Of a stretch of 64,000 nt of DNA, positions 1 through 64,000 are shown one piece after another. The stretch comes from Arthrobacter sp. (GTDB lineage Bacteria; Actinomycetota; Actinomycetes; Actinomycetales; Micrococcaceae). Under the pieces are notes generated by a model that was not told where the DNA came from, made no database searches, and was given only the letters and a program-made list of their open reading frames with translations. The position numbers and the translations under genes were made by a program. Numbering within the stretch: position 1 is the stretch's first letter; each line of letters opens with the position of its first letter. The stretch covers positions 62,001 through 126,000 of the forward strand of contig JAHFUZ010000002.1 of assembly GCA_023264815.1 (NCBI GenBank). The letters run 5' to 3'.

Positions 1-2
1 CC

Positions 3-176
3 GCGGAATTCTCCGCTGCCGCACAGAAACTGCGCGACGCGGACCACTGGCAGGACGTTTCCCGCCGCTCGGTGGCCCGTGCGGCGGAATTCAGCTGGGA
101 CGAGTCGGCCCGCCAGCTCATCGAGGTGGCGCACGATATTGTGGCCGCCCGCTCCCGTGGCAGGCGTCCGCGGTAG
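3..176 (+). CDS. C-terminal fragment of probable glycosyltransferase (family 4-like), truncated by window start
   Basis: Open frame 3 from the window edge to TAG at 174-176; translation ...RSVARAAEFSWDESARQLIEVAHDIVAARSRGRRPR* resembles the 'FSWD.SA..L' tail of GT4 enzymes. Confidence 0.5.
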   Translation, partial: AEFSAAAQKLRDADHWQDVSRRSVARAAEFSWDESARQLIEVAHDIVAARSRGRRPR

Positions 177-182
177 GGGCCG

Positions 183-2309
183 CTACAGGACGTCAACGCC
201 GTCGAGCCTGACCTGCACGGGTTCCTCGCTCCGCTTGGCAGCGGCCGCAGCCTTGGTGGACCGCAGGACCCGGGTCACCGTGGCGGCCTGTCCGTAGGGA
301 AAGAACAACAGGGTACGGACGTCGTCGCCCTGCTGGGCCGCCGCCGGGCCCATAAGCACCACGGGTGCCGGCCCCACGGTCCGCAGGGCCACGCCGGAGG
401 CGGCCAGCTGCTTTTCCGCCGCCGCCGTGAAATGCACGACGGCGGTCCTCGGGCCGGTGACGGAGGCAATCCTGACGGCGGGCGGCAGTTGGAGTTCCAT
501 CCGGAGCTCCAGCTCGCGCCGCGCGTACCCGGCCGGGTCCCACCGCAGCAGGGCACCCACGGCGGCGCTTTCCGTCGCGGTGATGACCACCAGGCCGCCG
601 TCGGATGCGGGACGCACCAGCGCGGCGGCATTGAACCAGCGGCGGACAGTGTCCTCGCCGGCGCGGAGGTTCTCCCGGCGCAGCATCGAGTCCCCGTCCA
701 GCAGGAGGGCGGCGGCGTAGCCGCCGTCTGCGACCGGCTCCGCCCCGACGGTGGCCACCACCAGTGCCCTGGCGCTGCCGACTGCAGCCTTCACATGGTC
801 GCCGGAGGAGGTGACGACGGTCTTTCCGGGGAAGGCACGGCCGAGCTCCTCGGCCGTCCTCAGCACCCCGGTGGCGCCTTTCCGGAGCTTCCGGCCTGAG
901 CAGTGCACGCACTGCCAGCCCGGGGCGGGCGTTGAACACCAGCGGCACTGCGGGATGGCGGAACTGCCGCTGGCACCTGCAACGGCCAGTGGCCCCTGGC
1001 AGGACTGGCAGCGCGACGGCTCCCGGCAGGTCTCACAAACCAGCGATGGCGCGTACCCGGCCCTGGCCACCTGGACCAGCACCGGCCCGCGGTCCAGCCC
1101 CTCCTTGGCGGCCCGCCAGGCGGCACCGGGAAGCCGGGCCACCAGGGCGAGGGGATCGCGTTCCTGTTCAAAGCTGTCAGCGGTATTCAGGACACGGGGA
1201 ACCGTCCGGCGCACAACTGCACGCTCCGCGTCGACGGGCATGGCCCAGCCCGCCTCAACCAGCCTCTGCAGTTCCGTACTCCGGGCATGGCCCGCCATCA
1301 AACATGCCGTGCCGTCCTGGTCGGCCCGCACTAGCAGCACGTCGCGGGCATGCCAGTACGGGGCCCGCTGTTCAAGGTGGAGATCGTTCCCGTCATCCCA
1401 GCAGGCAACGAGGCCCAGATCGTGGACGGGTGCGAACGCCGCCGACCTTGTGCCGATGGCCACCCGAGCGGATCCGTCCAGAACGCGCAGGAAATTCCGA
1501 TAACGGGGCGTGGGCCCGTCCTCTGCGCTCAGCCTGGCGATGTCTTCCGCAGGCAGAAGCTGCTGCAGGGCCTGTTCGAGCTGGTCGAGATCGCGGTAGT
1601 CCGGTACCACCAGCACGGCGCCCCGGCCGGATGCACGCACGGCGGCCACTGCTTCCGCCACCAGCCGCGGCCACGCCGCGGGCCCGAACCCCTGGAGGGG
1701 GCTGAAGACCGCCCGTGGGGATCCGCCTTCCTGCAGGTGGCGGACAAAGGCCGTCCCATTGCGGTAGCTGGCCCATGCGGTAGACGAAGACGGCCCTTTG
1801 GTTTCTCCGGGCGCAGATGCGTAGGGCGCGGCCCCGGCCAGGAAGTCCTTCTCCAGCCGCGCCATGCGCGGCGGCACGGCAACACGCAGCACGTCACTGA
1901 CCGTGCCGGCGTACCGGGCGGCGACGGCGCCCACGAGGTCCCGCACGGCGGGCGTCAGGACGGCGACCGGGGAAATTACCTTGAACAGGGGCACCAGGGT
2001 ATGCCCGGCGTCGGACTCTGCGGTGCGTTCGACAATGAACCCGCTAAGTTCCTGCCCGTTGAACCGGACCTTGACACGGACACCCGGCTGGGCGGACTGG
2101 TCGAGCTCGGCCGGCACGCTGTAATCAAACGGGCGGTCAAGGTGCGGCAGCGATGATTCGACCAGCACCCGGGCCACCGGCAACTGTGCGGCCAGCGGAG
2201 TTCCGGCCTGCGGTGCACGGGACGCAAAGCCCTGGAGCAGGGAAGGCTGCACGGCACCATCGAAGCCGGCGCCGGTGTGGACCGTCTCCGGTGTTGCCAT
2301 GGCGGCCAC
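183..2309 (-). CDS. priA: Primosomal protein N' (PriA), actinobacterial form with degenerate helicase motifs
   Basis: 708 aa ORF; N-terminal ARVLVESSLPHLDRPFDYSVP domain and Cys-rich zinc region CETCREPSRCQSCQGPL...CRWCSTPAPGWQCVHC; sits downstream of metK. Confidence 0.9.
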   Translation of the reverse strand: MAAMATPETVHTGAGFDGAVQPSLLQGFASRAPQAGTPLAAQLPVARVLVESSLPHLDRPFDYSVPAELDQSAQPGVRVKVRFNGQELSGFIVERTAESDAGHTLVPLFKVISPVAVLTPAVRDLVGAVAARYAGTVSDVLRVAVPPRMARLEKDFLAGAAPYASAPGETKGPSSSTAWASYRNGTAFVRHLQEGGSPRAVFSPLQGFGPAAWPRLVAEAVAAVRASGRGAVLVVPDYRDLDQLEQALQQLLPAEDIARLSAEDGPTPRYRNFLRVLDGSARVAIGTRSAAFAPVHDLGLVACWDDGNDLHLEQRAPYWHARDVLLVRADQDGTACLMAGHARSTELQRLVEAGWAMPVDAERAVVRRTVPRVLNTADSFEQERDPLALVARLPGAAWRAAKEGLDRGPVLVQVARAGYAPSLVCETCREPSRCQSCQGPLAVAGASGSSAIPQCRWCSTPAPGWQCVHCSGRKLRKGATGVLRTAEELGRAFPGKTVVTSSGDHVKAAVGSARALVVATVGAEPVADGGYAAALLLDGDSMLRRENLRAGEDTVRRWFNAAALVRPASDGGLVVITATESAAVGALLRWDPAGYARRELELRMELQLPPAVRIASVTGPRTAVVHFTAAAEKQLAASGVALRTVGPAPVVLMGPAAAQQGDDVRTLLFFPYGQAATVTRVLRSTKAAAAAKRSEEPVQVRLDGVDVL

Positions 2310-2388
2310 CCCCTTTCACGAACCAGCCAACCACCTGGCTCCGACATTGTCCGCAGGCTCACGTGGTTGGCTGGGCGTTGACGGCCGG

Positions 2389-3624
2389 TCAGGCGTTAAA
2401 GAAGGCCTTCAGGTCATCCACGCGGTCCAGCCGCTCCCAGGTGAAATCGGGGTCGTCCCGCCCGAAGTGACCGTGCGCAGCTGTCTTTGCGTAGATGGGT
2501 CGCTTGAGGTCCAGGGCATCGATGATGGCGCGGGGGCGGAGGTCGAAGATCTCTGCGATGGCGGCACTGATCCTGGCCGGATCCACGGTCTCGGTGCCGA
2601 AGGTCTCCACGTAGGTGCCCACGGGACGGGCCTGGCCGATGGCGTAGGCGATCTGGATCTCGGCGCGCTTGGCCAGGCCCGCGGCCACGACGTTTTTCGC
2701 AACCCAGCGCATGGCGTAGGCCGCCGAACGGTCCACCTTGGACGGGTCCTTGCCGGAAAACGCGCCGCCGCCGTGGCGGGCCATGCCGCCGTAAGTGTCC
2801 ACAATGATCTTGCGGCCGGTCAGGCCGGCGTCGCCCACAGGTCCGCCAATAACGAACTCGCCGGCAGGGTTGAGGATGTTGGCTGCCCGGGAGATGTCCA
2901 GGTCGGCGGCGGCCAGCACCGGCGCAATCACGAACTGGGCGAGATCCGCTCGCAGGCGCTCCAGGCTGGTGCCTTCGGCGTGCTGGCTGGAGATGACCAC
3001 TGTTTCCACGGAAACCGGCACGTCCTTGTCGTAACCCACGGTGACCTGGGTCTTGCCGTCCGGGCGCAGGTAGGACAGTTCGCCCGATTTGCGCACTTCG
3101 GTGAGCCGCTCGGACAGGCGGTGTGCCAGCCAGATCGGCGTCGGCATGTAGGACGGTGTTTCGTCGCTGGCGTAGCCGAACATCAGGCCCTGGTCGCCGG
3201 CGCCCTGGAGGTCGTAGTCGTCCTCCTGGCGGCCTTCGCGGGCTTCGAGTGAGTTGAACACGCCACCGGCGATGTCGTTGGACTGCTGGCCGATCGAAAC
3301 GGAGACACCGCAGCGGGCGCCGTCGAAGCCGTTGGCCGAGGAGTCGTAGCCGATGCCCAGGATGGTTTCCCGGACGATCTGCGGGATTTCGACGTAGGCG
3401 TCAGTGGTGACTTCACCGGCAACGTGGACCAGCCCTGTGGTGGCCATGGTTTCGACGGCGACACGGGACTCCGGATCGGCGGCGAGCAGGGCGTCCAGGA
3501 TGGCGTCGCTGATCTGGTCGCAGATCTTGTCCGGGTGGCCTTCAGTGACGGACTCGGACGTGAAGAGCCGGAGGGCGGAGGGCGTGGCCCCGTGGGTGTG
3601 GGGAATGTGCAGCGGTAAAGTCAC
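2389..3624 (-). CDS. metK: S-adenosylmethionine synthase
   Basis: 411 aa; [26 protein letters not shown] and [19 protein letters not shown] signatures. Confidence 0.98.
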
Positions 3625-3702
3625 TCAACTACCTTACTGGTTGGGAATCGGACGTCCGGCCGCGTGTGTCCCCGTGCTAAGGAAACGGTGCTTGGCCGTG
3701 GG

Positions 3703-4950
3703 TCAGGCGCGTGGGGAAACGTGTCTCAGTTCCTGGCCGACCCGCGTGATCACGGCAGCCGAAACCTCGGCCTTGGAACCTGCGGCCAGTTGTGGTTCGG
3801 CGCCGGTACGGGCCAGGATGACCACCGAATTGGTGTCCTGGCCAAAAACCTTGTCCGTTCCCACATGGTTGACCACCAGGAGGTCGCAGCCTTTGCGCTT
3901 CAGCTTGGCCTCGGCGTAGGCCAGGACGTCCCCCTGGCTGTCACCGGTTTCGGCCGCGAACCCCACAATCAGCTGGTTGCGGCGGGCCGGGTGGCTCCCG
4001 GAAGCGTTGCGTGCCTCCACCAGCTCAAGCAGGATGTCCGGGTTGCGGACCAGCGTGATGACCGGATCCGCGGTGTCATCGCGTTTCTTGATTTTGGTGC
4101 CGGAGATCTCCGCCGGCCGGAAGTCGGCCACCGCAGCGGCCATGATCACGACGTCGGAGTCGGCCGCCGCCGCCAGCGCGGCTTCGCGAAGCTGCACGGC
4201 AGTTTCGACGGTCACCACCTCGACGCCCGCCGGGGCCGGGACGTCCATGTGCGCGGCGATAAGCCGCACGGTGGCGCCGGCGTTGCGGGCTGCGACTGCC
4301 AGTGCGACCCCCTGTTTTCCGGAGGACCGGTTGCCCAGGAAGCGGACGGGGTCCAGGGGTTCACGGGTGCCGCCTGCGCTGATGGTCACCGTCCGGCCGG
4401 CCAGCGGAAGCTGGTAGTCGGACTGGCCTTGGGCCAGCGCCATGGCAGCGTCGAAGATGGCCTCCGGCTCGGGCAGGCGGCCCGGGCCGGAGTCAGTGCC
4501 TGTCAGGCGGCCGCTGGCCGGTTCAAGCACGGCAGCTCCCCGGCTCCGCAGGGTCTCAACGTTGGCCCGGGTGGCGGCGTGCTGCCACATTTCCGTGTGC
4601 ATGGCAGGGGCGAACAGGACGGGCCCCCGTGCCATCAGGAGCGTGTTGGTGAGGAGGTCGCCGGCCTGCCCCGTAGCCGCGCGCGCCAGCAGGTCTGCCG
4701 TGGCCGGCGCCACCACGATCAGGTCCGCCTCATGGCCGAGCCTGACGTGGTTGACCTGGTGGACGTCGTCGAAGACGCTGTTGCTGACGGGGTTGCCCGA
4801 AAGGGCCTCCCACGTGGCAACACCCACAAAGCGGGTGGCCGCCTCGGTAGGAATCACCGTGACGTTGTGGCCGGCTTCAGTAAAAAGCCGGAGGAGCGAT
4901 GCGACCTTGTAGGCCGCAATCCCTCCCCCGACTCCGAGGACTATGCGCAC
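3703..4950 (-). CDS. coaBC: Bifunctional phosphopantothenoylcysteine decarboxylase / phosphopantothenate-cysteine ligase
   Basis: 415 aa; MRIVLGVGGGIAAYKVASLLR N-terminus, APAMHTEMW, and SAGGTREPLDPVRFLGNRSSGKQG CoaB motif. Confidence 0.97.
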   Translation of the reverse strand: MRIVLGVGGGIAAYKVASLLRLFTEAGHNVTVIPTEAATRFVGVATWEALSGNPVSNSVFDDVHQVNHVRLGHEADLIVVAPATADLLARAATGQAGDLLTNTLLMARGPVLFAPAMHTEMWQHAATRANVETLRSRGAAVLEPASGRLTGTDSGPGRLPEPEAIFDAAMALAQGQSDYQLPLAGRTVTISAGGTREPLDPVRFLGNRSSGKQGVALAVAARNAGATVRLIAAHMDVPAPAGVEVVTVETAVQLREAALAAAADSDVVIMAAAVADFRPAEISGTKIKKRDDTADPVITLVRNPDILLELVEARNASGSHPARRNQLIVGFAAETGDSQGDVLAYAEAKLKRKGCDLLVVNHVGTDKVFGQDTNSVVILARTGAEPQLAAGSKAEVSAAVITRVGQELRHVSPRA

Positions 4951-4977
4951 GTGAGCTCCGTCAACAGGCAGTCTGGT

Positions 4978-5238
4978 TTACTCTGCAGCTTCGATCGGCG
5001 TGGAAACGAGCTTGCCTTCGTTGATTTCGCGCAGGGCGATGGACAGCGACTTCTCGTTCAGCTTGGTGTCGACCAGCGGGCCGACGTACTCGAACAGGCC
5101 CTCGTGCAACTGGGCGTAGTAGGCGTTGATCTGACGTGCACGCTTGGCACCGAAGATCACCAGGCCGTACTTGGAATCAGCTGCCTCGAGCAGTGAGTCG
5201 ATCGGCGGGTTGATGATGCCTTCAAGGTTCGTGGACAC
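4978..5238 (-). CDS. rpoZ: DNA-directed RNA polymerase omega subunit
   Basis: 86 aa; [35 protein letters not shown]; located between gmk and coaBC. Confidence 0.96.
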
Positions 5239-5275
5239 GAATTCTCCAAATTTCTAACGGGCTGGCTGGTACCGG

Positions 5276-5851
5276 CTACAGGTGCGGGTGCGGTGTCAGC
5301 CCCATGAGTGAAACAAGCTCGTCCGCTGCCCGGCGAATGTCATCATTAATGACGGTGTGGTCAAACTCCGGTTCAGCGGCAAGTTCCAGTTTAGCGGTTT
5401 CCAGGCGTCGCTGCTGCTCGTCGGCACTTTCTGTGCCGCGGCCCACCAGCCGGCGCACCATTTCGTCCCAGGTGGGCGGCGCCAGGAAGACGAACTGGGC
5501 GTCCGGAACGGCCGCCTTAACCTGGCGGGCGCCCTGCAGGTCAATTTCCAACAGGACGGATTTGCCGTCCGCGATGGCCTGGTTGACGGTGCTCTTGAGC
5601 GTGCCGTAGGTGTTCTGGCCGTGGACGACGGCCCACTCGAGCAGCTCACCAGCGGCCACGAGGGCTTCAAACTCCTCCTTGGACTTGAAGAAGTAGTGCA
5701 CACCGTCCTGCTCACCCGGGCGCGGAGCGCGTGTGGTGGCCGATACGGAAAGCCAAACTTCCGGGTAGTTGTCCCTGATGTAGGTGGACACGGTGCCTTT
5801 GCCAACAGCCGTCGGACCAGCGAGGACTGTCAGTCCAGGTTTCTTGCTCAC
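5276..5851 (-). CDS. gmk: Guanylate kinase
   Basis: 191 aa; LAGPTAVGKGTVS P-loop, VSATTRAPRPGEQDGVHYFF. Confidence 0.97.
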   Translation of the reverse strand: MSKKPGLTVLAGPTAVGKGTVSTYIRDNYPEVWLSVSATTRAPRPGEQDGVHYFFKSKEEFEALVAAGELLEWAVVHGQNTYGTLKSTVNQAIADGKSVLLEIDLQGARQVKAAVPDAQFVFLAPPTWDEMVRRLVGRGTESADEQQRRLETAKLELAAEPEFDHTVINDDIRRAADELVSLMGLTPHPHL

Positions 5852-5895
5852 GTATTCCTTTGCGGCGCAGTATGGAGGGGCGGCGGTAATCCGCC

Positions 5896-6303
5896 TTACT
5901 TCTCGTCTATAAAATCTACCAGCGCCTGGCGCTGGTGGATGCCCAGGCCGCGGACCCGCCGGGACGCCGCGATGCCCAGCTGTTCCATGATGGCGGCGGC
6001 CCTGACCTTGCCGATGCCGGGCAGGGCCTCCAGCAGCTCCGCCACCCGCATCCGGGCCAGGGCGTCATCCTCTGCGGCCGATCGGATGATGTCCGCCGCG
6101 GACGTCTGGCCGTTTTTCAGCCGTTCCTTCGCCTCAGCCCTGGCTGCCCGGGCGGCGGCAGCTTTCTGCAGTGCATCAGCGCGTTCTGACGCGGATAAGG
6201 GTCGCAGGCTCATGGAGGACACCCCCGGGATTTTCAGCTGCATCCAAGGGCGGCCGCCATTGGACTTTTCCTGAAACCTACCCTCTGGTGCCCCGCGAAT
6301 CAA
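5896..6303 (-). CDS. mihF: Actinobacterial integration host factor (mIHF type)
   Basis: Basic 135 aa protein ending LLEALPGIGKVRAAAIMEQLGIAASRRVRGLGIHQRQALVDF (H2TH-like); between pyrF and gmk as in other actinobacteria. The start may be internal (MSLRPLS). Confidence 0.9.
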   Translation of the reverse strand: MIRGAPEGRFQEKSNGGRPWMQLKIPGVSSMSLRPLSASERADALQKAAAARAARAEAKERLKNGQTSAADIIRSAAEDDALARMRVAELLEALPGIGKVRAAAIMEQLGIAASRRVRGLGIHQRQALVDFIDEK

Positions 6304-6392
6304 TGGACCGCCGGTTCAGGGGACCGGCAAGTCCGCGGTGGGTCAAATTCGCGGAGCCCCCCGGAGCGGGCACCCGCCATGCAACCGTCCGG

Positions 6393-7265
6393 TCAGGCGC
6401 CGCGAAGGCCGTCCAGCGTCCGGCGCGCCGCTGCCTGGAGCTCCGGGACGCCGGGTCCGGCGGCCAGGATGTCCCGACTCGATGTTCCCAGCACTTGCGG
6501 GTAGGCCGTGCCGAACGTTCTGCGAAGGTCGGCCGGGGTTGCGCCCTGGGCGCCCAGTCCGGGGGCCAGGATGGGACCGCGTACGGCCTGCAGGTCCAGC
6601 TGCAGGTCGGTCAGCGCCGAGCCAACTGTTGCGCCAACCACCAGGCCAACTGACCCCAAGGCACCCTCATAGCGCCGGTTTTCAGACGCTGCCGCCTCGG
6701 TGATGCGGCGGGCAACCGAGTCGGCGCCGCCCACGTGCTGGACGGAGGCCCCTTCCGGGTTGGACGTCAACGCGAGCACAAAGACGCCCCGCCCATGCTC
6801 CGCGGCAAGGTCCAGGGCAGGACGCAGCGACTCAAAGCCGAGGTAGGGGCTCAGGGTCACCGAGTCGGCGGCCAGCGGCGAGCTGTCCCGCAGCCACGCG
6901 TCCGCGTAGGCGGCCATGGTGGAGCCGATGTCGCCGCGCTTGGCGTCGGCAATGGTGAGGATTGACTCGTCCCGCGCCACGGCCAGGAGCTCTTCGAGGA
7001 CGGCCATCCCGGCGGAGCCATGGCGTTCGTAAAGCGCCACCTGCGGTTTCACCGCGGCAGCGAGCGAACCCACCGCTTCCAGGACCGTCAGCGAGAACCG
7101 CCTCAGCCCCGCGGCGTCGTCGTCCAGTCCCCAGCCCGCCAGCAGCGCGGGGTGCGGGTCAATGCCCACACACAGGGGGCCGCGGAGGGCCATGGCTGCC
7201 CCCAGCCGGGAGCCGAAGGACTCCCGGCTGGTGCCGCCTGACGGTGTGGAGGCCGTCTCAGGCAT
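6393..7265 (-). CDS. pyrF: Orotidine 5'-phosphate decarboxylase
   Basis: 290 aa; [12 protein letters not shown]..., [19 protein letters not shown] motif; overlaps the carB stop by 8 nt. Confidence 0.97.
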
Positions 7266-10200
7266 TTTGTGCTGCCCCGATCTGCGCTGCTGCCGTGGAT
7301 GCCGTCAGGGCGGCCGCGTGCTCCTGCAGGCTCGTAACGGACCACTCATAGGTGCGCATGGCCTCGATGGCCTGCACGGCGGCATTGAACTCCGCCACCG
7401 TGGTGATGCAGGGAATGCCGATGGACGTAGCCGCGGCACGGAGGGCGTAGCCGTCGCTGCGGGCTTCCCCGCCGGAGGGTGTGTTGAACACCATGTCGAT
7501 CTCGCCGGCAACCACCAGATCCGCGATGGTGCCTTCGCCTTCAGCGCTGCTGCCCTCGGCTACCTTGCGCACCGTGCTGGCCTGGATGCCGTTGCGGCGC
7601 AGGACATCCGCGGTGCCGCCGGTGGAGACGATCTCGAAGCCGAGGTCCGAGAGGCGCTTCACGGCCATGATGACCGCACGCTTGTCCCGGTTTGCCACGG
7701 AAACGAAGATCTTTCCTTCGGTGGGCAGGGCGTTGTTGGCCGCTGCCTGGCTCTTGGCGAACGCGGTGTCGAAGTGCTTGTCGATGCCCATGACTTCGCC
7801 TGTGGACCGCATTTCCGGGCCCAGCAGCGAGTCCACTACCTTGCCTTCGGGGGTGCGGAAGCGGCTGAACGGCAAGACCGCTTCCTTCACCGAGACCGGA
7901 GCGTCGAGCGGCAGGGTGGACCCGTCGCCGGTCTCCGGCAGCATCTTGTAGGCGGTACGGAGCTGATTGATGGTGACGCCGGTCCCGATCAGGGCTGCAG
8001 CCTTGGCCATCTGCACTCCGGTGGCCTTGGAGACGAACGGCACGGTACGGGAGGCGCGCGGGTTCGCTTCCAGGACGTAGAGGACGTCCGAGGCCAGCGC
8101 GAACTGGATATTGATCAGGCCGCGGACGCCCACGCCCTCGGCGATGGCGCGGGTGGCCGTGCGTACGCGGTCGATCACGTTGTTGCCCAGGGTGATGGGA
8201 GGCAGCACGCAGGCGGAATCGCCGGAGTGGATGCCGGCTTCTTCGATGTGCTCCATGATGCCGCCGAGGTACATGTCGGTGCCGTCGAAGAGGGCGTCGA
8301 CGTCGATTTCGACCGCGTCCTCGAGGAAGCGGTCGATCAGCACCGGGTGGTCCGGGGTGATTTCGGTGGCGTTGGCGATGTAGCGGGAAAGGTTGGCTTC
8401 GTCATAGACGATCTCCATGCCGCGTCCGCCCAGCACGTAGGACGGACGCACGAGGACCGGGTAGCCGATCTCGTCAGCGATCTTCTTGGCGTCCTCGAAG
8501 GACACGGCAGTGCCGTTCTTCGGGGCGATCAGCCCGGCGTTGTCCAGGACGCGGGAGAATTCGCCGCGGTGCTCGGCAAGGTCGATCGCTTCCGGGGAGG
8601 TGCCCAGGATGGGGACACCGGCATCGGCCAATTGCTGGGCCAGCTTGAGCGGGGTCTGGCCGCCGAGCTGAACGAACACGCCCATCACGCCGCCGGTGCG
8701 TTCTTCGGCGGCGATGACCTCCAGGACGTCCTCGAGGGTCAGGGGCTCGAAGTACAGGCGGGTGGAGACGTCGTAGTCGGTGGAGACGGTTTCCGGGTTG
8801 CAGTTGACCATGACAGTCTCGTAACCGGCCTTGCGCAGCGCCATGGAGGCGTGGACGCAGGAGTAGTCGAACTCGATGCCCTGGCCGATACGGTTGGGGC
8901 CTGAGCCGAGGATCAGGATGGACGGCTTGGAATGCAGCGTCACCTCGTCCTCCTGGTCATAGGAGGAGTAGTGGTACGGGGTGTAGGCGGCGAACTCGGC
9001 GGCGCAGGTGTCCACGGTCTTGTAGACCGGGCGGATGCCCAGCGCCTGGCGGACGCCACGGACAACGGCTTCCTGGTTGTTGGTGAGGGCGCCGATCTGC
9101 TCATCGGAGAAGCCGTGCCGCTTGGCGCGCTGCAGCATCTCCTGGGTCAGTGCAGTGGACTTCCGGATTTCCTGCGAGATCTCGTTGAGCAGCTGGAGCT
9201 GGTCGAGGTACCACGGGTCGATCTTGGTGGCCTCGAAGAGCTGCTCCACCGTGGCGCCACCGAGGAGCGCGCGCTGCACCTGGTGCAGGCGTTCGGTGGT
9301 GGGGCGCTTGGCCTTTTCGATGAGCTCTGCCACTTCCCATTCGGGAACGTGGCTGAAGTCCAGCTGTGATCCCTTCTGTTCCAGGGAACGGAGTGCCTTC
9401 TGCAGGGCTTCGGTGAAGTTGCGGCCCATGGCCATGGCCTCGCCCACGGACTTCATGGTGGTGGTGAGGGTGTTGTCCGCTGCCGGGAACTTCTCGAACG
9501 CGAAGCGCGGCACCTTGACCACAACGTAGTCGAGGGTGGGCTCGAAGGACGCGGGGGTCTTCTGCGTGATGTCGTTGGGGATCTCGTCCAGGGTGTAGCC
9601 GAGGGAGAGCTTGGTGGCGATCTTGGCAATCGCAAAGCCTGTGGCCTTCGAGGCCAGCGCCGAGGACCGGGAGACGCGGGGGTTCATTTCGATGACGACG
9701 ACGCGTCCCGTGTCCGGTTCGACGGCGAACTGAATGTTGCAGCCGCCGGTGTCCACGCCCACTTCGCGGATGACGGCGATGGAAATGTCGCGGAGGCGCT
9801 GGTATTCGCGGTCCGTGAGGGTCAGGGCCGGGGCCACGGTGATGGAGTCGCCGGTGTGGACGCCCACGGGGTCGAAGTTCTCGATGGAACAGACAACCAC
9901 CACGTTGTCGTTCTTGTCCCGCATCATCTCCAGCTCGTATTCCTTCCAGCCGAGGATGCTTTCTTCGAGCAGCACCTCGGACGTGGGGCTATACTGCAGG
10001 CCCTGGCCGACGATCCGGCGGAGATCGCCCTCGTCGTAGGCCAGGCCGGAGCCAAGGCCGCCCATGGTGAAGGAGGGACGGACCACCATCGGGTAGCCGA
10101 GGTCCTCGGCCGCCTTCAGGGCTTCATCGATGGTGTGGATGATGTGGCTGCGGGCGGACTCCGCGCCGCAGCGTTCAACGACGCCCTTGAACTTTTCACG

Positions 10201-10584
10201 GTCTTCGCCGAGTTCGATGGCTGCGATGTTCGCGCCGATGAGTTCCACGTTGTACTTTTCCAGCACGCCGTTCTTGTCCAGCGCAATGGCGGTGTTGAGG
10301 GCCGTCTGGCCACCGAGCGTGGGCAGGACGGCGTCCGGCCGCTCCTTGGCGATGATCTTCTCCACCACTTCGGGGGTGATGGGCTCAACGTACGTGGCGT
10401 CGGCGAACTCAGGGTCCGTCATGATGGTGGCCGGGTTGGAGTTCACCAGGATGACCCGGAGGCCCTCCTCCTTGAGGACACGCAGTGCCTGGGTGCCGGA
10501 GTAGTCGAACTCAGCGGCCTGGCCGATGACGATCGGGCCGGAACCGATGACCAGGACGCTCTTAAGGTCAGTTCTCTTGGGCAT
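7258..10584 (-). CDS. carB: Carbamoyl-phosphate synthase large subunit
   Basis: 1108 aa; [33 protein letters not shown] and duplicated ATP-grasp halves. Confidence 0.99.
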
Positions 10585-11843
10585 TACTTCTTGTCCTCAG
10601 TCTTGGAATCGGTGGTGTTATTTGCGCCGTCGGTGTTTGCTTTAGTTTCCGCCATCAAGGCGATGAAGCGGTCGAACAGGTAGGCGGCGTCGTGCGGGCC
10701 GGCTGCCGCTTCAGGGTGGTACTGGACCGAGAAGGCGGGGATGTCAAGGCACGCGAGGCCTTCCACGACGTCGTCGTTCAGGCTGACGTGGCTGACCTCA
10801 ACGCGGCCGTAGCGCTCTTCGGGCGCCTGCGTGGCACCGTCCAGCGGGGCGTCCACGGCGAAGCCGTGGTTCTGGGAGGTGATTTCCACCTTGCCGGTGC
10901 GGCGGTCCATGACCGGCTGGTTGATGCCGCGGTGGCCATAGCGGAGCTTGTAGGTACCGAAGCCGAGCGCGCGGCCCAGGATCTGGTTGCCGAAGCAAAT
11001 GCCGAAGTAGGGCAGCTTCTCGTCCAGGACGGAGCGGAGCAGCTTGACCTGGGCGTCGGCGGTGGCGGGGTCGCCCGGACCGTTGGACATAAAGAAGCCG
11101 TCCGGTTTGACTGCCTGGACATCCTCGAGGGTGGCGGTGGCGGGCAGCACGTGGACACGCACGCCGCGCTCGGCGAAGCGGATGGGGGTCATGGCCTTGA
11201 TGCCGAGGTCAATCGCGGCGATGCTGAACGCCGGCTCGCCGTCCCAGCCGTGATCCTTGGGATCCACCACATAGGCCTGGTCCACGCTGACTTCCTCGGC
11301 CAGGCGGGCGCCTTCCATCGGGGCGCTGGCCAGAACCGCGTCGAGCAGCTCCTTGTCCGAGGCCTGGGCTGCCTCACCCGAGAAGATGCCGGCGCGCATG
11401 GTTTTGTGCTCGCGCAGGTGGCGGGTGATGGCGCGGGTGTCCACGCCCTGGATGCCAACGATGCCCTGGGCCACCAGTTCCTCGTCCAGTGAGCGCTCGG
11501 AGCGCCAGTTGGACGGACGCCGGGCGGCGTCGCGGACAATGTAGCCGGCCACCCAGATGCGCCGGGATTCGGCATCTTCGCTGTTCACGCCGGTGTTGCC
11601 GATGTGCGGCGCGGTCTGGACCACGAGCTGGCGGGCGTAGGAAGGGTCCGTGATGGTTTCCTGGTAGCCGGTCATGCCGGTGGCGAAAACCGCTTCGCCC
11701 AGGGTGGTGCCCTGTGCGCCGTAGCTGGTGCCGCGGAACATGCGGCCGTCCTCGAGGACCAGCACCGCCGGCGTGGAAACGGCTGCCTGTGCCGCAGTCT
11801 CTGGATTTGCTGTAGCTGTTTCTGTCACTGTCTTACTTTCCAC
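10584..11843 (-). CDS. carA: Carbamoyl-phosphate synthase small subunit
   Basis: 419 aa; [40 protein letters not shown] class I amidotransferase. Confidence 0.98.
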
Positions 11844-12363
11844 TCTGGGGATCCTGGGAAGGTTCTTGCGGGGCTGCGGCCATCAGGTGCCGAAGGGAGT
11901 CAAAGAGGGCCGCTTTGTCGGCGGCCCGGCGGGTCCGGAAACCGGTGTCAAGGGTGTGGGTTCCGAGGTCCCACGTCAGGACCAGGAGCCCGTCCTTTTC
12001 CACGAACTTGCCGGCCATGCCGCTTTCCTGCCTGACGGCTGCCAGGCTCCGGACGGGGATGTAGACCGCCGGGGCTCCGGAGCGGTCCAGGAGGACGCCG
12101 TGGGGGTAGACGCTCAGGACGGCGTTGGTCCGGATGCCGAGGCTGTGCACGGCGATCCGGTCAAGCCAGTCACCGGCGGTGGTGGAGGCGACGTACTGGC
12201 CTTCCGCTGTGGCGCTCGGCTCGCCGGGTTCCGCAGGCACCGGAGGCAGGGGGTCGACGTCGGCCTGCCGCCTGAGGCGGTTCCGCCAGCCGATCCCGAT
12301 CAGGACCAGCACGACGGCGATGATCGCCAAGGTGCTGACCAGGGTGAGCATTTGGGTATCCAT
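11833..12363 (-). CDS. Single-TM membrane protein of unknown function (PH-like), pyr operon-associated
   Basis: 176 aa; N-terminal [23 protein letters not shown] then soluble domain; overlaps carA start and abuts pyrC. Confidence 0.85.
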
Positions 12364-13715
12364 CAGGAGGCACCTGCCGCTGACGCCGCCGATTCCCGGT
12401 AGGGCGTGTTGAGTGTACCGTCCAGGACAGTGGGGTGTCCTTTGTAGAAGGTGGCCACCACCTTGCCCGGAAGTTCCAGGCCGGCGAACGGGGAGTTACG
12501 GCCCATGGTGGCCATCGTCGACGGATCAACGGTCCAGCGGGCGGCGGGGTCCACCAGGATGACGTTGGCGGGCTCGCCCGCTTCCAGGGGCCGGCCCTGG
12601 TCTGCGAGCCGGCCGATCCGGGCGGCGGCCGTGGACGTTACGCGGGCGAAATCGGCCCAGGTCATAAGGCCCGTTTCGATCATGGCATGTTGGACCACGG
12701 ACAGCGCTGTTTCCAGCCCGGTCATGCCCATCGCCGCCTGCGCCCACTCGCATTCCTTGTGCTCGCTCGGGTGCGGCGCGTGGTCGGTGCCCACCACGTC
12801 GATGGTGCCGTCCGCCAGGCCAGCGCGCAGGGCCTGCACATCGGCATCCGTACGCAGCGGCGGGTTGACCTTGTAGACGGGGTTATAGCTGCGGACCAGG
12901 TCGTCGGTGAGCAGGAGGTGGTGCGGGGTGACCTCGGCGGTGACGTTGATGCCGCGTTCCTTGGCCCAGCGGATGATTTCCACGGAGCCGGCGGTGGAGA
13001 CATGGCAGACGTGCAGCCGCGAGTCGACGTGCTGGGCCAGCAGCACATCGCGGGCGATGATGCTCTCCTCGGCAACGGCCGGCCAGCCGGTGAGTCCCAG
13101 GACTGCGGATACGTTGCCCTCGTTCATCTGGGCCCCGGCGGTGAGGCGTGGTTCCTGCGCGTGCTGGGCCACCACGCCGTCGAACGCTTTGACGTACTCG
13201 AGTGCGCGGCGCATCAGCACCGGATCGTGGACGCAGATGCCGTCGTCGGAGAACATCCGCACCTGCGCGCGCGAGTCCGCCATGGCGCCAAGCTCGGCGA
13301 GCTGCTCCCCCGCAAGACCCACGGTCACGGCGCCGACGGGACGGACATCCACCCAGCCAGCAGCGCGGCCCAGGCTGTGGACCTGTTCCACCACACCGGC
13401 CGTATCGGCCACCGGGTTGCTGTTTGCCATGGCGTGGACGGCGGTGAAGCCGCCCAGGGCTGCCGCACGGGTGCCGGTCTCCACAGTTTCGGCATCTTCG
13501 CGGCCGGGTTCGCGCAGGTGGGTGTGCACGTCCACCATGCCGGGCAGCGCCACCAGTCCGGCGGCCTCAATAACGGTGGCTCCCTGGGCGTCCTCATGGG
13601 TGGCCGCACCGGCGCCCCGGGCGGCAATGACGCCGTCACGGATGAGGAGGTCCTCGGCGTCGCGGCCCAGGATCGCCGCACCCCGGATCAGGTACGTTCC
13701 GTTGTTCTCTGCCAT
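12363..13715 (-). CDS. pyrC: Dihydroorotase
   Basis: 450 aa; ALPGMVDVHTHLREPGREDAET metal-binding motif. Confidence 0.98.
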   Translation of the reverse strand: MAENNGTYLIRGAAILGRDAEDLLIRDGVIAARGAGAATHEDAQGATVIEAAGLVALPGMVDVHTHLREPGREDAETVETGTRAAALGGFTAVHAMANSNPVADTAGVVEQVHSLGRAAGWVDVRPVGAVTVGLAGEQLAELGAMADSRAQVRMFSDDGICVHDPVLMRRALEYVKAFDGVVAQHAQEPRLTAGAQMNEGNVSAVLGLTGWPAVAEESIIARDVLLAQHVDSRLHVCHVSTAGSVEIIRWAKERGINVTAEVTPHHLLLTDDLVRSYNPVYKVNPPLRTDADVQALRAGLADGTIDVVGTDHAPHPSEHKECEWAQAAMGMTGLETALSVVQHAMIETGLMTWADFARVTSTAAARIGRLADQGRPLEAGEPANVILVDPAARWTVDPSTMATMGRNSPFAGLELPGKVVATFYKGHPTVLDGTLNTPYRESAASAAGAS

Positions 13716-14725
13716 TAGTTGGTCTCCTCTGTGGAACGGGCTGCGGTGGTGGCGGCTGGTTCGCGGGTGTCCCCGGAGAGCAGCAGGTAAAGGGCGGCCA
13801 TGCGGACCGAGACACCGTTGCGCACCTGTGCCAGCACAGTGGAGCGCGGCGAGTCTGCGGCAGCGGCGGAAATTTCCAGGCCACGGTTCATGGGGCCGGG
13901 GTGCATGATGATGGTGTCTTTAAGTCCCAGGCTGTCCAGGGCGCGGAGCCGGTTGTCGTCAAAGCCCCAGCGGCGGGAGTATTCGCGCGTGGACGGGAAG
14001 AACGAGGCGTTCATCCGCTCCCCCTGCACGCGCAGCATCATCACCGCGTCCACCCCCAGCGACAGGGTTTCGTCCATGTTGTAGCTGACTTTGCAGGGCC
14101 ACTGTTCGACGCCGATGGGCAGCAGGGTGGGCGGCGCCACCAGCGTCACCTCGGCACCCAGGGTGCGGAGCAGCCAGACGTTGGAGCGTGCCACGCGTGA
14201 GTGCAGGACGTCGCCGGCGATGGCCACCCGCATTCCCTTGAGGTCTGCCCCCGTGGACCCGCCGCCGGAGAGCCTGGCCCAGTGGCGGCGCATGGTGAAT
14301 GCGTCCAGGAGGGCCTGGGTTGGGTGTTCGTGGGTGCCGTCACCGGCGTTGATCACGGCGGCGTCGATCCAGTCGGTGGCGGCAAGCCGGTGTGGTGCGC
14401 CGGAGGCCCAGTGCCGGATGACGACGGCGTCAGCCCCCATCGCAGCCAGGGTCTGGGCGGTGTCCTTGAGGGATTCGCCTTTGGAGACGGAGGAGCCCTT
14501 CGCAGCGAAGTTGATCACATCGGCGGACAGTCGCTTGGCTGCCGCCTCAAACGAGATCCGGGTGCGGGTGGAGTCTTCGAAGAAGAGGTTCACCACGGTG
14601 CGCCCGCGCAGTGCCGGGAGCTTTTTGACTTCGCGGTCCCCCACCGCCGCCATTTCCTCGGCGGTATCGAGGATGCGGATGGCGTTGGCCAGGCTGAGGT
14701 CTTCAGTGGAGAGGAGATGTTTCAT
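13715..14725 (-). CDS. pyrB: Aspartate carbamoyltransferase catalytic subunit
   Basis: 336 aa; [28 protein letters not shown] and [11 protein letters not shown]. Confidence 0.98.
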
Positions 14726-15309
14726 GCGCCGCCCTCGATGACCACTTCGTTGACGGTGCCGCCGCCTGCGGCGGTGTCTGTTTCCTCCAGCCGGACGCGG
14801 ACCTTTTCGGCGGACGAGGTGGGAAGGTTTTTGCCCACATGGTCCGCCCGGATGGGAAGTTCACGGTGGCCGCGGTCGATCAACACGGCAAGCCTGACAA
14901 TCCGGGGCCGGCCGAGGTCAACAATGGCGTCAAGGGCTGCCCGGATAGTACGTCCGGAGTACAGCACGTCATCAATGAGCACCACAACCTTGTTGTCGAT
15001 TCCCGTCCGCGGAAGCTGGGTGGGGTGCGGCGGCCTGGTGGGCTGGTGCGAGAGGTCGTCGCGGAACATGGTGACATCGAGCTGGCCGACAATTGCCGTG
15101 GCATCCACGGTAGGGTCAGCGGCAGCGATCTTGCGGGCCAGGCGGAGGGCCAGCGGGTAGCCGCGGCGCGGAATGCCCAACAGGACCAAATCCTTGGAAC
15201 CTTTGTTGGCCTCAAGGATCTCATGGGCGATACGAGTGAGGGCACGGTCAATGTCGGCCGAGTTGAGGACAACCCTGGCTGGAACCGGTGCGCTGGTGTC
15301 AGAAGTCAA
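14722..15309 (-). CDS. pyrR: Bifunctional pyr operon regulator / uracil phosphoribosyltransferase PyrR
   Basis: [25 protein letters not shown] motif; TTG start at 15309 preceded by GGGGAG chosen over the longer ORF (to 15336). Confidence 0.93.
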
Positions 15310-15408
15310 CGCTCGTCTCCCCTTTCCCCGCCTCACGGGACGGAATTAAAAAAGGATTATGTGCGGTTCAAAATTACCACATTGGCGCCGGGCACTAGGC
15401 TTTCGTGT

Positions 15409-16677
15409 ATGTCCACCAACCCTTATCAGCGGGGTCCCGGCCAAGCCGGCGGGTCCCCCGGACCCCAGGAACCGTTCCCCGGGCAGGCCAACCCCACCTG
15501 GATGGGCCGGATCGAGCCGGAGTATTACCGGCCTGCGCCAGGGACGTACGGTGCCCCGCTGCCAGCCGTGGGACCGGCGCAGCCTGCCTGGGACCGTTCG
15601 GGCATGCGCTCCGGCGGCCTGCTGGCTTTGACGATAGGCGGCGCCGCGTTGGCCTTCCTGAGCCTTTTGCTGGTGGTGCCCTTCTTGGTCTCAAGCACTG
15701 GGGTGGGTGGGTTCATTGTGGGGTTTGTGGTGTCCCTCATACCGCTGTCCGCTGTGCTCCTGACGGTTCACGCCATCGACCGCTGGGAACCGGAACCGAA
15801 GCGGCTCCTCTTCTTCGCATTTACGTGGGGCGCTGCTGTGTCTGTGGCTGTCACGCTCCTGATTCAGCCGTTTTTCGCCCTGACGTTCCAATTCAGTGAT
15901 GCCACGGACCTGCCAACGTACATGGCCACCGTCCAGGCACCCATAGTGGAGGAATTCGCCAAATCGCTGGGCCTGCTGTTGCTCCTGCTCCTGGCCCGAA
16001 AGCACTTCGACGGTCCGGTGGATGGCGTGGTGTTTGCTTTCACCATCGCCGGCGGCTTCGCATTCACCGAAAACATCCTCTATTTCGGCCGCGCCATTGC
16101 CGAATCCGCCAGCCCGGCGTCCGGCCTGGCCCAGGTGTTCCTGCTCCGCGGCGTGATGTCGCCGTTCGCCCACGCCATTTTCACCGGGACAACCGGCCTC
16201 ATCATGGGTTTTGCGGCCCGGCGCTGGCACTCCGGAGCCTCCGTCCTGGCGTTCTTCATAGGCCTGGTCCCGGCCATGCTCCTCCACAACCGGTGGAACA
16301 GCATGGGTGCGGGCTTCATCGCCGAGTACGTTTTGGTCCAGGTGCCGATCTTTGTGCTGGCCGTGGTGGGCATCGTCCTGCTCCGGGTGGCAGAAAACAG
16401 GCTCACCCGCCAACGGCTGATGGAGTATTCCGCGGCTGGCTGGTTCAGCCCCGCCGAAGTGGAACTGCTGGCCACCCCACGCGGGCGGCGGACAGCACTG
16501 CACTGGGCGGCCGGCTACCACCGCCGGCCGCAGATGAAGGCGTTCCTGCATGCTGCCACAGAGCTCGCGTTCATCCGGCAGCGGATCCTCAGCGGCCGCG
16601 ACGTGCCCCTCCACCAGGCCGAGGAACAGCAGCAGTTGCAGCGCGTCCTGTCGCTGCGCGCCGCCGTCGCGGGCTGA
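15409..16677 (+). CDS. PrsW family glutamic-type intramembrane protease
   Basis: In-frame ATG at 15409 of the 14839-16677 ORF; multi-TM protein with QAPIVEEFAKSLGLLLLL and AFTIAGGFAFTENILYF. Confidence 0.9.
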   Translation: MSTNPYQRGPGQAGGSPGPQEPFPGQANPTWMGRIEPEYYRPAPGTYGAPLPAVGPAQPAWDRSGMRSGGLLALTIGGAALAFLSLLLVVPFLVSSTGVGGFIVGFVVSLIPLSAVLLTVHAIDRWEPEPKRLLFFAFTWGAAVSVAVTLLIQPFFALTFQFSDATDLPTYMATVQAPIVEEFAKSLGLLLLLLLARKHFDGPVDGVVFAFTIAGGFAFTENILYFGRAIAESASPASGLAQVFLLRGVMSPFAHAIFTGTTGLIMGFAARRWHSGASVLAFFIGLVPAMLLHNRWNSMGAGFIAEYVLVQVPIFVLAVVGIVLLRVAENRLTRQRLMEYSAAGWFSPAEVELLATPRGRRTALHWAAGYHRRPQMKAFLHAATELAFIRQRILSGRDVPLHQAEEQQQLQRVLSLRAAVAG

Positions 16678-16684
16678 CACGCAG

Positions 16685-16727
16685 AAAAGGACCGGCACCA
16701 CCGCAGGGTGGTGCCGGTCCTTTTTCT
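16685..16727. terminator. Bidirectional Rho-independent terminator between convergent prsW and nusB
   Basis: Perfect 18-bp stem AAAAGGACCGGCACCACC-GCAG-GGTGGTGCCGGTCCTTTT followed by T-run. Confidence 0.9.
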
Positions 16728-16759
16728 GTCACGACGTGCAGCTCAGATGAACGGCATGT

Positions 16760-17170
16760 TCAGGCGAGCAGCGAGGGCTTCAGCTGCTGCAGGCGTCCCA
16801 GGAGTCCGTTAATGAACGACGGCGACTCGTCAGTTGAGAGCGTCTTGGCCAGGGCCACCGCCTCACTGACTGCGACCCCGTCGGGAACGTCATCGTTGTA
16901 GAGCAATTCCCAGGTGCCGATCCGCAGGATGATGCGGTCCACCGAGGGCATCCGGTCCAGGGTCCAGCCCTGCGAGTACGTCTCAAGGAATTCGTCGATG
17001 GCAGCCTGCTGGGAGACGACGCCTTCCACGATTTCCAGGGTGTAGGGGTTCACGATCTGGTCGGTTTTTTCCCGCCGTGCCCTGAGCACGTCAAAGGCTG
17101 ACACGGAGCGCTGCTCCGCCTCGAAAAGTACATCAAGGGCCCGGTTCCGGGCCTTTCCGCGTGCGCTCAC
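16760..17170 (-). CDS. nusB: Transcription antitermination factor NusB
   Basis: 136 aa; MSARGKARNRALDVLFEAEQR, VDRIILRIGTWELLY. Confidence 0.97.
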   Translation of the reverse strand: MSARGKARNRALDVLFEAEQRSVSAFDVLRARREKTDQIVNPYTLEIVEGVVSQQAAIDEFLETYSQGWTLDRMPSVDRIILRIGTWELLYNDDVPDGVAVSEAVALAKTLSTDESPSFINGLLGRLQQLKPSLLA

Positions 17171-17733
17171 TACTCGCTGACCCGGCCAAGGTAGCTGCCG
17201 TCGCGGGTGTCCACCTTGACCTTGGTGTTGTTCTCGACGAACAGCGGGACCTGGATTTCGTAGCCGGTTTCCAGGGTGGCGGGCTTGGTGCCGGCCGAGG
17301 AACGGTCGCCCTGCAGGCCGGGTTCGGTGTAGGTGATCTCCAGGACAACGCTGGGCGGGAGTTCGATGTAGAGCGGGTTGCCTTCGTGGATGGCAATGTT
17401 GACCATCTGGTTTTCGAGCATGAAGTTGGTGGCGTCGCCTACGGTTGCACCGGAAACGGTGATCTGGTCGTAGTCGGAAGTGTCCATAAACACGAAGTCC
17501 GCACCGTCCTGGTACAGGTACTGGTAGTCGCGGCGGTCAACCGTGGCGGTTTCAATCTTCAGGCCGGCGTTGAACGTCTTGTCCACAACCTTGCCGGACA
17601 TCACGTTCCGCATCTTGGTCCGGACAAAGGCGCCGCCCTTACCGGGCTTGACGTGCTGGAATTCGATGATGTTCCAGAGCTGGCCCTCGAGCTTCAGGAC
17701 CGTGCCGTTCTTGATGTCGTTAGTGGTTGCCAC
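17170..17733 (-). CDS. efp: Elongation factor P
   Basis: 187 aa; [43 protein letters not shown]. Confidence 0.99.
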
Positions 17734-17887
17734 TGGTTTCCTCTGGTTTCTTATGTCTGGCGAGTTGTCAGACGTTCTATGCCGGCCAGGCAGGCCGAAC
17801 GGCCCGCCAGCGCGTGTTTGTCAAAAATCCAAGAACCATTCTACCGGTAAATCCCGGGCGCCCGGTGTCCAGTCGCTGCTGGGCCTC

Positions 17888-18405
17888 TCAGCAGGCGAGG
17901 TCCAGGACGTCGCGGGCACGCTGGAGGGCCACAGTGGACGAGTAGATCAGTGCGGCGTCAGCCGAGTGGGCAACCCGCAGGTCCAGGGCACGGGCAAAGG
18001 CTTCAACGGCACCGGAAATGTTGCCGGAGGTGTACTGCACTTTGCCCATGTACTGCAGCACAAGGGCCTCGCGGTCGGTTCCGTGGAACTCTGTGAGCAG
18101 CTGCCGGAAAAGCTCCAAGGCACGGTCCGGACGGTGCGAGACCCGCAGGACTTCGGCTTCGAAGGCACGCAGGCGGAAGGATTCAGGGTCTTTGAACCGG
18201 GCTTCCGCCAGCAGCTCCGCCGCTTCCGCCGCGTGTCCTTCCACAAGCAGGACGAAGATGTGGTCAGCGGGATCCGTGGACTGTGCCAGGGCGGCCCGGC
18301 ACACCTCGTCGTTGACGATCTCCGGAAGCAGTGACACCGGATTGATCCGCACTCCAGGGAAACCGGCCTCGGGCCAGTCGCTGGTGCCTGCCACGTCGCC
18401 CTGCA

Positions 18406-18406
<1 letters not shown>
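17888..18406 (-). CDS. TPR-like hypothetical protein
   Basis: 172 aa with helical repeats (AAELLAEARFKDPESFRLRAFEAEVL..., LVLQYMGKVQYTSGNISGAVEAFARALDLR); abuts aroB. Confidence 0.8.
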
Positions 18407-20062
<1,656 letters not shown>

Positions 20063-20063
<1 letters not shown>

Positions 20064-21262
20064 TAGTGCCCGATCGAGTCCAGGGATGCCGGAATGCTGT
20101 CCAGGTAACCCTTGATGTTCCGTGCGGTCTCCGCCACGGAGTCGCCGCCAAACTTTTCGGTGACGGCCTCGGCGAGGACCAGCGCCACCATCGCCTCGGC
20201 GACAACGCCGGCGGCCGGTACAGCACAGACGTCCGAACGCTGGTGGTGCGCCTTGGCCGGCTCCCCGGTGCTGACGTCCACAGTGCGCAGGGCACGCGGA
20301 ACCGTGGCGATCGGCTTCATGGCGGCGCGGACGCGCAGGACATCCCCGATGCTCATCCCGCCCTCGATGCCGCCGGCCCGGTTGGACGTCCGGATGATCT
20401 TGCCTTCCGCGTCCTTCACGATTTCGTCGTGGGCAGCAGAGCCGCGGCGCGCGGCCGTGAGGAATCCGTCACCCACCTCCACGCCCTTGATAGCCTGAAT
20501 GCCCATCAGGGCAGCGGCGAGGCGGGAGTCCAGACGGCGGTCCCAGTGGACGTAACTTCCCAGGCCCGGGGGCAGTCCGTAGGCGAGGACCTCCACCACT
20601 CCGCCGAGGGTTTCGCCTTCCTTGTGGGCGGCATCCACCTCCGCCACCATGGCATCGGACGTCTCGCGGTCAAAGCATCGCAGCGGGTCGGCATCCAGGG
20701 CCAGGACGTTGGCCGGAACGGGAAGTGGCTTGCCTTCGGGAACAGTCACGCTGGCGATGGAGACCGTGTGGCTGACCAGTTCGATGCCCAACTGCTTGAG
20801 GAACTGGGAAGCCACCGTTCCCATGGCCACACGGGTGGCGGTTTCGCGGGCGCTGGCGCGTTCCAGGACAGGGCGTGCCTCGTTGAAGCCGTACTTCTGC
20901 ATGCCGGTGAAATCTGCGTGGCCCGGGCGGGGCCGTGTCAGGGGTGCGTTGCGTGCCTGGTCGGCGAGGACTTCGGGGTCCACAGGGTCGGCAGCCATGA
21001 TCTGCTCCCACTTGGGCCATTCGGTGTTGGCCACCTGGACGGCTACCGGCCCGCCTTGCGTGAGGCCGTGGCGGACTCCGCCCAGAATGGTCACCACGTC
21101 CTGCTCGAACTTCATCCGGGCGCCCCGGCCATAGCCCAGGCGACGGCGTGCCAGCGATTCGGCGATCTGCCCGCTGGTGATTTCAACACCGGCCGGGACG
21201 CCTTCAATAATTCCCATCAGAGCCGGACCATGGGATTCACCGGCTGTCAACCAACGCAACAT
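20063..21262 (-). CDS. aroC: Chorismate synthase
   Basis: [28 protein letters not shown]; internal ATG at 21262 preferred over the ORF start at 21325. Confidence 0.97.
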
Positions 21263-21288
21263 AATTTCCATCCTGCCACGTGTGGCCG

Positions 21289-22149
21289 TCAGAGCGCCCG
21301 TCGGGGAAGGCCGACTGAGTCGCACATCACATCTATGACTGCTGCATTAACGTCATCACCGCGCCCGGTAAACAGGCGGACCTGTTCCACCGCCTGGTAC
21401 AGCAGCATTTCCAGGCCGGGCACCACCGCTCCGCCGCCCGCCTGCCACACGGTGGCGATGGCGCTGGGCCACGGGTCATACGCGACATCGAGCAGGACCC
21501 CGTGCGTCCCGGTCCCCAATGCGGCGATTTCAGCGGCCAGGCTGTCCGCCGCGCGCGGCGGCAGGGTGGAGATCACGACGTCGGCACTCGCTGTGGGAGT
21601 GGCCGCTTCGGTCATCGGCCGGACATCGAGGTCCAGGCCAACGGCGGCCGCTGCCGCCCGCGCCTCAGCGGCCCGCGCCGTGTCCCTGACAAAAACCTGA
21701 GCGTGGGTGGTGCCCAGGTCCTTCAAGGCAGCGACGGCGGCGGCGGCCGTCCCGCCGCCGCCGAGGATGACGGCGGAGGGGCTCGACGCTGCCCCGGCGT
21801 TGCGGACCGCGTTGACGATCCCGGCGACATCGGTGTTGTAACCGATGCGCCGGACAGTTCCGCCGGCTTCCTCGAAGGCGACGGTGTTGACCACGCCCAG
21901 TGCGCGCGCCACCCCGCGGACTTCGTCCACTTCGGACACCATGCCGGTTTTCAGCGGCATGGTGACGGAGAGCCCGCACCAACCATCCTGGTTCCTGACA
22001 CGCTGCATAAAGGCCGGCAGGTCCGGCCCCGTCAGATCCACGGCCGTATAGCCGATGTCCACGCCAAGCTTGCTGTAGGCCGCCAGGTGCAGGGCCGGTG
22101 ACTTGGAGTGGCTGATCGGGTGGCCCAGGACGGCAGCCCGAAGGCTCAC
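21289..22149 (-). CDS. aroE: Shikimate dehydrogenase
   Basis: [24 protein letters not shown] start at 22149 overlaps the mltG stop (GTGA). Confidence 0.95.
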
Positions 22150-23861
22150 GCGCAGCGGCCGTCGTTGGCCCGGCACCAGGTGTTGTACTGCTCCACGTAG
22201 ACGTTGTGCTCCGCAAGCGTTTTGGAGAACTTGGTCTCCTTTGTGTCCAGGTTAATGGTCACCCAGTACAGGAATTCGTTCGACTTGGGCTTGGCTGCGG
22301 CATCGATGGCCGTTTTGCCAGGCGAGCCGATGGGGCCGGGGGGCAGGCCCGCGTTGGCGTAGGTGTTGTAGGGGTTGGACTTGTCCCGGCGCTCCTCTTC
22401 GGTGAAGTTGAAGCTCCTGGTCCCCAGGCCGTAAGTCACAGCCGAGTCCACCTGAAGGTAGCCGTTGGTCTGGTCATTGGGCTTGAGCCGGTTGTAGATG
22501 GCACCGGCTACGTCCCTGTACTCTGCCTGGCCGCCTTCAGCCTGCACAATGCTGGCCACCGTGACGGCTTCGTACTGCTTGGCGGGGTCGCTGATGCCCT
22601 GCGCCTCCAGTTCGTCCTTGGTGGTCTTCACCAGGGACTGCAGGATGTCCTTGGCGGGTGTTCCCAGGGGCAGCCGGTACTCTCCCGGGTGCAGGTAGCC
22701 CTCAAGGTTCCTGGCGTTGGCCGGGAGGCCGAACTGCTGGGGCGAATCGCTGTATTCCTTCAATTGCTGGATGGATATCCCCGATCCTTCGGAGATGGCC
22801 TGCAGCGATTCGCCGATCCGCAGGCCTGCGCTCAAGGCGAAGTAGATGACCTTGGTCTTGTCCTGGCCCAGCAGGACGTTTACGGCGTCGGCGTTCTTCA
22901 TTTCCTGCTTGAACGTGTAGTCGCCCGGCGAGAGCGTCCCTCCCGATGCCATGAACGCCTGGAGAAAGGTGTCCGAGTTGGCCACCACCTTCCCGGTCTC
23001 CAGTTTCAAGGCCACCGAGCGTGTTCCTTCCCCGGGCTCAACCGATACCTGCACTTCACCGTTGCCCGGGCCAGGGTAGTCGCTCATCTTGTCCGAGCCC
23101 AGGAGGGGCTTCAGGAATTGGGCGCCAACGGCGATAGCGGCAACAAACACCACCAGCGTGAGGAACAGCGCCACCAGGCGGCGCCGGCGGCGTACCTTCT
23201 TCGAAGGCTTGGCCGCTGCAGAACCTGCCGCAGCGCCGGCCAGCAGGCCTTCCCCGGCGTGCCCGGCGTGCTGGTCGTAGCCGTGCTGGTTATGGTCCTC
23301 GTAATGGCCGTCATAATGCTGATCGTCATAATGGACGTCGTCAGGGTGGGCATACCCGGCTGTGTGCCCCGCATACGGTTCCGCTTCGTGGTAGCCGGCT
23401 TCGTGGTGCAAACCGCCGTGCCGGGCATCGTCGGTGTGGAAGTCCTGGACAGGGGCCGCATGGGCATCCTGAACCGTCTCGAAATGCTGCGTGGCGTCGG
23501 CGGGAGGCACCGTGTCGAGATGCTGCGTTGAGTCCGAGTGCAGTTCCGGCTCAGCGGCCGGTGGAAAGTGGTGGCCCTCGGCCGGGCCGTCCGGCAGCAC
23601 AGGTGCGGTGACGGGTTCGGCCGGAGCGACAGGCTGGCGGTCCGGGGCTGCCGGGACAACGGGGTCGGCCGTGAACGGCTCAGCGGCCATCGGTTCCTGC
23701 TCCGGGGCGCTGACATCGTGACCCGTTTCGTAAGCCTGCTCCGGAACGGGGTTGCCGTCTCCGGTGTGCTTCTCCAGTGCGCGAAGCTCTTTGCGGGTCA
23801 GCGGCCTGGCGCCACCATTGCTGATGGCGCCCGGGGCGTCGTCGTTATTGGACGGGCTCAC
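22146..23861 (-). CDS. mltG: Endolytic murein transglycosylase MltG with long cytoplasmic N-terminal extension
   Basis: YceG/MltG core ...TVASIVQAEGGQAEYRDVAGAIYNRLKPNDQTNGYLQVDSAVTYGL; single TM; GTG start at 23861 (VSPSNNDDAPG) next to the ruvX stop. Confidence 0.93.
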   Translation of the reverse strand: MSPSNNDDAPGAISNGGARPLTRKELRALEKHTGDGNPVPEQAYETGHDVSAPEQEPMAAEPFTADPVVPAAPDRQPVAPAEPVTAPVLPDGPAEGHHFPPAAEPELHSDSTQHLDTVPPADATQHFETVQDAHAAPVQDFHTDDARHGGLHHEAGYHEAEPYAGHTAGYAHPDDVHYDDQHYDGHYEDHNQHGYDQHAGHAGEGLLAGAAAGSAAAKPSKKVRRRRRLVALFLTLVVFVAAIAVGAQFLKPLLGSDKMSDYPGPGNGEVQVSVEPGEGTRSVALKLETGKVVANSDTFLQAFMASGGTLSPGDYTFKQEMKNADAVNVLLGQDKTKVIYFALSAGLRIGESLQAISEGSGISIQQLKEYSDSPQQFGLPANARNLEGYLHPGEYRLPLGTPAKDILQSLVKTTKDELEAQGISDPAKQYEAVTVASIVQAEGGQAEYRDVAGAIYNRLKPNDQTNGYLQVDSAVTYGLGTRSFNFTEEERRDKSNPYNTYANAGLPPGPIGSPGKTAIDAAAKPKSNEFLYWVTINLDTKETKFSKTLAEHNVYVEQYNTWCRANDGRCA

Positions 23862-24456
23862 TGTAGCCTTCCGTGTTCTGGGATCGAGACGTGCCGTCGG
23901 AGGCGGCAAAGCCAACCTCGGCTGGCGCGCCTGGTCCGGAGGGCCGGGGGCGGGCCGGCGCGCTGACGCGGCTGCCAACATCCGTTCCCCTGGCTTTTTG
24001 CATGTCGATGGCGTGCTGGAGGATACCTGCCGCAGCAACCTGATCCACCACTTTACGGTGGTTCCGGCTGCTCATGCCAGCTTCGTGCAGGTTGCGGTGT
24101 GCTGTGACACTGCTGAGCCGCTCGTCAACGAGGTTGACGGGAACGTCGAGGCCCCGGCCGGCGAGCTCTTCCACCAGCAGCTCCGCATACTCTGCGGCCA
24201 TCCGTGCGGAGGCGTGCTCCTCCCCCTTCATGGTGCGTGGCAGCCCCACGATAACCTGGACGGCTCCGAGCTCCTGTGCGAGGGAGGCAATCACCCGCAC
24301 GTCGGAGTTCTTCTTGGCGTTCCGGTCCAGGGTCTTGTACGGCGTGGCCAGGATCGAATCCCGGTCACAAATAGCCACACCCACTCGGACGGTGCCGACG
24401 TCTACCCCCAGTTTGATCCCCTGGGGGTAGCCGACGTTGTCAACGGGCTCTGTCAC
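23845..24456 (-). CDS. ruvX: Holliday junction resolvase RuvX (YqgF)
   Basis: GIKLGVDVGTVRVGVAICD, VGLPRTMKGE, VNLVDERLSSVTA; GTG start at 24456. Confidence 0.95.
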   Translation of the reverse strand: MTEPVDNVGYPQGIKLGVDVGTVRVGVAICDRDSILATPYKTLDRNAKKNSDVRVIASLAQELGAVQVIVGLPRTMKGEEHASARMAAEYAELLVEELAGRGLDVPVNLVDERLSSVTAHRNLHEAGMSSRNHRKVVDQVAAAGILQHAIDMQKARGTDVGSRVSAPARPRPSGPGAPAEVGFAASDGTSRSQNTEGYSEPVQ

Positions 24457-24463
24457 GTGTTCC

Positions 24464-27142
24464 TTACCGCCGGGAGATGGCGTCCACGACGGCGGCAAGC
24501 GCCGGGGCAACCTTGCTCGGGTCCGTGCCACCGCCCTGGGCGACGTCGTCCTTGCCGCCGCCGCCACCGCCGAGGATTCCAGCGGCCAGGCGGACCAGGG
24601 CACCGGCTTTTACGCCGGCTTCCCGGGCAGCCTCGTTGGTGGCCACCAGGATTATGGGGCGGTCGTTGCTGACACCGGCCACGGCCACGGTGGAGGCAAC
24701 CGACCCGAGCCGGTTGCGCAGGTCAAGGGCGAGGTTGCGGACGTCGTCGGCGCCACCGATCTGGCCGGCATCGTGCGCGATAACCCGGACACCGGCGGCG
24801 TCCTGGGCGGTGCCCACCAGGCTGGCTGCCGCTGCGGTGAGCTGCTCCTTGCGCAGGCGGTCCAGCTCTTTCTCCGTGGCCTTGAGCTTGTTCAGCGTGC
24901 TGGCGATCCTGTCGGCGAGCTGGCCGGACGGAACCTTCAGCATTTCGGTCAGCTCAGTCACCAGGGCACGCTCGGCCGCCAGGTGGCGGAAGGCGTCCAT
25001 GCCCACAAAGGCCTCAACGCGGCGGTTTCCCGAGCCCACCGACTGTTCGCCCAGCAGGGACAGGCTGCCGATCAGGGAGGTGTTGGCCACGTGCGTGCCG
25101 CCGCACAGTTCACGGGACCACGCGCCGTCGATCTCCACAACACGCACTTCGCTGCCGTAGTTTTCGCCGAACAGCGCCATGGCGCCCAGTGCCTTGGCTT
25201 CGGCCAGGCCCATCACCTTGGTGTCCACCCGGAAATTGTTGCGGATGGCCAGGTTGGACACCTCCTCGATTTCGGAGCGGGTGGCCGTGCTGAGGCCTTC
25301 GCCCCAGGCGAAGTCGAAGCGCAGGTAGCCGGCTTTGTTGTAGGAGCCGCGCTGGGTGGCCTGCGGCCCCAGGATCTGGTGCAGGGCGGCGTGCACAATG
25401 TGCGTGCCGGTGTGGGCCTGCTCTGCGGCATGGCGGCGTTCACGGTCGACGGCGGCGCGCACCAGGGCGTCCGAGGAAATCTCGCCTTCCCGGACGATCG
25501 CCTTGTGCACGCTCAGGCCCTTCACGGGGCGCTGGACGTCGAGGACCTCCACCACGAAGCCGTCACCGGTGATGAGCCCGGTGTCCGCGGACTGGCCGCC
25601 GGCCTCCGCATAGAACGGGGTCTCGTTGAGGACCAGTTCGATCTCGTCACCGGTCGCCGCGTGGGCAACACGCTGGCCGGCGCTGAGGATGCCGCGGACG
25701 CGGGCGTCGCCGTCGAGCTCGTCATAGCCGGTGAAGACAGTCTCACCCTCGCCCAGCATCTCCTGGTACGCGCTGAGGTCGGCGTGGCCGCCCTTCTTGC
25801 CCTTGGCATCTGCCTGGGCGCGCTGGCGCTGTTCGAGCATGAGCGCACGGAACCCGGCCTCGTCCACCTTGAGTCCGGCTTCCTCAGCCATTTCGAGGGT
25901 GAGGTCAATGGGGAACCCGTAGGTGTCGTGCAGGGCGAAGGCATCCGCCCCGGACAGGGGCGCGCCGGCCGCCTTGGACGCCATCACGGCGTCGTCCAAG
26001 CGGGCGGTACCCGAGGCGATGGTGCGCAGGAAGGCCCGTTCTTCGGCGTAGGCGATCCGGCTGATGCGGTCGAAGTCGGTCTCCACAACGGGGTAGACGC
26101 CCTTCATGGCGTCACGGGATGCCGGCAGCAGGTCCGGCAGGCAGGCCTTTTCGACTCCAAGCAGGCGCATCGAGCGCACGGCGCGGCGGATGAGGCGGCG
26201 CAGGACGTAGCCCCGGCCTTCGTTGGACGGCGTGACGCCGTCGGCGATAAGCATCAGGGCCGAACGGATGTGGTCGCCCACCACGCGCATGCGGACGTCG
26301 TCCGTGTGGTGCGGATCGTCGGCTGTCTCGGCGGACGTGTATTCCTTGCCGGACAGTTCTGCGGCCTTATCGATGACGGGACGGACCTGGTCCGTCTCGT
26401 ACATGTTCTCGACCCCCTGCAGGATCATGGCGAGGCGTTCCATGCCCAGGCCGGTGTCAATGTTCTTCTTGGGCAGTTCACCCACGATGTCGAAGTCGTC
26501 CTTGGAACGCACGTTATCGATCTGGTACTGCATAAAGACCAGGTTCCAGATTTCGACGTAACGGTTCTCGTCCGCGAGCGGACCACCCTCGGCACCGTAG
26601 GCGGGGCCGCGGTCGTAGTAGATTTCCGAGCAGGGGCCTGCGGGGCCGGGCTGGCCGGTGTGCCAGTAGTTGTCGGCCTTGCCCATGCGCTGGATCCGCT
26701 CGGCCGGGACGCCGGTGTTCTTCAGCCACAGCTCCCTGGCTTCGTCGTCCTCCTGGTAGACCGTGACCCACAGCAGCTCCGGCGGCAGGCCGTACCCGCC
26801 GTCGTCGACGCTCTTGGTGAGCAGCTCCCAGGCGAACTTGATGGCGTCTTCCTTGAAGTAGTCGCCGAAGGAGAAGTTGCCGCACATCTGGAAGAACGTG
26901 CCGTGGCGGGCCGTCTTGCCCACTTCCTCAATGTCGCCGGTGCGGATGCACTTCTGGATGCTGGTGGCCCGGGAATAGGGCGCCTCTTCGCGGGCCGTCA
27001 GGTACGGGATGAACGGGACCATGCCGGCCACCGTGAACAGCAGGGAGGGGTCGCTGGAGACCAGGGAGGCGGAGGGCACCGCGGTGTGCCCCTTGCTGAC
27101 GAAAAAGTCGATCCAGCGCTTAGTGATCTCCTGCGACTTCAT
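24464..27142 (-). CDS. alaS: Alanyl-tRNA synthetase
   Basis: 892 aa; MKSQEITKRWIDFFVSKGHTAVPSASLV, editing site AHTGTHIVHAAL, CGGTHV. Confidence 0.99.
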   Translation of the reverse strand: MKSQEITKRWIDFFVSKGHTAVPSASLVSSDPSLLFTVAGMVPFIPYLTAREEAPYSRATSIQKCIRTGDIEEVGKTARHGTFFQMCGNFSFGDYFKEDAIKFAWELLTKSVDDGGYGLPPELLWVTVYQEDDEARELWLKNTGVPAERIQRMGKADNYWHTGQPGPAGPCSEIYYDRGPAYGAEGGPLADENRYVEIWNLVFMQYQIDNVRSKDDFDIVGELPKKNIDTGLGMERLAMILQGVENMYETDQVRPVIDKAAELSGKEYTSAETADDPHHTDDVRMRVVGDHIRSALMLIADGVTPSNEGRGYVLRRLIRRAVRSMRLLGVEKACLPDLLPASRDAMKGVYPVVETDFDRISRIAYAEERAFLRTIASGTARLDDAVMASKAAGAPLSGADAFALHDTYGFPIDLTLEMAEEAGLKVDEAGFRALMLEQRQRAQADAKGKKGGHADLSAYQEMLGEGETVFTGYDELDGDARVRGILSAGQRVAHAATGDEIELVLNETPFYAEAGGQSADTGLITGDGFVVEVLDVQRPVKGLSVHKAIVREGEISSDALVRAAVDRERRHAAEQAHTGTHIVHAALHQILGPQATQRGSYNKAGYLRFDFAWGEGLSTATRSEIEEVSNLAIRNNFRVDTKVMGLAEAKALGAMALFGENYGSEVRVVEIDGAWSRELCGGTHVANTSLIGSLSLLGEQSVGSGNRRVEAFVGMDAFRHLAAERALVTELTEMLKVPSGQLADRIASTLNKLKATEKELDRLRKEQLTAAAASLVGTAQDAAGVRVIAHDAGQIGGADDVRNLALDLRNRLGSVASTVAVAGVSNDRPIILVATNEAAREAGVKAGALVRLAAGILGGGGGGKDDVAQGGGTDPSKVAPALAAVVDAISRR

Positions 27143-27259
27143 GAGCTGATTACATACCCTTCTTGGTTCACGCGTTTATGGTGCGTGACAGTTCGATTCA
27201 GGCAGCAGTCCGGGCAAGCCGGAACTGCTGGGTTAATTCTCTCGCGTTTTTGCCGGGCT

Positions 27260-27517
27260 TTAGCGCGGGGCCAGGTCCCGCGCCGGAGCAGCCGGGGATT
27301 CGACGCCGAGTGCCGCGCGGAGGTCTGATTCGCGTTCGTGCATCCCGGACCGCACAGCATCCGCAAAATCATAGAGGCCGTCGGCCAGCCGGCCTACCGC
27401 CCGGTTCAGGCCTTCGGGGCCGAGGTTCGATTGGATGCTTGACTGCGTCTCGCTAATTTTTCGGAACGCGATGACTCCGATCGCCACGCCGATTCCCATC
27501 CAGACAAGTCGTTTCAT
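27260..27517 (-). CDS. Small hypothetical protein with N-terminal hydrophobic segment, alaS-linked
   Basis: 85 aa, MKRLVWMGIGVAIGVIAFRKISETQ; in line between DUF948-like gene and alaS. Confidence 0.8.
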   Translation of the reverse strand: MKRLVWMGIGVAIGVIAFRKISETQSSIQSNLGPEGLNRAVGRLADGLYDFADAVRSGMHERESDLRAALGVESPAAPARDLAPR

Positions 27518-27536
27518 GTTCCGTATCTTCCGTCGC

Positions 27537-27911
27537 TTAGCGGCTGCGGCGGCCGGCCGCGGGTTTTTTGCGGTTGGCGAGGGCTGTCCGCACGCCGTAG
27601 CTGAACGCTGCCACCTTGATCAGCGGCGAGCCCACTGTCGCGGCGACGAGCGAGGACAGTGCGGAGAGGTTCGCAGATGCATCCGAAACGTTGGAGGCGA
27701 TCCCATCCACCTTCTTCAGCTGCTGGTTGGTGGTGGTAACAGTGGCGGTGACCTCGTCCATCAGGGGCGTGGCGCCGTCGCTGATGGATCGGATGGACGT
27801 CCGGATTTCCTCCAGGACGCTGCCGAGTTTCAGGATCGGCACGGCGAGCAGCAGCACCAGGAGCGCAAACACTCCGGCTGCGATCAGGCCGGCAATATCG
27901 CCACCAGACAT
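27537..27911 (-). CDS. DUF948-like membrane protein
   Basis: 124 aa; N-terminal TM then amphipathic helix ...GSVLEEIRTSIRSISDGATPLMDEVTATVTTTNQQLKKVD. Confidence 0.82.
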   Translation of the reverse strand: MSGGDIAGLIAAGVFALLVLLLAVPILKLGSVLEEIRTSIRSISDGATPLMDEVTATVTTTNQQLKKVDGIASNVSDASANLSALSSLVAATVGSPLIKVAAFSYGVRTALANRKKPAAGRRSR

Positions 27912-28005
27912 AGACGTTCATCTCCTTGAAACTGACGTGGATCTCTTCCCACCGCGCACGCTGCCATGATGCGTTCCGCAGATGTCCCCCAAGTACCTTA
28001 CATAC

Positions 28006-28039
28006 AAAGAAGCCCGTGGCGCTTGCCACGGGCTTCTTT
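28006..28039. terminator. Rho-independent terminator downstream of rpsD
   Basis: Perfect 15-bp stem AAAGAAGCCCGTGGC-GCTT-GCCACGGGCTTCTTT immediately after the rpsD stop (minus strand). Confidence 0.85.
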
Positions 28040-28056
28040 GGATACGCTGCTGGGAT

Positions 28057-28683
28057 TTAGCGTGCGTAGAATTCGACGACGAGCTGCTCTTCGCAGGTTA
28101 CCGGAACCTCGGAGCGCTTCGGGCGACGGACCAGGCGTGCCTGCAGGGCGTCAAGCTTGACGTCCAGGTAGGCCGGAACCTGGGGCAGGACGTCGCGGTG
28201 CGCACCGGCTGCTGCAACCTGGAGTGGAACCATGGTCTCGCTGCGGCTGTGGACGTGGACCAGCTGGCCCTCGCCGACGCGGAAGGACGGGCGGTCAACG
28301 CGGATGCCGTCAACCATGATGTGGCGGTGCACAACCAGCTGGCGTGCCTGGGCGATGGTGCGGGCGAAGCCGGCACGCAGCACGAGGGCGTCGAGACGCA
28401 TTTCGAGCAGTTCGATCAGGTTTTCACCGGTCAGGCCCTTGGTGCGGCGTGCTTCTTCGAATGCACGGGTCATCTGGGCTTCGCGGATACCGTACTGGGC
28501 GCGCAGACGCTGCTTTTCGCGCAGACGTACGGCGTAGTCGGAGTCCTGCTTCTTGCGGGCACGGCCATGCTCACCGGGGCCGTACGGGCGGCGCTCCATG
28601 TACTTGGCGGCCTTGGGGGTCAGAGCAATGCCGAGTGCACGCGAGAGGCGTGCGGTACGGCGAGCACGAGTGTTGTTAGCCAC
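28057..28683 (-). CDS. rpsD: 30S ribosomal protein S4
   Basis: 208 aa; MANNTRARRTARLSRALGIALTPKAAKYMERRPYGPGEHGRARKKQDSDY. Confidence 0.99.
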   Translation of the reverse strand: MANNTRARRTARLSRALGIALTPKAAKYMERRPYGPGEHGRARKKQDSDYAVRLREKQRLRAQYGIREAQMTRAFEEARRTKGLTGENLIELLEMRLDALVLRAGFARTIAQARQLVVHRHIMVDGIRVDRPSFRVGEGQLVHVHSRSETMVPLQVAAAGAHRDVLPQVPAYLDVKLDALQARLVRRPKRSEVPVTCEEQLVVEFYAR

Positions 28684-28906
28684 TAGTGTCCTTCCAATAT
28701 CTGCGGTGTGTCAGTGTTACTGGCCTCCACGATGGAGAGCATCGGCCAACCGCTGCCTTTTGCTACTGGGCACAGGGCTACCCCAACAGGAAACAGTGCA
28801 AAACTGGAAAATGTGGGAGATGGCGTCCGTGCCTTGCCAGACAACGAACCATCTTAGCAGGACTGTTCCGCATTCACGCATTCGGCCCGCAGCCGCCCGT
28901 CCCGGC

Positions 28907-30322
28907 TCAGCTGCCGCGGATGATCTTTCGCAGCCGTTCCAGTCGCACGGCAATATCGCGCTCGGCCCCGTTGGCGGTGGGGTCGTAGTAGTCCTTGCCC
29001 ACCAGGTCGTCCGGCGGGTATTGCTGGCTGGCCACGGAGTGGGGCGCGTCATGGGCGTACTTGTAGCCCTTGCCGTGGCCAAGCTGCTTCGAGCCCGGGT
29101 AGTGCGCATCCCGCAGGTGTGCAGGAATTCCGTTGCCCAGGCCTGCCCGGACGTCTGCGATGGCTTTGTTGATGCCCATGTAGGCGGCATTGGACTTCGG
29201 CGCCGTGGCGAGGTGCACCACGGCCTCGGCCAGCACGATCCGGCCTTCCGGCATGCCGATCAACTGGACGGCCTGGGCGGCTGCTACTGCGGTCTGCAGG
29301 GCGGTGGGGTCTGCCATTCCCACATCTTCTGCGGCCGAAATCACAATGCGCCGGGCAATGAAGCGCGGGTCCTCCCCCGCCTCGAGCATCCTGGCAAGGT
29401 AGTGCAGGGCGGCGTCCACGTCGGAGCCCCGGACGGATTTGATGAAGGCACTGGCCACGTCGTAGTGCTGGTCGCCCGCCCGGTCGTAGCGGACGGCGGC
29501 CACGTCAAGTGCGCGTTCTGTGTGCTTGAGTTCCACGGTGACCGGCGAGTCCGTATCGGCGTCGTCGGCGTCGCCGAATGCCACGCCCGCAGCGGCCTCC
29601 AGCGCGGTCAGGGCACGGCGGGCGTCACCGCCGGACAGCCGTACGAGGTGGCCCAGGGCCTCGTCAGTGAGCTCCACTTTTCCGTTCAGCCCGCGTTCGT
29701 CCGCCACGGCCCGCTGCAGGAGTCCTTCGATGTCCGCGTCCGTCAACGGCTTGAGGGTCAGCAGCAGGGAACGTGACAGCAGCGGCGAGACTACGGAAAA
29801 GGACGGGTTCTCCGTGGTTGCCGCTACGAGGACCACCCAGCGGTTTTCCACGCCGGGAAGCAGGGCGTCCTGCTGCGCCTTGTTGAAGCGGTGGATCTCG
29901 TCCAGGAACAGGACCGTGGTGGTTTTGTAGAGGTCACGCGCAGTCAGGGCCTCGTCCATGACGCGGCGGACGTCCTTGACGCCGGCGGTAATGGCGGACA
30001 GTTCCACGAATTTGCGGCCCGTGCCTTTGGCGATGACGTGCGCCAGCGTGGTTTTGCCGGTCCCGGGGGGTCCCCAGAGGATCAGTGAGCTGGGCCCCGC
30101 AGGGCCCACCGCGTCAGTGCCGGCGGCCAATTGCCGCAGGGGCGACCCCTGCCCCAGCAGGTGCTGCTGGCCCACCACGTCGTCCAGCGTGCGGGGGCGC
30201 ATCCTGACGGCCAGGGGGCTGCGCTGGGCCGCGCTGCGGCTTGCCCCTGCACGGTCGGACGACGACGGCCCGTCACTGCCGTCGTCGTCATTACCGGGCC
30301 CTTGGCCGAAGAGATCATCCAC
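28907..30322 (-). CDS. rarA: Replication-associated recombination protein A (RarA/MgsA AAA ATPase)
   Basis: 471 aa; [52 protein letters not shown]. Confidence 0.96.
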
Positions 30323-30377
30323 ATAGATAGGCTACTCATAGTTCAGCGCTCCCCGGCGCCCGCCTACGAAGGACCCC

Positions 30378-31097
30378 ATGACAGCACGCAGCACTCCCGG
30401 CGCGAGCCGGACGGGAGAGGCCCGTACGGGAAAAGCTCGGACGGACTCAGCGCACATGGGCTCAGTCCGGAGAGCTTTCGTGCCGGCGGCCCGGCTCGCG
30501 GGGTGGGCCGAACGCTTTGGAGCCGCTCACGGCGGCTTCATACTCAGCGATGACGACGACGGCGTGCGGCTCCTGGCGGCCGACGGCAGCAACGCTCTGC
30601 TCCAGGCGCCGTGGCCTCCGGACGGTCGGCCCGGCCGTGGCCGGGATCCCCTGGAACGCCTGGCATCGGTGGCGGCCCAGCCCCGGACGGCGGGTCTTGT
30701 GCTGGTTCGGCGCGGCGGGTATGCGGTGGCCGTGGCGCAGGAAGGTGCCGCAGTGGCGGCCAAAGCCGGGTCCCGTTATGTGCAGTCCCGGTCCGCTGCG
30801 GGCGGCCAGTCACAGCAGCGGTTTGCCCGCCGCCGCGCCAACCAGGCAGATGAGCTGGTGGACAAGGTGGCCGCCCAGGCGGCAGCCGTGTTCGCCGGCC
30901 ATGCACTTGAGTACCTTGCCCTGGGCGGCGACCGGACCCTTGCCGGCCTGGTGATGGAGCATCCGTCCCTGACGCTTTTCGCCGCGCTCCCGCGGCTGGC
31001 GTTCCTGGATGTGGCCGACCCCAACGGAGCAGTCCTGAAGAAGGCCGCGGCTGACGTCTGCTCCGTGCGGATCCAGGTCACCGACGCGCCGGCTTAG
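30378..31097 (+). CDS. acVLRF1-type (Vms1-like/eRF1-related) peptidyl-tRNA hydrolase / release factor homologue
   Basis: 239 aa; AARLAGWAERFGAAHGGF and GGQSQQRFARRRANQADELVDKVAAQAAAVF, a signature recognised from the acVLRF1 family. Confidence 0.8.
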   Translation: MTARSTPGASRTGEARTGKARTDSAHMGSVRRAFVPAARLAGWAERFGAAHGGFILSDDDDGVRLLAADGSNALLQAPWPPDGRPGRGRDPLERLASVAAQPRTAGLVLVRRGGYAVAVAQEGAAVAAKAGSRYVQSRSAAGGQSQQRFARRRANQADELVDKVAAQAAAVFAGHALEYLALGGDRTLAGLVMEHPSLTLFAALPRLAFLDVADPNGAVLKKAAADVCSVRIQVTDAPA

Positions 31098-31124
31098 CCC
31101 CGCCCCTGGTTTACCCGTGCAGAT

Positions 31125-31922
31125 CTAGGTCAGCGTCCAGGACCGCTTGGACAGCCCGTACCAGAACCCGTCGATGGCCGTCTTCGCCCGCAGTTCGCCG
31201 GAGCCGTAGGCTGCACCAAGGGCAACGTAGAGCGGCGCCCAGTGTTCGCTGCGCGGGTGCGCCTGCCGCGCGGCCGGGGCCTTGTTGAGGAAGTCGAGGA
31301 TGGCGTCCACGTCCCCGCGGGCCATGGCTTCCTCGGCCCAATGGTCGAACTCGCTGGATGCTGCCGGCGGAGCACTGTCCGGACCGCCGGCAGGGTTGAA
31401 CCAGCGAAGGTTGTGCGTGGTGAACCCGGAGCCGACAATGAGCGTGCCGCGTTCGCGCAGCGGGGCAAGCGACATGCCGAGGTTGAACAGGCCCTGCGGA
31501 TCCAGGGTGGGCATGGACATCTGGACCACCGGGACGTCCGCATCGGGGAACAGTTCCTTCAGCGGCACGTAGGCTCCGTGGTCCAGGCCGCGGCTCTCAT
31601 CGCGCTCAACATGGTGGCCATGGCCGGCCACCAGCCGGTCCACCTCCGCAGCCAGTTCGGGCGCCTGCGGGGCCTTGTAGGTGACCTCGTAGTACTTTTG
31701 GGCGAAACCGCCAAAGTCGTACACCAGGCCGGGATCCCGCTGCGTGGCGCTGAGGGTCACGGGGGCATTCTCCCAATGCGCGGAAATCATCAGGATGTCC
31801 TTGGGCTTGCTGAACGTGCCGGACCAGTCGTGCAACTGGCGGGTCCAGGTGGCGTCGTCCGCGAGCGGCGGGGCGCCATGGCTGAGGAAGAGAACCGGGG
31901 GCTGGCCAAGTGTTTGAGTCAT
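31125..31922 (-). CDS. DODA-type extradiol ring-opening dioxygenase (YgiD/4,5-DOPA dioxygenase family)
   Basis: PVLFLSHGAPPLADD, DESRGLDHGAYVPLKELFPDADVPVVQMSM, GSGFTTHNLR; start placed at MTQTLGQ. Confidence 0.92.
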   Translation of the reverse strand: MTQTLGQPPVLFLSHGAPPLADDATWTRQLHDWSGTFSKPKDILMISAHWENAPVTLSATQRDPGLVYDFGGFAQKYYEVTYKAPQAPELAAEVDRLVAGHGHHVERDESRGLDHGAYVPLKELFPDADVPVVQMSMPTLDPQGLFNLGMSLAPLRERGTLIVGSGFTTHNLRWFNPAGGPDSAPPAASSEFDHWAEEAMARGDVDAILDFLNKAPAARQAHPRSEHWAPLYVALGAAYGSGELRAKTAIDGFWYGLSKRSWTLT

Positions 31923-32077
31923 AGAATGATAGTAGCCGGTTTTCATTGAAGCTTCAAGCAATAGCCTTAAGCAAGTTATCCACAACCGGAACCCTGGGGC
32001 AGGCGCGAACCGTCATTCCTCCCTAGGCTGAACGTCAGGGCGCCAGTTCGGCGGCCTGGGCCACAGCTGGGGGAACC

Positions 32078-34393
32078 ATGAAGTTGTGTTTGAAAATTGC
32101 GACGGTTGCAGTGGTGCTTGCCTTTGCGTGCAGTGCGTGCACAGATGGAAGCCGGTTGGACCCGACCCGCCTCTCCTTTCCCGTAGAGGACATCAATACA
32201 GCCCTTGCCAGCGAGCAGCGCAGCAACAGTTCACTCATGGACCTCGTGAGCCGGGGACCGGAAGTTCTGTCTGTGGTGCACGTGGGCACACCGGGGTTCA
32301 GCGGTCAAAGGGCCGCGTACTCCCCGGATAGCGGCGCCACGTGGGAACCAGTGATGTTTGACGGTAATGCTGATCCGGGCATGGCCCTCTACAACCTGCC
32401 GGCCACCCGGGACGGCCAGTGGCTGCTTCTCGGCAACCGCAACGGCCAGGTGTTCGCCTTCACCAGTAGCAACGGCCGGGAGTTCAGCCTCCAGCCCACG
32501 CCGGTCCTCGATACGGCCGGCCTGGATCTGAACGCCGCCGTAGGTACCGCCCAAGGCTGGCTCATCGCCACCTCACCGGATGCGGACAGCAGCAACAGCA
32601 CGGCGCCGATGCTGCATCAAAGCATTGACGGGGCCACCTGGACAGCGCGGGACGGTACAGCCGCGGGGCTGCCTCCCACGCAGGGCAGCTTTCATCCCCT
32701 CAGCATGGCAGCAGGCCCCGCCGCCATCCTTCTGGTGGGCCAACAAGTCAACCCCGACCGGCCACCCTTCGCCAAGGCCTTCTATTCCACCGACGGAGGC
32801 GGCACATGGCAGGACGCCAACCCTGACATGCAGGGAATCGGACCGGCGGGCAACGCCTTCTGGACCGCGGCCTGGACGGGTAAGGAATTCAGGGTGACAG
32901 GCCACGCGTGGCCAGCCGACAGGTGGCCGAAGCAGTATCCCCTTGGCATGTCCGGCAGCTGGACACCGGGCGGGCCATGGCAGCTGACTGTGGACACCGG
33001 CTGGACCAATCAGGCCCAGGACATCCCCCGGCAGTCAAAGGTTGCATACAGTCCTATGGGTGCCATCGCCACCCAAGTAATCGGGCGTCCGGCCTCGGGC
33101 AAGCCAAAGGTCCTCCATCAGCAACCGGGCGGACCCTGGTCTGAGGTGCACATGCCGGAACCCACCGAGAGTGGACTTCGGCGATATGCCGGAGTGTCGG
33201 CTGTGGCTGACGGCTTTCTGGTGGCCGGGAGCGACTCCCGCCGTGGAAACGATCACATGATGCTCTGGCACGTGGACGGAAACGGATCCGTAACCGACCG
33301 CACGGCTGCCCTGGAGGCCGCGGCACCGCTTGGCGATTCCAGCAGGGATCCGGTTGTCACCAGTTTCACCAGCCGAAACGGCCGTTTGCTGGCCTTCGGC
33401 TCAGTCAATTCCCAGCCAACCATCTGGGAGATGGGCGGCGACCGGAACTTCAGTAAGCACACCGCCCTGGTCAGTGCGGCGAACCAGACCCTCGACACCA
33501 TGGCTTCCGGACCGCGCGGCCTGATGCTTTTGGGCAGTAACAGGGCCGCACAGGGCCACTTGCCGGTGCTCTGGTCACGGACAGGGGACGGTGAGTGGTC
33601 GGTATACACCGGCAACATTTTCGGCGCCGAGGCTGAGAACGGCCGCTCTCCTGTCCAAGCGGTGCTGCCGTCCAGCCACGGGTTTATCGCCGCGGGCTCG
33701 TTCCGTACAGACGGTGCCAACCATGCGGGCATCGCCGTATCCGACGATGGCACCAAATGGAGCCACATCCAGGCAGCCGAACTCCGGGGCAAACAATCTG
33801 CCAACCGGCACATCTGGGCCTTGGCCGAAACACCGGCCAGCACCGTGTTGGCGGGCGGATCGGTCAGTGATGGCCTGTCCAGTACGGCGACGGTGTGGAC
33901 ATCACCGGACGCGCAGGCCTGGACACCGGTATTCCTCCCACGCGCCGACGGGTACACCAATGCCAGTGTTGTTTCCCTCACGGCGGGACCGTCTCGGACG
34001 GTCGCGGTGGTGAGTCAATCCACATCGGGAAAGCCCACCCGCTACTCAACACTCTCCAGCAGCGACAATGGCATGACCTGGGAGCCCGGAACGGACCTTG
34101 ATCCACCCTCGACCGATCAGGGAACCGAGGTCCCCCACGTTGCCCTCCACGGCGAGGGATTTGTCCTGCTGACTGCCCAGGGGCCACCCCTGCGGCGCAC
34201 TCCCGTGCTCATGGTGAGCCGGGACGGCAAGCAGTTCGTGGCCAGGCCCATGAGCCACCCAGCTCTCGAAAAGGAACATCTCAGTTTCTCCGCCTTGGAA
34301 GTGGCTGCGGACAAGCTGATGGTTGCCGGCTCCACCGGCCCTGCCGACCGCCGCGAATCTTTCGGAATAAGCATTGACGTACCCCGGCCCTAA
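32078..34393 (+). CDS. Putative secreted lipoprotein with Asp-box/BNR-like repeats (sialidase-like beta-propeller), function unknown
   Basis: 771 aa; signal MKLCLKIATVAVVLAFACSAC with lipobox-like Cys; repeated S.DG..W units (SPDSGATW, SIDGATW, STDGGGTW, SDDGTKW, SSDNGMTW). Confidence 0.85.
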   Translation: MKLCLKIATVAVVLAFACSACTDGSRLDPTRLSFPVEDINTALASEQRSNSSLMDLVSRGPEVLSVVHVGTPGFSGQRAAYSPDSGATWEPVMFDGNADPGMALYNLPATRDGQWLLLGNRNGQVFAFTSSNGREFSLQPTPVLDTAGLDLNAAVGTAQGWLIATSPDADSSNSTAPMLHQSIDGATWTARDGTAAGLPPTQGSFHPLSMAAGPAAILLVGQQVNPDRPPFAKAFYSTDGGGTWQDANPDMQGIGPAGNAFWTAAWTGKEFRVTGHAWPADRWPKQYPLGMSGSWTPGGPWQLTVDTGWTNQAQDIPRQSKVAYSPMGAIATQVIGRPASGKPKVLHQQPGGPWSEVHMPEPTESGLRRYAGVSAVADGFLVAGSDSRRGNDHMMLWHVDGNGSVTDRTAALEAAAPLGDSSRDPVVTSFTSRNGRLLAFGSVNSQPTIWEMGGDRNFSKHTALVSAANQTLDTMASGPRGLMLLGSNRAAQGHLPVLWSRTGDGEWSVYTGNIFGAEAENGRSPVQAVLPSSHGFIAAGSFRTDGANHAGIAVSDDGTKWSHIQAAELRGKQSANRHIWALAETPASTVLAGGSVSDGLSSTATVWTSPDAQAWTPVFLPRADGYTNASVVSLTAGPSRTVAVVSQSTSGKPTRYSTLSSSDNGMTWEPGTDLDPPSTDQGTEVPHVALHGEGFVLLTAQGPPLRRTPVLMVSRDGKQFVARPMSHPALEKEHLSFSALEVAADKLMVAGSTGPADRRESFGISIDVPRP

Positions 34394-34426
34394 GCGCGCC
34401 TGCCCAGGGACCGTTTGGGAAGGCTC

Positions 34427-35248
34427 TCAGCAGCCGGTCAGGTGCCGCTTCGGCCGGTCCTGCCGGTAAAGGTAGCGGCCTGCTTCGCTGAATCCCGCAC
34501 CTGTGTAGAGCTGCTGCGCTCCGTGGTTGGCCGCGGTGACAAGCAGCCAGTAGCCGTCCACGTGGCCTGCGGCGCCTGCATCCAGGAGAGCGTGCAGGAT
34601 CCTGCGGGCGTGGCCCTGCCGCCGGGCGTCGGGGCGGGTTGCCATTCCATAGATCCCGCCCCACGTTCCCGCCTCCCCTGCGGGTGGCAGGGCGATGCGG
34701 CCGACGGCGGCGGGGCGCCCGTCCTGGGCCCTCACCAGCGCATACAGCGACGGACAGCCGGTCAGGATCGTGCGTGCGGTGGCCAGCTCGCCGGGACCGC
34801 CCCTGCCGTCCGCCTGCCACCACAGGTCCAGCCATTCCGTGGAAGGCTCCGCGGAGAGTTCAACCGCGGGTTGCGGCTTCTCCGGTGGGTGCACAGGCCG
34901 CCCCGTTACCCTTGCGGGCTCTGTGGCGCTCCGCCACATCACCACTGTCTCGGATTGGCGGGTGAAGCCTTCTTCGTCCAGGACGGCATGCAATCCTGCG
35001 GACCGGGGGTCCTCGAACAGCTGGAAAATCAGCGGCAGCCGGCGTTCCCGGTACCATAGCCGGGCCGCCCGCAGTGCCGCATGGTGGGCGTGTGAATCGC
35101 CGTTTGGGTCCCGTGGCCAGACCGAGTTGGCGCGCTGGGTCACTCCGGAGGCTGCCCGCAGCACCCAACCTCCGGATTGCCGGCGGTCAGGAGCCGGCCA
35201 GGCAGCATCCATCAACTGCTCAAGGTCCTGCAGTGCGGGAACATCCAT
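34427..35248 (-). CDS. GNAT family N-acetyltransferase
   Basis: ...TWGGIYGMATRPDARRQGHARRILHALLDAGAAGHVDGYWLLVTAANHGAQQLYTGAGFSEAGRYLYR; start placed at MDVPALQDLEQ. Confidence 0.9.
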   Translation of the reverse strand: MDVPALQDLEQLMDAAWPAPDRRQSGGWVLRAASGVTQRANSVWPRDPNGDSHAHHAALRAARLWYRERRLPLIFQLFEDPRSAGLHAVLDEEGFTRQSETVVMWRSATEPARVTGRPVHPPEKPQPAVELSAEPSTEWLDLWWQADGRGGPGELATARTILTGCPSLYALVRAQDGRPAAVGRIALPPAGEAGTWGGIYGMATRPDARRQGHARRILHALLDAGAAGHVDGYWLLVTAANHGAQQLYTGAGFSEAGRYLYRQDRPKRHLTGC

Positions 35249-35266
35249 GGCAACCCCTTCGAAGCG

Positions 35267-35312
35267 AAAGGCCCCCCGGGACGAACTGGTCCAGTTCATC
35301 CCGGGGAGCCTT
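35267..35312. terminator. Long stem-loop terminator downstream of aspS
   Basis: AAGGCCCCCCGGGACGAACTGG / CCAGTTCATCCCGGGGAGCCTT pair along ~20 bp (two G-U type positions); just past the aspS stop. Confidence 0.7.
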
Positions 35313-35327
35313 CCGACGCTGACCCGG

Positions 35328-37115
35328 TTACTCGGCCTTTTTGGGCTCTTCCGCCTTGGCCTGGGGCTTGAAGTCCACGCCGGCTTCCTTGCGCTGCTGC
35401 GGCGTGATGGGCGCGGGAGCCTGTGTCAGGGGGTCGTAGCCGTTGCCGGTCTTCGGGAAGGCGATGACGTCGCGGATGGACTCAACCCCTGCCAGCAGTG
35501 CCACCACACGGTCCCAGCCGAACGCGATGCCGCCGTGCGGAGGGGCACCGAACTTGAAGCCCTCGAGCAGGAAGCCGAACTTGGTCTGGGCGTCTGCCCG
35601 GTCCAGGCCCATCAGTTCGAACACGCGTTCCTGGACGTCGCGCTCGTGGATACGGATGGAACCGCCGCCGATTTCGTTGCCGTTGCAGACGATGTCGTAA
35701 GCGTAGGACAGTGCCGATTCCGGGTCCTTGTCGAACGTGTCCAGGAACTCGGGCTTGGGGGAGGTGAAGGCGTGGTGGACGGCGGTCCACTTGCCTGCGC
35801 CAACTGCCACGTCACCGGATGCCACAGCAGCGGCGGCCGGCTCGAACATCGGTGCATCCACTACCCAGCAGAAGGCCCAGTCCGCGGGGTTGATCAGGCC
35901 AGTGCGGTGGCCGATCTCCACGCGGGCCGCACCCAGGAGAGCACGCGCTGCAGATTTCTCGCCGGCAGCAAAGAAGATGCAGTCGCCGGGCTTGGCACCC
36001 ACGGCGTCGGCCAGGCCGGCCCGTTCGGTGTCCGTCAGGTTCTTGGCAACCGGGCCGGCGAGCTCGCCGTCCTCCTTGAACAGCACGTAGGCCAGGCCCT
36101 TGTGGCCGCGCTGCTTGGCGAATTCCTGCCAGCCGTCGAGGGTGCGGCGCGGCTGTGACGCGCCACCCGGCATGACCACGGCACCGACGTACGGGGCCTT
36201 GAAGACGCCGAAGTTGGTGTCCTTGAAGAATTCGGTGAGCTCGGTCAGTTCGACGCCGAAGCGGAGGTCGGGCTTGTCCGAGCCGTAACGGGCCATGGCG
36301 TCCGCATACGTGATGCGCTGGATCGGGGTGGGGATCTCGACGTCGATCAGCTTCCACAGTGCCTTGACGATGTTTTCGCCGAGCGAAATGATGTCGTCCT
36401 GGTCCACGAAGCTGGCTTCGATGTCCAGCTGGGTGAATTCCGGCTGGCGGTCGGCGCGGAAATCCTCGTCGCGGTAGCAGCGCGCAATCTGGTAGTACTT
36501 CTCGAAGCCGCCCACCTGCAGGAGCTGCTTGAAAAGCTGCGGGGACTGCGGCAGGGCGTACCAGGAACCCGGTGCCAGGCGGGCGGGGACCACGAAGTCG
36601 CGGGCGCCTTCCGGCGTCGAACGCGTCAGCGTGGGCGTCTCGATCTCCACGAAACCGTCCTGGTGCAGCAGTTCGCGGGCCACCCGGTTGGCTTCGGATC
36701 GCAGGCGGAGGTTGCGGGCGGGGCCCGGACGGCGCAGGTCCAGGTAGCGGTGCTTCAGGCGGGCTTCTTCGCCCACTTCCACGTGCTCATCAATCTGGAA
36801 CGGCAGCGGATCGGCGGTGTTAAGGATGACCACCTTGTCCGCCATGACCTCGATGGTGCCGGTGGCCAGGGCCGGGTTCTCATTGCCCTCGGGGCGCTGG
36901 GAAACGGTGCCCGTGACCTGCAGGACGTACTCGTTGCGCAGGCCGTGGAAGACCTCTTCTTCACGGACCACAACCTGGGCCACGCCCGACGCATCGCGCA
37001 GATCCACGAATGCAACACCACCGTGATCGCGGCGGCGGCCAACCCAGCCGGCCAGGGTTACGGTTTGTCCAATGTGCTCGGAGCGAAGGGATCCGAGGTC
37101 ATGTGTGCGCAGCAC
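35328..37115 (-). CDS. aspS: Aspartyl-tRNA synthetase
   Basis: 595 aa; [41 protein letters not shown]. Confidence 0.99.
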
Positions 37116-37227
37116 AGCACGCCTTTCTGAAAGAGACAGCAGGGAAACTCACAAACTTAAAAATGCATAGGATCATTCCGGGAACAATCCCGTTCGAGTT
37201 TACCCGCTGGAAAGGGCCGCCTCCCCC

Positions 37228-38478
37228 ATGAACCCGCACAGGCAGCTTCAGCGGAGGCTCGGCGTGTTTGACGCCACGTCCATCGGGCTTGGCTCCATGC
37301 TGGGGGCCGGCGTCTTTGCAGTGTTCGCCCCGGCCGCCGGGCTGGCCGGCAATTACCTGGTCCTGGCGGTGGTGCTGGCAGGCGCCGTTGCCTACTGCAA
37401 TGCAGTGGCCTCGGCGGAACTCGCTGCCCGCTACCCATCCAGCGGCGGTACGTATGTCTACGGCCGGGAGCGCCTGGGGGAATGGCCTGGATTTGTGGCT
37501 GGCTGGGGCTTTGTCACCGGGAAGACAGCGTCCTGCGCCGCCATGGCCCTGACGTTCGGCCAGTACGTATCCCCCGGGTATGCCGTGCCGGTTGCCGTCG
37601 CCGCCGTGGCAGTGCTGACCGCAGTAAACCTCTTTGGCATCACGCGCACGGCACTGCTCACCCGGGTCCTGCTGGGCGTTGTCCTGGCAACGCTAGCCTT
37701 CGTGGCGGCAGCCGCCGCCATGGGACCGCATGCTGGCGCCACGGGGCCCGGTCCGGGCGGCCCGGCCACGGGTGGGCTTGGCGGCGTACTGCCGGCGGCA
37801 GGCCTGATGTTCTTCGCGTTTGCCGGGTACGCACGGATCGCCACGCTGGGCGAGGAGGTCAAGGATCCGGCGAGGACCATCCCGCGCGCCATCCTGGCCG
37901 CCCTAGGCGCCGCCTTTGTGATCTATGTGGGGCTGGCCCTGCTGCTGCAGAACCATTTGCCGGAAGGACGGCTTGCGGCCAGCGCGGTTCCGTTGCTTGA
38001 CGCCGTGCGCAATTCACAACTCGCTGCTGGTGCGCCGCTGGTGCAGGCCGGGGCTGCGGCGGCGAGCCTCGGGGCGCTCCTGGCGCTCATCACCGGGGTG
38101 GGCAGGACCACCCTTGCCATGGCACGGGAGCGGGACCTGCCTTCACCGCTTGCGCGGGTGGGCGGGAGGCACACGGTGCCGTTCGTGGCGGAAATGGCGG
38201 TAGCCGCCGTCGTGATCCTGCTGCTCCTGACCACCGACGTACTGACCGTGGTGGGCTTCTCCAGCTTCGGGGTGCTGATCTACTACGCGGTCGCCAACGC
38301 AGCGGCCTATACGCTGGAGGAGCACCCCCGCCACGCCCCCAGGTGGCTGAATATTGCGGGCTTCCTCAGCTGCCTCCTGCTGGCGTTTACTCTGCCGTCC
38401 GCTTCGGTGCTGGGGATGGCCGCCGTCCTGGCCCTGGGTGTGGCGGGACGCCGGGTGGTGCTCCGCCGGCGCCGCTAG
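37228..38478 (+). CDS. APC family amino-acid permease
   Basis: 416 aa, ~12 hydrophobic segments; FDATSIGLGSMLGAGVFAVFAPAAGLAG. Confidence 0.92.
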   Translation: MNPHRQLQRRLGVFDATSIGLGSMLGAGVFAVFAPAAGLAGNYLVLAVVLAGAVAYCNAVASAELAARYPSSGGTYVYGRERLGEWPGFVAGWGFVTGKTASCAAMALTFGQYVSPGYAVPVAVAAVAVLTAVNLFGITRTALLTRVLLGVVLATLAFVAAAAAMGPHAGATGPGPGGPATGGLGGVLPAAGLMFFAFAGYARIATLGEEVKDPARTIPRAILAALGAAFVIYVGLALLLQNHLPEGRLAASAVPLLDAVRNSQLAAGAPLVQAGAAAASLGALLALITGVGRTTLAMARERDLPSPLARVGGRHTVPFVAEMAVAAVVILLLLTTDVLTVVGFSSFGVLIYYAVANAAAYTLEEHPRHAPRWLNIAGFLSCLLLAFTLPSASVLGMAAVLALGVAGRRVVLRRRR

Positions 38479-38490
38479 CCACGCGGCCGA

Positions 38491-39858
38491 TCAGGCCGGC
38501 AGTGCTGCTGCCGTTGTGACCTGCACGTGGAGATCTTCCGACGGCGGGGTCCACTGTGCGGGATCAGCGTCGGTCTGGTCTCCCGACTGGATGTCCTTGA
38601 CCTGGTGCCTGCCGTCGTCGTCCGTGAACCAGACGAACGGGATGCCACGGCGGTCCGCGAACTTGATCTGCTTGCCGAATTTGTCTGCCTTGGCCGCAAC
38701 TTCCGTGGCAATGCCCCGGCTGCGAAGCTGGGCGGCCACGTCCTGAGCTGCACCCCAGCTGTCATCGTTCGTGAGGGCAACCAGAACGGCGGTAGGCACG
38801 GACCGGGAAGCCTTAGCCAGGTCCTGGCTGAGGATCCGGGACACCAGGCGCGTCACGCCGATGGACAGCCCGACGCCGGGGAACTTGCGGTTGCCCTTGC
38901 TCGCCAGTGCGTCATACCGGCCGCCGGAGCAAATGGAGCCCAGCTGCTCGTGTCCCACCAGGACCGTCTCCACCACGGTGCCGGTGTAGTAGTCCAGGCC
39001 GCGGGCAATGCTGAGGTCGGCAAGGACCTTGCCCGGCGCGCGCTGGACAGCCGCCTCGATGACCTGTTCCAGTTCGTTCAGGCCTTCCTCAAGGAGGTCG
39101 TTGGTCACGCCGAGCGCGCGCACCTGCGCCACGAACGACGTGTCTTCGGTGCGGATCCCGGCCAGCTGCAACGCCAGCTGCGCCTGGTCGCTGGAAGCCC
39201 CGACTTCGGTTTTGAGCAGCTCCGCGACCTTGGCGGGGCCGATCTTTTCCAGTTTGTCGATGCTGCGAAGCACACCGGCGGTATCGTCCAGGCCGATCCC
39301 GCGGTAAAACCCTTCGGCGAGTTTGCGGTTGTTGATGCGCAGGCGGAAATCAGGAATGGGGAGTGCACTGAGGGCCTCTGCAATAACCAGGGCAATCTCC
39401 ACGTCATAGCGGAAGGGCAGCTCGCCGTCCCCCACGACGTCGATATCCGCCTGGGTGAATTCGCGGGCCCGGCCTTCCTGCGGGCGTTCGCCGCGCCAGA
39501 CTTTCTGGATCTGGTAGCGCCGGAACGGGAACGCGAGGTAACCGGCGTTTTCGACGACGTAGCGGGCGAAGGGCACGGTCAGGTCGAAGTGCAGGGCGAG
39601 GGCATGCGGGTCCGACTTTCCGGCTTTGGCTGCCTCCGGGTCAGCTTCGTCATCCTGGAGGCGGCTGAGGCCATAGACCTCTTTGTCGATCTCGCCCTTG
39701 CGGAGCAGCTGGCCGACCGTTTCCACCGCCCGGGTCTCGATTGACGCGAATCCGTGCAGTTCAAAAACCTTCCGGAGGGTGTCCAGCACATGCAGCTCCA
39801 CCAGCCGCTCCTCGGGAAGCCACTCTGGGAATCCGGACAGGGAGGCGGTGCGTGCCAT
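38491..39858 (-). CDS. hisS: Histidyl-tRNA synthetase
   Basis: EFTQADIDVVGDGELPFRYDVE, IARGLDYYTGTVVE, SGGRYDAL; start placed at MARTASLSGFPEW. Confidence 0.97.
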   Translation of the reverse strand: MARTASLSGFPEWLPEERLVELHVLDTLRKVFELHGFASIETRAVETVGQLLRKGEIDKEVYGLSRLQDDEADPEAAKAGKSDPHALALHFDLTVPFARYVVENAGYLAFPFRRYQIQKVWRGERPQEGRAREFTQADIDVVGDGELPFRYDVEIALVIAEALSALPIPDFRLRINNRKLAEGFYRGIGLDDTAGVLRSIDKLEKIGPAKVAELLKTEVGASSDQAQLALQLAGIRTEDTSFVAQVRALGVTNDLLEEGLNELEQVIEAAVQRAPGKVLADLSIARGLDYYTGTVVETVLVGHEQLGSICSGGRYDALASKGNRKFPGVGLSIGVTRLVSRILSQDLAKASRSVPTAVLVALTNDDSWGAAQDVAAQLRSRGIATEVAAKADKFGKQIKFADRRGIPFVWFTDDDGRHQVKDIQSGDQTDADPAQWTPPSEDLHVQVTTAAALPA

Positions 39859-40092
39859 GGTGGAAGTTCTCCTCTGGGTGAAGGGCGCCTGGGACTTTGC
39901 CGGCATTCCGGCCGAAACGGGCCAGGAACGGCGGCTGTCCAGCAACTCGTGCATAAACTATGTGCGGCAGTCAGTTTATGCGCCTTCCGCCAGCATCTCT
40001 AATGCAGCGGCAGGGGCGTGGCAGGCTGCCTGCAGACCACTGCGCCCGGGAAGGACACCGCCCCGGCCGCAGACCGACATACAGGAGGACCC

Positions 40093-40899
40093 TTGGCGGC
40101 TAGTTCACGCAGTGCCCGCGAAGCCAAACGGCGCATCCAGCAGATGGAGGCAAAGCGCGGGCTGCGGCACGACCAGGAGCTCCGGCGTAAACGGGACAAC
40201 CTGATCGCCGCCGGCGCCGGGACCGCCGCCGTGGTGCTCGCCGTCGTTCTTCAACTCACAGCCTTTGCCGGCAACCCCACCGAGGACGAATTTGCTGCGC
40301 TTGAGGCCGGCCTGACTACCCCCTCCGCTTCCTCCGCGGCGTCCACACCGCCCACCAACGCGGCAAATATCCCCTTGCCTGACACTGCGGCGGGGAAAAC
40401 CTTCACCGGTGAGCTGGCGCTGAACAAAGGGGCTGTCGGCGTCGAACTCGACGGCACCAAAGCGCCCCAGGCAACCGCCGTCTTCAAGTCCCTCAGCGAC
40501 GAAGGCTACTTCACCGGCAAGACCTGCCACCGTCTGACCACCAGTGAGAGCTTCGGCGTGCTGCAATGCGGTTCTGCTGACGGCAAAGGCGGCGGAAATC
40601 CCGAGTACACGTGGGGGCCGCTGGAAAACGTCCCGGCCGACAATCTCTACCCCGCGGGCACCATCGCTGTTGCCAGGACAGGCAACAACGCCTATGGCAA
40701 CGGCACACAGTTCTTTATTGTCTACAAGGACACCATCATTCCTGCAGACACCGCAGGCGGCTACACGGTGGTGGGCAAAGTGACGTCCGGACTGGATGTG
40801 GTGTCCGGAATCGCAGCTGCAGGACTCACTCCCGGCAGCAGCGACACGGACGGCGCGCCTCTGGAACCAGTCACGATAGACTCGTTTTCTCTGAAGTAG
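40093..40899 (+). CDS. Cyclophilin-type peptidyl-prolyl cis-trans isomerase, membrane-anchored
   Basis: TTG start at 40093 with AGGAGG at 40083-40088; one TM; C-terminal domain FTGKTCHRLTTSESFGVLQCGSADGKGGGNPEYTWGP...NGTQFFIVY. Confidence 0.92.
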   Translation: MAASSRSAREAKRRIQQMEAKRGLRHDQELRRKRDNLIAAGAGTAAVVLAVVLQLTAFAGNPTEDEFAALEAGLTTPSASSAASTPPTNAANIPLPDTAAGKTFTGELALNKGAVGVELDGTKAPQATAVFKSLSDEGYFTGKTCHRLTTSESFGVLQCGSADGKGGGNPEYTWGPLENVPADNLYPAGTIAVARTGNNAYGNGTQFFIVYKDTIIPADTAGGYTVVGKVTSGLDVVSGIAAAGLTPGSSDTDGAPLEPVTIDSFSLK

Positions 40900-40964
40900 G
40901 AAGCCCGGCCTGAGGCCGCGGTGCGGTATGTGAGTATTTTCCTCCAAGCGAAAGACTTTTAGCG

Positions 40965-42524
40965 GTGACAGACAGTCAGAAATCCGACGAAACAGCAGCA
41001 GACCTGACCGAGGCAACGGCCCACGGGGCCGAGCAGGCAGTGGCTGCCCAGGCACCAGCCGATGAGGCAGCAGCCCAGCCGGCCGGAGCCGAGGAAGCAG
41101 CACCCGCTGCCGACGACGCCGCGGCAGCCGAAGCCGAGGCGATCGCGGAGCCGCAGCCTGCCGCCACTCCTGCCCCCCGCCCTGCTCCGTCACCGGCAGC
41201 TTTCGCCGCCCGTCCCAAGCCGGCCGTGGCCGCACCTGCGGCGGCGCCCGCGCCCGTTGCCCCGGCGACGTCACTGGCCGAGGCCGCCCGCTGGGGCCGC
41301 GTCGAAGGAGACGGCCATGTCTTCCTGACCATCGACGGCGAAGAGCACCCCGTAGGCCAGTACCCGGGCGTCAGCAATGACGAGGCCCTGGGATACTTCG
41401 CACGGAAGTATGACGACATCGTGGCCCAAGTCCTGCTCCTTGAGCAGCGCGTGAGTTCCAAGGCCCCCAGCACGGACATGCAGAAGACTGTCACGCACCT
41501 CCGCGAACAGCTCGCCGAACGGAACATGGTAGGCGACCTCCGGTCCGCAGAGGCCCGCCTCGACACGGTGTCCGCACAGATCACCGAGCTGGAGAAGGCG
41601 GAAAAGGCAGAGCACGACGCCGTTCGCGCCGCTGAACTCGCTGCCCGCGAGGCCATCGTGGCCGAGGCAGAGGAAATCTCGGGCCAGGATCCCGCCCAGA
41701 TCCAGTGGAAGACCTCCAGCGCCCGGATGAACGAACTGTTCGAAAGCTGGAAGACTGCGCAGAAGAGCGGCGTCCGGCTGGGCCGCAGCAACGAAGATGC
41801 ACTCTGGAAGCGGTTCCGTGCCGCTCGGACAGTTTTTGACCGTCACCGCCGTGCGTACTTCTCCCAGCTGGACAGCACTAACTCGGCCGCGAAACTGGCC
41901 AAGGAGAAGCTCATCGCCGAGGCCGAGGCTCTGTCCTCGTCCACCGATTGGGGCTTCGCTGCCGGCGAGTACCGCCGGCTCATGGATGACTGGAAGTCAT
42001 CTCCGCGGGCGAGCCGCAAGGACGACGACGCCCTGTGGGCCCGCTTCCGGGCGGCGCAGGACGTGTTCTTCACGTCCCGGCAGGCTGCCAATGAAGAAAT
42101 CGACCAGGAGTATGCGGCCAACCTCGCGGTAAAGGAAGCACTTCTGGTGGAGGCGAACGCCATCCTCCCGGTAAAGGACCTGGCCGCCGCCAAGAAGGCG
42201 CTGCAGTCCGTCCGTGACCGCTGGGAAGAAGCAGGCAAGGTCCCCCGCGCCGACATGGGACGGATCGAAGCCGGCCTCCGCAAGGTAGAGGACGCCGTCC
42301 GCCACGCCGAAGAGGAAAATTGGCAGCGGTCCAACCCTGAGACCAAGGCCCGCACCAACAGTGCACTGTCGCAGCTGGAAGCAGCCATCGCCGGTCTCCA
42401 AGACGATCTGTCGAAGGCCGAAAAGGCCGGCGACCAGCGCAGGATCAAGGCCGCCAAGGAAGCCCTCGAAGCGCGGCAGGCCTGGCTCGACCAGATCCAA
42501 CGGTCTGCCAGCGAACTGTCCTAG
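40965..42524 (+). CDS. DUF349 domain-containing protein
   Basis: 519 aa; Ala/Pro-rich N-terminus then repeated W..A..S.R..DDALW.RFRAA... units characteristic of DUF349. Confidence 0.92.
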   Translation: MTDSQKSDETAADLTEATAHGAEQAVAAQAPADEAAAQPAGAEEAAPAADDAAAAEAEAIAEPQPAATPAPRPAPSPAAFAARPKPAVAAPAAAPAPVAPATSLAEAARWGRVEGDGHVFLTIDGEEHPVGQYPGVSNDEALGYFARKYDDIVAQVLLLEQRVSSKAPSTDMQKTVTHLREQLAERNMVGDLRSAEARLDTVSAQITELEKAEKAEHDAVRAAELAAREAIVAEAEEISGQDPAQIQWKTSSARMNELFESWKTAQKSGVRLGRSNEDALWKRFRAARTVFDRHRRAYFSQLDSTNSAAKLAKEKLIAEAEALSSSTDWGFAAGEYRRLMDDWKSSPRASRKDDDALWARFRAAQDVFFTSRQAANEEIDQEYAANLAVKEALLVEANAILPVKDLAAAKKALQSVRDRWEEAGKVPRADMGRIEAGLRKVEDAVRHAEEENWQRSNPETKARTNSALSQLEAAIAGLQDDLSKAEKAGDQRRIKAAKEALEARQAWLDQIQRSASELS

Positions 42525-42546
42525 GACAGAAGCACCCCGGCCCTAA

Positions 42547-42590
42547 ACAGGCCCGGTTCCAGTTATCCACATAACCCGAACCGGGCCTGT
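42547..42590. terminator. Stem-loop downstream of the DUF349 gene, probable terminator, with a DnaA-box-like loop
   Basis: 13-bp perfect arms ACAGGCCCGGTTC / GAACCGGGCCTGT plus nested GTTAT-CCAC-ATAAC; weak T-run. Confidence 0.6.
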
Positions 42591-42622
42591 GCCCGTTAAG
42601 CCGCACGCGGCAGGATGGGTGG

Positions 42623-43309
42623 ATGGCCACCTCGTCACCTCCGCAGCCCCCCGACCTGTACTCGCCGGGAAGACCCTTCACATGGCCGGAGCTCCAGGCC
42701 CTCGCGGCTGACGGTGTACTCTCGCGGTTCCATCAGCACGGCTTCACCCTGCCGGACGCTGCAGTCTCCGCCCAGCTGCGGGCGAGGGCGGCAGCCAGCG
42801 CAGTCCCTGCATCGGTCCGGCAGCGGGTGGTGGCCGGGAGGATGACGGCGGCATGGATCTACGGCTGCGCCGAGGAACCGGACCGGCTCGCGTTGCTGGT
42901 GGATGCGAAACGGCGGATTTCCAGCCTCCGCAACACCCGGGGCTGCACCCTCCATGAGGTCAGGCTTGGCCCTTTCGACGTCGTCAGCCTGGGCGGGCTG
43001 ATGGTCTCGAGCCCCCTCCGGACGGCCGTGGACATCGCCATGCACGTTGACACGCACCGGGCACTACCTGCCCTGGCAGGACTCTTGGCCCGTCCGGAGA
43101 AGGACGTCCGCCTCCGCCTGCTGGTCCTGGCCATCGAAGCCACGCCACGGGTCCCGCACAAACGCGCCGCGCTGGACAAACTTGCGCTGTTAGCTCCGGC
43201 GCTTGTTGCCGGTGGTCCGGTAGACGTCGAACACGCCGTCGATGCGCCGGACGGCGCTGAGCACGTGGCTGAGGTACTTGGGGTCACCCATCTCAAAGGC
43301 AAAACGTGA
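42623..43309 (+). CDS. AbiEi-like (type IV antitoxin family-like) protein, orphan
   Basis: 228 aa; [44 protein letters not shown]... [11 protein letters not shown] pattern; 3' end overlaps rel antisense. Confidence 0.65.
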
Positions 43310-45598
43310 GATGGCCACCCGGTCGCTGGAAGTGTTCACGCTCGCGGCCAGGATGTTCACATGGTTCTCGGACAGGACCCGGGTCACGTCCGAGAGAAGG
43401 GACTTCCGGTCCAGTGCCTCCACCTGGATCTCCACCAGGAAGACACTCGACTGGGTGGGTGCCCAGTCAACTTCCACGATCCTGTCGGGCTGGTCCTTGA
43501 GCTCAGAGATGTTGGTGCAGTCGGTCCGGTGCACCGAGACACCGGAGCCGCGCGTCACGAATCCGAGAATGGGGTCCGGCGGGACAGGCGTGCAGCACCG
43601 GGCAAGCTTCACCCAGACGTCGCCAACGCCCCGCACCACCACGCCGGAGTCGGAGAACTTGGTCTTGGCGACCTGGGTGGGGATGCTGACTTCGGTGATG
43701 TCGTCGTCGGTGCTTTCGCTGCCGCCCAGGTTTTCGACAAGCTTTTCCATAACGGACTGTGCCGACGTGTGTCCGTCGCCCACACCCGCGTACAGTCCCG
43801 AGATGTCCACATACTTGAAGTCCGCGGCCACCGCCGCCAGGGCTTCATGCGTCATCAGGCGCTGGAGGGGCAGGTTCTGCTTCCGCATGGCGCGGGTCAG
43901 GAGTTCCTTGCCGCGGTCGATTGCCTCTTCGCGGCGTTCCTTGCTGAACCACTGGCGGATCTTGTTCCGGGCGCGGGCGCTCTTGACGAAGTGCTGCCAG
44001 TCTTGGCTGGGGCCAGCCCCCTCGGCCTTGGAGGTAAAGATCTCTACCCAGTCACCATGGTTCAGTTCGCTGTTGAGCGGAACGAGCTTGCCGTTGACCC
44101 GGGCACCGATGGTGCGGTGCCCCACTTCGGTGTGGACGGCGTAGGCAAAGTCCACCGGAGTTGACCCGGCGGGCAGCGCCATGACCTCACCCTTGGGGGT
44201 GAACACGAAAACCTCGCGGGCATTGATCTCAAACCGCAGCGAATCGAGGAACTCGCCCGGATCGGATGTCTCCTGCTGCCAGTCGACGAGGGACCTCAGC
44301 CATCCCATATCGCCATCGCGGGGGCTGCCAGGCCCGACGGCCGTGCGGTTGGGCTGGTCCTTGTACTTCCAGTGCGCGGCCACACCGTATTCGGCCCGGC
44401 GGTGCATTTCGTGCGTTCGGATCTGGATCTCCACCGGTTTGCCGCCCGGCCCGATCACCGTGGTGTGCAGTGACTGGTACATGTTGAACTTGGGCATGGC
44501 GATGTAGTCTTTGAACCGCCCCGGCAGGGGGTTCCAGCGCGAATGCATGGTCCCCAGCGCCGCGTAGCAGTCCCGCACCGAGTCGACCAGGACGCGGACG
44601 CCCATGAGGTCGTTGATGTCGTCGAAGTCCTTGTCCCGGACCACCATCTTCTGGTAGATGGAGTAGTAGTGCTTCGGGCGTCCCGTGATGGTGGCCTTGA
44701 TCCTGGCATCACGCAGGTCCTCGGTGATCTGGTCCCGGATGACGCTCAGGCTCTTCTCACGTTCCGGAGTCCGGTCCCCCACCATCCGGACGATCTCTTC
44801 GTAGACTTTTGGATAAAGCGCCGCGAACGAGAGATCCTCCAACTCCCACTTGATGGTATTCATGCCGAGCCGGTGCGCCAGGGGCGCAAAGATTTCCAGG
44901 GTTTCCCGGGCTTTACGGGCCGATGACTCGGCGGAGACAAACCGCCAGGTCCTGGCGTTATGAAGCCGGTCGGCGAGCTTGATCATCAGGACCCGGATGT
45001 CCTTCGCCATGGCCACCACCATCTTGCGGACAGTCTCGGACTGCGCCGCCTCACCAAAGCTGACCTTATCCAGCTTGGTGACGCCATCCACCAGCATGGC
45101 CACTTCAGGTCCGAAGTCCCGCTTGAGGTCCGCCAGCGTGTACGGCGTGTCCTCAACAGTGTCGTGGAGGAGGGCAGCGGCCAGTGTGGTTCCGCTGAGG
45201 CCCAGCTCGGCAAGGATGGTGGCCACCGCAACTGGGTGGGTGATGTAGGGATCACCGCTCTTGCGCTTCTGCCCGCGGTGGCTGCGCTCGGCCACGTCGA
45301 AGGCACGCTGGATCAGGTCGAAATCTTCCTTGGGATTGTTCGCCCGGACTGTCCGCAGCAGCGGTTCAAGGATGGGTGAATAGGTTGCGGTGCTCCGCCC
45401 CGTGAGGCGGGCCAATCGGGAACGCGTCCGTTCGCGGCGGCCGGGGAAAGTGGGGCGGGCACCGGAACTGTCTACGGGAACCCCCGTCCCGGGGCGTGCT
45501 GAAGCGGTCAGTCCGGCCTGGACTCCGTGGCCGGACTGCTCGTCCCCGCCTGCCATTGGCACCGATGCCGAACGTTCTTCCAATGAAGCACCTCTCAC
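43190..45598 (-). CDS. rel: Bifunctional (p)ppGpp synthetase/hydrolase (Rel)
   Basis: 802 aa; HD domain [24 protein letters not shown]...LLHDTVEDT, synthetase [15 protein letters not shown] and ACT regions. Confidence 0.98.
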
Positions 45599-45664
45599 GA
45601 CCGTGTTAATTACCCCAGTCTATTCCCCAGCCTCTGCACTTCCGTAACCGGCGCTTAAATGCGT

Positions 45665-45707
45665 ACGGGCCGCGCGGCGTGGATATTTCCAGCGCCGCCC
45701 GGCCCGT
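45665..45707. terminator. Stem-loop between secF and rel, probable terminator
   Basis: ACGGGCCGCGCGGCGTGG / CCAGCGCCGCCCGGCCCGT pair with one mismatch and one bulge, loop ATATTT; follows the secF stop. Confidence 0.65.
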
Positions 45708-45721
45708 TGCGCCTTGTGCCG

Positions 45722-46741
45722 TCAGGCCCCTGCGGGCGCTGCCGGTTCTTCGGTCCGGGACGCGTTCCCGGCCCTGCGGTGTTCGACCCGTTTGGCCTGC
45801 TTCATCAGGTCAGGTTCGCTCTGGCGCAGCCAGGCGTACAGGGGCGCTGCCACAAAGATCGTAGCCGCGGTGCCGATCAGGATGCCCACGAACAGGGCCA
45901 GTGAGAGGTCGCGCAGTGTGCCCGCCCCCAGGAGGCCGGCGCCGATGAACAGAATGGCACCGACCGGGAGGATGGCAACCATCATGGTGTTGATGGATCG
46001 GACCAGGGTCTGGTTCACCGCGAGGTTGACCTCCTCCGCAAAGGTCCGTCGGGTTGAGGCGCTCAGGTCCGCAGTGTTTTCGCGGATCTTGTCGAAGACC
46101 ACCACTGTGTCATAGAGCGAATAGCTGAGCACCGTCAGGAATCCGATAATGGCAGACGGCGTCACTTCAAAATCGCTCAGGGCGTACACCCCGGCGGTGA
46201 TGAACATGGTCACCAGCATTCCGGCGAGGGCGGACAGCGACATCTTCCAGGTCCGGAAGTAGAGCGCCATCAGCACAGCGGCCAGGGCTACGAACACCAG
46301 CAGCCCGATCAGTGCCTGCTTGGTGACGTCCGCACCCCAGGTGGGTCCGATGAAGGTGGAAGTCACTTCGTTGTCAGTGACTCCGTAGGCGGTGGCCAGG
46401 CCTTCCTTGATCCGGAGCGTTTCGTCGTCCGTGAGCTTGTCCGTCTGGATTCGCATGGTGGTGCCGGCTACGTTCGCCACGCGCGGCACGCTGCCGGCTA
46501 CCACGTCCTCCACAACAGTCTGCCCGAGGGCGGAGTCGGTGTCCTTCACGTTGGAGACGGTGAACTCCGAGCCGCCGCGGAATTCAATGCCAAGGTTGAA
46601 CCCGCCCTTGACCATGGGAATAAGGATGGAGAGCGCAACCGCCACAACCGCGATCAGGAACCAGATCTTCTTGGCCCCCACGAAGTTGTAGGACCGCTTG
46701 CCCGTGTAGAGCTCGTTACCGAATGTGGCAAAGCTGGACAT
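45722..46741 (-). CDS. secF: Protein translocase subunit SecF
   Basis: 339 aa; GIEFRGGSEF, VLSYSLYDTVVVFDKIREN. Confidence 0.98.
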   Translation of the reverse strand: MSSFATFGNELYTGKRSYNFVGAKKIWFLIAVVAVALSILIPMVKGGFNLGIEFRGGSEFTVSNVKDTDSALGQTVVEDVVAGSVPRVANVAGTTMRIQTDKLTDDETLRIKEGLATAYGVTDNEVTSTFIGPTWGADVTKQALIGLLVFVALAAVLMALYFRTWKMSLSALAGMLVTMFITAGVYALSDFEVTPSAIIGFLTVLSYSLYDTVVVFDKIRENTADLSASTRRTFAEEVNLAVNQTLVRSINTMMVAILPVGAILFIGAGLLGAGTLRDLSLALFVGILIGTAATIFVAAPLYAWLRQSEPDLMKQAKRVEHRRAGNASRTEEPAAPAGA

Positions 46742-48498
46742 TACTTGTTCTCCTTGGCTGCACTCTTGGAGGAGCTCGTGAGCTGCTCCTGCTTTTCCGC
46801 GAGGCGGCGTTCCGCGATGGTCATGCGCCGTTCAGCTTCTGCGGCCGCACCGGTGTTCTTCGCCCGGACTACAGCCGGTTTGGCTTCAGGCGTACGGAGG
46901 CGGCCCGCACCGCGGTACAGCGGAACAGCGCCCAGGCGCTTGGGATCCAGGCCGGAGAACGGGTGCCCTTCGCCGAAGAACTTGGTCCGCGCCAGCAGCT
47001 GGAGCGTCGGGTGGGTGAACATAAAGACCACGATGAGGTCGGCGATGGCTGTCAGGCCCAAGGTGAAGGCGAACCCTCGGACGTTGCCGACGGCCACGAA
47101 GTAGAGCACCAGCGCGGCGAGCAGGTTGACGGCCTTGGAGGCAAGCACCGTTCGTTTTGCACGCTTCCAGCCGTTCTCGACAGCCGAAACCAGGCCCCTG
47201 CCCTCGCGGAGCTCATCGCGGATGCGCTCAAAGTAGACGATGAACGAGTCAGCGGTCTGGCCGATGGCCACGATGATGCCGGCCACGCCGGCAAGGGACA
47301 GCCGGTAGTTCTCAGTCCAGCCCAGGATGGCGATGGCGAGGTACGTCAGCGCGCCCGCCACCACCAGCGAGGCGATGGTGACAAAGCCCAGGGCACGGTA
47401 CTGGAACAGGGAGTAGACCACTACGAGGAGCAGGCCGATGACGCCGGCGAGAAGACCCATCCGCAGCTGCTCACCACCGAGGGTGGCCGAGATCTGCTGG
47501 TCGCTCTGGATCTCAAAGCTGATGGGCAGTGCGCCGAAGCGCAGCTGGTCCGAAAGCGTCTTGGCCGTCTGCTCGGTAAAGCCTCCGGTGATCTGGGGAC
47601 GGCCATCGGTGATCACTGCCAATGACCGCGGCGCGGAAATGACCTGGTCATCAAGGACGATGGCGAACTGGGCCTTCGGGTCCGTGCCCGTCTGGCCGCC
47701 GGCGGCAACGTAGAACTGGTTCAGGCGTTCGGTGACCTCTTTGAACTTGGCCGTGCCTTCGTCGTCGAACTGGATGTTGACTGCCCAGTCGTTGGTGACC
47801 GCGCCCTGCGCACCCTGCTGGAGCTGGAAGGACGAGGTGACAATGTTGCTGCCCTTGACCTCCACTGGACCCAGGATGTATTTGATCGCGGGAGTTGTGG
47901 CGGTCGCCGGCTCGCACGTCACCAGGGGCTTGGCGGGGGCCGATGCCTCGGGGCTCTCAGGAGCGGGGTTGTTGCAGTCCAGGGCCTCAAACTGCTTGTA
48001 CACATCGGGGGTGATCCAGTTGACATCGCTGCTGTTGACAGGCTCGGCCGTTGGCTTGGGCAGCTGGTCCTCGGGCGTGCGCGACTCGGCCGGGACCGCT
48101 GCGCCGTCGCCATTGAGCAGGACCGGACGGAAGTTCATATCTGCCGATGCCTGGATCAGGTCACGGGTTTCCTTCGTGGGTGTGCCCGGCAGGCTGACCA
48201 CGACGTTGCGGCCGGACTGCGTGCTGATCTCAGCTTCGGCAACACCCGAGCCGTCAACGCGCTGGCGGATGATGGCCACCGCCTGGTTGAGCTGCTCTTC
48301 GTTGATGTCCGAACCGCCCTCAACCTTGGGCGCCAGGATCATCTGGGTTCCGCCTTCGAGGTCCAGCGCCAGCTTGGGTGCCCAGCTGGCCTGGCCGGCA
48401 AGGGTGCCGCCGGCCAACACAGCAGTCAGCACGGCGAGGATTACGCCGAGCCACACCAGTACCCGCAGGCCTGAGTTCTTAGGGCCACTTCGTGCCAT
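46741..48498 (-). CDS. secD: Protein translocase subunit SecD
   Basis: 585 aa; LALDLEGGTQMIL, IGQTADSFIVYFERIRDELREG; abuts secF. Confidence 0.98.
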   Translation of the reverse strand: MARSGPKNSGLRVLVWLGVILAVLTAVLAGGTLAGQASWAPKLALDLEGGTQMILAPKVEGGSDINEEQLNQAVAIIRQRVDGSGVAEAEISTQSGRNVVVSLPGTPTKETRDLIQASADMNFRPVLLNGDGAAVPAESRTPEDQLPKPTAEPVNSSDVNWITPDVYKQFEALDCNNPAPESPEASAPAKPLVTCEPATATTPAIKYILGPVEVKGSNIVTSSFQLQQGAQGAVTNDWAVNIQFDDEGTAKFKEVTERLNQFYVAAGGQTGTDPKAQFAIVLDDQVISAPRSLAVITDGRPQITGGFTEQTAKTLSDQLRFGALPISFEIQSDQQISATLGGEQLRMGLLAGVIGLLLVVVYSLFQYRALGFVTIASLVVAGALTYLAIAILGWTENYRLSLAGVAGIIVAIGQTADSFIVYFERIRDELREGRGLVSAVENGWKRAKRTVLASKAVNLLAALVLYFVAVGNVRGFAFTLGLTAIADLIVVFMFTHPTLQLLARTKFFGEGHPFSGLDPKRLGAVPLYRGAGRLRTPEAKPAVVRAKNTGAAAEAERRMTIAERRLAEKQEQLTSSSKSAAKENK

Positions 48499-48527
48499 TG
48501 TCGATCTTTCTCTTATTTACGGAGGAA

Positions 48528-48560
48528 CCGCCGGTGCGAGCCTGATGCTCCCACCGGCGG
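48528..48560 (-). other. Strong intergenic hairpin between yajC and secD
   Basis: CCGCCGGTG-C-GAGC-CTGAT-GCTC-C-CACCGGCGG: 13 paired positions with one C-C mismatch; no T-run. Confidence 0.6.
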
Positions 48561-48611
48561 CGGTCCGCAGCCGTAGAGGTGTTATAAAGCCTGTTGCGCA
48601 GGTGCGGTGGG

Positions 48612-49019
48612 CTAGCTGTCCTTCTTGCCTTCGTCATTGAGGCGCTTCAGGGTCTCGTCCGGTGTTTCGGCGGTAGCCGGCTGCGTGGTTCCAAGGTCCT
48701 GGGACGTCAGCGAGGATGCGTCGTCCGGGACAACGGCGGGCTCATCCTCGGCAACAACGGCAGGCTCGACGATCTTGGTGACTGCCTGGCGGTGGACCGT
48801 GGCGAGGTTTCCGGGTGAGAGCTCCAGGACAACCTTGTTCTCGGCGTCGTCCATGGACACAATCCGGCCGAACAGGCCAAAACTCGTCATGACCTCAACA
48901 CCGGGAGCGAACTTGGACTGCAGTTCTGCCTGCTGCTCCTTGGTCTTCTTGTTGCGGCGGAACATCATAAAGATAAAGATGCCGAGCATTGCGAACAAGA
49001 CGATGTTCATGGGATCCAC
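48612..49019 (-). CDS. yajC: Preprotein translocase subunit YajC
   Basis: MNIVLFAMLGIFIFMMFRRNKKTKEQQAELQSKFAPGVEVMTSFGLFGRIV; exact start uncertain (GTG 49019 or ATG 49010). Confidence 0.93.
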   Translation of the reverse strand: MDPMNIVLFAMLGIFIFMMFRRNKKTKEQQAELQSKFAPGVEVMTSFGLFGRIVSMDDAENKVVLELSPGNLATVHRQAVTKIVEPAVVAEDEPAVVPDDASSLTSQDLGTTQPATAETPDETLKRLNDEGKKDS

Positions 49020-49192
49020 AGGGAAGTTTCCGTTCTGTACTGGCGTGTCTGGTGTGTGGCTGCGTCCGCTTCGTTCCGCCATGCAGATGTCCGTGCTGGC
49101 CGGCAACGGCCCCTCGGAGCCGCCGGCGGGAACAAAGGCCCGAACGTGCCGGGTTTCATATCCAGTCTAAAGGGAAAAGCTGAAAGGAAGGC

Positions 49193-50281
49193 CTATTGGC
49201 TGTTCGGCGCCCATTGGGCCGCGGCGTCGCTGGAGTCGCTATCAGACTCGAACAGGTCCAGGGGTTCCTGCCCGAACACCCCTGCGGGCACTGAATAGCC
49301 CAGGTGCGTCCACGCCGGAGCCATGGCGATCCGCCCCCGGGGCGTACGGCCCAGCAGGCCTTCGCGGACAAGGAACGGCTCGGCCACAGTTTCCACTGTC
49401 TCGGTTTCCTCGCCGACTGCAATGGCCAGGGTGGAAAGCCCCACGGGTCCCCCGCCGAACTTTGTGATGAGGGCTTCCAGGACGGCGCGGTCCAGCCGGT
49501 CCAGGCCGCGCTTGTCTACTTCATACATGTCCAAGGCGGCCGAGGCTGCCCGCGCGTCGATCTGCTCGATGCCGTGGACCAGTGCCCAGTCCCGGACCCG
49601 GCGAAGGAGCCGGTTGGCGATGCGGGGTGTGCCACGGGAACGGCCGGCAATTTCGCTGAAGCCGGCAGAGTTGACCTTGAGGTCAAGCAGCCCGGCGGAA
49701 CGCCTGAGTACCAGTTCAAGTTCGGCCACGCTGTAGAACTCCAAGTGGCCGGTGAACCCGAACCTGTCCCGCAGCGGACCGGGAAGCAAGCCGGCACGGG
49801 TGGTGGCTCCCACCAGGGTGAAGGGCGGCAGTTCCAGCGGGATGGCCGTGGCACCGGCGCCCTTGCCCACCACAATGTCCACCCGGAAATCTTCCATGGC
49901 CATATACAGCATTTCTTCTGCCGGCCGGGACATCCGGTGGATCTCGTCCAGGAAGAGGACTTCGCCTTCGGACAGGGAGGACAGGATCGCAGCCAGGTCC
50001 CCGGCGTGCTGGATGGCCGGGCCGCTGCTAATCCGCAGCGGGGCATTCATTTCAGAAGCAACAATCATGGCCAGCGTGGTTTTGCCCAGGCCCGGCGGCC
50101 CGGAAAACAGTACGTGGTCAGCGCTGCGGCCCCGCATCCGGGAGGCCTGCAGAACCAGCGAAAGCTGCTTCCGCACGCGGTGCTGGCCCACGAAGTCATC
50201 CAGGTTTTTGGGCCTGAGGGCGGCCTCGATGGCCCGTTCCTCCGGCTCCTCCCCTGCCGCTACCACGGAAGGCTCAGCCAC
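49193..50281 (-). CDS. ruvB: Holliday junction branch migration helicase RuvB
   Basis: 362 aa; [37 protein letters not shown]. Confidence 0.98.
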
Positions 50282-50918
50282 GGCTGCCTACGCGATTGCC
50301 GGCCCGCGCACCGTCCTGGCCAAGCCACCGGAGCGTGGTCCGCAGGATTTCAGCCACGTTGCCGCGGAAGGACACCTCGGGTTCGTCCGCCAGGGCCTTG
50401 TCGATGCTTGCCGTGGCGTCCTTTTCCGACCAGCCAAGGCTGGTCATCGCCGCCACAACCTGCGGCTTCCAGGAAGCCTCGGCCGCGGTGGCCGGCGCAG
50501 CTGTACCTGCGGTCCCGTGCGGCACCAGCTTGCCGGCGAGTTCCAGCACAATCCGCCCGGCCACCTTGGGCCCGATGCCGGGCACCTTAGTGAAGGCCTT
50601 GCTGTCCTCCGCGTGGGCAGCAACCCGGATGGCTTCGGGCTCGTGGACGGCGAGCACCGCCAGCGCGAGCCGCGGACCTACGCCGCTGACGCTGAGCAGG
50701 ACATCAAAGACTTCCCGTTCGTCATCGGTGGCGAAGCCGAACAGGGTCAGCGAATCCTCACGGACAATCAGCGACGTGAAGAGTTTGCCTTCCTCGCCCG
50801 TGCGCAGGCCACTGAGCGTCTGGGGTGTGGCATTGACGCTCATTCCCGCCCCGTTGAGGTCGATCACGGCGGTGGAAAGGCCAACGTGCGCTACGGTTCC
50901 GCGAAGGAAACTGATCAA
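50274..50918 (-). CDS. ruvA: Holliday junction DNA helicase RuvA
   Basis: 214 aa; [28 protein letters not shown]; overlaps ruvB start. Confidence 0.98.
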
Positions 50919-51009
50919 GGCCGTGCTCCTGGTGTACTGCCGGGTGCTGCGGAGCAGGACCCGGCTATCCGAACATATCTACGAATACCCTAGCAAGGGC
51001 TGCGGGCAT

Positions 51010-51588
51010 TCAGCGTGCGCGGCGCGCCTTCGCCTCGGCATCGGCCCAGGCGCGCTGGGCGGGGGTGAGGGACATGCTGCCCGGGCCGGTGGTGGCCACG
51101 GCGGCGCCGCTGCCGGCACGCCAGGCGTGGGTGATCGCCAGGGCCAGCGCATCCGCGGCGTCGGCCGGCCGGGGCGGCGCGTCAAGCCGGAGGATCTTGG
51201 TGACGAGTTTGGTCACCGCGTCCTTGTTGGAATTTCCGCTGCCCGTGACGGCGGCCTTGACTTCGGATGGCGTATGCAGCGCTACTGGGATGCCCCGTCG
51301 CGCGGCGGCGGCGATGACCACCCCGGACGCTTGTGCCACGCCCATCACCGTGCTGACATTCAGCTGGGAGAAGACGCGTTCGACGGCGAGCACCTGGGGT
51401 TCGTAGCGGTCCAGCCAGTCATCGATGGCCAGTGCAATCACCAGCAGCCGTTGATCCAGGGTTTCTTCCGGAGAGGTCCCCACAACCCCGACCGCCACCA
51501 TCGTGGCGCGCCTGTTCCGTTCGACATCCACAACGCCGATGCCGCAGCGCGTGAGCCCCGGGTCAACACCGAGTACGCGCAGCGTCAC
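51010..51588 (-). CDS. ruvC: Crossover junction endodeoxyribonuclease RuvC
   Basis: 192 aa; [21 protein letters not shown]. Confidence 0.98.
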
Positions 51589-51623
51589 GCTCCGACATCC
51601 GCCCTAGGCCGCAAAGCTGCGTG

Positions 51624-52379
51624 TCACTCAGATTCCAGGGCGGCCTGGACTTCGTCGCTGAGGTCGGCATTGCTGTAGACGTTCTGGACGTCGTCGAGTT
51701 CTTCCAGGGCGTCAACAAGCTTCATGAACTTCTTGGCGGCCTCAAGATCGAGCGGCACCTCCATGGAGGGAACGAACTCGGCCTCGTCGGTGTCGTACTC
51801 GATCCCGGCGTCCTTCAGGGCGTCGCGGACGGCCTGGAGGTCTTTCGGATCCGAATGGATTTCGAAGGTGTCGCCGTTGTCCTTCACTTCCTCAGCGCCG
51901 GCGTCGAGGACGGCCATCAGCACGTCATCTTCGGTGAGTTCCTTCTTGGGCAGGGTGACCACACCCTTGCGGCTGAAGAGGTAACTGACCGAACCGGGGT
52001 CGGCGATGGTGCCGCCGTTGCGGGAGATCGCCAGGCGCACCTCGGAGGCCGCGCGGTTCTTGTTGTCCGTGAGGCATTCGATGAGCAGCGCGGAGCCCTG
52101 CGGGCCGCGGCATTCGTACATGATTTCGGTGTAGTCCACTACTTCGCCGGTCAGGCCGGCGCCGCGCTTGATGGCGCGGTCAATGTTGTCTGCCGGAACC
52201 GAGGTCTTCTTGGCCTTGGTGACAGCCAGTTCCAGGCCGGGGTTGCCCTGGAGGTCCGGTCCGCCCATGCGGGCGGCGACTTCGATGTTCTTGATCAGTT
52301 TGGCGAACGATTTCGCACGGCGGCTATCGAGGATGGCCTTTTTGTGCTTGGTCGTTGCCCATTTGGAGTGGCCTGACAT
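51624..52379 (-). CDS. YebC/PmpR family regulator/translation factor
   Basis: 251 aa; [37 protein letters not shown]. Confidence 0.97.
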
Positions 52380-52382
52380 GCT

Positions 52383-53093
52383 TTACGCTTCTCCTCTGAT
52401 CATGCGGATAAAAAGTTCATGTACGCGTTTCTCCCCAGTCACTTCCGGGTGGAAGGAGGTGGCCAGCAGGTGGCCGGAACGCACAGCAACAATTCTAGCC
52501 GTCCCGGGCAGGCTCGCCGCGTGGGACGCGTGTTCCGGGTCTGCCGGCTCCACCTGGGCGAGGACTTCCACGTTGCTTCCCACGCGCTCCACCCAGGGTC
52601 CGCGGATGAACACAGCGTGTACGGGAGCTACGCCGGATTCCGTGGCGCTGAAGTCCAGGCCCTTGAAATCCAGGTCCGTTTCGAATGATTCACGCTGCCG
52701 TCCGAACGCGTTACGGCGCACTGTGATGTCCAGGCCGCCAAACGTCTCTTGGGGTTTGCCGGCAAGGTCCGTGGCGGGGTCGGCGATGTCGTTGGCCAGC
52801 AGGATCATGCCGGCGCAGGAGCCGTAGACCGGCAGCCCTTCGCGGATGCGGGCCTTCAGCGGCTCGGCGAGTTCGAAGGCGCGGGCCAGTTTATCTATAG
52901 CCGTGGATTCGCCGCCCGGAATGATGAGCCCGTCCAGGCCGTCCAGTTCCGAGGGCCGGCGGATTCCTACGCCCGCCGCCCCGGAGGCGTCGACGGCGCG
53001 AAGGTGTTCACGGAAGTCTCCCTGAAGGGCCAGGACGCCGATCCGGAGGCCTGCGCCCACGCGTGCGGAAGCGGCCGAAAGGGGATTTGTCAT
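52383..53093 (-). CDS. pdxT: Pyridoxal 5'-phosphate synthase glutaminase subunit PdxT
   Basis: 236 aa; [42 protein letters not shown]. Confidence 0.97.
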
Positions 53094-53184
53094 TCATTCA
53101 GCATAAGGGGAAGCCCGCTCCGGGCAGCGCCGGAAATGCTTCCCCGGCGGAGTTCTATGCCGTTGCTGGGATATATTACAGAGC

Positions 53185-54477
53185 ATGCTTTACATCAGTG
53201 TTCCGCTCGGCAAGCTGGTCCGCCGGGTGTCCCGGCTCAGGGGCGGCGGTTCCGCCCTGCCCGGGCTGGTGGTCGAAAAAATCGATCCCGGCTTTATGCA
53301 GCGGACACTCGCCACGCTCCCCCACGGTGTGGCAGTGGTCAGCGGAACCAACGGCAAAACCACCACCACCAAAATGGTGGTGGAACTCCTGGAAAGCCAG
53401 GGGCTGAAGGTATTCACGAACCGTACGGGCAGCAACTTCACCCGTGGTGTGGCGGCCGCCCTGCTCGGCGAGGTGGACTGGCGCGGCAGGCTCAAGGCCG
53501 ATGTCGCCGTCCTGGAACTGGACGAAGCCCACGCCGTGCATTTCGTCAACCGGGTTCCGCCCCGTTACAGCCTCCTGCTCAACGTCCTGCGGGACCAGCT
53601 GGACCGCTTCGGCGAAATCGACAAGACTGCCCAGCTCCTTGAGCACATCGCGGGCAAAACCACCGGAACGGTGGTGCTCAACCGGGAGGACCCGCGGGTG
53701 GCCCGGATCGCGGACACCCTCGCCGGCCAGGACGTCCAGTACTTCGGCCTCGACGATTCCCTGCTGAGCATGTTCCCCAATGACGACGACATGCGCGCTG
53801 CGCCCGGCAGCCCCGGGCCCGCAGCCCTCCCCGGAAAGCCGCCGGCCGACGTCGTACTCCGCAAGGTGGGTCCGGACACCGCCGATTTCGAGTACGACGG
53901 CGTCACGGTCACCACCGGGATGAAGCTCCGCGGCGTCTACAACATCTTTAATGCTGCCGCGGCGCTGGCCCTGGCGCGCAGCATCTGCGGCAGCGGTGCG
54001 GCGGCCGCCGACCATGCGGCCCTGCTGACCGCGCTGTCCAGGGTGGAACCGGCCTTCGGCCGCGGCGAAAGCCTTGTGGTGGACGGCCAGCCGCTCGACC
54101 TTGTGCTTGTGAAGAATCCCAGCGGCTTCCGGCTGGGATTGAAGTCCTTCCCGGCCGGCGGCTACGCCACCATGATCGCCGTCAATGACAACTACGCCGA
54201 TGGCCGGGACATGTCCTGGTTGTGGGACGTGGAATTCGAGTCGCTCCGTGACGGCGGTGTTGACCAGCTGACCGGGTCCCGCGCCTACGACATGGCGCTG
54301 CGGCTGCAGTACGACGACGTGCGGATCGGCGCTGTCCAGACTGACATAGCCCCTGCCCTGGCAGCCTTCATCCGTGAAGGCAGCGGACGGCCGAAGCGCA
54401 TCTTCTGCACGTACACAGCCATGCTGGCTATCCGCCGCGAGCTGTCCAAAATCACCACAGTGGAGGTGGTCTCATGA
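53185..54477 (+). CDS. murT: Lipid II isoglutaminyl synthase, MurT-type ligase subunit (no zinc ribbon seen)
   Basis: 430 aa; VVSGTNGKTTTTKMVVELLES, NDNYADGRDMSWLWDVEFE; followed by gatD with 4-nt overlap. Confidence 0.93.
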   Translation: MLYISVPLGKLVRRVSRLRGGGSALPGLVVEKIDPGFMQRTLATLPHGVAVVSGTNGKTTTTKMVVELLESQGLKVFTNRTGSNFTRGVAAALLGEVDWRGRLKADVAVLELDEAHAVHFVNRVPPRYSLLLNVLRDQLDRFGEIDKTAQLLEHIAGKTTGTVVLNREDPRVARIADTLAGQDVQYFGLDDSLLSMFPNDDDMRAAPGSPGPAALPGKPPADVVLRKVGPDTADFEYDGVTVTTGMKLRGVYNIFNAAAALALARSICGSGAAAADHAALLTALSRVEPAFGRGESLVVDGQPLDLVLVKNPSGFRLGLKSFPAGGYATMIAVNDNYADGRDMSWLWDVEFESLRDGGVDQLTGSRAYDMALRLQYDDVRIGAVQTDIAPALAAFIREGSGRPKRIFCTYTAMLAIRRELSKITTVEVVS

Positions 54478-55226
54478 CCGCTGAATCAACCGGAACCGGG
54501 CAGGACAGCAAGGGCACCATCCGCGTCCTGCAGCTGTATCCGCGGGACATGAACATCTATGGCGACTGGGGCAACGCCCTGGTCCTGAAGCAGCGGATCT
54601 ACTGGCACGGCTACACACCCGAACTGCTTGAGTACAACGTGGGCGACGAGTTTCCTGCGGACGTGGACCTGATTGTAGGCGGCGGCGGGCAGGACAGCGG
54701 CCAGCTGGTCATCCAGGATGACCTGCATTCACAGGCCGCGGTCCTCAGCAGGCTGGCCGAGGACGGCACGCCCATGCTGGTGATCTGCGGGCTCTACCAG
54801 CTGTTCGGGCGCTTCTTCAAGACCCGCCTGGGCACGGTCATTCCGGGGATTGGCGTCCTGGACGTGGAAACCCACGGCACGGAGGAACGCCTGATCGGCA
54901 ACGTCAAGGTGGCCACGGAGGAGTTCGGCGAGGTTCTGGGCTACGAGAACCACAGCGGACAGACCACCCTCGGGGCAGGCGTCCGCCCATTGGGCACCAC
55001 TGCAAAAGGAACCGGCAACAACAGCAGCGACGGCCTGGAGGGCGCGCGCTACAAGAATGTGGTGGCCAGCTATCTGCACGGTTCGCTGCTGCCGAAGAAC
55101 CCGGCCATTGCCGACTTCCTCATCCGGACGGCGGCGGAACGCAGGTTTGGCACGTTCGAGCCTGGCAACCCTGATGACAGGTTCGCCGTGCTGGCCCGTG
55201 AGCACGCCGCCCGGCGTCCGCGCTAA
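54474..55226 (+). CDS. gatD: Lipid II isoglutaminyl synthase, glutamine amidotransferase subunit GatD
   Basis: 250 aa; LYPRDMNIYGDWGNALVLKQR, MLVICGLYQLFGRFF, GYENHSGQTTL, SYLHGSLLPKNP. Confidence 0.94.
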   Translation: MTAESTGTGQDSKGTIRVLQLYPRDMNIYGDWGNALVLKQRIYWHGYTPELLEYNVGDEFPADVDLIVGGGGQDSGQLVIQDDLHSQAAVLSRLAEDGTPMLVICGLYQLFGRFFKTRLGTVIPGIGVLDVETHGTEERLIGNVKVATEEFGEVLGYENHSGQTTLGAGVRPLGTTAKGTGNNSSDGLEGARYKNVVASYLHGSLLPKNPAIADFLIRTAAERRFGTFEPGNPDDRFAVLAREHAARRPR

Positions 55227-56506
55227 GGGCTCCGCTGCTGTTCCCTGGTGATCAGCAGTTCGTGGGCGCCGGCTGCAGCCGCGCCCATCGAATCCACCAC
55301 GGTGAGTGTCCGCTGCCTGGTGGCGGCGTCGGCCTCAGGCGTGGCGCAGACGCCCTGCGGCGCGTCGGAAGCGACTGAACACCAGCGGTACGGGTCACGG
55401 ACCATCACGGACGGGGTCCAGGCGAGGTCCGAGGCGGCCCAGTTGCCCGCCGCATCCTGGCTGAACTGCGCGCGCACCAGCAACCCCTCATTGTTCACCA
55501 CGTACCAGGGCGAGAGCTCCGTGACGCCGTTGCCCAGTCCGTAGACGATCCAGGTGCCCTTGTAGTTCTCAATGGGAAGTACAGAGTGGGTGTGGTGGCC
55601 GTAGACCATGGTGAACTGGCCACTGTCCACCAGCGCGTGGGCCACATCCTGCTGCTGGGCATTCGCCGCACTGGCATACTCGTCCCCCGCGTGCATGGCG
55701 CCAAGGACAATGTCTGCGCCAAGGGCACGCGCCTTGACGGCCTTGGCGATCATGGCCGTCGCGTCGAGCATGTCCACCTGCCAGCCGTATTCCGGGTACT
55801 GCCCGTTGAGGCCATAGGTCCCTGCGATGATGGCGATCTTCGCGCCGTCCGTCTGCAGGATCAGGATGCCCTGGGACTCGGTTTCCGTTCTGTAGGAGCC
55901 GGTGTGCTTGAGTCCGGCCGCATCCAGGGCATCCAGAGTCCTCAGGACTCCGTCCGTGCTCCGGTCGATGGTGTGGTTGCTGGCGGTGGTGCACGCCCGG
56001 TACCCCACAGCTTTGGACGCCGTGATGATCTGCGGCGGGACGTTGAACGATGGGTGGGCGGCGAACGGACCGTCCGGCCCGGCAACCGGCGTCTCCTGAT
56101 GGCAGATGGCGAGGTCGCTGGCCTGGATGTAGCGGCGCTGGCCTTCCAGGAGCGGCGTGAAGTCCAGCCCGGGTTTGCCTGCCGCGGCGGCGTCATCCCG
56201 GGCCTGCTGCCAGAGCTGGGTGTGGACCAGCATGTCCCCGGTCAGCAGCACGGACGTACACCGCAGCGTGGGGCAGGCCGGCCCGGCGCCCGGGGTGGGC
56301 GTGGGCGCCGGGCCGGGTGACGGCGTCGGGCTTTGCTGCGCTGCAGCGGTTCCCCCGGCGGGCTTCGCGGCGCTGATGCCCGGGCCGTTGCCGCCCTGCT
56401 CGGCCACGAGGCCGCAGGCAGCAAGCTGTGCTGCTGCTGCCACAGCAAGGACAGCCAACCCGATTCGGGCCGCAGCAATCCCGGACATGTTCCCCATACG
56501 CGCCAT
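55223..56506 (-). CDS. CapA family (PgsA-type metallophosphatase-like) lipoprotein
   Basis: Lipobox AAQLAACG; LTGDMLVHTQLWQQA, TASNHTIDRSTDGVLRTLDALDAAGLKHTGSYR, YGHHTHSVLPIE. Start uncertain (ORF open to 56560). Confidence 0.88.
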   Translation of the reverse strand: MARMGNMSGIAAARIGLAVLAVAAAAQLAACGLVAEQGGNGPGISAAKPAGGTAAAQQSPTPSPGPAPTPTPGAGPACPTLRCTSVLLTGDMLVHTQLWQQARDDAAAAGKPGLDFTPLLEGQRRYIQASDLAICHQETPVAGPDGPFAAHPSFNVPPQIITASKAVGYRACTTASNHTIDRSTDGVLRTLDALDAAGLKHTGSYRTETESQGILILQTDGAKIAIIAGTYGLNGQYPEYGWQVDMLDATAMIAKAVKARALGADIVLGAMHAGDEYASAANAQQQDVAHALVDSGQFTMVYGHHTHSVLPIENYKGTWIVYGLGNGVTELSPWYVVNNEGLLVRAQFSQDAAGNWAASDLAWTPSVMVRDPYRWCSVASDAPQGVCATPEADAATRQRTLTVVDSMGAAAAGAHELLITREQQRSP

Positions 56507-56580
56507 TGTAGGTTCGGCCCCTGCCCAAAACCGGGAGCCGCGCATTGAGAATCCCTGCACCGGTATGAAAGGTTAGCGTG

Positions 56581-58593
56581 ATGACGAACCCCCTCCTCAG
56601 CACCGGCGCCCTGCCCTACGGGCTGCCGCCTTTTGCCCAGCTCGCACCCTCGGACTACGCAGAGGCCATCACCGCCGGCCTCGAGGAACATGTGGCGGAA
56701 GTCCAGGCAATCCTGGACAACCCGGCGGGTGCGACGTTCCAGAACACTGCCGTGGCCATGGAGAAGGCGGGCCAACTGCTCCAGCGGGCCACGGCGTCCT
56801 TCTTCACGCTGGTTTCCGCCGACGCCACTGAAGAAATCCGGGAACTGGAGACCGAACTTTCGCCGCGGCTCTCCGCCCACCAGGACGAGGTCTATCTCAA
56901 CCGTGCCCTCTTCGACCGGTTCGCGGCGATTGACACCTCCGCACTTGATCCGGAGTCCGTCCGGCTCGTGGAGGAGTACCTGAGGGAATTCCGCCAGTCC
57001 GGGATCCAGCTCGATGGGTCCGGGCAGGACCGGCTGAAAGGGATCAATGCGGAGCTGTCGAAACTCGGCACCGAGTATGGGCAGCGGGTCAAGGAGGGGA
57101 GAAAGTCGTCGGCCCTGCTTCTGGAGAACGCTGACGAGCTGGCCGGCCTGCCGGCGGACGATGTGGCCAGCGCCGCTGAGGCGGCCCGCGCCGCCGGCCA
57201 CGAGGGGAAATTCCTGCTCACCCTGATCCAGCCCAGCAACCAGCCCGCCATGGCCGCCCTCGAAAACCGGGACGTCCGCCGTCGGCTGTTTGAGGCCTCC
57301 ATTGGCCGGGGCAGCAACGGCGGCAGCTCCGATGTCCTGGAGCTGGTTCGATCGATGGCCGGACTGCGCGCTGAAAAGGCCGCCCTTCTGGGGTTCGCGA
57401 ACTATGCCGAACTCGTGGTGGACCGGCAGACGGCCCCCGACTTTGAAGCTGTCCAGTCCATGCTCAACAGGCTGGCGCCTGCGGCAGTGCGCAACGCTGA
57501 TGCCGAGGCCGCGGCGCTGGCCGGGATTGCCGGGCATCCGCTGGAGGCCTGGGATTGGGCGTTCTACGCAGCGAAGGTGCGCCGGGAGAAATACGCGGTG
57601 GACGAGCAGGCGCTCCGCCCCTACTTCGAACTGGACCGCGTTCTCCGGGACGGCGTCTTCTTCGCCGCTACGTCCCTCTTTGGCATCACGTTCCATGAAC
57701 GCAGCGACCTTGCCGGCTACCACCCCGAGGTGCGGGTCTGGGAGGTCCGGGACCAGGACGGGGCGGAGCGGGGACTGTTCCTGGGCGATTACTACGCCCG
57801 GGGGTCCAAGCGGGGCGGGGCCTGGATGAACTCGCTGCTGGAACAGTCAGCCCTGCTGGGGACCCGGCCCGTGGTGATCAACAACCTGAACATTTCCAAA
57901 CCGCCGGCCGGGGAGCCGACGCTTCTGACGCTGGACGAGCTGCGGACCACCTTCCACGAGTTCGGCCATGCCCTCCACGGGCTGTTCTCCAACGTGACCT
58001 ATCCCCGGTTTTCCGGCACGGCGGTCCCCCGGGACTTTGTGGAATATCCGTCGCAGGTTAACGAAATGTGGGTCCTCTGGCCCGAGGTGCTGGCCAACTA
58101 CGCCCGGCACCACATAACAGGTGAGCCGCTCCCCCAGGACGTGGTGGACAGGCTTCATGATTCCCGGCTCTGGGGCGAGGGCTTCGCCACCACCGAATAC
58201 CTGGGCGCCGCGCTGCTGGACCTGGCCTGGCATGTGCTGGACGAACCCGGAATCCCCGACGACGTACTGGCTTTTGAGGCAAAATCGTTGGCCGCGGCCG
58301 GGGTTGCACATGCCCTGATTCCGCCGCGCTACCGGACCGGATATTTCCAGCACGTCTTCGCCGGCGACGGCTATGCGGCGGGCTACTACTCCTACATCTG
58401 GAGTGAGGTCCTGGACGCTGAAACCGTTGACTGGTTCACCGAGAACGGCGGCCTGAACCGCGCCAACGGGGAAAAGTTCCGGCACGAGCTCCTGTCCCGC
58501 GGCAACAGCCGCGACCCGCTGGACTCGTTCCGTGCCCTTCGCGGACGTGACGCCAGACTCGAGCCCCTCCTCAAGCGCCGCGGTCTTGAATAA
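56581..58593 (+). CDS. M3 family metallopeptidase (oligopeptidase A / Dcp-like)
   Basis: TTFHEFGHALHGLFSNVTYPRFSGTAVPRDFVEYPSQ (HEXXH); ATG at 56581 follows AAAGG (ORF opens at GTG 56578). Confidence 0.95.
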   Translation: MTNPLLSTGALPYGLPPFAQLAPSDYAEAITAGLEEHVAEVQAILDNPAGATFQNTAVAMEKAGQLLQRATASFFTLVSADATEEIRELETELSPRLSAHQDEVYLNRALFDRFAAIDTSALDPESVRLVEEYLREFRQSGIQLDGSGQDRLKGINAELSKLGTEYGQRVKEGRKSSALLLENADELAGLPADDVASAAEAARAAGHEGKFLLTLIQPSNQPAMAALENRDVRRRLFEASIGRGSNGGSSDVLELVRSMAGLRAEKAALLGFANYAELVVDRQTAPDFEAVQSMLNRLAPAAVRNADAEAAALAGIAGHPLEAWDWAFYAAKVRREKYAVDEQALRPYFELDRVLRDGVFFAATSLFGITFHERSDLAGYHPEVRVWEVRDQDGAERGLFLGDYYARGSKRGGAWMNSLLEQSALLGTRPVVINNLNISKPPAGEPTLLTLDELRTTFHEFGHALHGLFSNVTYPRFSGTAVPRDFVEYPSQVNEMWVLWPEVLANYARHHITGEPLPQDVVDRLHDSRLWGEGFATTEYLGAALLDLAWHVLDEPGIPDDVLAFEAKSLAAAGVAHALIPPRYRTGYFQHVFAGDGYAAGYYSYIWSEVLDAETVDWFTENGGLNRANGEKFRHELLSRGNSRDPLDSFRALRGRDARLEPLLKRRGLE

Positions 58594-58599
58594 CCCCTT

Positions 58600-58661
58600 C
58601 ATCGATTGCTGAGAAGGCGTCGTTTTGGGGCCCCAAAAGGACGTTTACGGAGCAATCGATG
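58600..58661. repeat. 62-bp symmetric nested palindrome (REP/PU-like candidate)
   Basis: 31-nt arms CATCGATTGCTGAGAAGGCGTCGTTTTGGGG and, as reverse complement, CATCGATTGCTCCGTAAACGTCCTTTTGGGG; 25/31 identical, centred on GGGG|CCCC. Confidence 0.75.
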
Positions 58662-58668
58662 GGGAAGA

Positions 58669-58713
58669 ACGACGGCGGGTGGCCACCTTCGAAAAGGTAC
58701 CACCCGCCGTCGT
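58669..58713. terminator. Bidirectional terminator between the convergent M3 peptidase and pdxS
   Basis: ACGACGGCGGGTGG..ACCTT-CGAA-AAGGT..CCACCCGCCGTCGT long stem followed by TACTTCTTT. Confidence 0.8.
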
Positions 58714-58729
58714 ACTTCTTTAGGAGCCG

Positions 58730-59656
58730 TTACCAGCCGCGCTCGGCGAGGCGGTGCGGCTGCGGGATCTCGTCCACGTTGATGCCCACCATGGCTTCGC
58801 CCAGCCCGCGGGAGGCCTTGGCGATGACGTCCGGGTCGTCGAAGAAGGTGGTGGCCTTGACTACGGCTGCGGCACGCTGGGCCGGGTTGCCGGACTTGAA
58901 GATGCCGGAGCCCACGAACACGCCGTCGGCGCCGAGCTGCATCATCATGGCGGCGTCGGCCGGGGTGGCGATGCCGCCCGCGGTGAACAGCACCACGGGC
59001 AGCTTGCCGGCGGCGGCAACTTCCTTGACCAGTTCGTACGGGGCCTGCAGTTCCTTGGCCGCGACGTACAGCTCATCCTCGGGCAGGGCCGCGAGCTTGG
59101 CGATCTCGGCGCGGATCTGGCGCATGTGGCCGGTGGCGTTGGAAACGTCGCCGGTGCCGGCCTCACCCTTGGAGCGGATCATGGCCGCGCCCTCGTTGAT
59201 GCGGCGCAGCGCCTCACCGAGGTTGGTGGCGCCACAGACGAAGGGAACCTTGAAGTTCCACTTGTCAATGTGGTGGAGGTAGTCGGCCGGGGTGAGGACC
59301 TCGGACTCGTCGATGTAGTCCACGCCGAGGGACTGCAGAACCTGGGCCTCAACGAAGTGCCCGATCCGGGCCTTGGCCATGACGGGAACTGAGACGGCGT
59401 CAATGATCTTGTCGATCATGTCCGGGTCCGACATGCGTGACACGCCGCCCTGGGCACGGATATCGGCCGGAACGCGTTCCAGCGCCATCACTGCAACGGC
59501 ACCGGCATCTTCGGCGATGCGGGCCTGTTCGACGTTGACGACGTCCATGATGACGCCGCCTTTGAGCATCTCAGCCATGCCGCGCTTGACGCGGTTGCTG
59601 CCCGTGACGCTGTTCGCGGACGAACCGGCTTCGCTGCTTACATCAGGTGTAGACAC
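58730..59656 (-). CDS. pdxS: Pyridoxal 5'-phosphate synthase lyase subunit PdxS
   Basis: [57 protein letters not shown] start at 59656 (VSTPDVSS). Confidence 0.98.
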
Positions 59657-59797
59657 AAAAACCCCTATGGGTAGATAGATGATCTTCGCCGGGCGTGAGG
59701 GCGGCAAGAAGCCGAAAGTACACGCACCGGGTTGCCGGATCCCTTGACCGGGCAGTCACAATACTAGTCCCCCGGCAGGCGGCGGGCTTAATCAGGC

Positions 59798-60421
59798 TTA
59801 ATCCGGGGCCGCGGTTGCTTCCAATGCCTGGCGGCGGACGGCCGCGATCCGCTGGATAACGGTGATCAGGCTCGCCAAGGCCAGCAGCCCAAGCGTCACC
59901 AGCAGCACCACCGGCGGCAGGCCCAGGCCCGTGAATCCGGTGACCACCAGCACCGAAACCAGCCGTTCGGCGCGTTCGGCAATGCCCACATTCGCTGTGA
60001 AGCCGAGCGATTCGGCTTTGGCCCGGGCGTAGGAGACCACCATGCCCAGCACCAGGCAGAGCATGGCTGCGACGGCGATCGCATAGTCGGATCCGCCGGT
60101 GAAGAACCAGATGGCCAGGCCCGCAAACAGGGCTCCGTCCGCGATCCTGTCCAGGGTGGAGTCCAGGAAGTTCCCCCAGCGGCCGCCGGTGTCCCGCATC
60201 CTGGCCATGATGCCGTCCAGTACGTCGGAGAAGATAAAGGCCGTGATAAACAGTGTTCCCCACCACAGCTGCCCGAGGGGGTAGAAGACCAGGGCGCCAA
60301 CCACCACACCCAGCGTTCCCACCACCGTCACGGCGTCGGGTGAGACACCGATCTTCAGGAGCCAGCGGGCAAAAGGGGTAAACAGTGCGGTGAAGAACCC
60401 GCGTGCGTGCCTATTCAGCAT
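59798..60421 (-). CDS. pgsA: CDP-alcohol phosphatidyltransferase (phosphatidylinositol-phosphate synthase type)
   Basis: FSDVLDGIMARMRDTGGRWGNFLDSTLDRIADGALF matches the DG..AR...G..D...D CDP-alcohol motif; start at MLNRHARGFF. Confidence 0.93.
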   Translation of the reverse strand: MLNRHARGFFTALFTPFARWLLKIGVSPDAVTVVGTLGVVVGALVFYPLGQLWWGTLFITAFIFSDVLDGIMARMRDTGGRWGNFLDSTLDRIADGALFAGLAIWFFTGGSDYAIAVAAMLCLVLGMVVSYARAKAESLGFTANVGIAERAERLVSVLVVTGFTGLGLPPVVLLVTLGLLALASLITVIQRIAAVRRQALEATAAPD

Positions 60422-60998
60422 CCGTCTCCCCGGGCCAGGCCTCGGCAACCAGCTGGCGGACCTCGTCGAGGGTCTGCGTGATTGCCTTGGTCTGGGCGAT
60501 GATCGGGAAGAAGTTTCCGTCACCGCCCCACCGCGGAACGATGTGCTGGTGCAGGTGCGCCGCGATCCCGGCGCCGCCCACCACACCCTGGTTCATGCCG
60601 AGGTTGAAGCCGCCCGGGTTGGAGACCTTGCGCAGGACCCGCATGGCCGTCTGCGTGATCTCGGCAAACTCCGCAGTCTCCTCCAGAGTGAGGTCGGTGT
60701 AGTCCGGGACGTGCCGGTAGGGGCAGACCAGGAGGTGGCCGGGGTTATACGGAAACAGGTTGAGTACCACGTAGCAGGTCTTCCCGCGGTGGACGATGAG
60801 GGCTTCTTCGTCAGTCCGGGCCGGGCCCACGCAGAACGGGCAGTCGTTCTCGTTCTTGAACTGGTGCTGGCCCCCCTTGATGTAGGCCATCCGGTGCGGA
60901 GTCCACAGGCGCTGGAACGCGTCGGGTACGCCGGCGAGATCAAAGTCATCGGTCACGCCGGCATCCCCTGGATATCCTGCGCCTGTGTTCTCCTGCAC
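60411..60998 (-). CDS. HIT domain-containing protein
   Basis: 195 aa; YNPGHLLVCPYRHVPDYTDLT...GAGIAAHLHQHIVPRWGGD (HxHxH). Confidence 0.95.
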   Translation of the reverse strand: MQENTGAGYPGDAGVTDDFDLAGVPDAFQRLWTPHRMAYIKGGQHQFKNENDCPFCVGPARTDEEALIVHRGKTCYVVLNLFPYNPGHLLVCPYRHVPDYTDLTLEETAEFAEITQTAMRVLRKVSNPGGFNLGMNQGVVGGAGIAAHLHQHIVPRWGGDGNFFPIIAQTKAITQTLDEVRQLVAEAWPGETDAE

Positions 60999-61018
60999 GT
61001 TATGCTGTTCCGTTTCCG

Positions 61019-63028
61019 CTAGCTGGTCCGGTTACGGACGGCTTCCGTGATCCGCTTGACCGCTTCGGCCACGGGCACGCCGTTGTCCTGGCTGCCGTCG
61101 CGGAACCGGAAGGACACCGCGCCGGCCTCGGCGTCATCGCCGCCGGCGATCAGGACAAACGGGATCTTGTCCTTACTGGCGGTGCGGATCTTCTTCGGGA
61201 ACCTGTCCGAGGACGTATCCACCTCGGCACGGATGCCCGCCGCCTTGAGCTGGTCAACGACGTTGAACATGTACTCGTTGAACGTTTCGGCCACCGGAAT
61301 ACCCACCACCTGGACCGGGGAAAGCCACGCCGGGAACGCGCCTGCGTAGTGCTCGGTGAGTACGCCCATGAATCGCTCGATGGAACCGAAGAGCGCGCGG
61401 TGGATCATGACCGGCCGCTGGCGGGTGCCGTCGGCGGCCTGGAATTCCAGTTCGAAGCGTTCGGGAAGGTTGAAGTCCAGCTGGATGGTGGACATCTGCC
61501 AGGTACGGCCGAGGGCGTCCTTGGCCTGGACCGAAATCTTCGGGCCATAGAAGGCGGCCCCGCCCGGATCCGCAACCAGTTCCAGGCCGGATTCCTCGGC
61601 CACTTCGGCGAGGGTCCGGGTGGCTTCTTCCCAGGCTGCGTCCTCGCCGACGTACTTCTCCGGGTCCTTGGTGGACAGCTCCAGGTAGAAGTCGTTCAGG
61701 CCGTAGTCCTTGAGCAGGTCGAGCACGAAGGTCAGGGTCTTGGTGAGCTCGTCCTTCATCTGCTCGCGGGTGCAGTAGATGTGGGCGTCGTCCTGTGTCA
61801 TGCCGCGGACACGGGTCAGGCCGTGCACCACGCCGGACTTTTCGTACCGGTAGACGGACCCGAATTCGAAGAGCCGCAGTGGCAGTTCACGGTAGGACCG
61901 TCCGCGTGAGCGGAAGATCAGGTTGTGCATGGGGCAGTTCATCGGCTTCAGGTAGTAGTCCTGGCCGGGCTTGCGGACCGTTCCGTCCTCGTTGAGTTCG
62001 GCGTCCACGTGCATGGCCGGGAACATGCCCTCCTTGTACCAGTCAAGGTGGCCGGAGACTTCGTACAAGTGGCCCTTGGTGATGTGCGGGGTGTACACGA
62101 ATTCGTACCCGGCATCAACGTGGCGCTGCCGCGAGTAGTCCTCCATCTCCTTGCGGATGATGCCGCCCTTGGGGTGGAACACCGGCAGCCCGGAGCCCAG
62201 TTCGTCGGGGAAGGAGAAGAGGTCAAGTTCGACGCCGAGCTTACGGTGGTCGCGCCGCTCAGCTTCAGCGATCCGCTCCTGGTAGGCCTTCAGTGCGTCC
62301 TTGGTGGGCCAGGCGGTGCCATAGATGCGCTGCAGCTGCTGGTTTTTCTGGTTGCCCAGCCAGTACGCGGAGGACGAGCGGGTGAGGGCGAACGCGTTGG
62401 AGATCAGCTTGGTGTTGGGCAGGTGCGGGCCGCGGCAGAGATCGCACCAGACGGTGGTCCCTTCCTTCCGCTCCACGTTGTCGTAGATGGTGATCTCGCC
62501 GGCACCCACTTCGACGTTGACGCCTTCGCCTGCTTCAGCGGCCTCGTTCTTCTTGCCCAGCAGTTCAAGCTTGTAGGGCTCGTTCTTCATGGCTTCGCGG
62601 GCTTCGTCCTCGCTGACCACACGTCGGACGAACTTCTGGTTCTGGTTGATGATCTTGAGCATCATCTTCTCGAGGGTCTTGAGGTCCTCGGGGGTGAACG
62701 GCTCGGCGACGTCGAAGTCGAAGTAGAAGCCATCGGTGATGTAAGGGCCGATGCCAAGCTTGGCATCCGGGCGGAGCTGCTGCACGGCCTGGGCCATGAC
62801 GTGGGCGGTGGAGTGGCGGAGCACGTTCAGGCCGTCCACGGAATCCATGGTGACGCCCTCGATCTCGGCGCCCTCCGGCAGCTCCTGGTCCAGGTCCTTC
62901 AGCTCGCCGTTGACGCGGGCCACAACGACGTCACGGCGCTCAAAGAAGAGTTCCGCACCGGTTGTCCCGGTAGTCACCTTGGTCTCTTCGCCATCGACGA
63001 TGAGGGTGATCTGCTGGGCATCTGACAC
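61019..63028 (-). CDS. thrS: Threonyl-tRNA synthetase
   Basis: 669 aa; TGS domain, [30 protein letters not shown]-like motif 2 region, [13 protein letters not shown]. Confidence 0.98.
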
Positions 63029-63174
63029 GGGTGTCTCCTATTCAAAGTTTTAGGCTTCATAGCTTGCGGCGTACGGGGACCACAGCCAGCCATCGTCAAT
63101 GCTATCGGTTTCACCAGAGGCCGACCAACGGGGCCCGCGGGCCCGGCGGACCGGTGCGCGAGCCACGATAAGGC

Positions 63175-64000
63175 CTAACCGCCCATTCCGGTGATGGCCA
63201 GGCTTCTGCTGATTCCGTCCAGGGGATGCGGCACGTCGGTTATTTCCACCCGGCTTTCCGGGAACGGCAGCGTTTCCACCCGGCTCAGGTCCCAGGCCAT
63301 GCTGGCACTGAGGCTGATCCCCCGCGGACCCGTCCGGCGCGTTGTGCCGCGGATGAGAAGAAGCCTGGTGCCGAACAGGAGCAGCCCGGCCTGCTCCTGG
63401 GCTTCATGGAAGAACACGGAGTCGATGCAGCCGGTGCCGTCGTCAATGCTGATGAACACCACACGGCGCCCTCCCCTCATGGGCGGGGTTTGGGTGGCGA
63501 TGCGGACTCCGGCCACCAGGACCTCGGTACCGTTGCGCAGACCCAACAGCTTGTCCGCCGTGATGACGCCCAGCCTGTCCAGCATGGGACGGTGGCTGTC
63601 CATCAGGTGCCCGCTGACATCAAGGGCCATCAGGTCAAGCTCCGCCCTGACGTTCTCCACCAGGGTGGGTGCAGGCAGGCCCGGTTTGACGTTCCGAAGT
63701 TCCACATCGCCCAGGGGCAGGGACAGCTGGCCTTCCATCACGTCAGCCGCTTTCCTCGTATTGCCAGTGGCCTGGAGCTTCTGCAGGTGCTGCACCAGGT
63801 CCGCCCGGTTGGCACCGCCGCCGGCTTCCCGGTGCAGGGAATCAAAGGCGCCGAGTTGGGCGAGCCGTTTGATGCTTGGCTTGGTCAGCCTGGACCGGGC
63901 CCGAAGATCGGCCAGGGAGTCGTAGGGCTGGCCGGCAACAATACGCTTGAGTTCGGCCCCGGAGAGCCCATAAATACCGTTGAGGCTCAGCCTGATGCCG
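63175..64000 (-). CDS. dnaE2: Error-prone DNA polymerase III alpha (DnaE2-like), C-terminal part; 5' end beyond window
   Basis: Frame remains open to 64000 (GIRLSLNGIYGLSGAELKRIVAG...SIKRLAQLGAFDSLHREAGG) into an OB-fold GVRIATQTPPMRGGRRVVFISIDDGTGCIDSVFF. Confidence 0.85.
   Translation of the reverse strand, partial: GIRLSLNGIYGLSGAELKRIVAGQPYDSLADLRARSRLTKPSIKRLAQLGAFDSLHREAGGGANRADLVQHLQKLQATGNTRKAADVMEGQLSLPLGDVELRNVKPGLPAPTLVENVRAELDLMALDVSGHLMDSHRPMLDRLGVITADKLLGLRNGTEVLVAGVRIATQTPPMRGGRRVVFISIDDGTGCIDSVFFHEAQEQAGLLLFGTRLLLIRGTTRRTGPRGISLSASMAWDLSRVETLPFPESRVEITDVPHPLDGISRSLAITGMGG

What the first reader, a model, noticed from the sequence alone, without database searches (positions are those of the whole stretch)
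58600..58661. 62-bp perfectly centred nested palindrome next to a separate terminator
Seen directly: arms CATCGATTGCT...TTTTGGGG and their reverse complement match at 25/31 positions. The outer 11 bp and inner 8 bp (TTTTGGGGCCCCAAAA) are exact, and a 12-nt half-conserved spacer lies in each arm. It starts 7 bp after the M3 peptidase stop. A conventional bidirectional terminator (58669-58713) follows, so termination does not obviously explain it. The architecture suggests a dispersed REP/PU-like element, a transposon-end relic or a large dyad operator. That reading is inference.
Basis: partly seen in the sequence, partly recalled or inferred. Interest (0 to 1): 0.62.

Follow-up and report, generated by a model that had tools for sequence, protein, structure and literature searches.

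The report
Dispersed palindromes paired with Vsr-like nuclease
The 62-base palindrome is one of about 37 copies scattered just after the ends of genes in this soil bacterium (Arthrobacter/Pseudarthrobacter group), and copies of it also bracket a gene for a DNA-cutting enzyme of a kind not previously linked, as far as I could find, to such repeats; related bacteria carry many such matched enzyme-and-palindrome sets.

Summary
The palindrome at 58600-58661 is real: 25/31 pairs, no spacer, and the only one of its size in the window. It is one of ~37 copies of a dispersed family (A; all but one exactly 31+31 bp) in this genome, detected in 150/150 genus genomes. Copies lie beside stop codons, never between divergent genes in this genome. 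No RAYT transposase exists here.

Family A palindromes instead bracket a ~313-aa gene (contig C13, beside purL): an N-terminal winged-helix-like part plus a C-terminal Vsr/EDxHD nuclease fold (best PDB match: homing endonuclease I-Bth0305I). In 79 named relatives, 59 such genes have long palindromes on both sides, against 1% of control windows. Palindrome arms co-vary with the nuclease (Mantel r=0.86). Other genera pair diverged or unrelated palindromes with other nucleases, also dispersed.

A relative (G057) carries a second nuclease unit (B) with ~25 B palindromes. This genome lacks that unit as a clean 1.15-kb absence and keeps only a few B copies and remnants. Orthologous A copies keep conserved columns (6.5% divergence) while variable columns diverge 31%.

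So this works like REP-RAYT but with a non-homologous nuclease. Binding, cleavage and mobilisation are inferred, not shown.

The parts
58600..58661 (.). 62-bp zero-spacer palindrome, family A copy (consensus CATCGATTGCTCCGTAACnGCCGTTTTGAGGnCTCAAAACGGCnGTTACGGAGCAATCGATG)
58600..58615 (+). outer conserved block, left arm; carries the CTGAG variant instead of CTCCG
   Evidence: constraint on these columns
58646..58661 (-). outer conserved block, right arm (consensus TACGGAGCAATCGATG)
58616..58621 (.). variable segment of the left arm; varies between copies, partly compensated in the other arm
58619..58642 (.). central core (GTCGTTTTGGGGCCCCAAAAGGAC here; family G-C-TTTTGAG..CTCAAAA-G-C), the part most widely shared with other palindrome families
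58669..58713 (.). ordinary hairpin terminator (inverted repeat 58664-58718), conserved at this locus with or without the palindrome; not part of the element
56581..58593 (+).
58730..59578 (-). pdxS (PLP synthase subunit), convergent neighbour

Best explanation
The palindrome is a solitary, non-autonomous copy belonging to a palindrome-nuclease system. The complete unit is [62-bp palindrome - nuclease gene - 62-bp palindrome]. The nuclease has an N-terminal winged-helix-like region and a C-terminal Vsr-like EDxHD nuclease domain. SHOWN computationally: dispersal, stop-codon-proximal placement, the flanked nuclease, matching of nuclease type and palindrome type, presence/absence of a whole unit, and sequence constraint on copies at fixed sites. 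INFERRED: the nuclease binds its own palindrome through the outer arms, as a dsDNA dyad or an extruded/single-stranded hairpin, and nicks it or the target next to it. That occasionally disperses the palindrome, or the whole unit, to gene 3' ends where insertion is harmless. Copies are kept recognisable while the cognate nuclease persists and decay after it is lost, as family B did here.
For: About 37 A copies in this genome and matches in 150/150 sampled genus genomes. Of 44 intergenic copies, 26 lie between convergent genes, 18 between co-directional genes, 0 between divergent genes (expected divergent 24%, p=2e-5). In co-directional settings 32/37 lie 1-23 nt from the upstream stop codon. 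Cognate gene: C13:37496-38428, flanked at 11 and 53 bp by A palindromes, same arrangement in four species. Family B in G057: purN-B-nuclease-B. De novo scan of named relatives: 59/79 have >=20/26-bp-arm palindromes on both sides against 1.0% of 780 control windows; left and right copies 83% alike; median centre 84 bp before the start and 41 bp after the end. Mantel r=0.863, 0/2000 permutations; 11 genomes carry two nucleases each with its own palindrome type. Other genera show the same architecture with different palindromes, and these are also dispersed. The 1,153-bp B unit of G057 is replaced by 29 bp in this genome, which lacks the B nuclease and keeps about 4 B-like copies plus remnants. 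Nuclease dN/dS about 0.1; E208, D241, H258, D267 invariant in 34 sequences. AF2 pLDDT 89; top PDB match I-Bth0305I, TM 0.75 of the target.
Against: No binding, cleavage or movement has been observed. No target-site duplication was seen at the sites compared. A copies are largely shared between this genome and G057 (about 16 of 17 G057 A loci have an own counterpart), so A movement is slow or stopped. Constraint at fixed sites is more than mobility alone predicts and may mean a host function. Genus g17 (G376, G222) has A-like palindromes but no nuclease at E<=1e-12. 20 of 79 nuclease loci, and some, lack clear palindromes on both sides. The PDB structural match has a weak E-value (0.017).
Confidence: 0.78

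Rival explanations
1. The palindromes are fixed host binding sites (chromosome organisation, 3'-end insulation, or a self-mark) for a domesticated nuclease-fold protein, and no longer mobile.
For: Orthologous copies are kept for long: conserved columns diverge 6.5-7.4%, variable columns 31-39%, with nuclease-gene synonymous differences pS about 0.44 between the same two genomes. 150/150 genus genomes match. Nuclease dN/dS about 0.1.
Against: Presence/absence between species at M3-pdxS, with three different palindrome types at the same spot; reciprocal presence/absence of nuclease units at purN and purH; multiple unrelated pairs across genera.
Confidence: 0.3
2. Bidirectional transcription terminator or mRNA 3'-end stabiliser acting as an RNA hairpin.
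For: Stop-codon-proximal, enriched between convergent genes, very stable fold, covariation beyond shuffles.
Against: No U-tract follows; the conventional terminator is conserved at M3-pdxS with or without the palindrome. G-U and A-C mismatches on the transcribed strand of co-directional copies are equal (42 versus 43), so there is no sign of RNA-level wobble selection. Sequence-specific arms track the nuclease.
Confidence: 0.12
3. Classical REP/REPIN mobilised by a RAYT (HUH Y1 transposase).
For: Small dispersed extragenic palindromes near stop codons, partner gene flanked by copies: the same pattern as published REP-RAYT (PMC3116915, PMC3733652).
Against: No Y1_Tnp in this genome at E<=10 while the control genomes ring; the flanked gene is a Vsr/EDxHD nuclease.
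Confidence: 0.02
4. Chance palindrome, or a relic of one insertion sequence.
Against: About 37 copies; nearly all half-sites occur in inverted pairs, 62 half-site hits against 1 for the reversed-pattern control.
Confidence: 0.01

Closest known systems
REP / REPIN elements with RAYT (TnpA-REP) of Pseudomonas, E. coli and others (PMC3116915, PMC3733652, PMC8266576)
   Same: Short dispersed extragenic palindromes, close to stop codons (GTAG REPs often supply a TAG stop, PMC3733652; here several flanking-gene ends use the TAA inside the element), partner nuclease gene flanked by copies, partner and repeat types matched.
   Different: Partner is a winged-helix-like + Vsr/EDxHD nuclease, not an HUH Y1 transposase; full 62-bp zero-spacer dyads; tens rather than hundreds of copies.
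EDxHD homing endonucleases (I-Bth0305I) and Vsr-like DUF559 / REase_MTES_1575 domains
   Same: C-terminal domain fold (PDB 3r3p TM 0.75 of target; 3hrl 0.69) and weak Pfam matches PF18741, PF04480.
   Different: Not in an intron or intein; the gene is bracketed by palindromes that also occur dispersed.
AbiEi antitoxin family
   Same: Very weak N-terminal similarity to AbiEi_4 (E 0.05-0.36).
   Different: Below curated cut-offs; carries a nuclease domain; no AbiEii partner sought or noticed.
MITEs
   Same: Small non-autonomous palindromic repeats plus an autonomous unit with the same ends.
   Different: No target duplication seen, no DDE transposase noticed beside them.

Membership tests
REP/REPIN-RAYT | Dispersed extragenic palindromic repeats | tested here: met
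REP/REPIN-RAYT | RAYT (Y1_Tnp, HUH) gene in the genome | tested here: not met
   no match at E<=10 in this genome
REP/REPIN-RAYT | GTAG or CGTC tag at one foot of the stem | tested here: not met
   Family A ends CATCGATTG..CAATCGATG with no such foot tag; GTAG occurs inside the arm of family B only
REP/REPIN-RAYT | Partner gene flanked by the repeats | tested here: met
   Met in form, by a different enzyme:
EDxHD / Vsr-like nuclease (partner protein) | Vsr-like fold | tested here: met
   AF2 + Foldseek: 3r3p prob 1.00, TMt 0.75; 3hrl TMt 0.69; E-values weak
EDxHD / Vsr-like nuclease (partner protein) | Conserved Glu-Asp-His-Asp catalytic set | tested here: inconclusive
   E208, D241, H258, D267 invariant in 34 sequences; not superposed on the solved active site
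EDxHD / Vsr-like nuclease (partner protein) | DNA cleavage activity | not testable with these tools
   needs biochemistry
Intrinsic terminator | G+C hairpin followed by U-tract | tested here: not met
   no T-run follows the palindrome on either strand
MITE | Target-site duplication | tested here: not met
   none seen at compared filled/empty sites, though flanks are 10-15% diverged
Known Rfam RNA family | Match over gathering score | tested here: not met
   only sub-threshold miRNA matches

The most novel reading that the evidence does not exclude
A second class of bacterial palindrome-plus-nuclease system, unrelated by descent to REP-RAYT: Vsr/EDxHD (homing-endonuclease-like) enzymes that recognise, maintain and spread ~62-bp palindromes at gene 3' ends, with many coexisting, independently specific nuclease-palindrome pairs across Micrococcales.
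Probability: 0.6. Interest if true: 0.9.

Novelty: new variant of a known kind. Interest (0 to 1): 0.84.

Why it matters
REP-type repeats have been explained by one enzyme family, RAYT. A non-homologous nuclease paired with its own palindromes would show that this lifestyle evolved more than once. It would give a working hypothesis for a large set of actinobacterial genes listed as DUF559 or hypothetical, and a natural series of matched nuclease-site pairs for studying how DNA specificity evolves. It also makes a long-standing question testable: whether dispersed palindromes are selfish or are kept for the host, because copies with and without their cognate nuclease can be compared between close relatives.

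Tried and rejected
RAYT search: none. PF04480 (DUF559) as a proxy for the partner: found 4 genes, none obviously linked, and missed the true partner, whose DUF559 match is below cut-off. RNA-function tests: Rfam nothing; G-U versus A-C mismatch test gave no RNA signal. Single half-sites as an uptake-like signal: rejected, half-sites occur almost only in inverted pairs. Plasmid and phage carriage of family A: no match in those collections. Target-site duplication: looked for at M3-pdxS, at five B sites and at purN/purH, none seen. Literature: no paper found linking DUF559/Vsr nucleases to dispersed palindromes; only open-access papers are held, so absence is weak evidence.

Full report
OBSERVATION. 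The 62-bp palindrome is exactly as described: arms 58600-58630 / 58631-58661, 25 of 31 pairs, no spacer, 6 nt after the M3-peptidase stop codon, followed by an ordinary hairpin terminator and convergent pdxS. It is the only palindrome of this size and quality in 64 kb.

A DISPERSED FAMILY. BLAST and a covariance model find about 37 clear copies in the 4.18-Mb genome, all but one exactly 31+31 bp (one carries a single-base deletion, one further copy is truncated). Fixed blocks are ATCGATTGCTCC and G-C--TT-TGA with their mirror images; positions 14-19 and 21 vary but largely stay complementary. Half-sites occur almost only as inverted pairs. The family is found in 150/150 sampled genus genomes. 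In the rest of the order it is patchy, with the same length and centre but different outer arms.

PLACEMENT. With a codon-usage gene caller, 44 copies in this genome fall 26 convergent, 18 co-directional, 0 divergent. For the 39 best copies the divergent expectation is 24%, p=2e-5. One copy in other genus members is called divergent, and two family-B copies in G057. In co-directional settings 32/37 copies lie 1-23 nt from the upstream stop while the distance to the downstream start is broad; at several gene ends the stop codon is the TAA inside the element.

NOT AN RNA ELEMENT, AS FAR AS TESTED. In co-directional copies, G-U and A-C mismatches on the transcribed strand are equal (42 and 43), so no RNA-level wobble preference is visible. 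At M3-pdxS the terminator is present in all species compared, whereas the palindrome is type A in four, type B in two, type C in one and absent in six. Covariation therefore points to pairing or symmetry at DNA level.

CONSTRAINT AT FIXED SITES. For 14 orthologous copies shared with G057, columns conserved among copies differ at 6.5% and variable columns at 31%; for 26 further pairs, 7.4% and 39%. Synonymous differences in the nuclease gene of the same two genomes are 44%. So individual copies stay recognisable for long periods.

THE PARTNER GENE. Two A copies bracket a ~313-aa gene at C13:37496-38428, next to purL, in this genome and three other species. In G057 a second palindrome family B (CAACTAGGTAGCGCTAACTGTCGTTTTGAG.., about 25 copies) brackets a homologous gene, 46% identical to A, between purN and an MFS gene. 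In a distant genus (g19) the homologue lies beside two copies of that genus's palindrome. The protein has an N-terminal winged-helix-like region (weak AbiEi_4 similarity) and a C-terminal domain with weak PF18741/PF04480 matches. PF18741 (REase_MTES_1575) is described as a novel Vsr-type nuclease in PMC3710099. AlphaFold2 gives pLDDT 89; the best solved match is the catalytic domain of homing endonuclease I-Bth0305I (TM 0.75 of the target, probability 1.00, but E 0.017), with the Neisseria Vsr-like 3hrl also found. E208, D241, H258 and D267 are invariant in 34 sequences, consistent with an EDxHD site. dN/dS is about 0.1.

GENERALITY. An alignment of the partner retrieved 80 named loci (Arthrobacter, Pseudarthrobacter, Sinomonas, Paenarthrobacter, Specibacter and others). 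A sequence-blind inverted-repeat scan found long palindromes on both sides in 59/79 against 1.0% of 780 control windows, left and right copies matching each other, at regular distances. Palindrome arms co-vary with the nuclease (Mantel r=0.863, 0/2000 permutations), and in 11 genomes with two nucleases each keeps its own palindrome type. In other genera unrelated palindromes flank the homologues, and several of these are themselves dispersed, roughly 10-25 copies per genome (each copy is listed on both strands).

GAIN AND LOSS. At purN-MFS, G057 has 1,153 bp (palindrome-nuclease-palindrome) where this genome has 29 bp. Reciprocally, this genome has a different nuclease between MFS and purH where G057 has none, only a degenerate palindrome-like stretch. 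This genome has no B nuclease and retains only about four B-like copies. At three of the five comparable former B sites only terminal B fragments remain (L241, L244, L245). This is what is expected if copies are maintained only while the cognate nuclease is present, but it rests on one genome pair.

INTERPRETATION. The system works like REP-RAYT: solitary palindromes plus a palindrome-flanked, type-matched nuclease. It is not a member, because the RAYT/HUH enzyme is absent and the partner has another fold. Mobilisation by the nuclease is the favoured but unproven step; slow turnover and site constraint leave room for a domesticated host role. Exceptions: g17 genomes have palindromes without a detected nuclease, and some nuclease loci lack clear flanking palindromes. 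No target duplication was seen. Novelty rests on an open-access literature search that found nothing. The host is inferred to belong to the Arthrobacter/Pseudarthrobacter group from the names of the nearest loci.

Noticed in passing
window 58664-58718; also L032, L035, L038, L157, L161, L203, L209, L225: The ordinary terminators share an ACGACGGCGG..CCGCCGTCGT stem that recurs at many gene ends and is conserved at M3-pdxS in all species compared.
   Followed up: partly
L089, L090, L093-L096, L098, L101, L105 (between the M3-peptidase gene and pdxS): A conserved hairpin-like block (CCGGCAGCGYGCGTAAAAGGGSCCCCGCGCC...GGGGAATAGCGCGC) lies between the ACGACG terminator and the pdxS end in many relatives but not in this genome.
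   Followed up: no
G000:C41:27481-28001: A second pdxS-like copy, 93% identical to the window's over 520 bp.
   Followed up: no
L362 (own C54, MFS-purH) versus L381 (G057): An own nuclease unit with degenerate flanking repeats (TCTTAGTTGC-TG..TTGCGGGGCC) is absent from G057, which keeps one degenerate repeat: possible recombination between the flanking repeats.
   Followed up: partly
L190-L192 (G376, genus g17): Highly uniform 62-bp palindromes (CGCCAAGTGGCTCCATTTCGCTGTTTTGAG..) in a genome with no detected partner nuclease: an orphan family or a more diverged partner.
   Followed up: partly
L382 (MT837503.1, 'Bacteriophage sp.' contig): A nuclease homologue with a perfect palindrome 85 bp downstream on a 6.7-kb contig labelled phage; possibly bacterial DNA.
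   Followed up: partly
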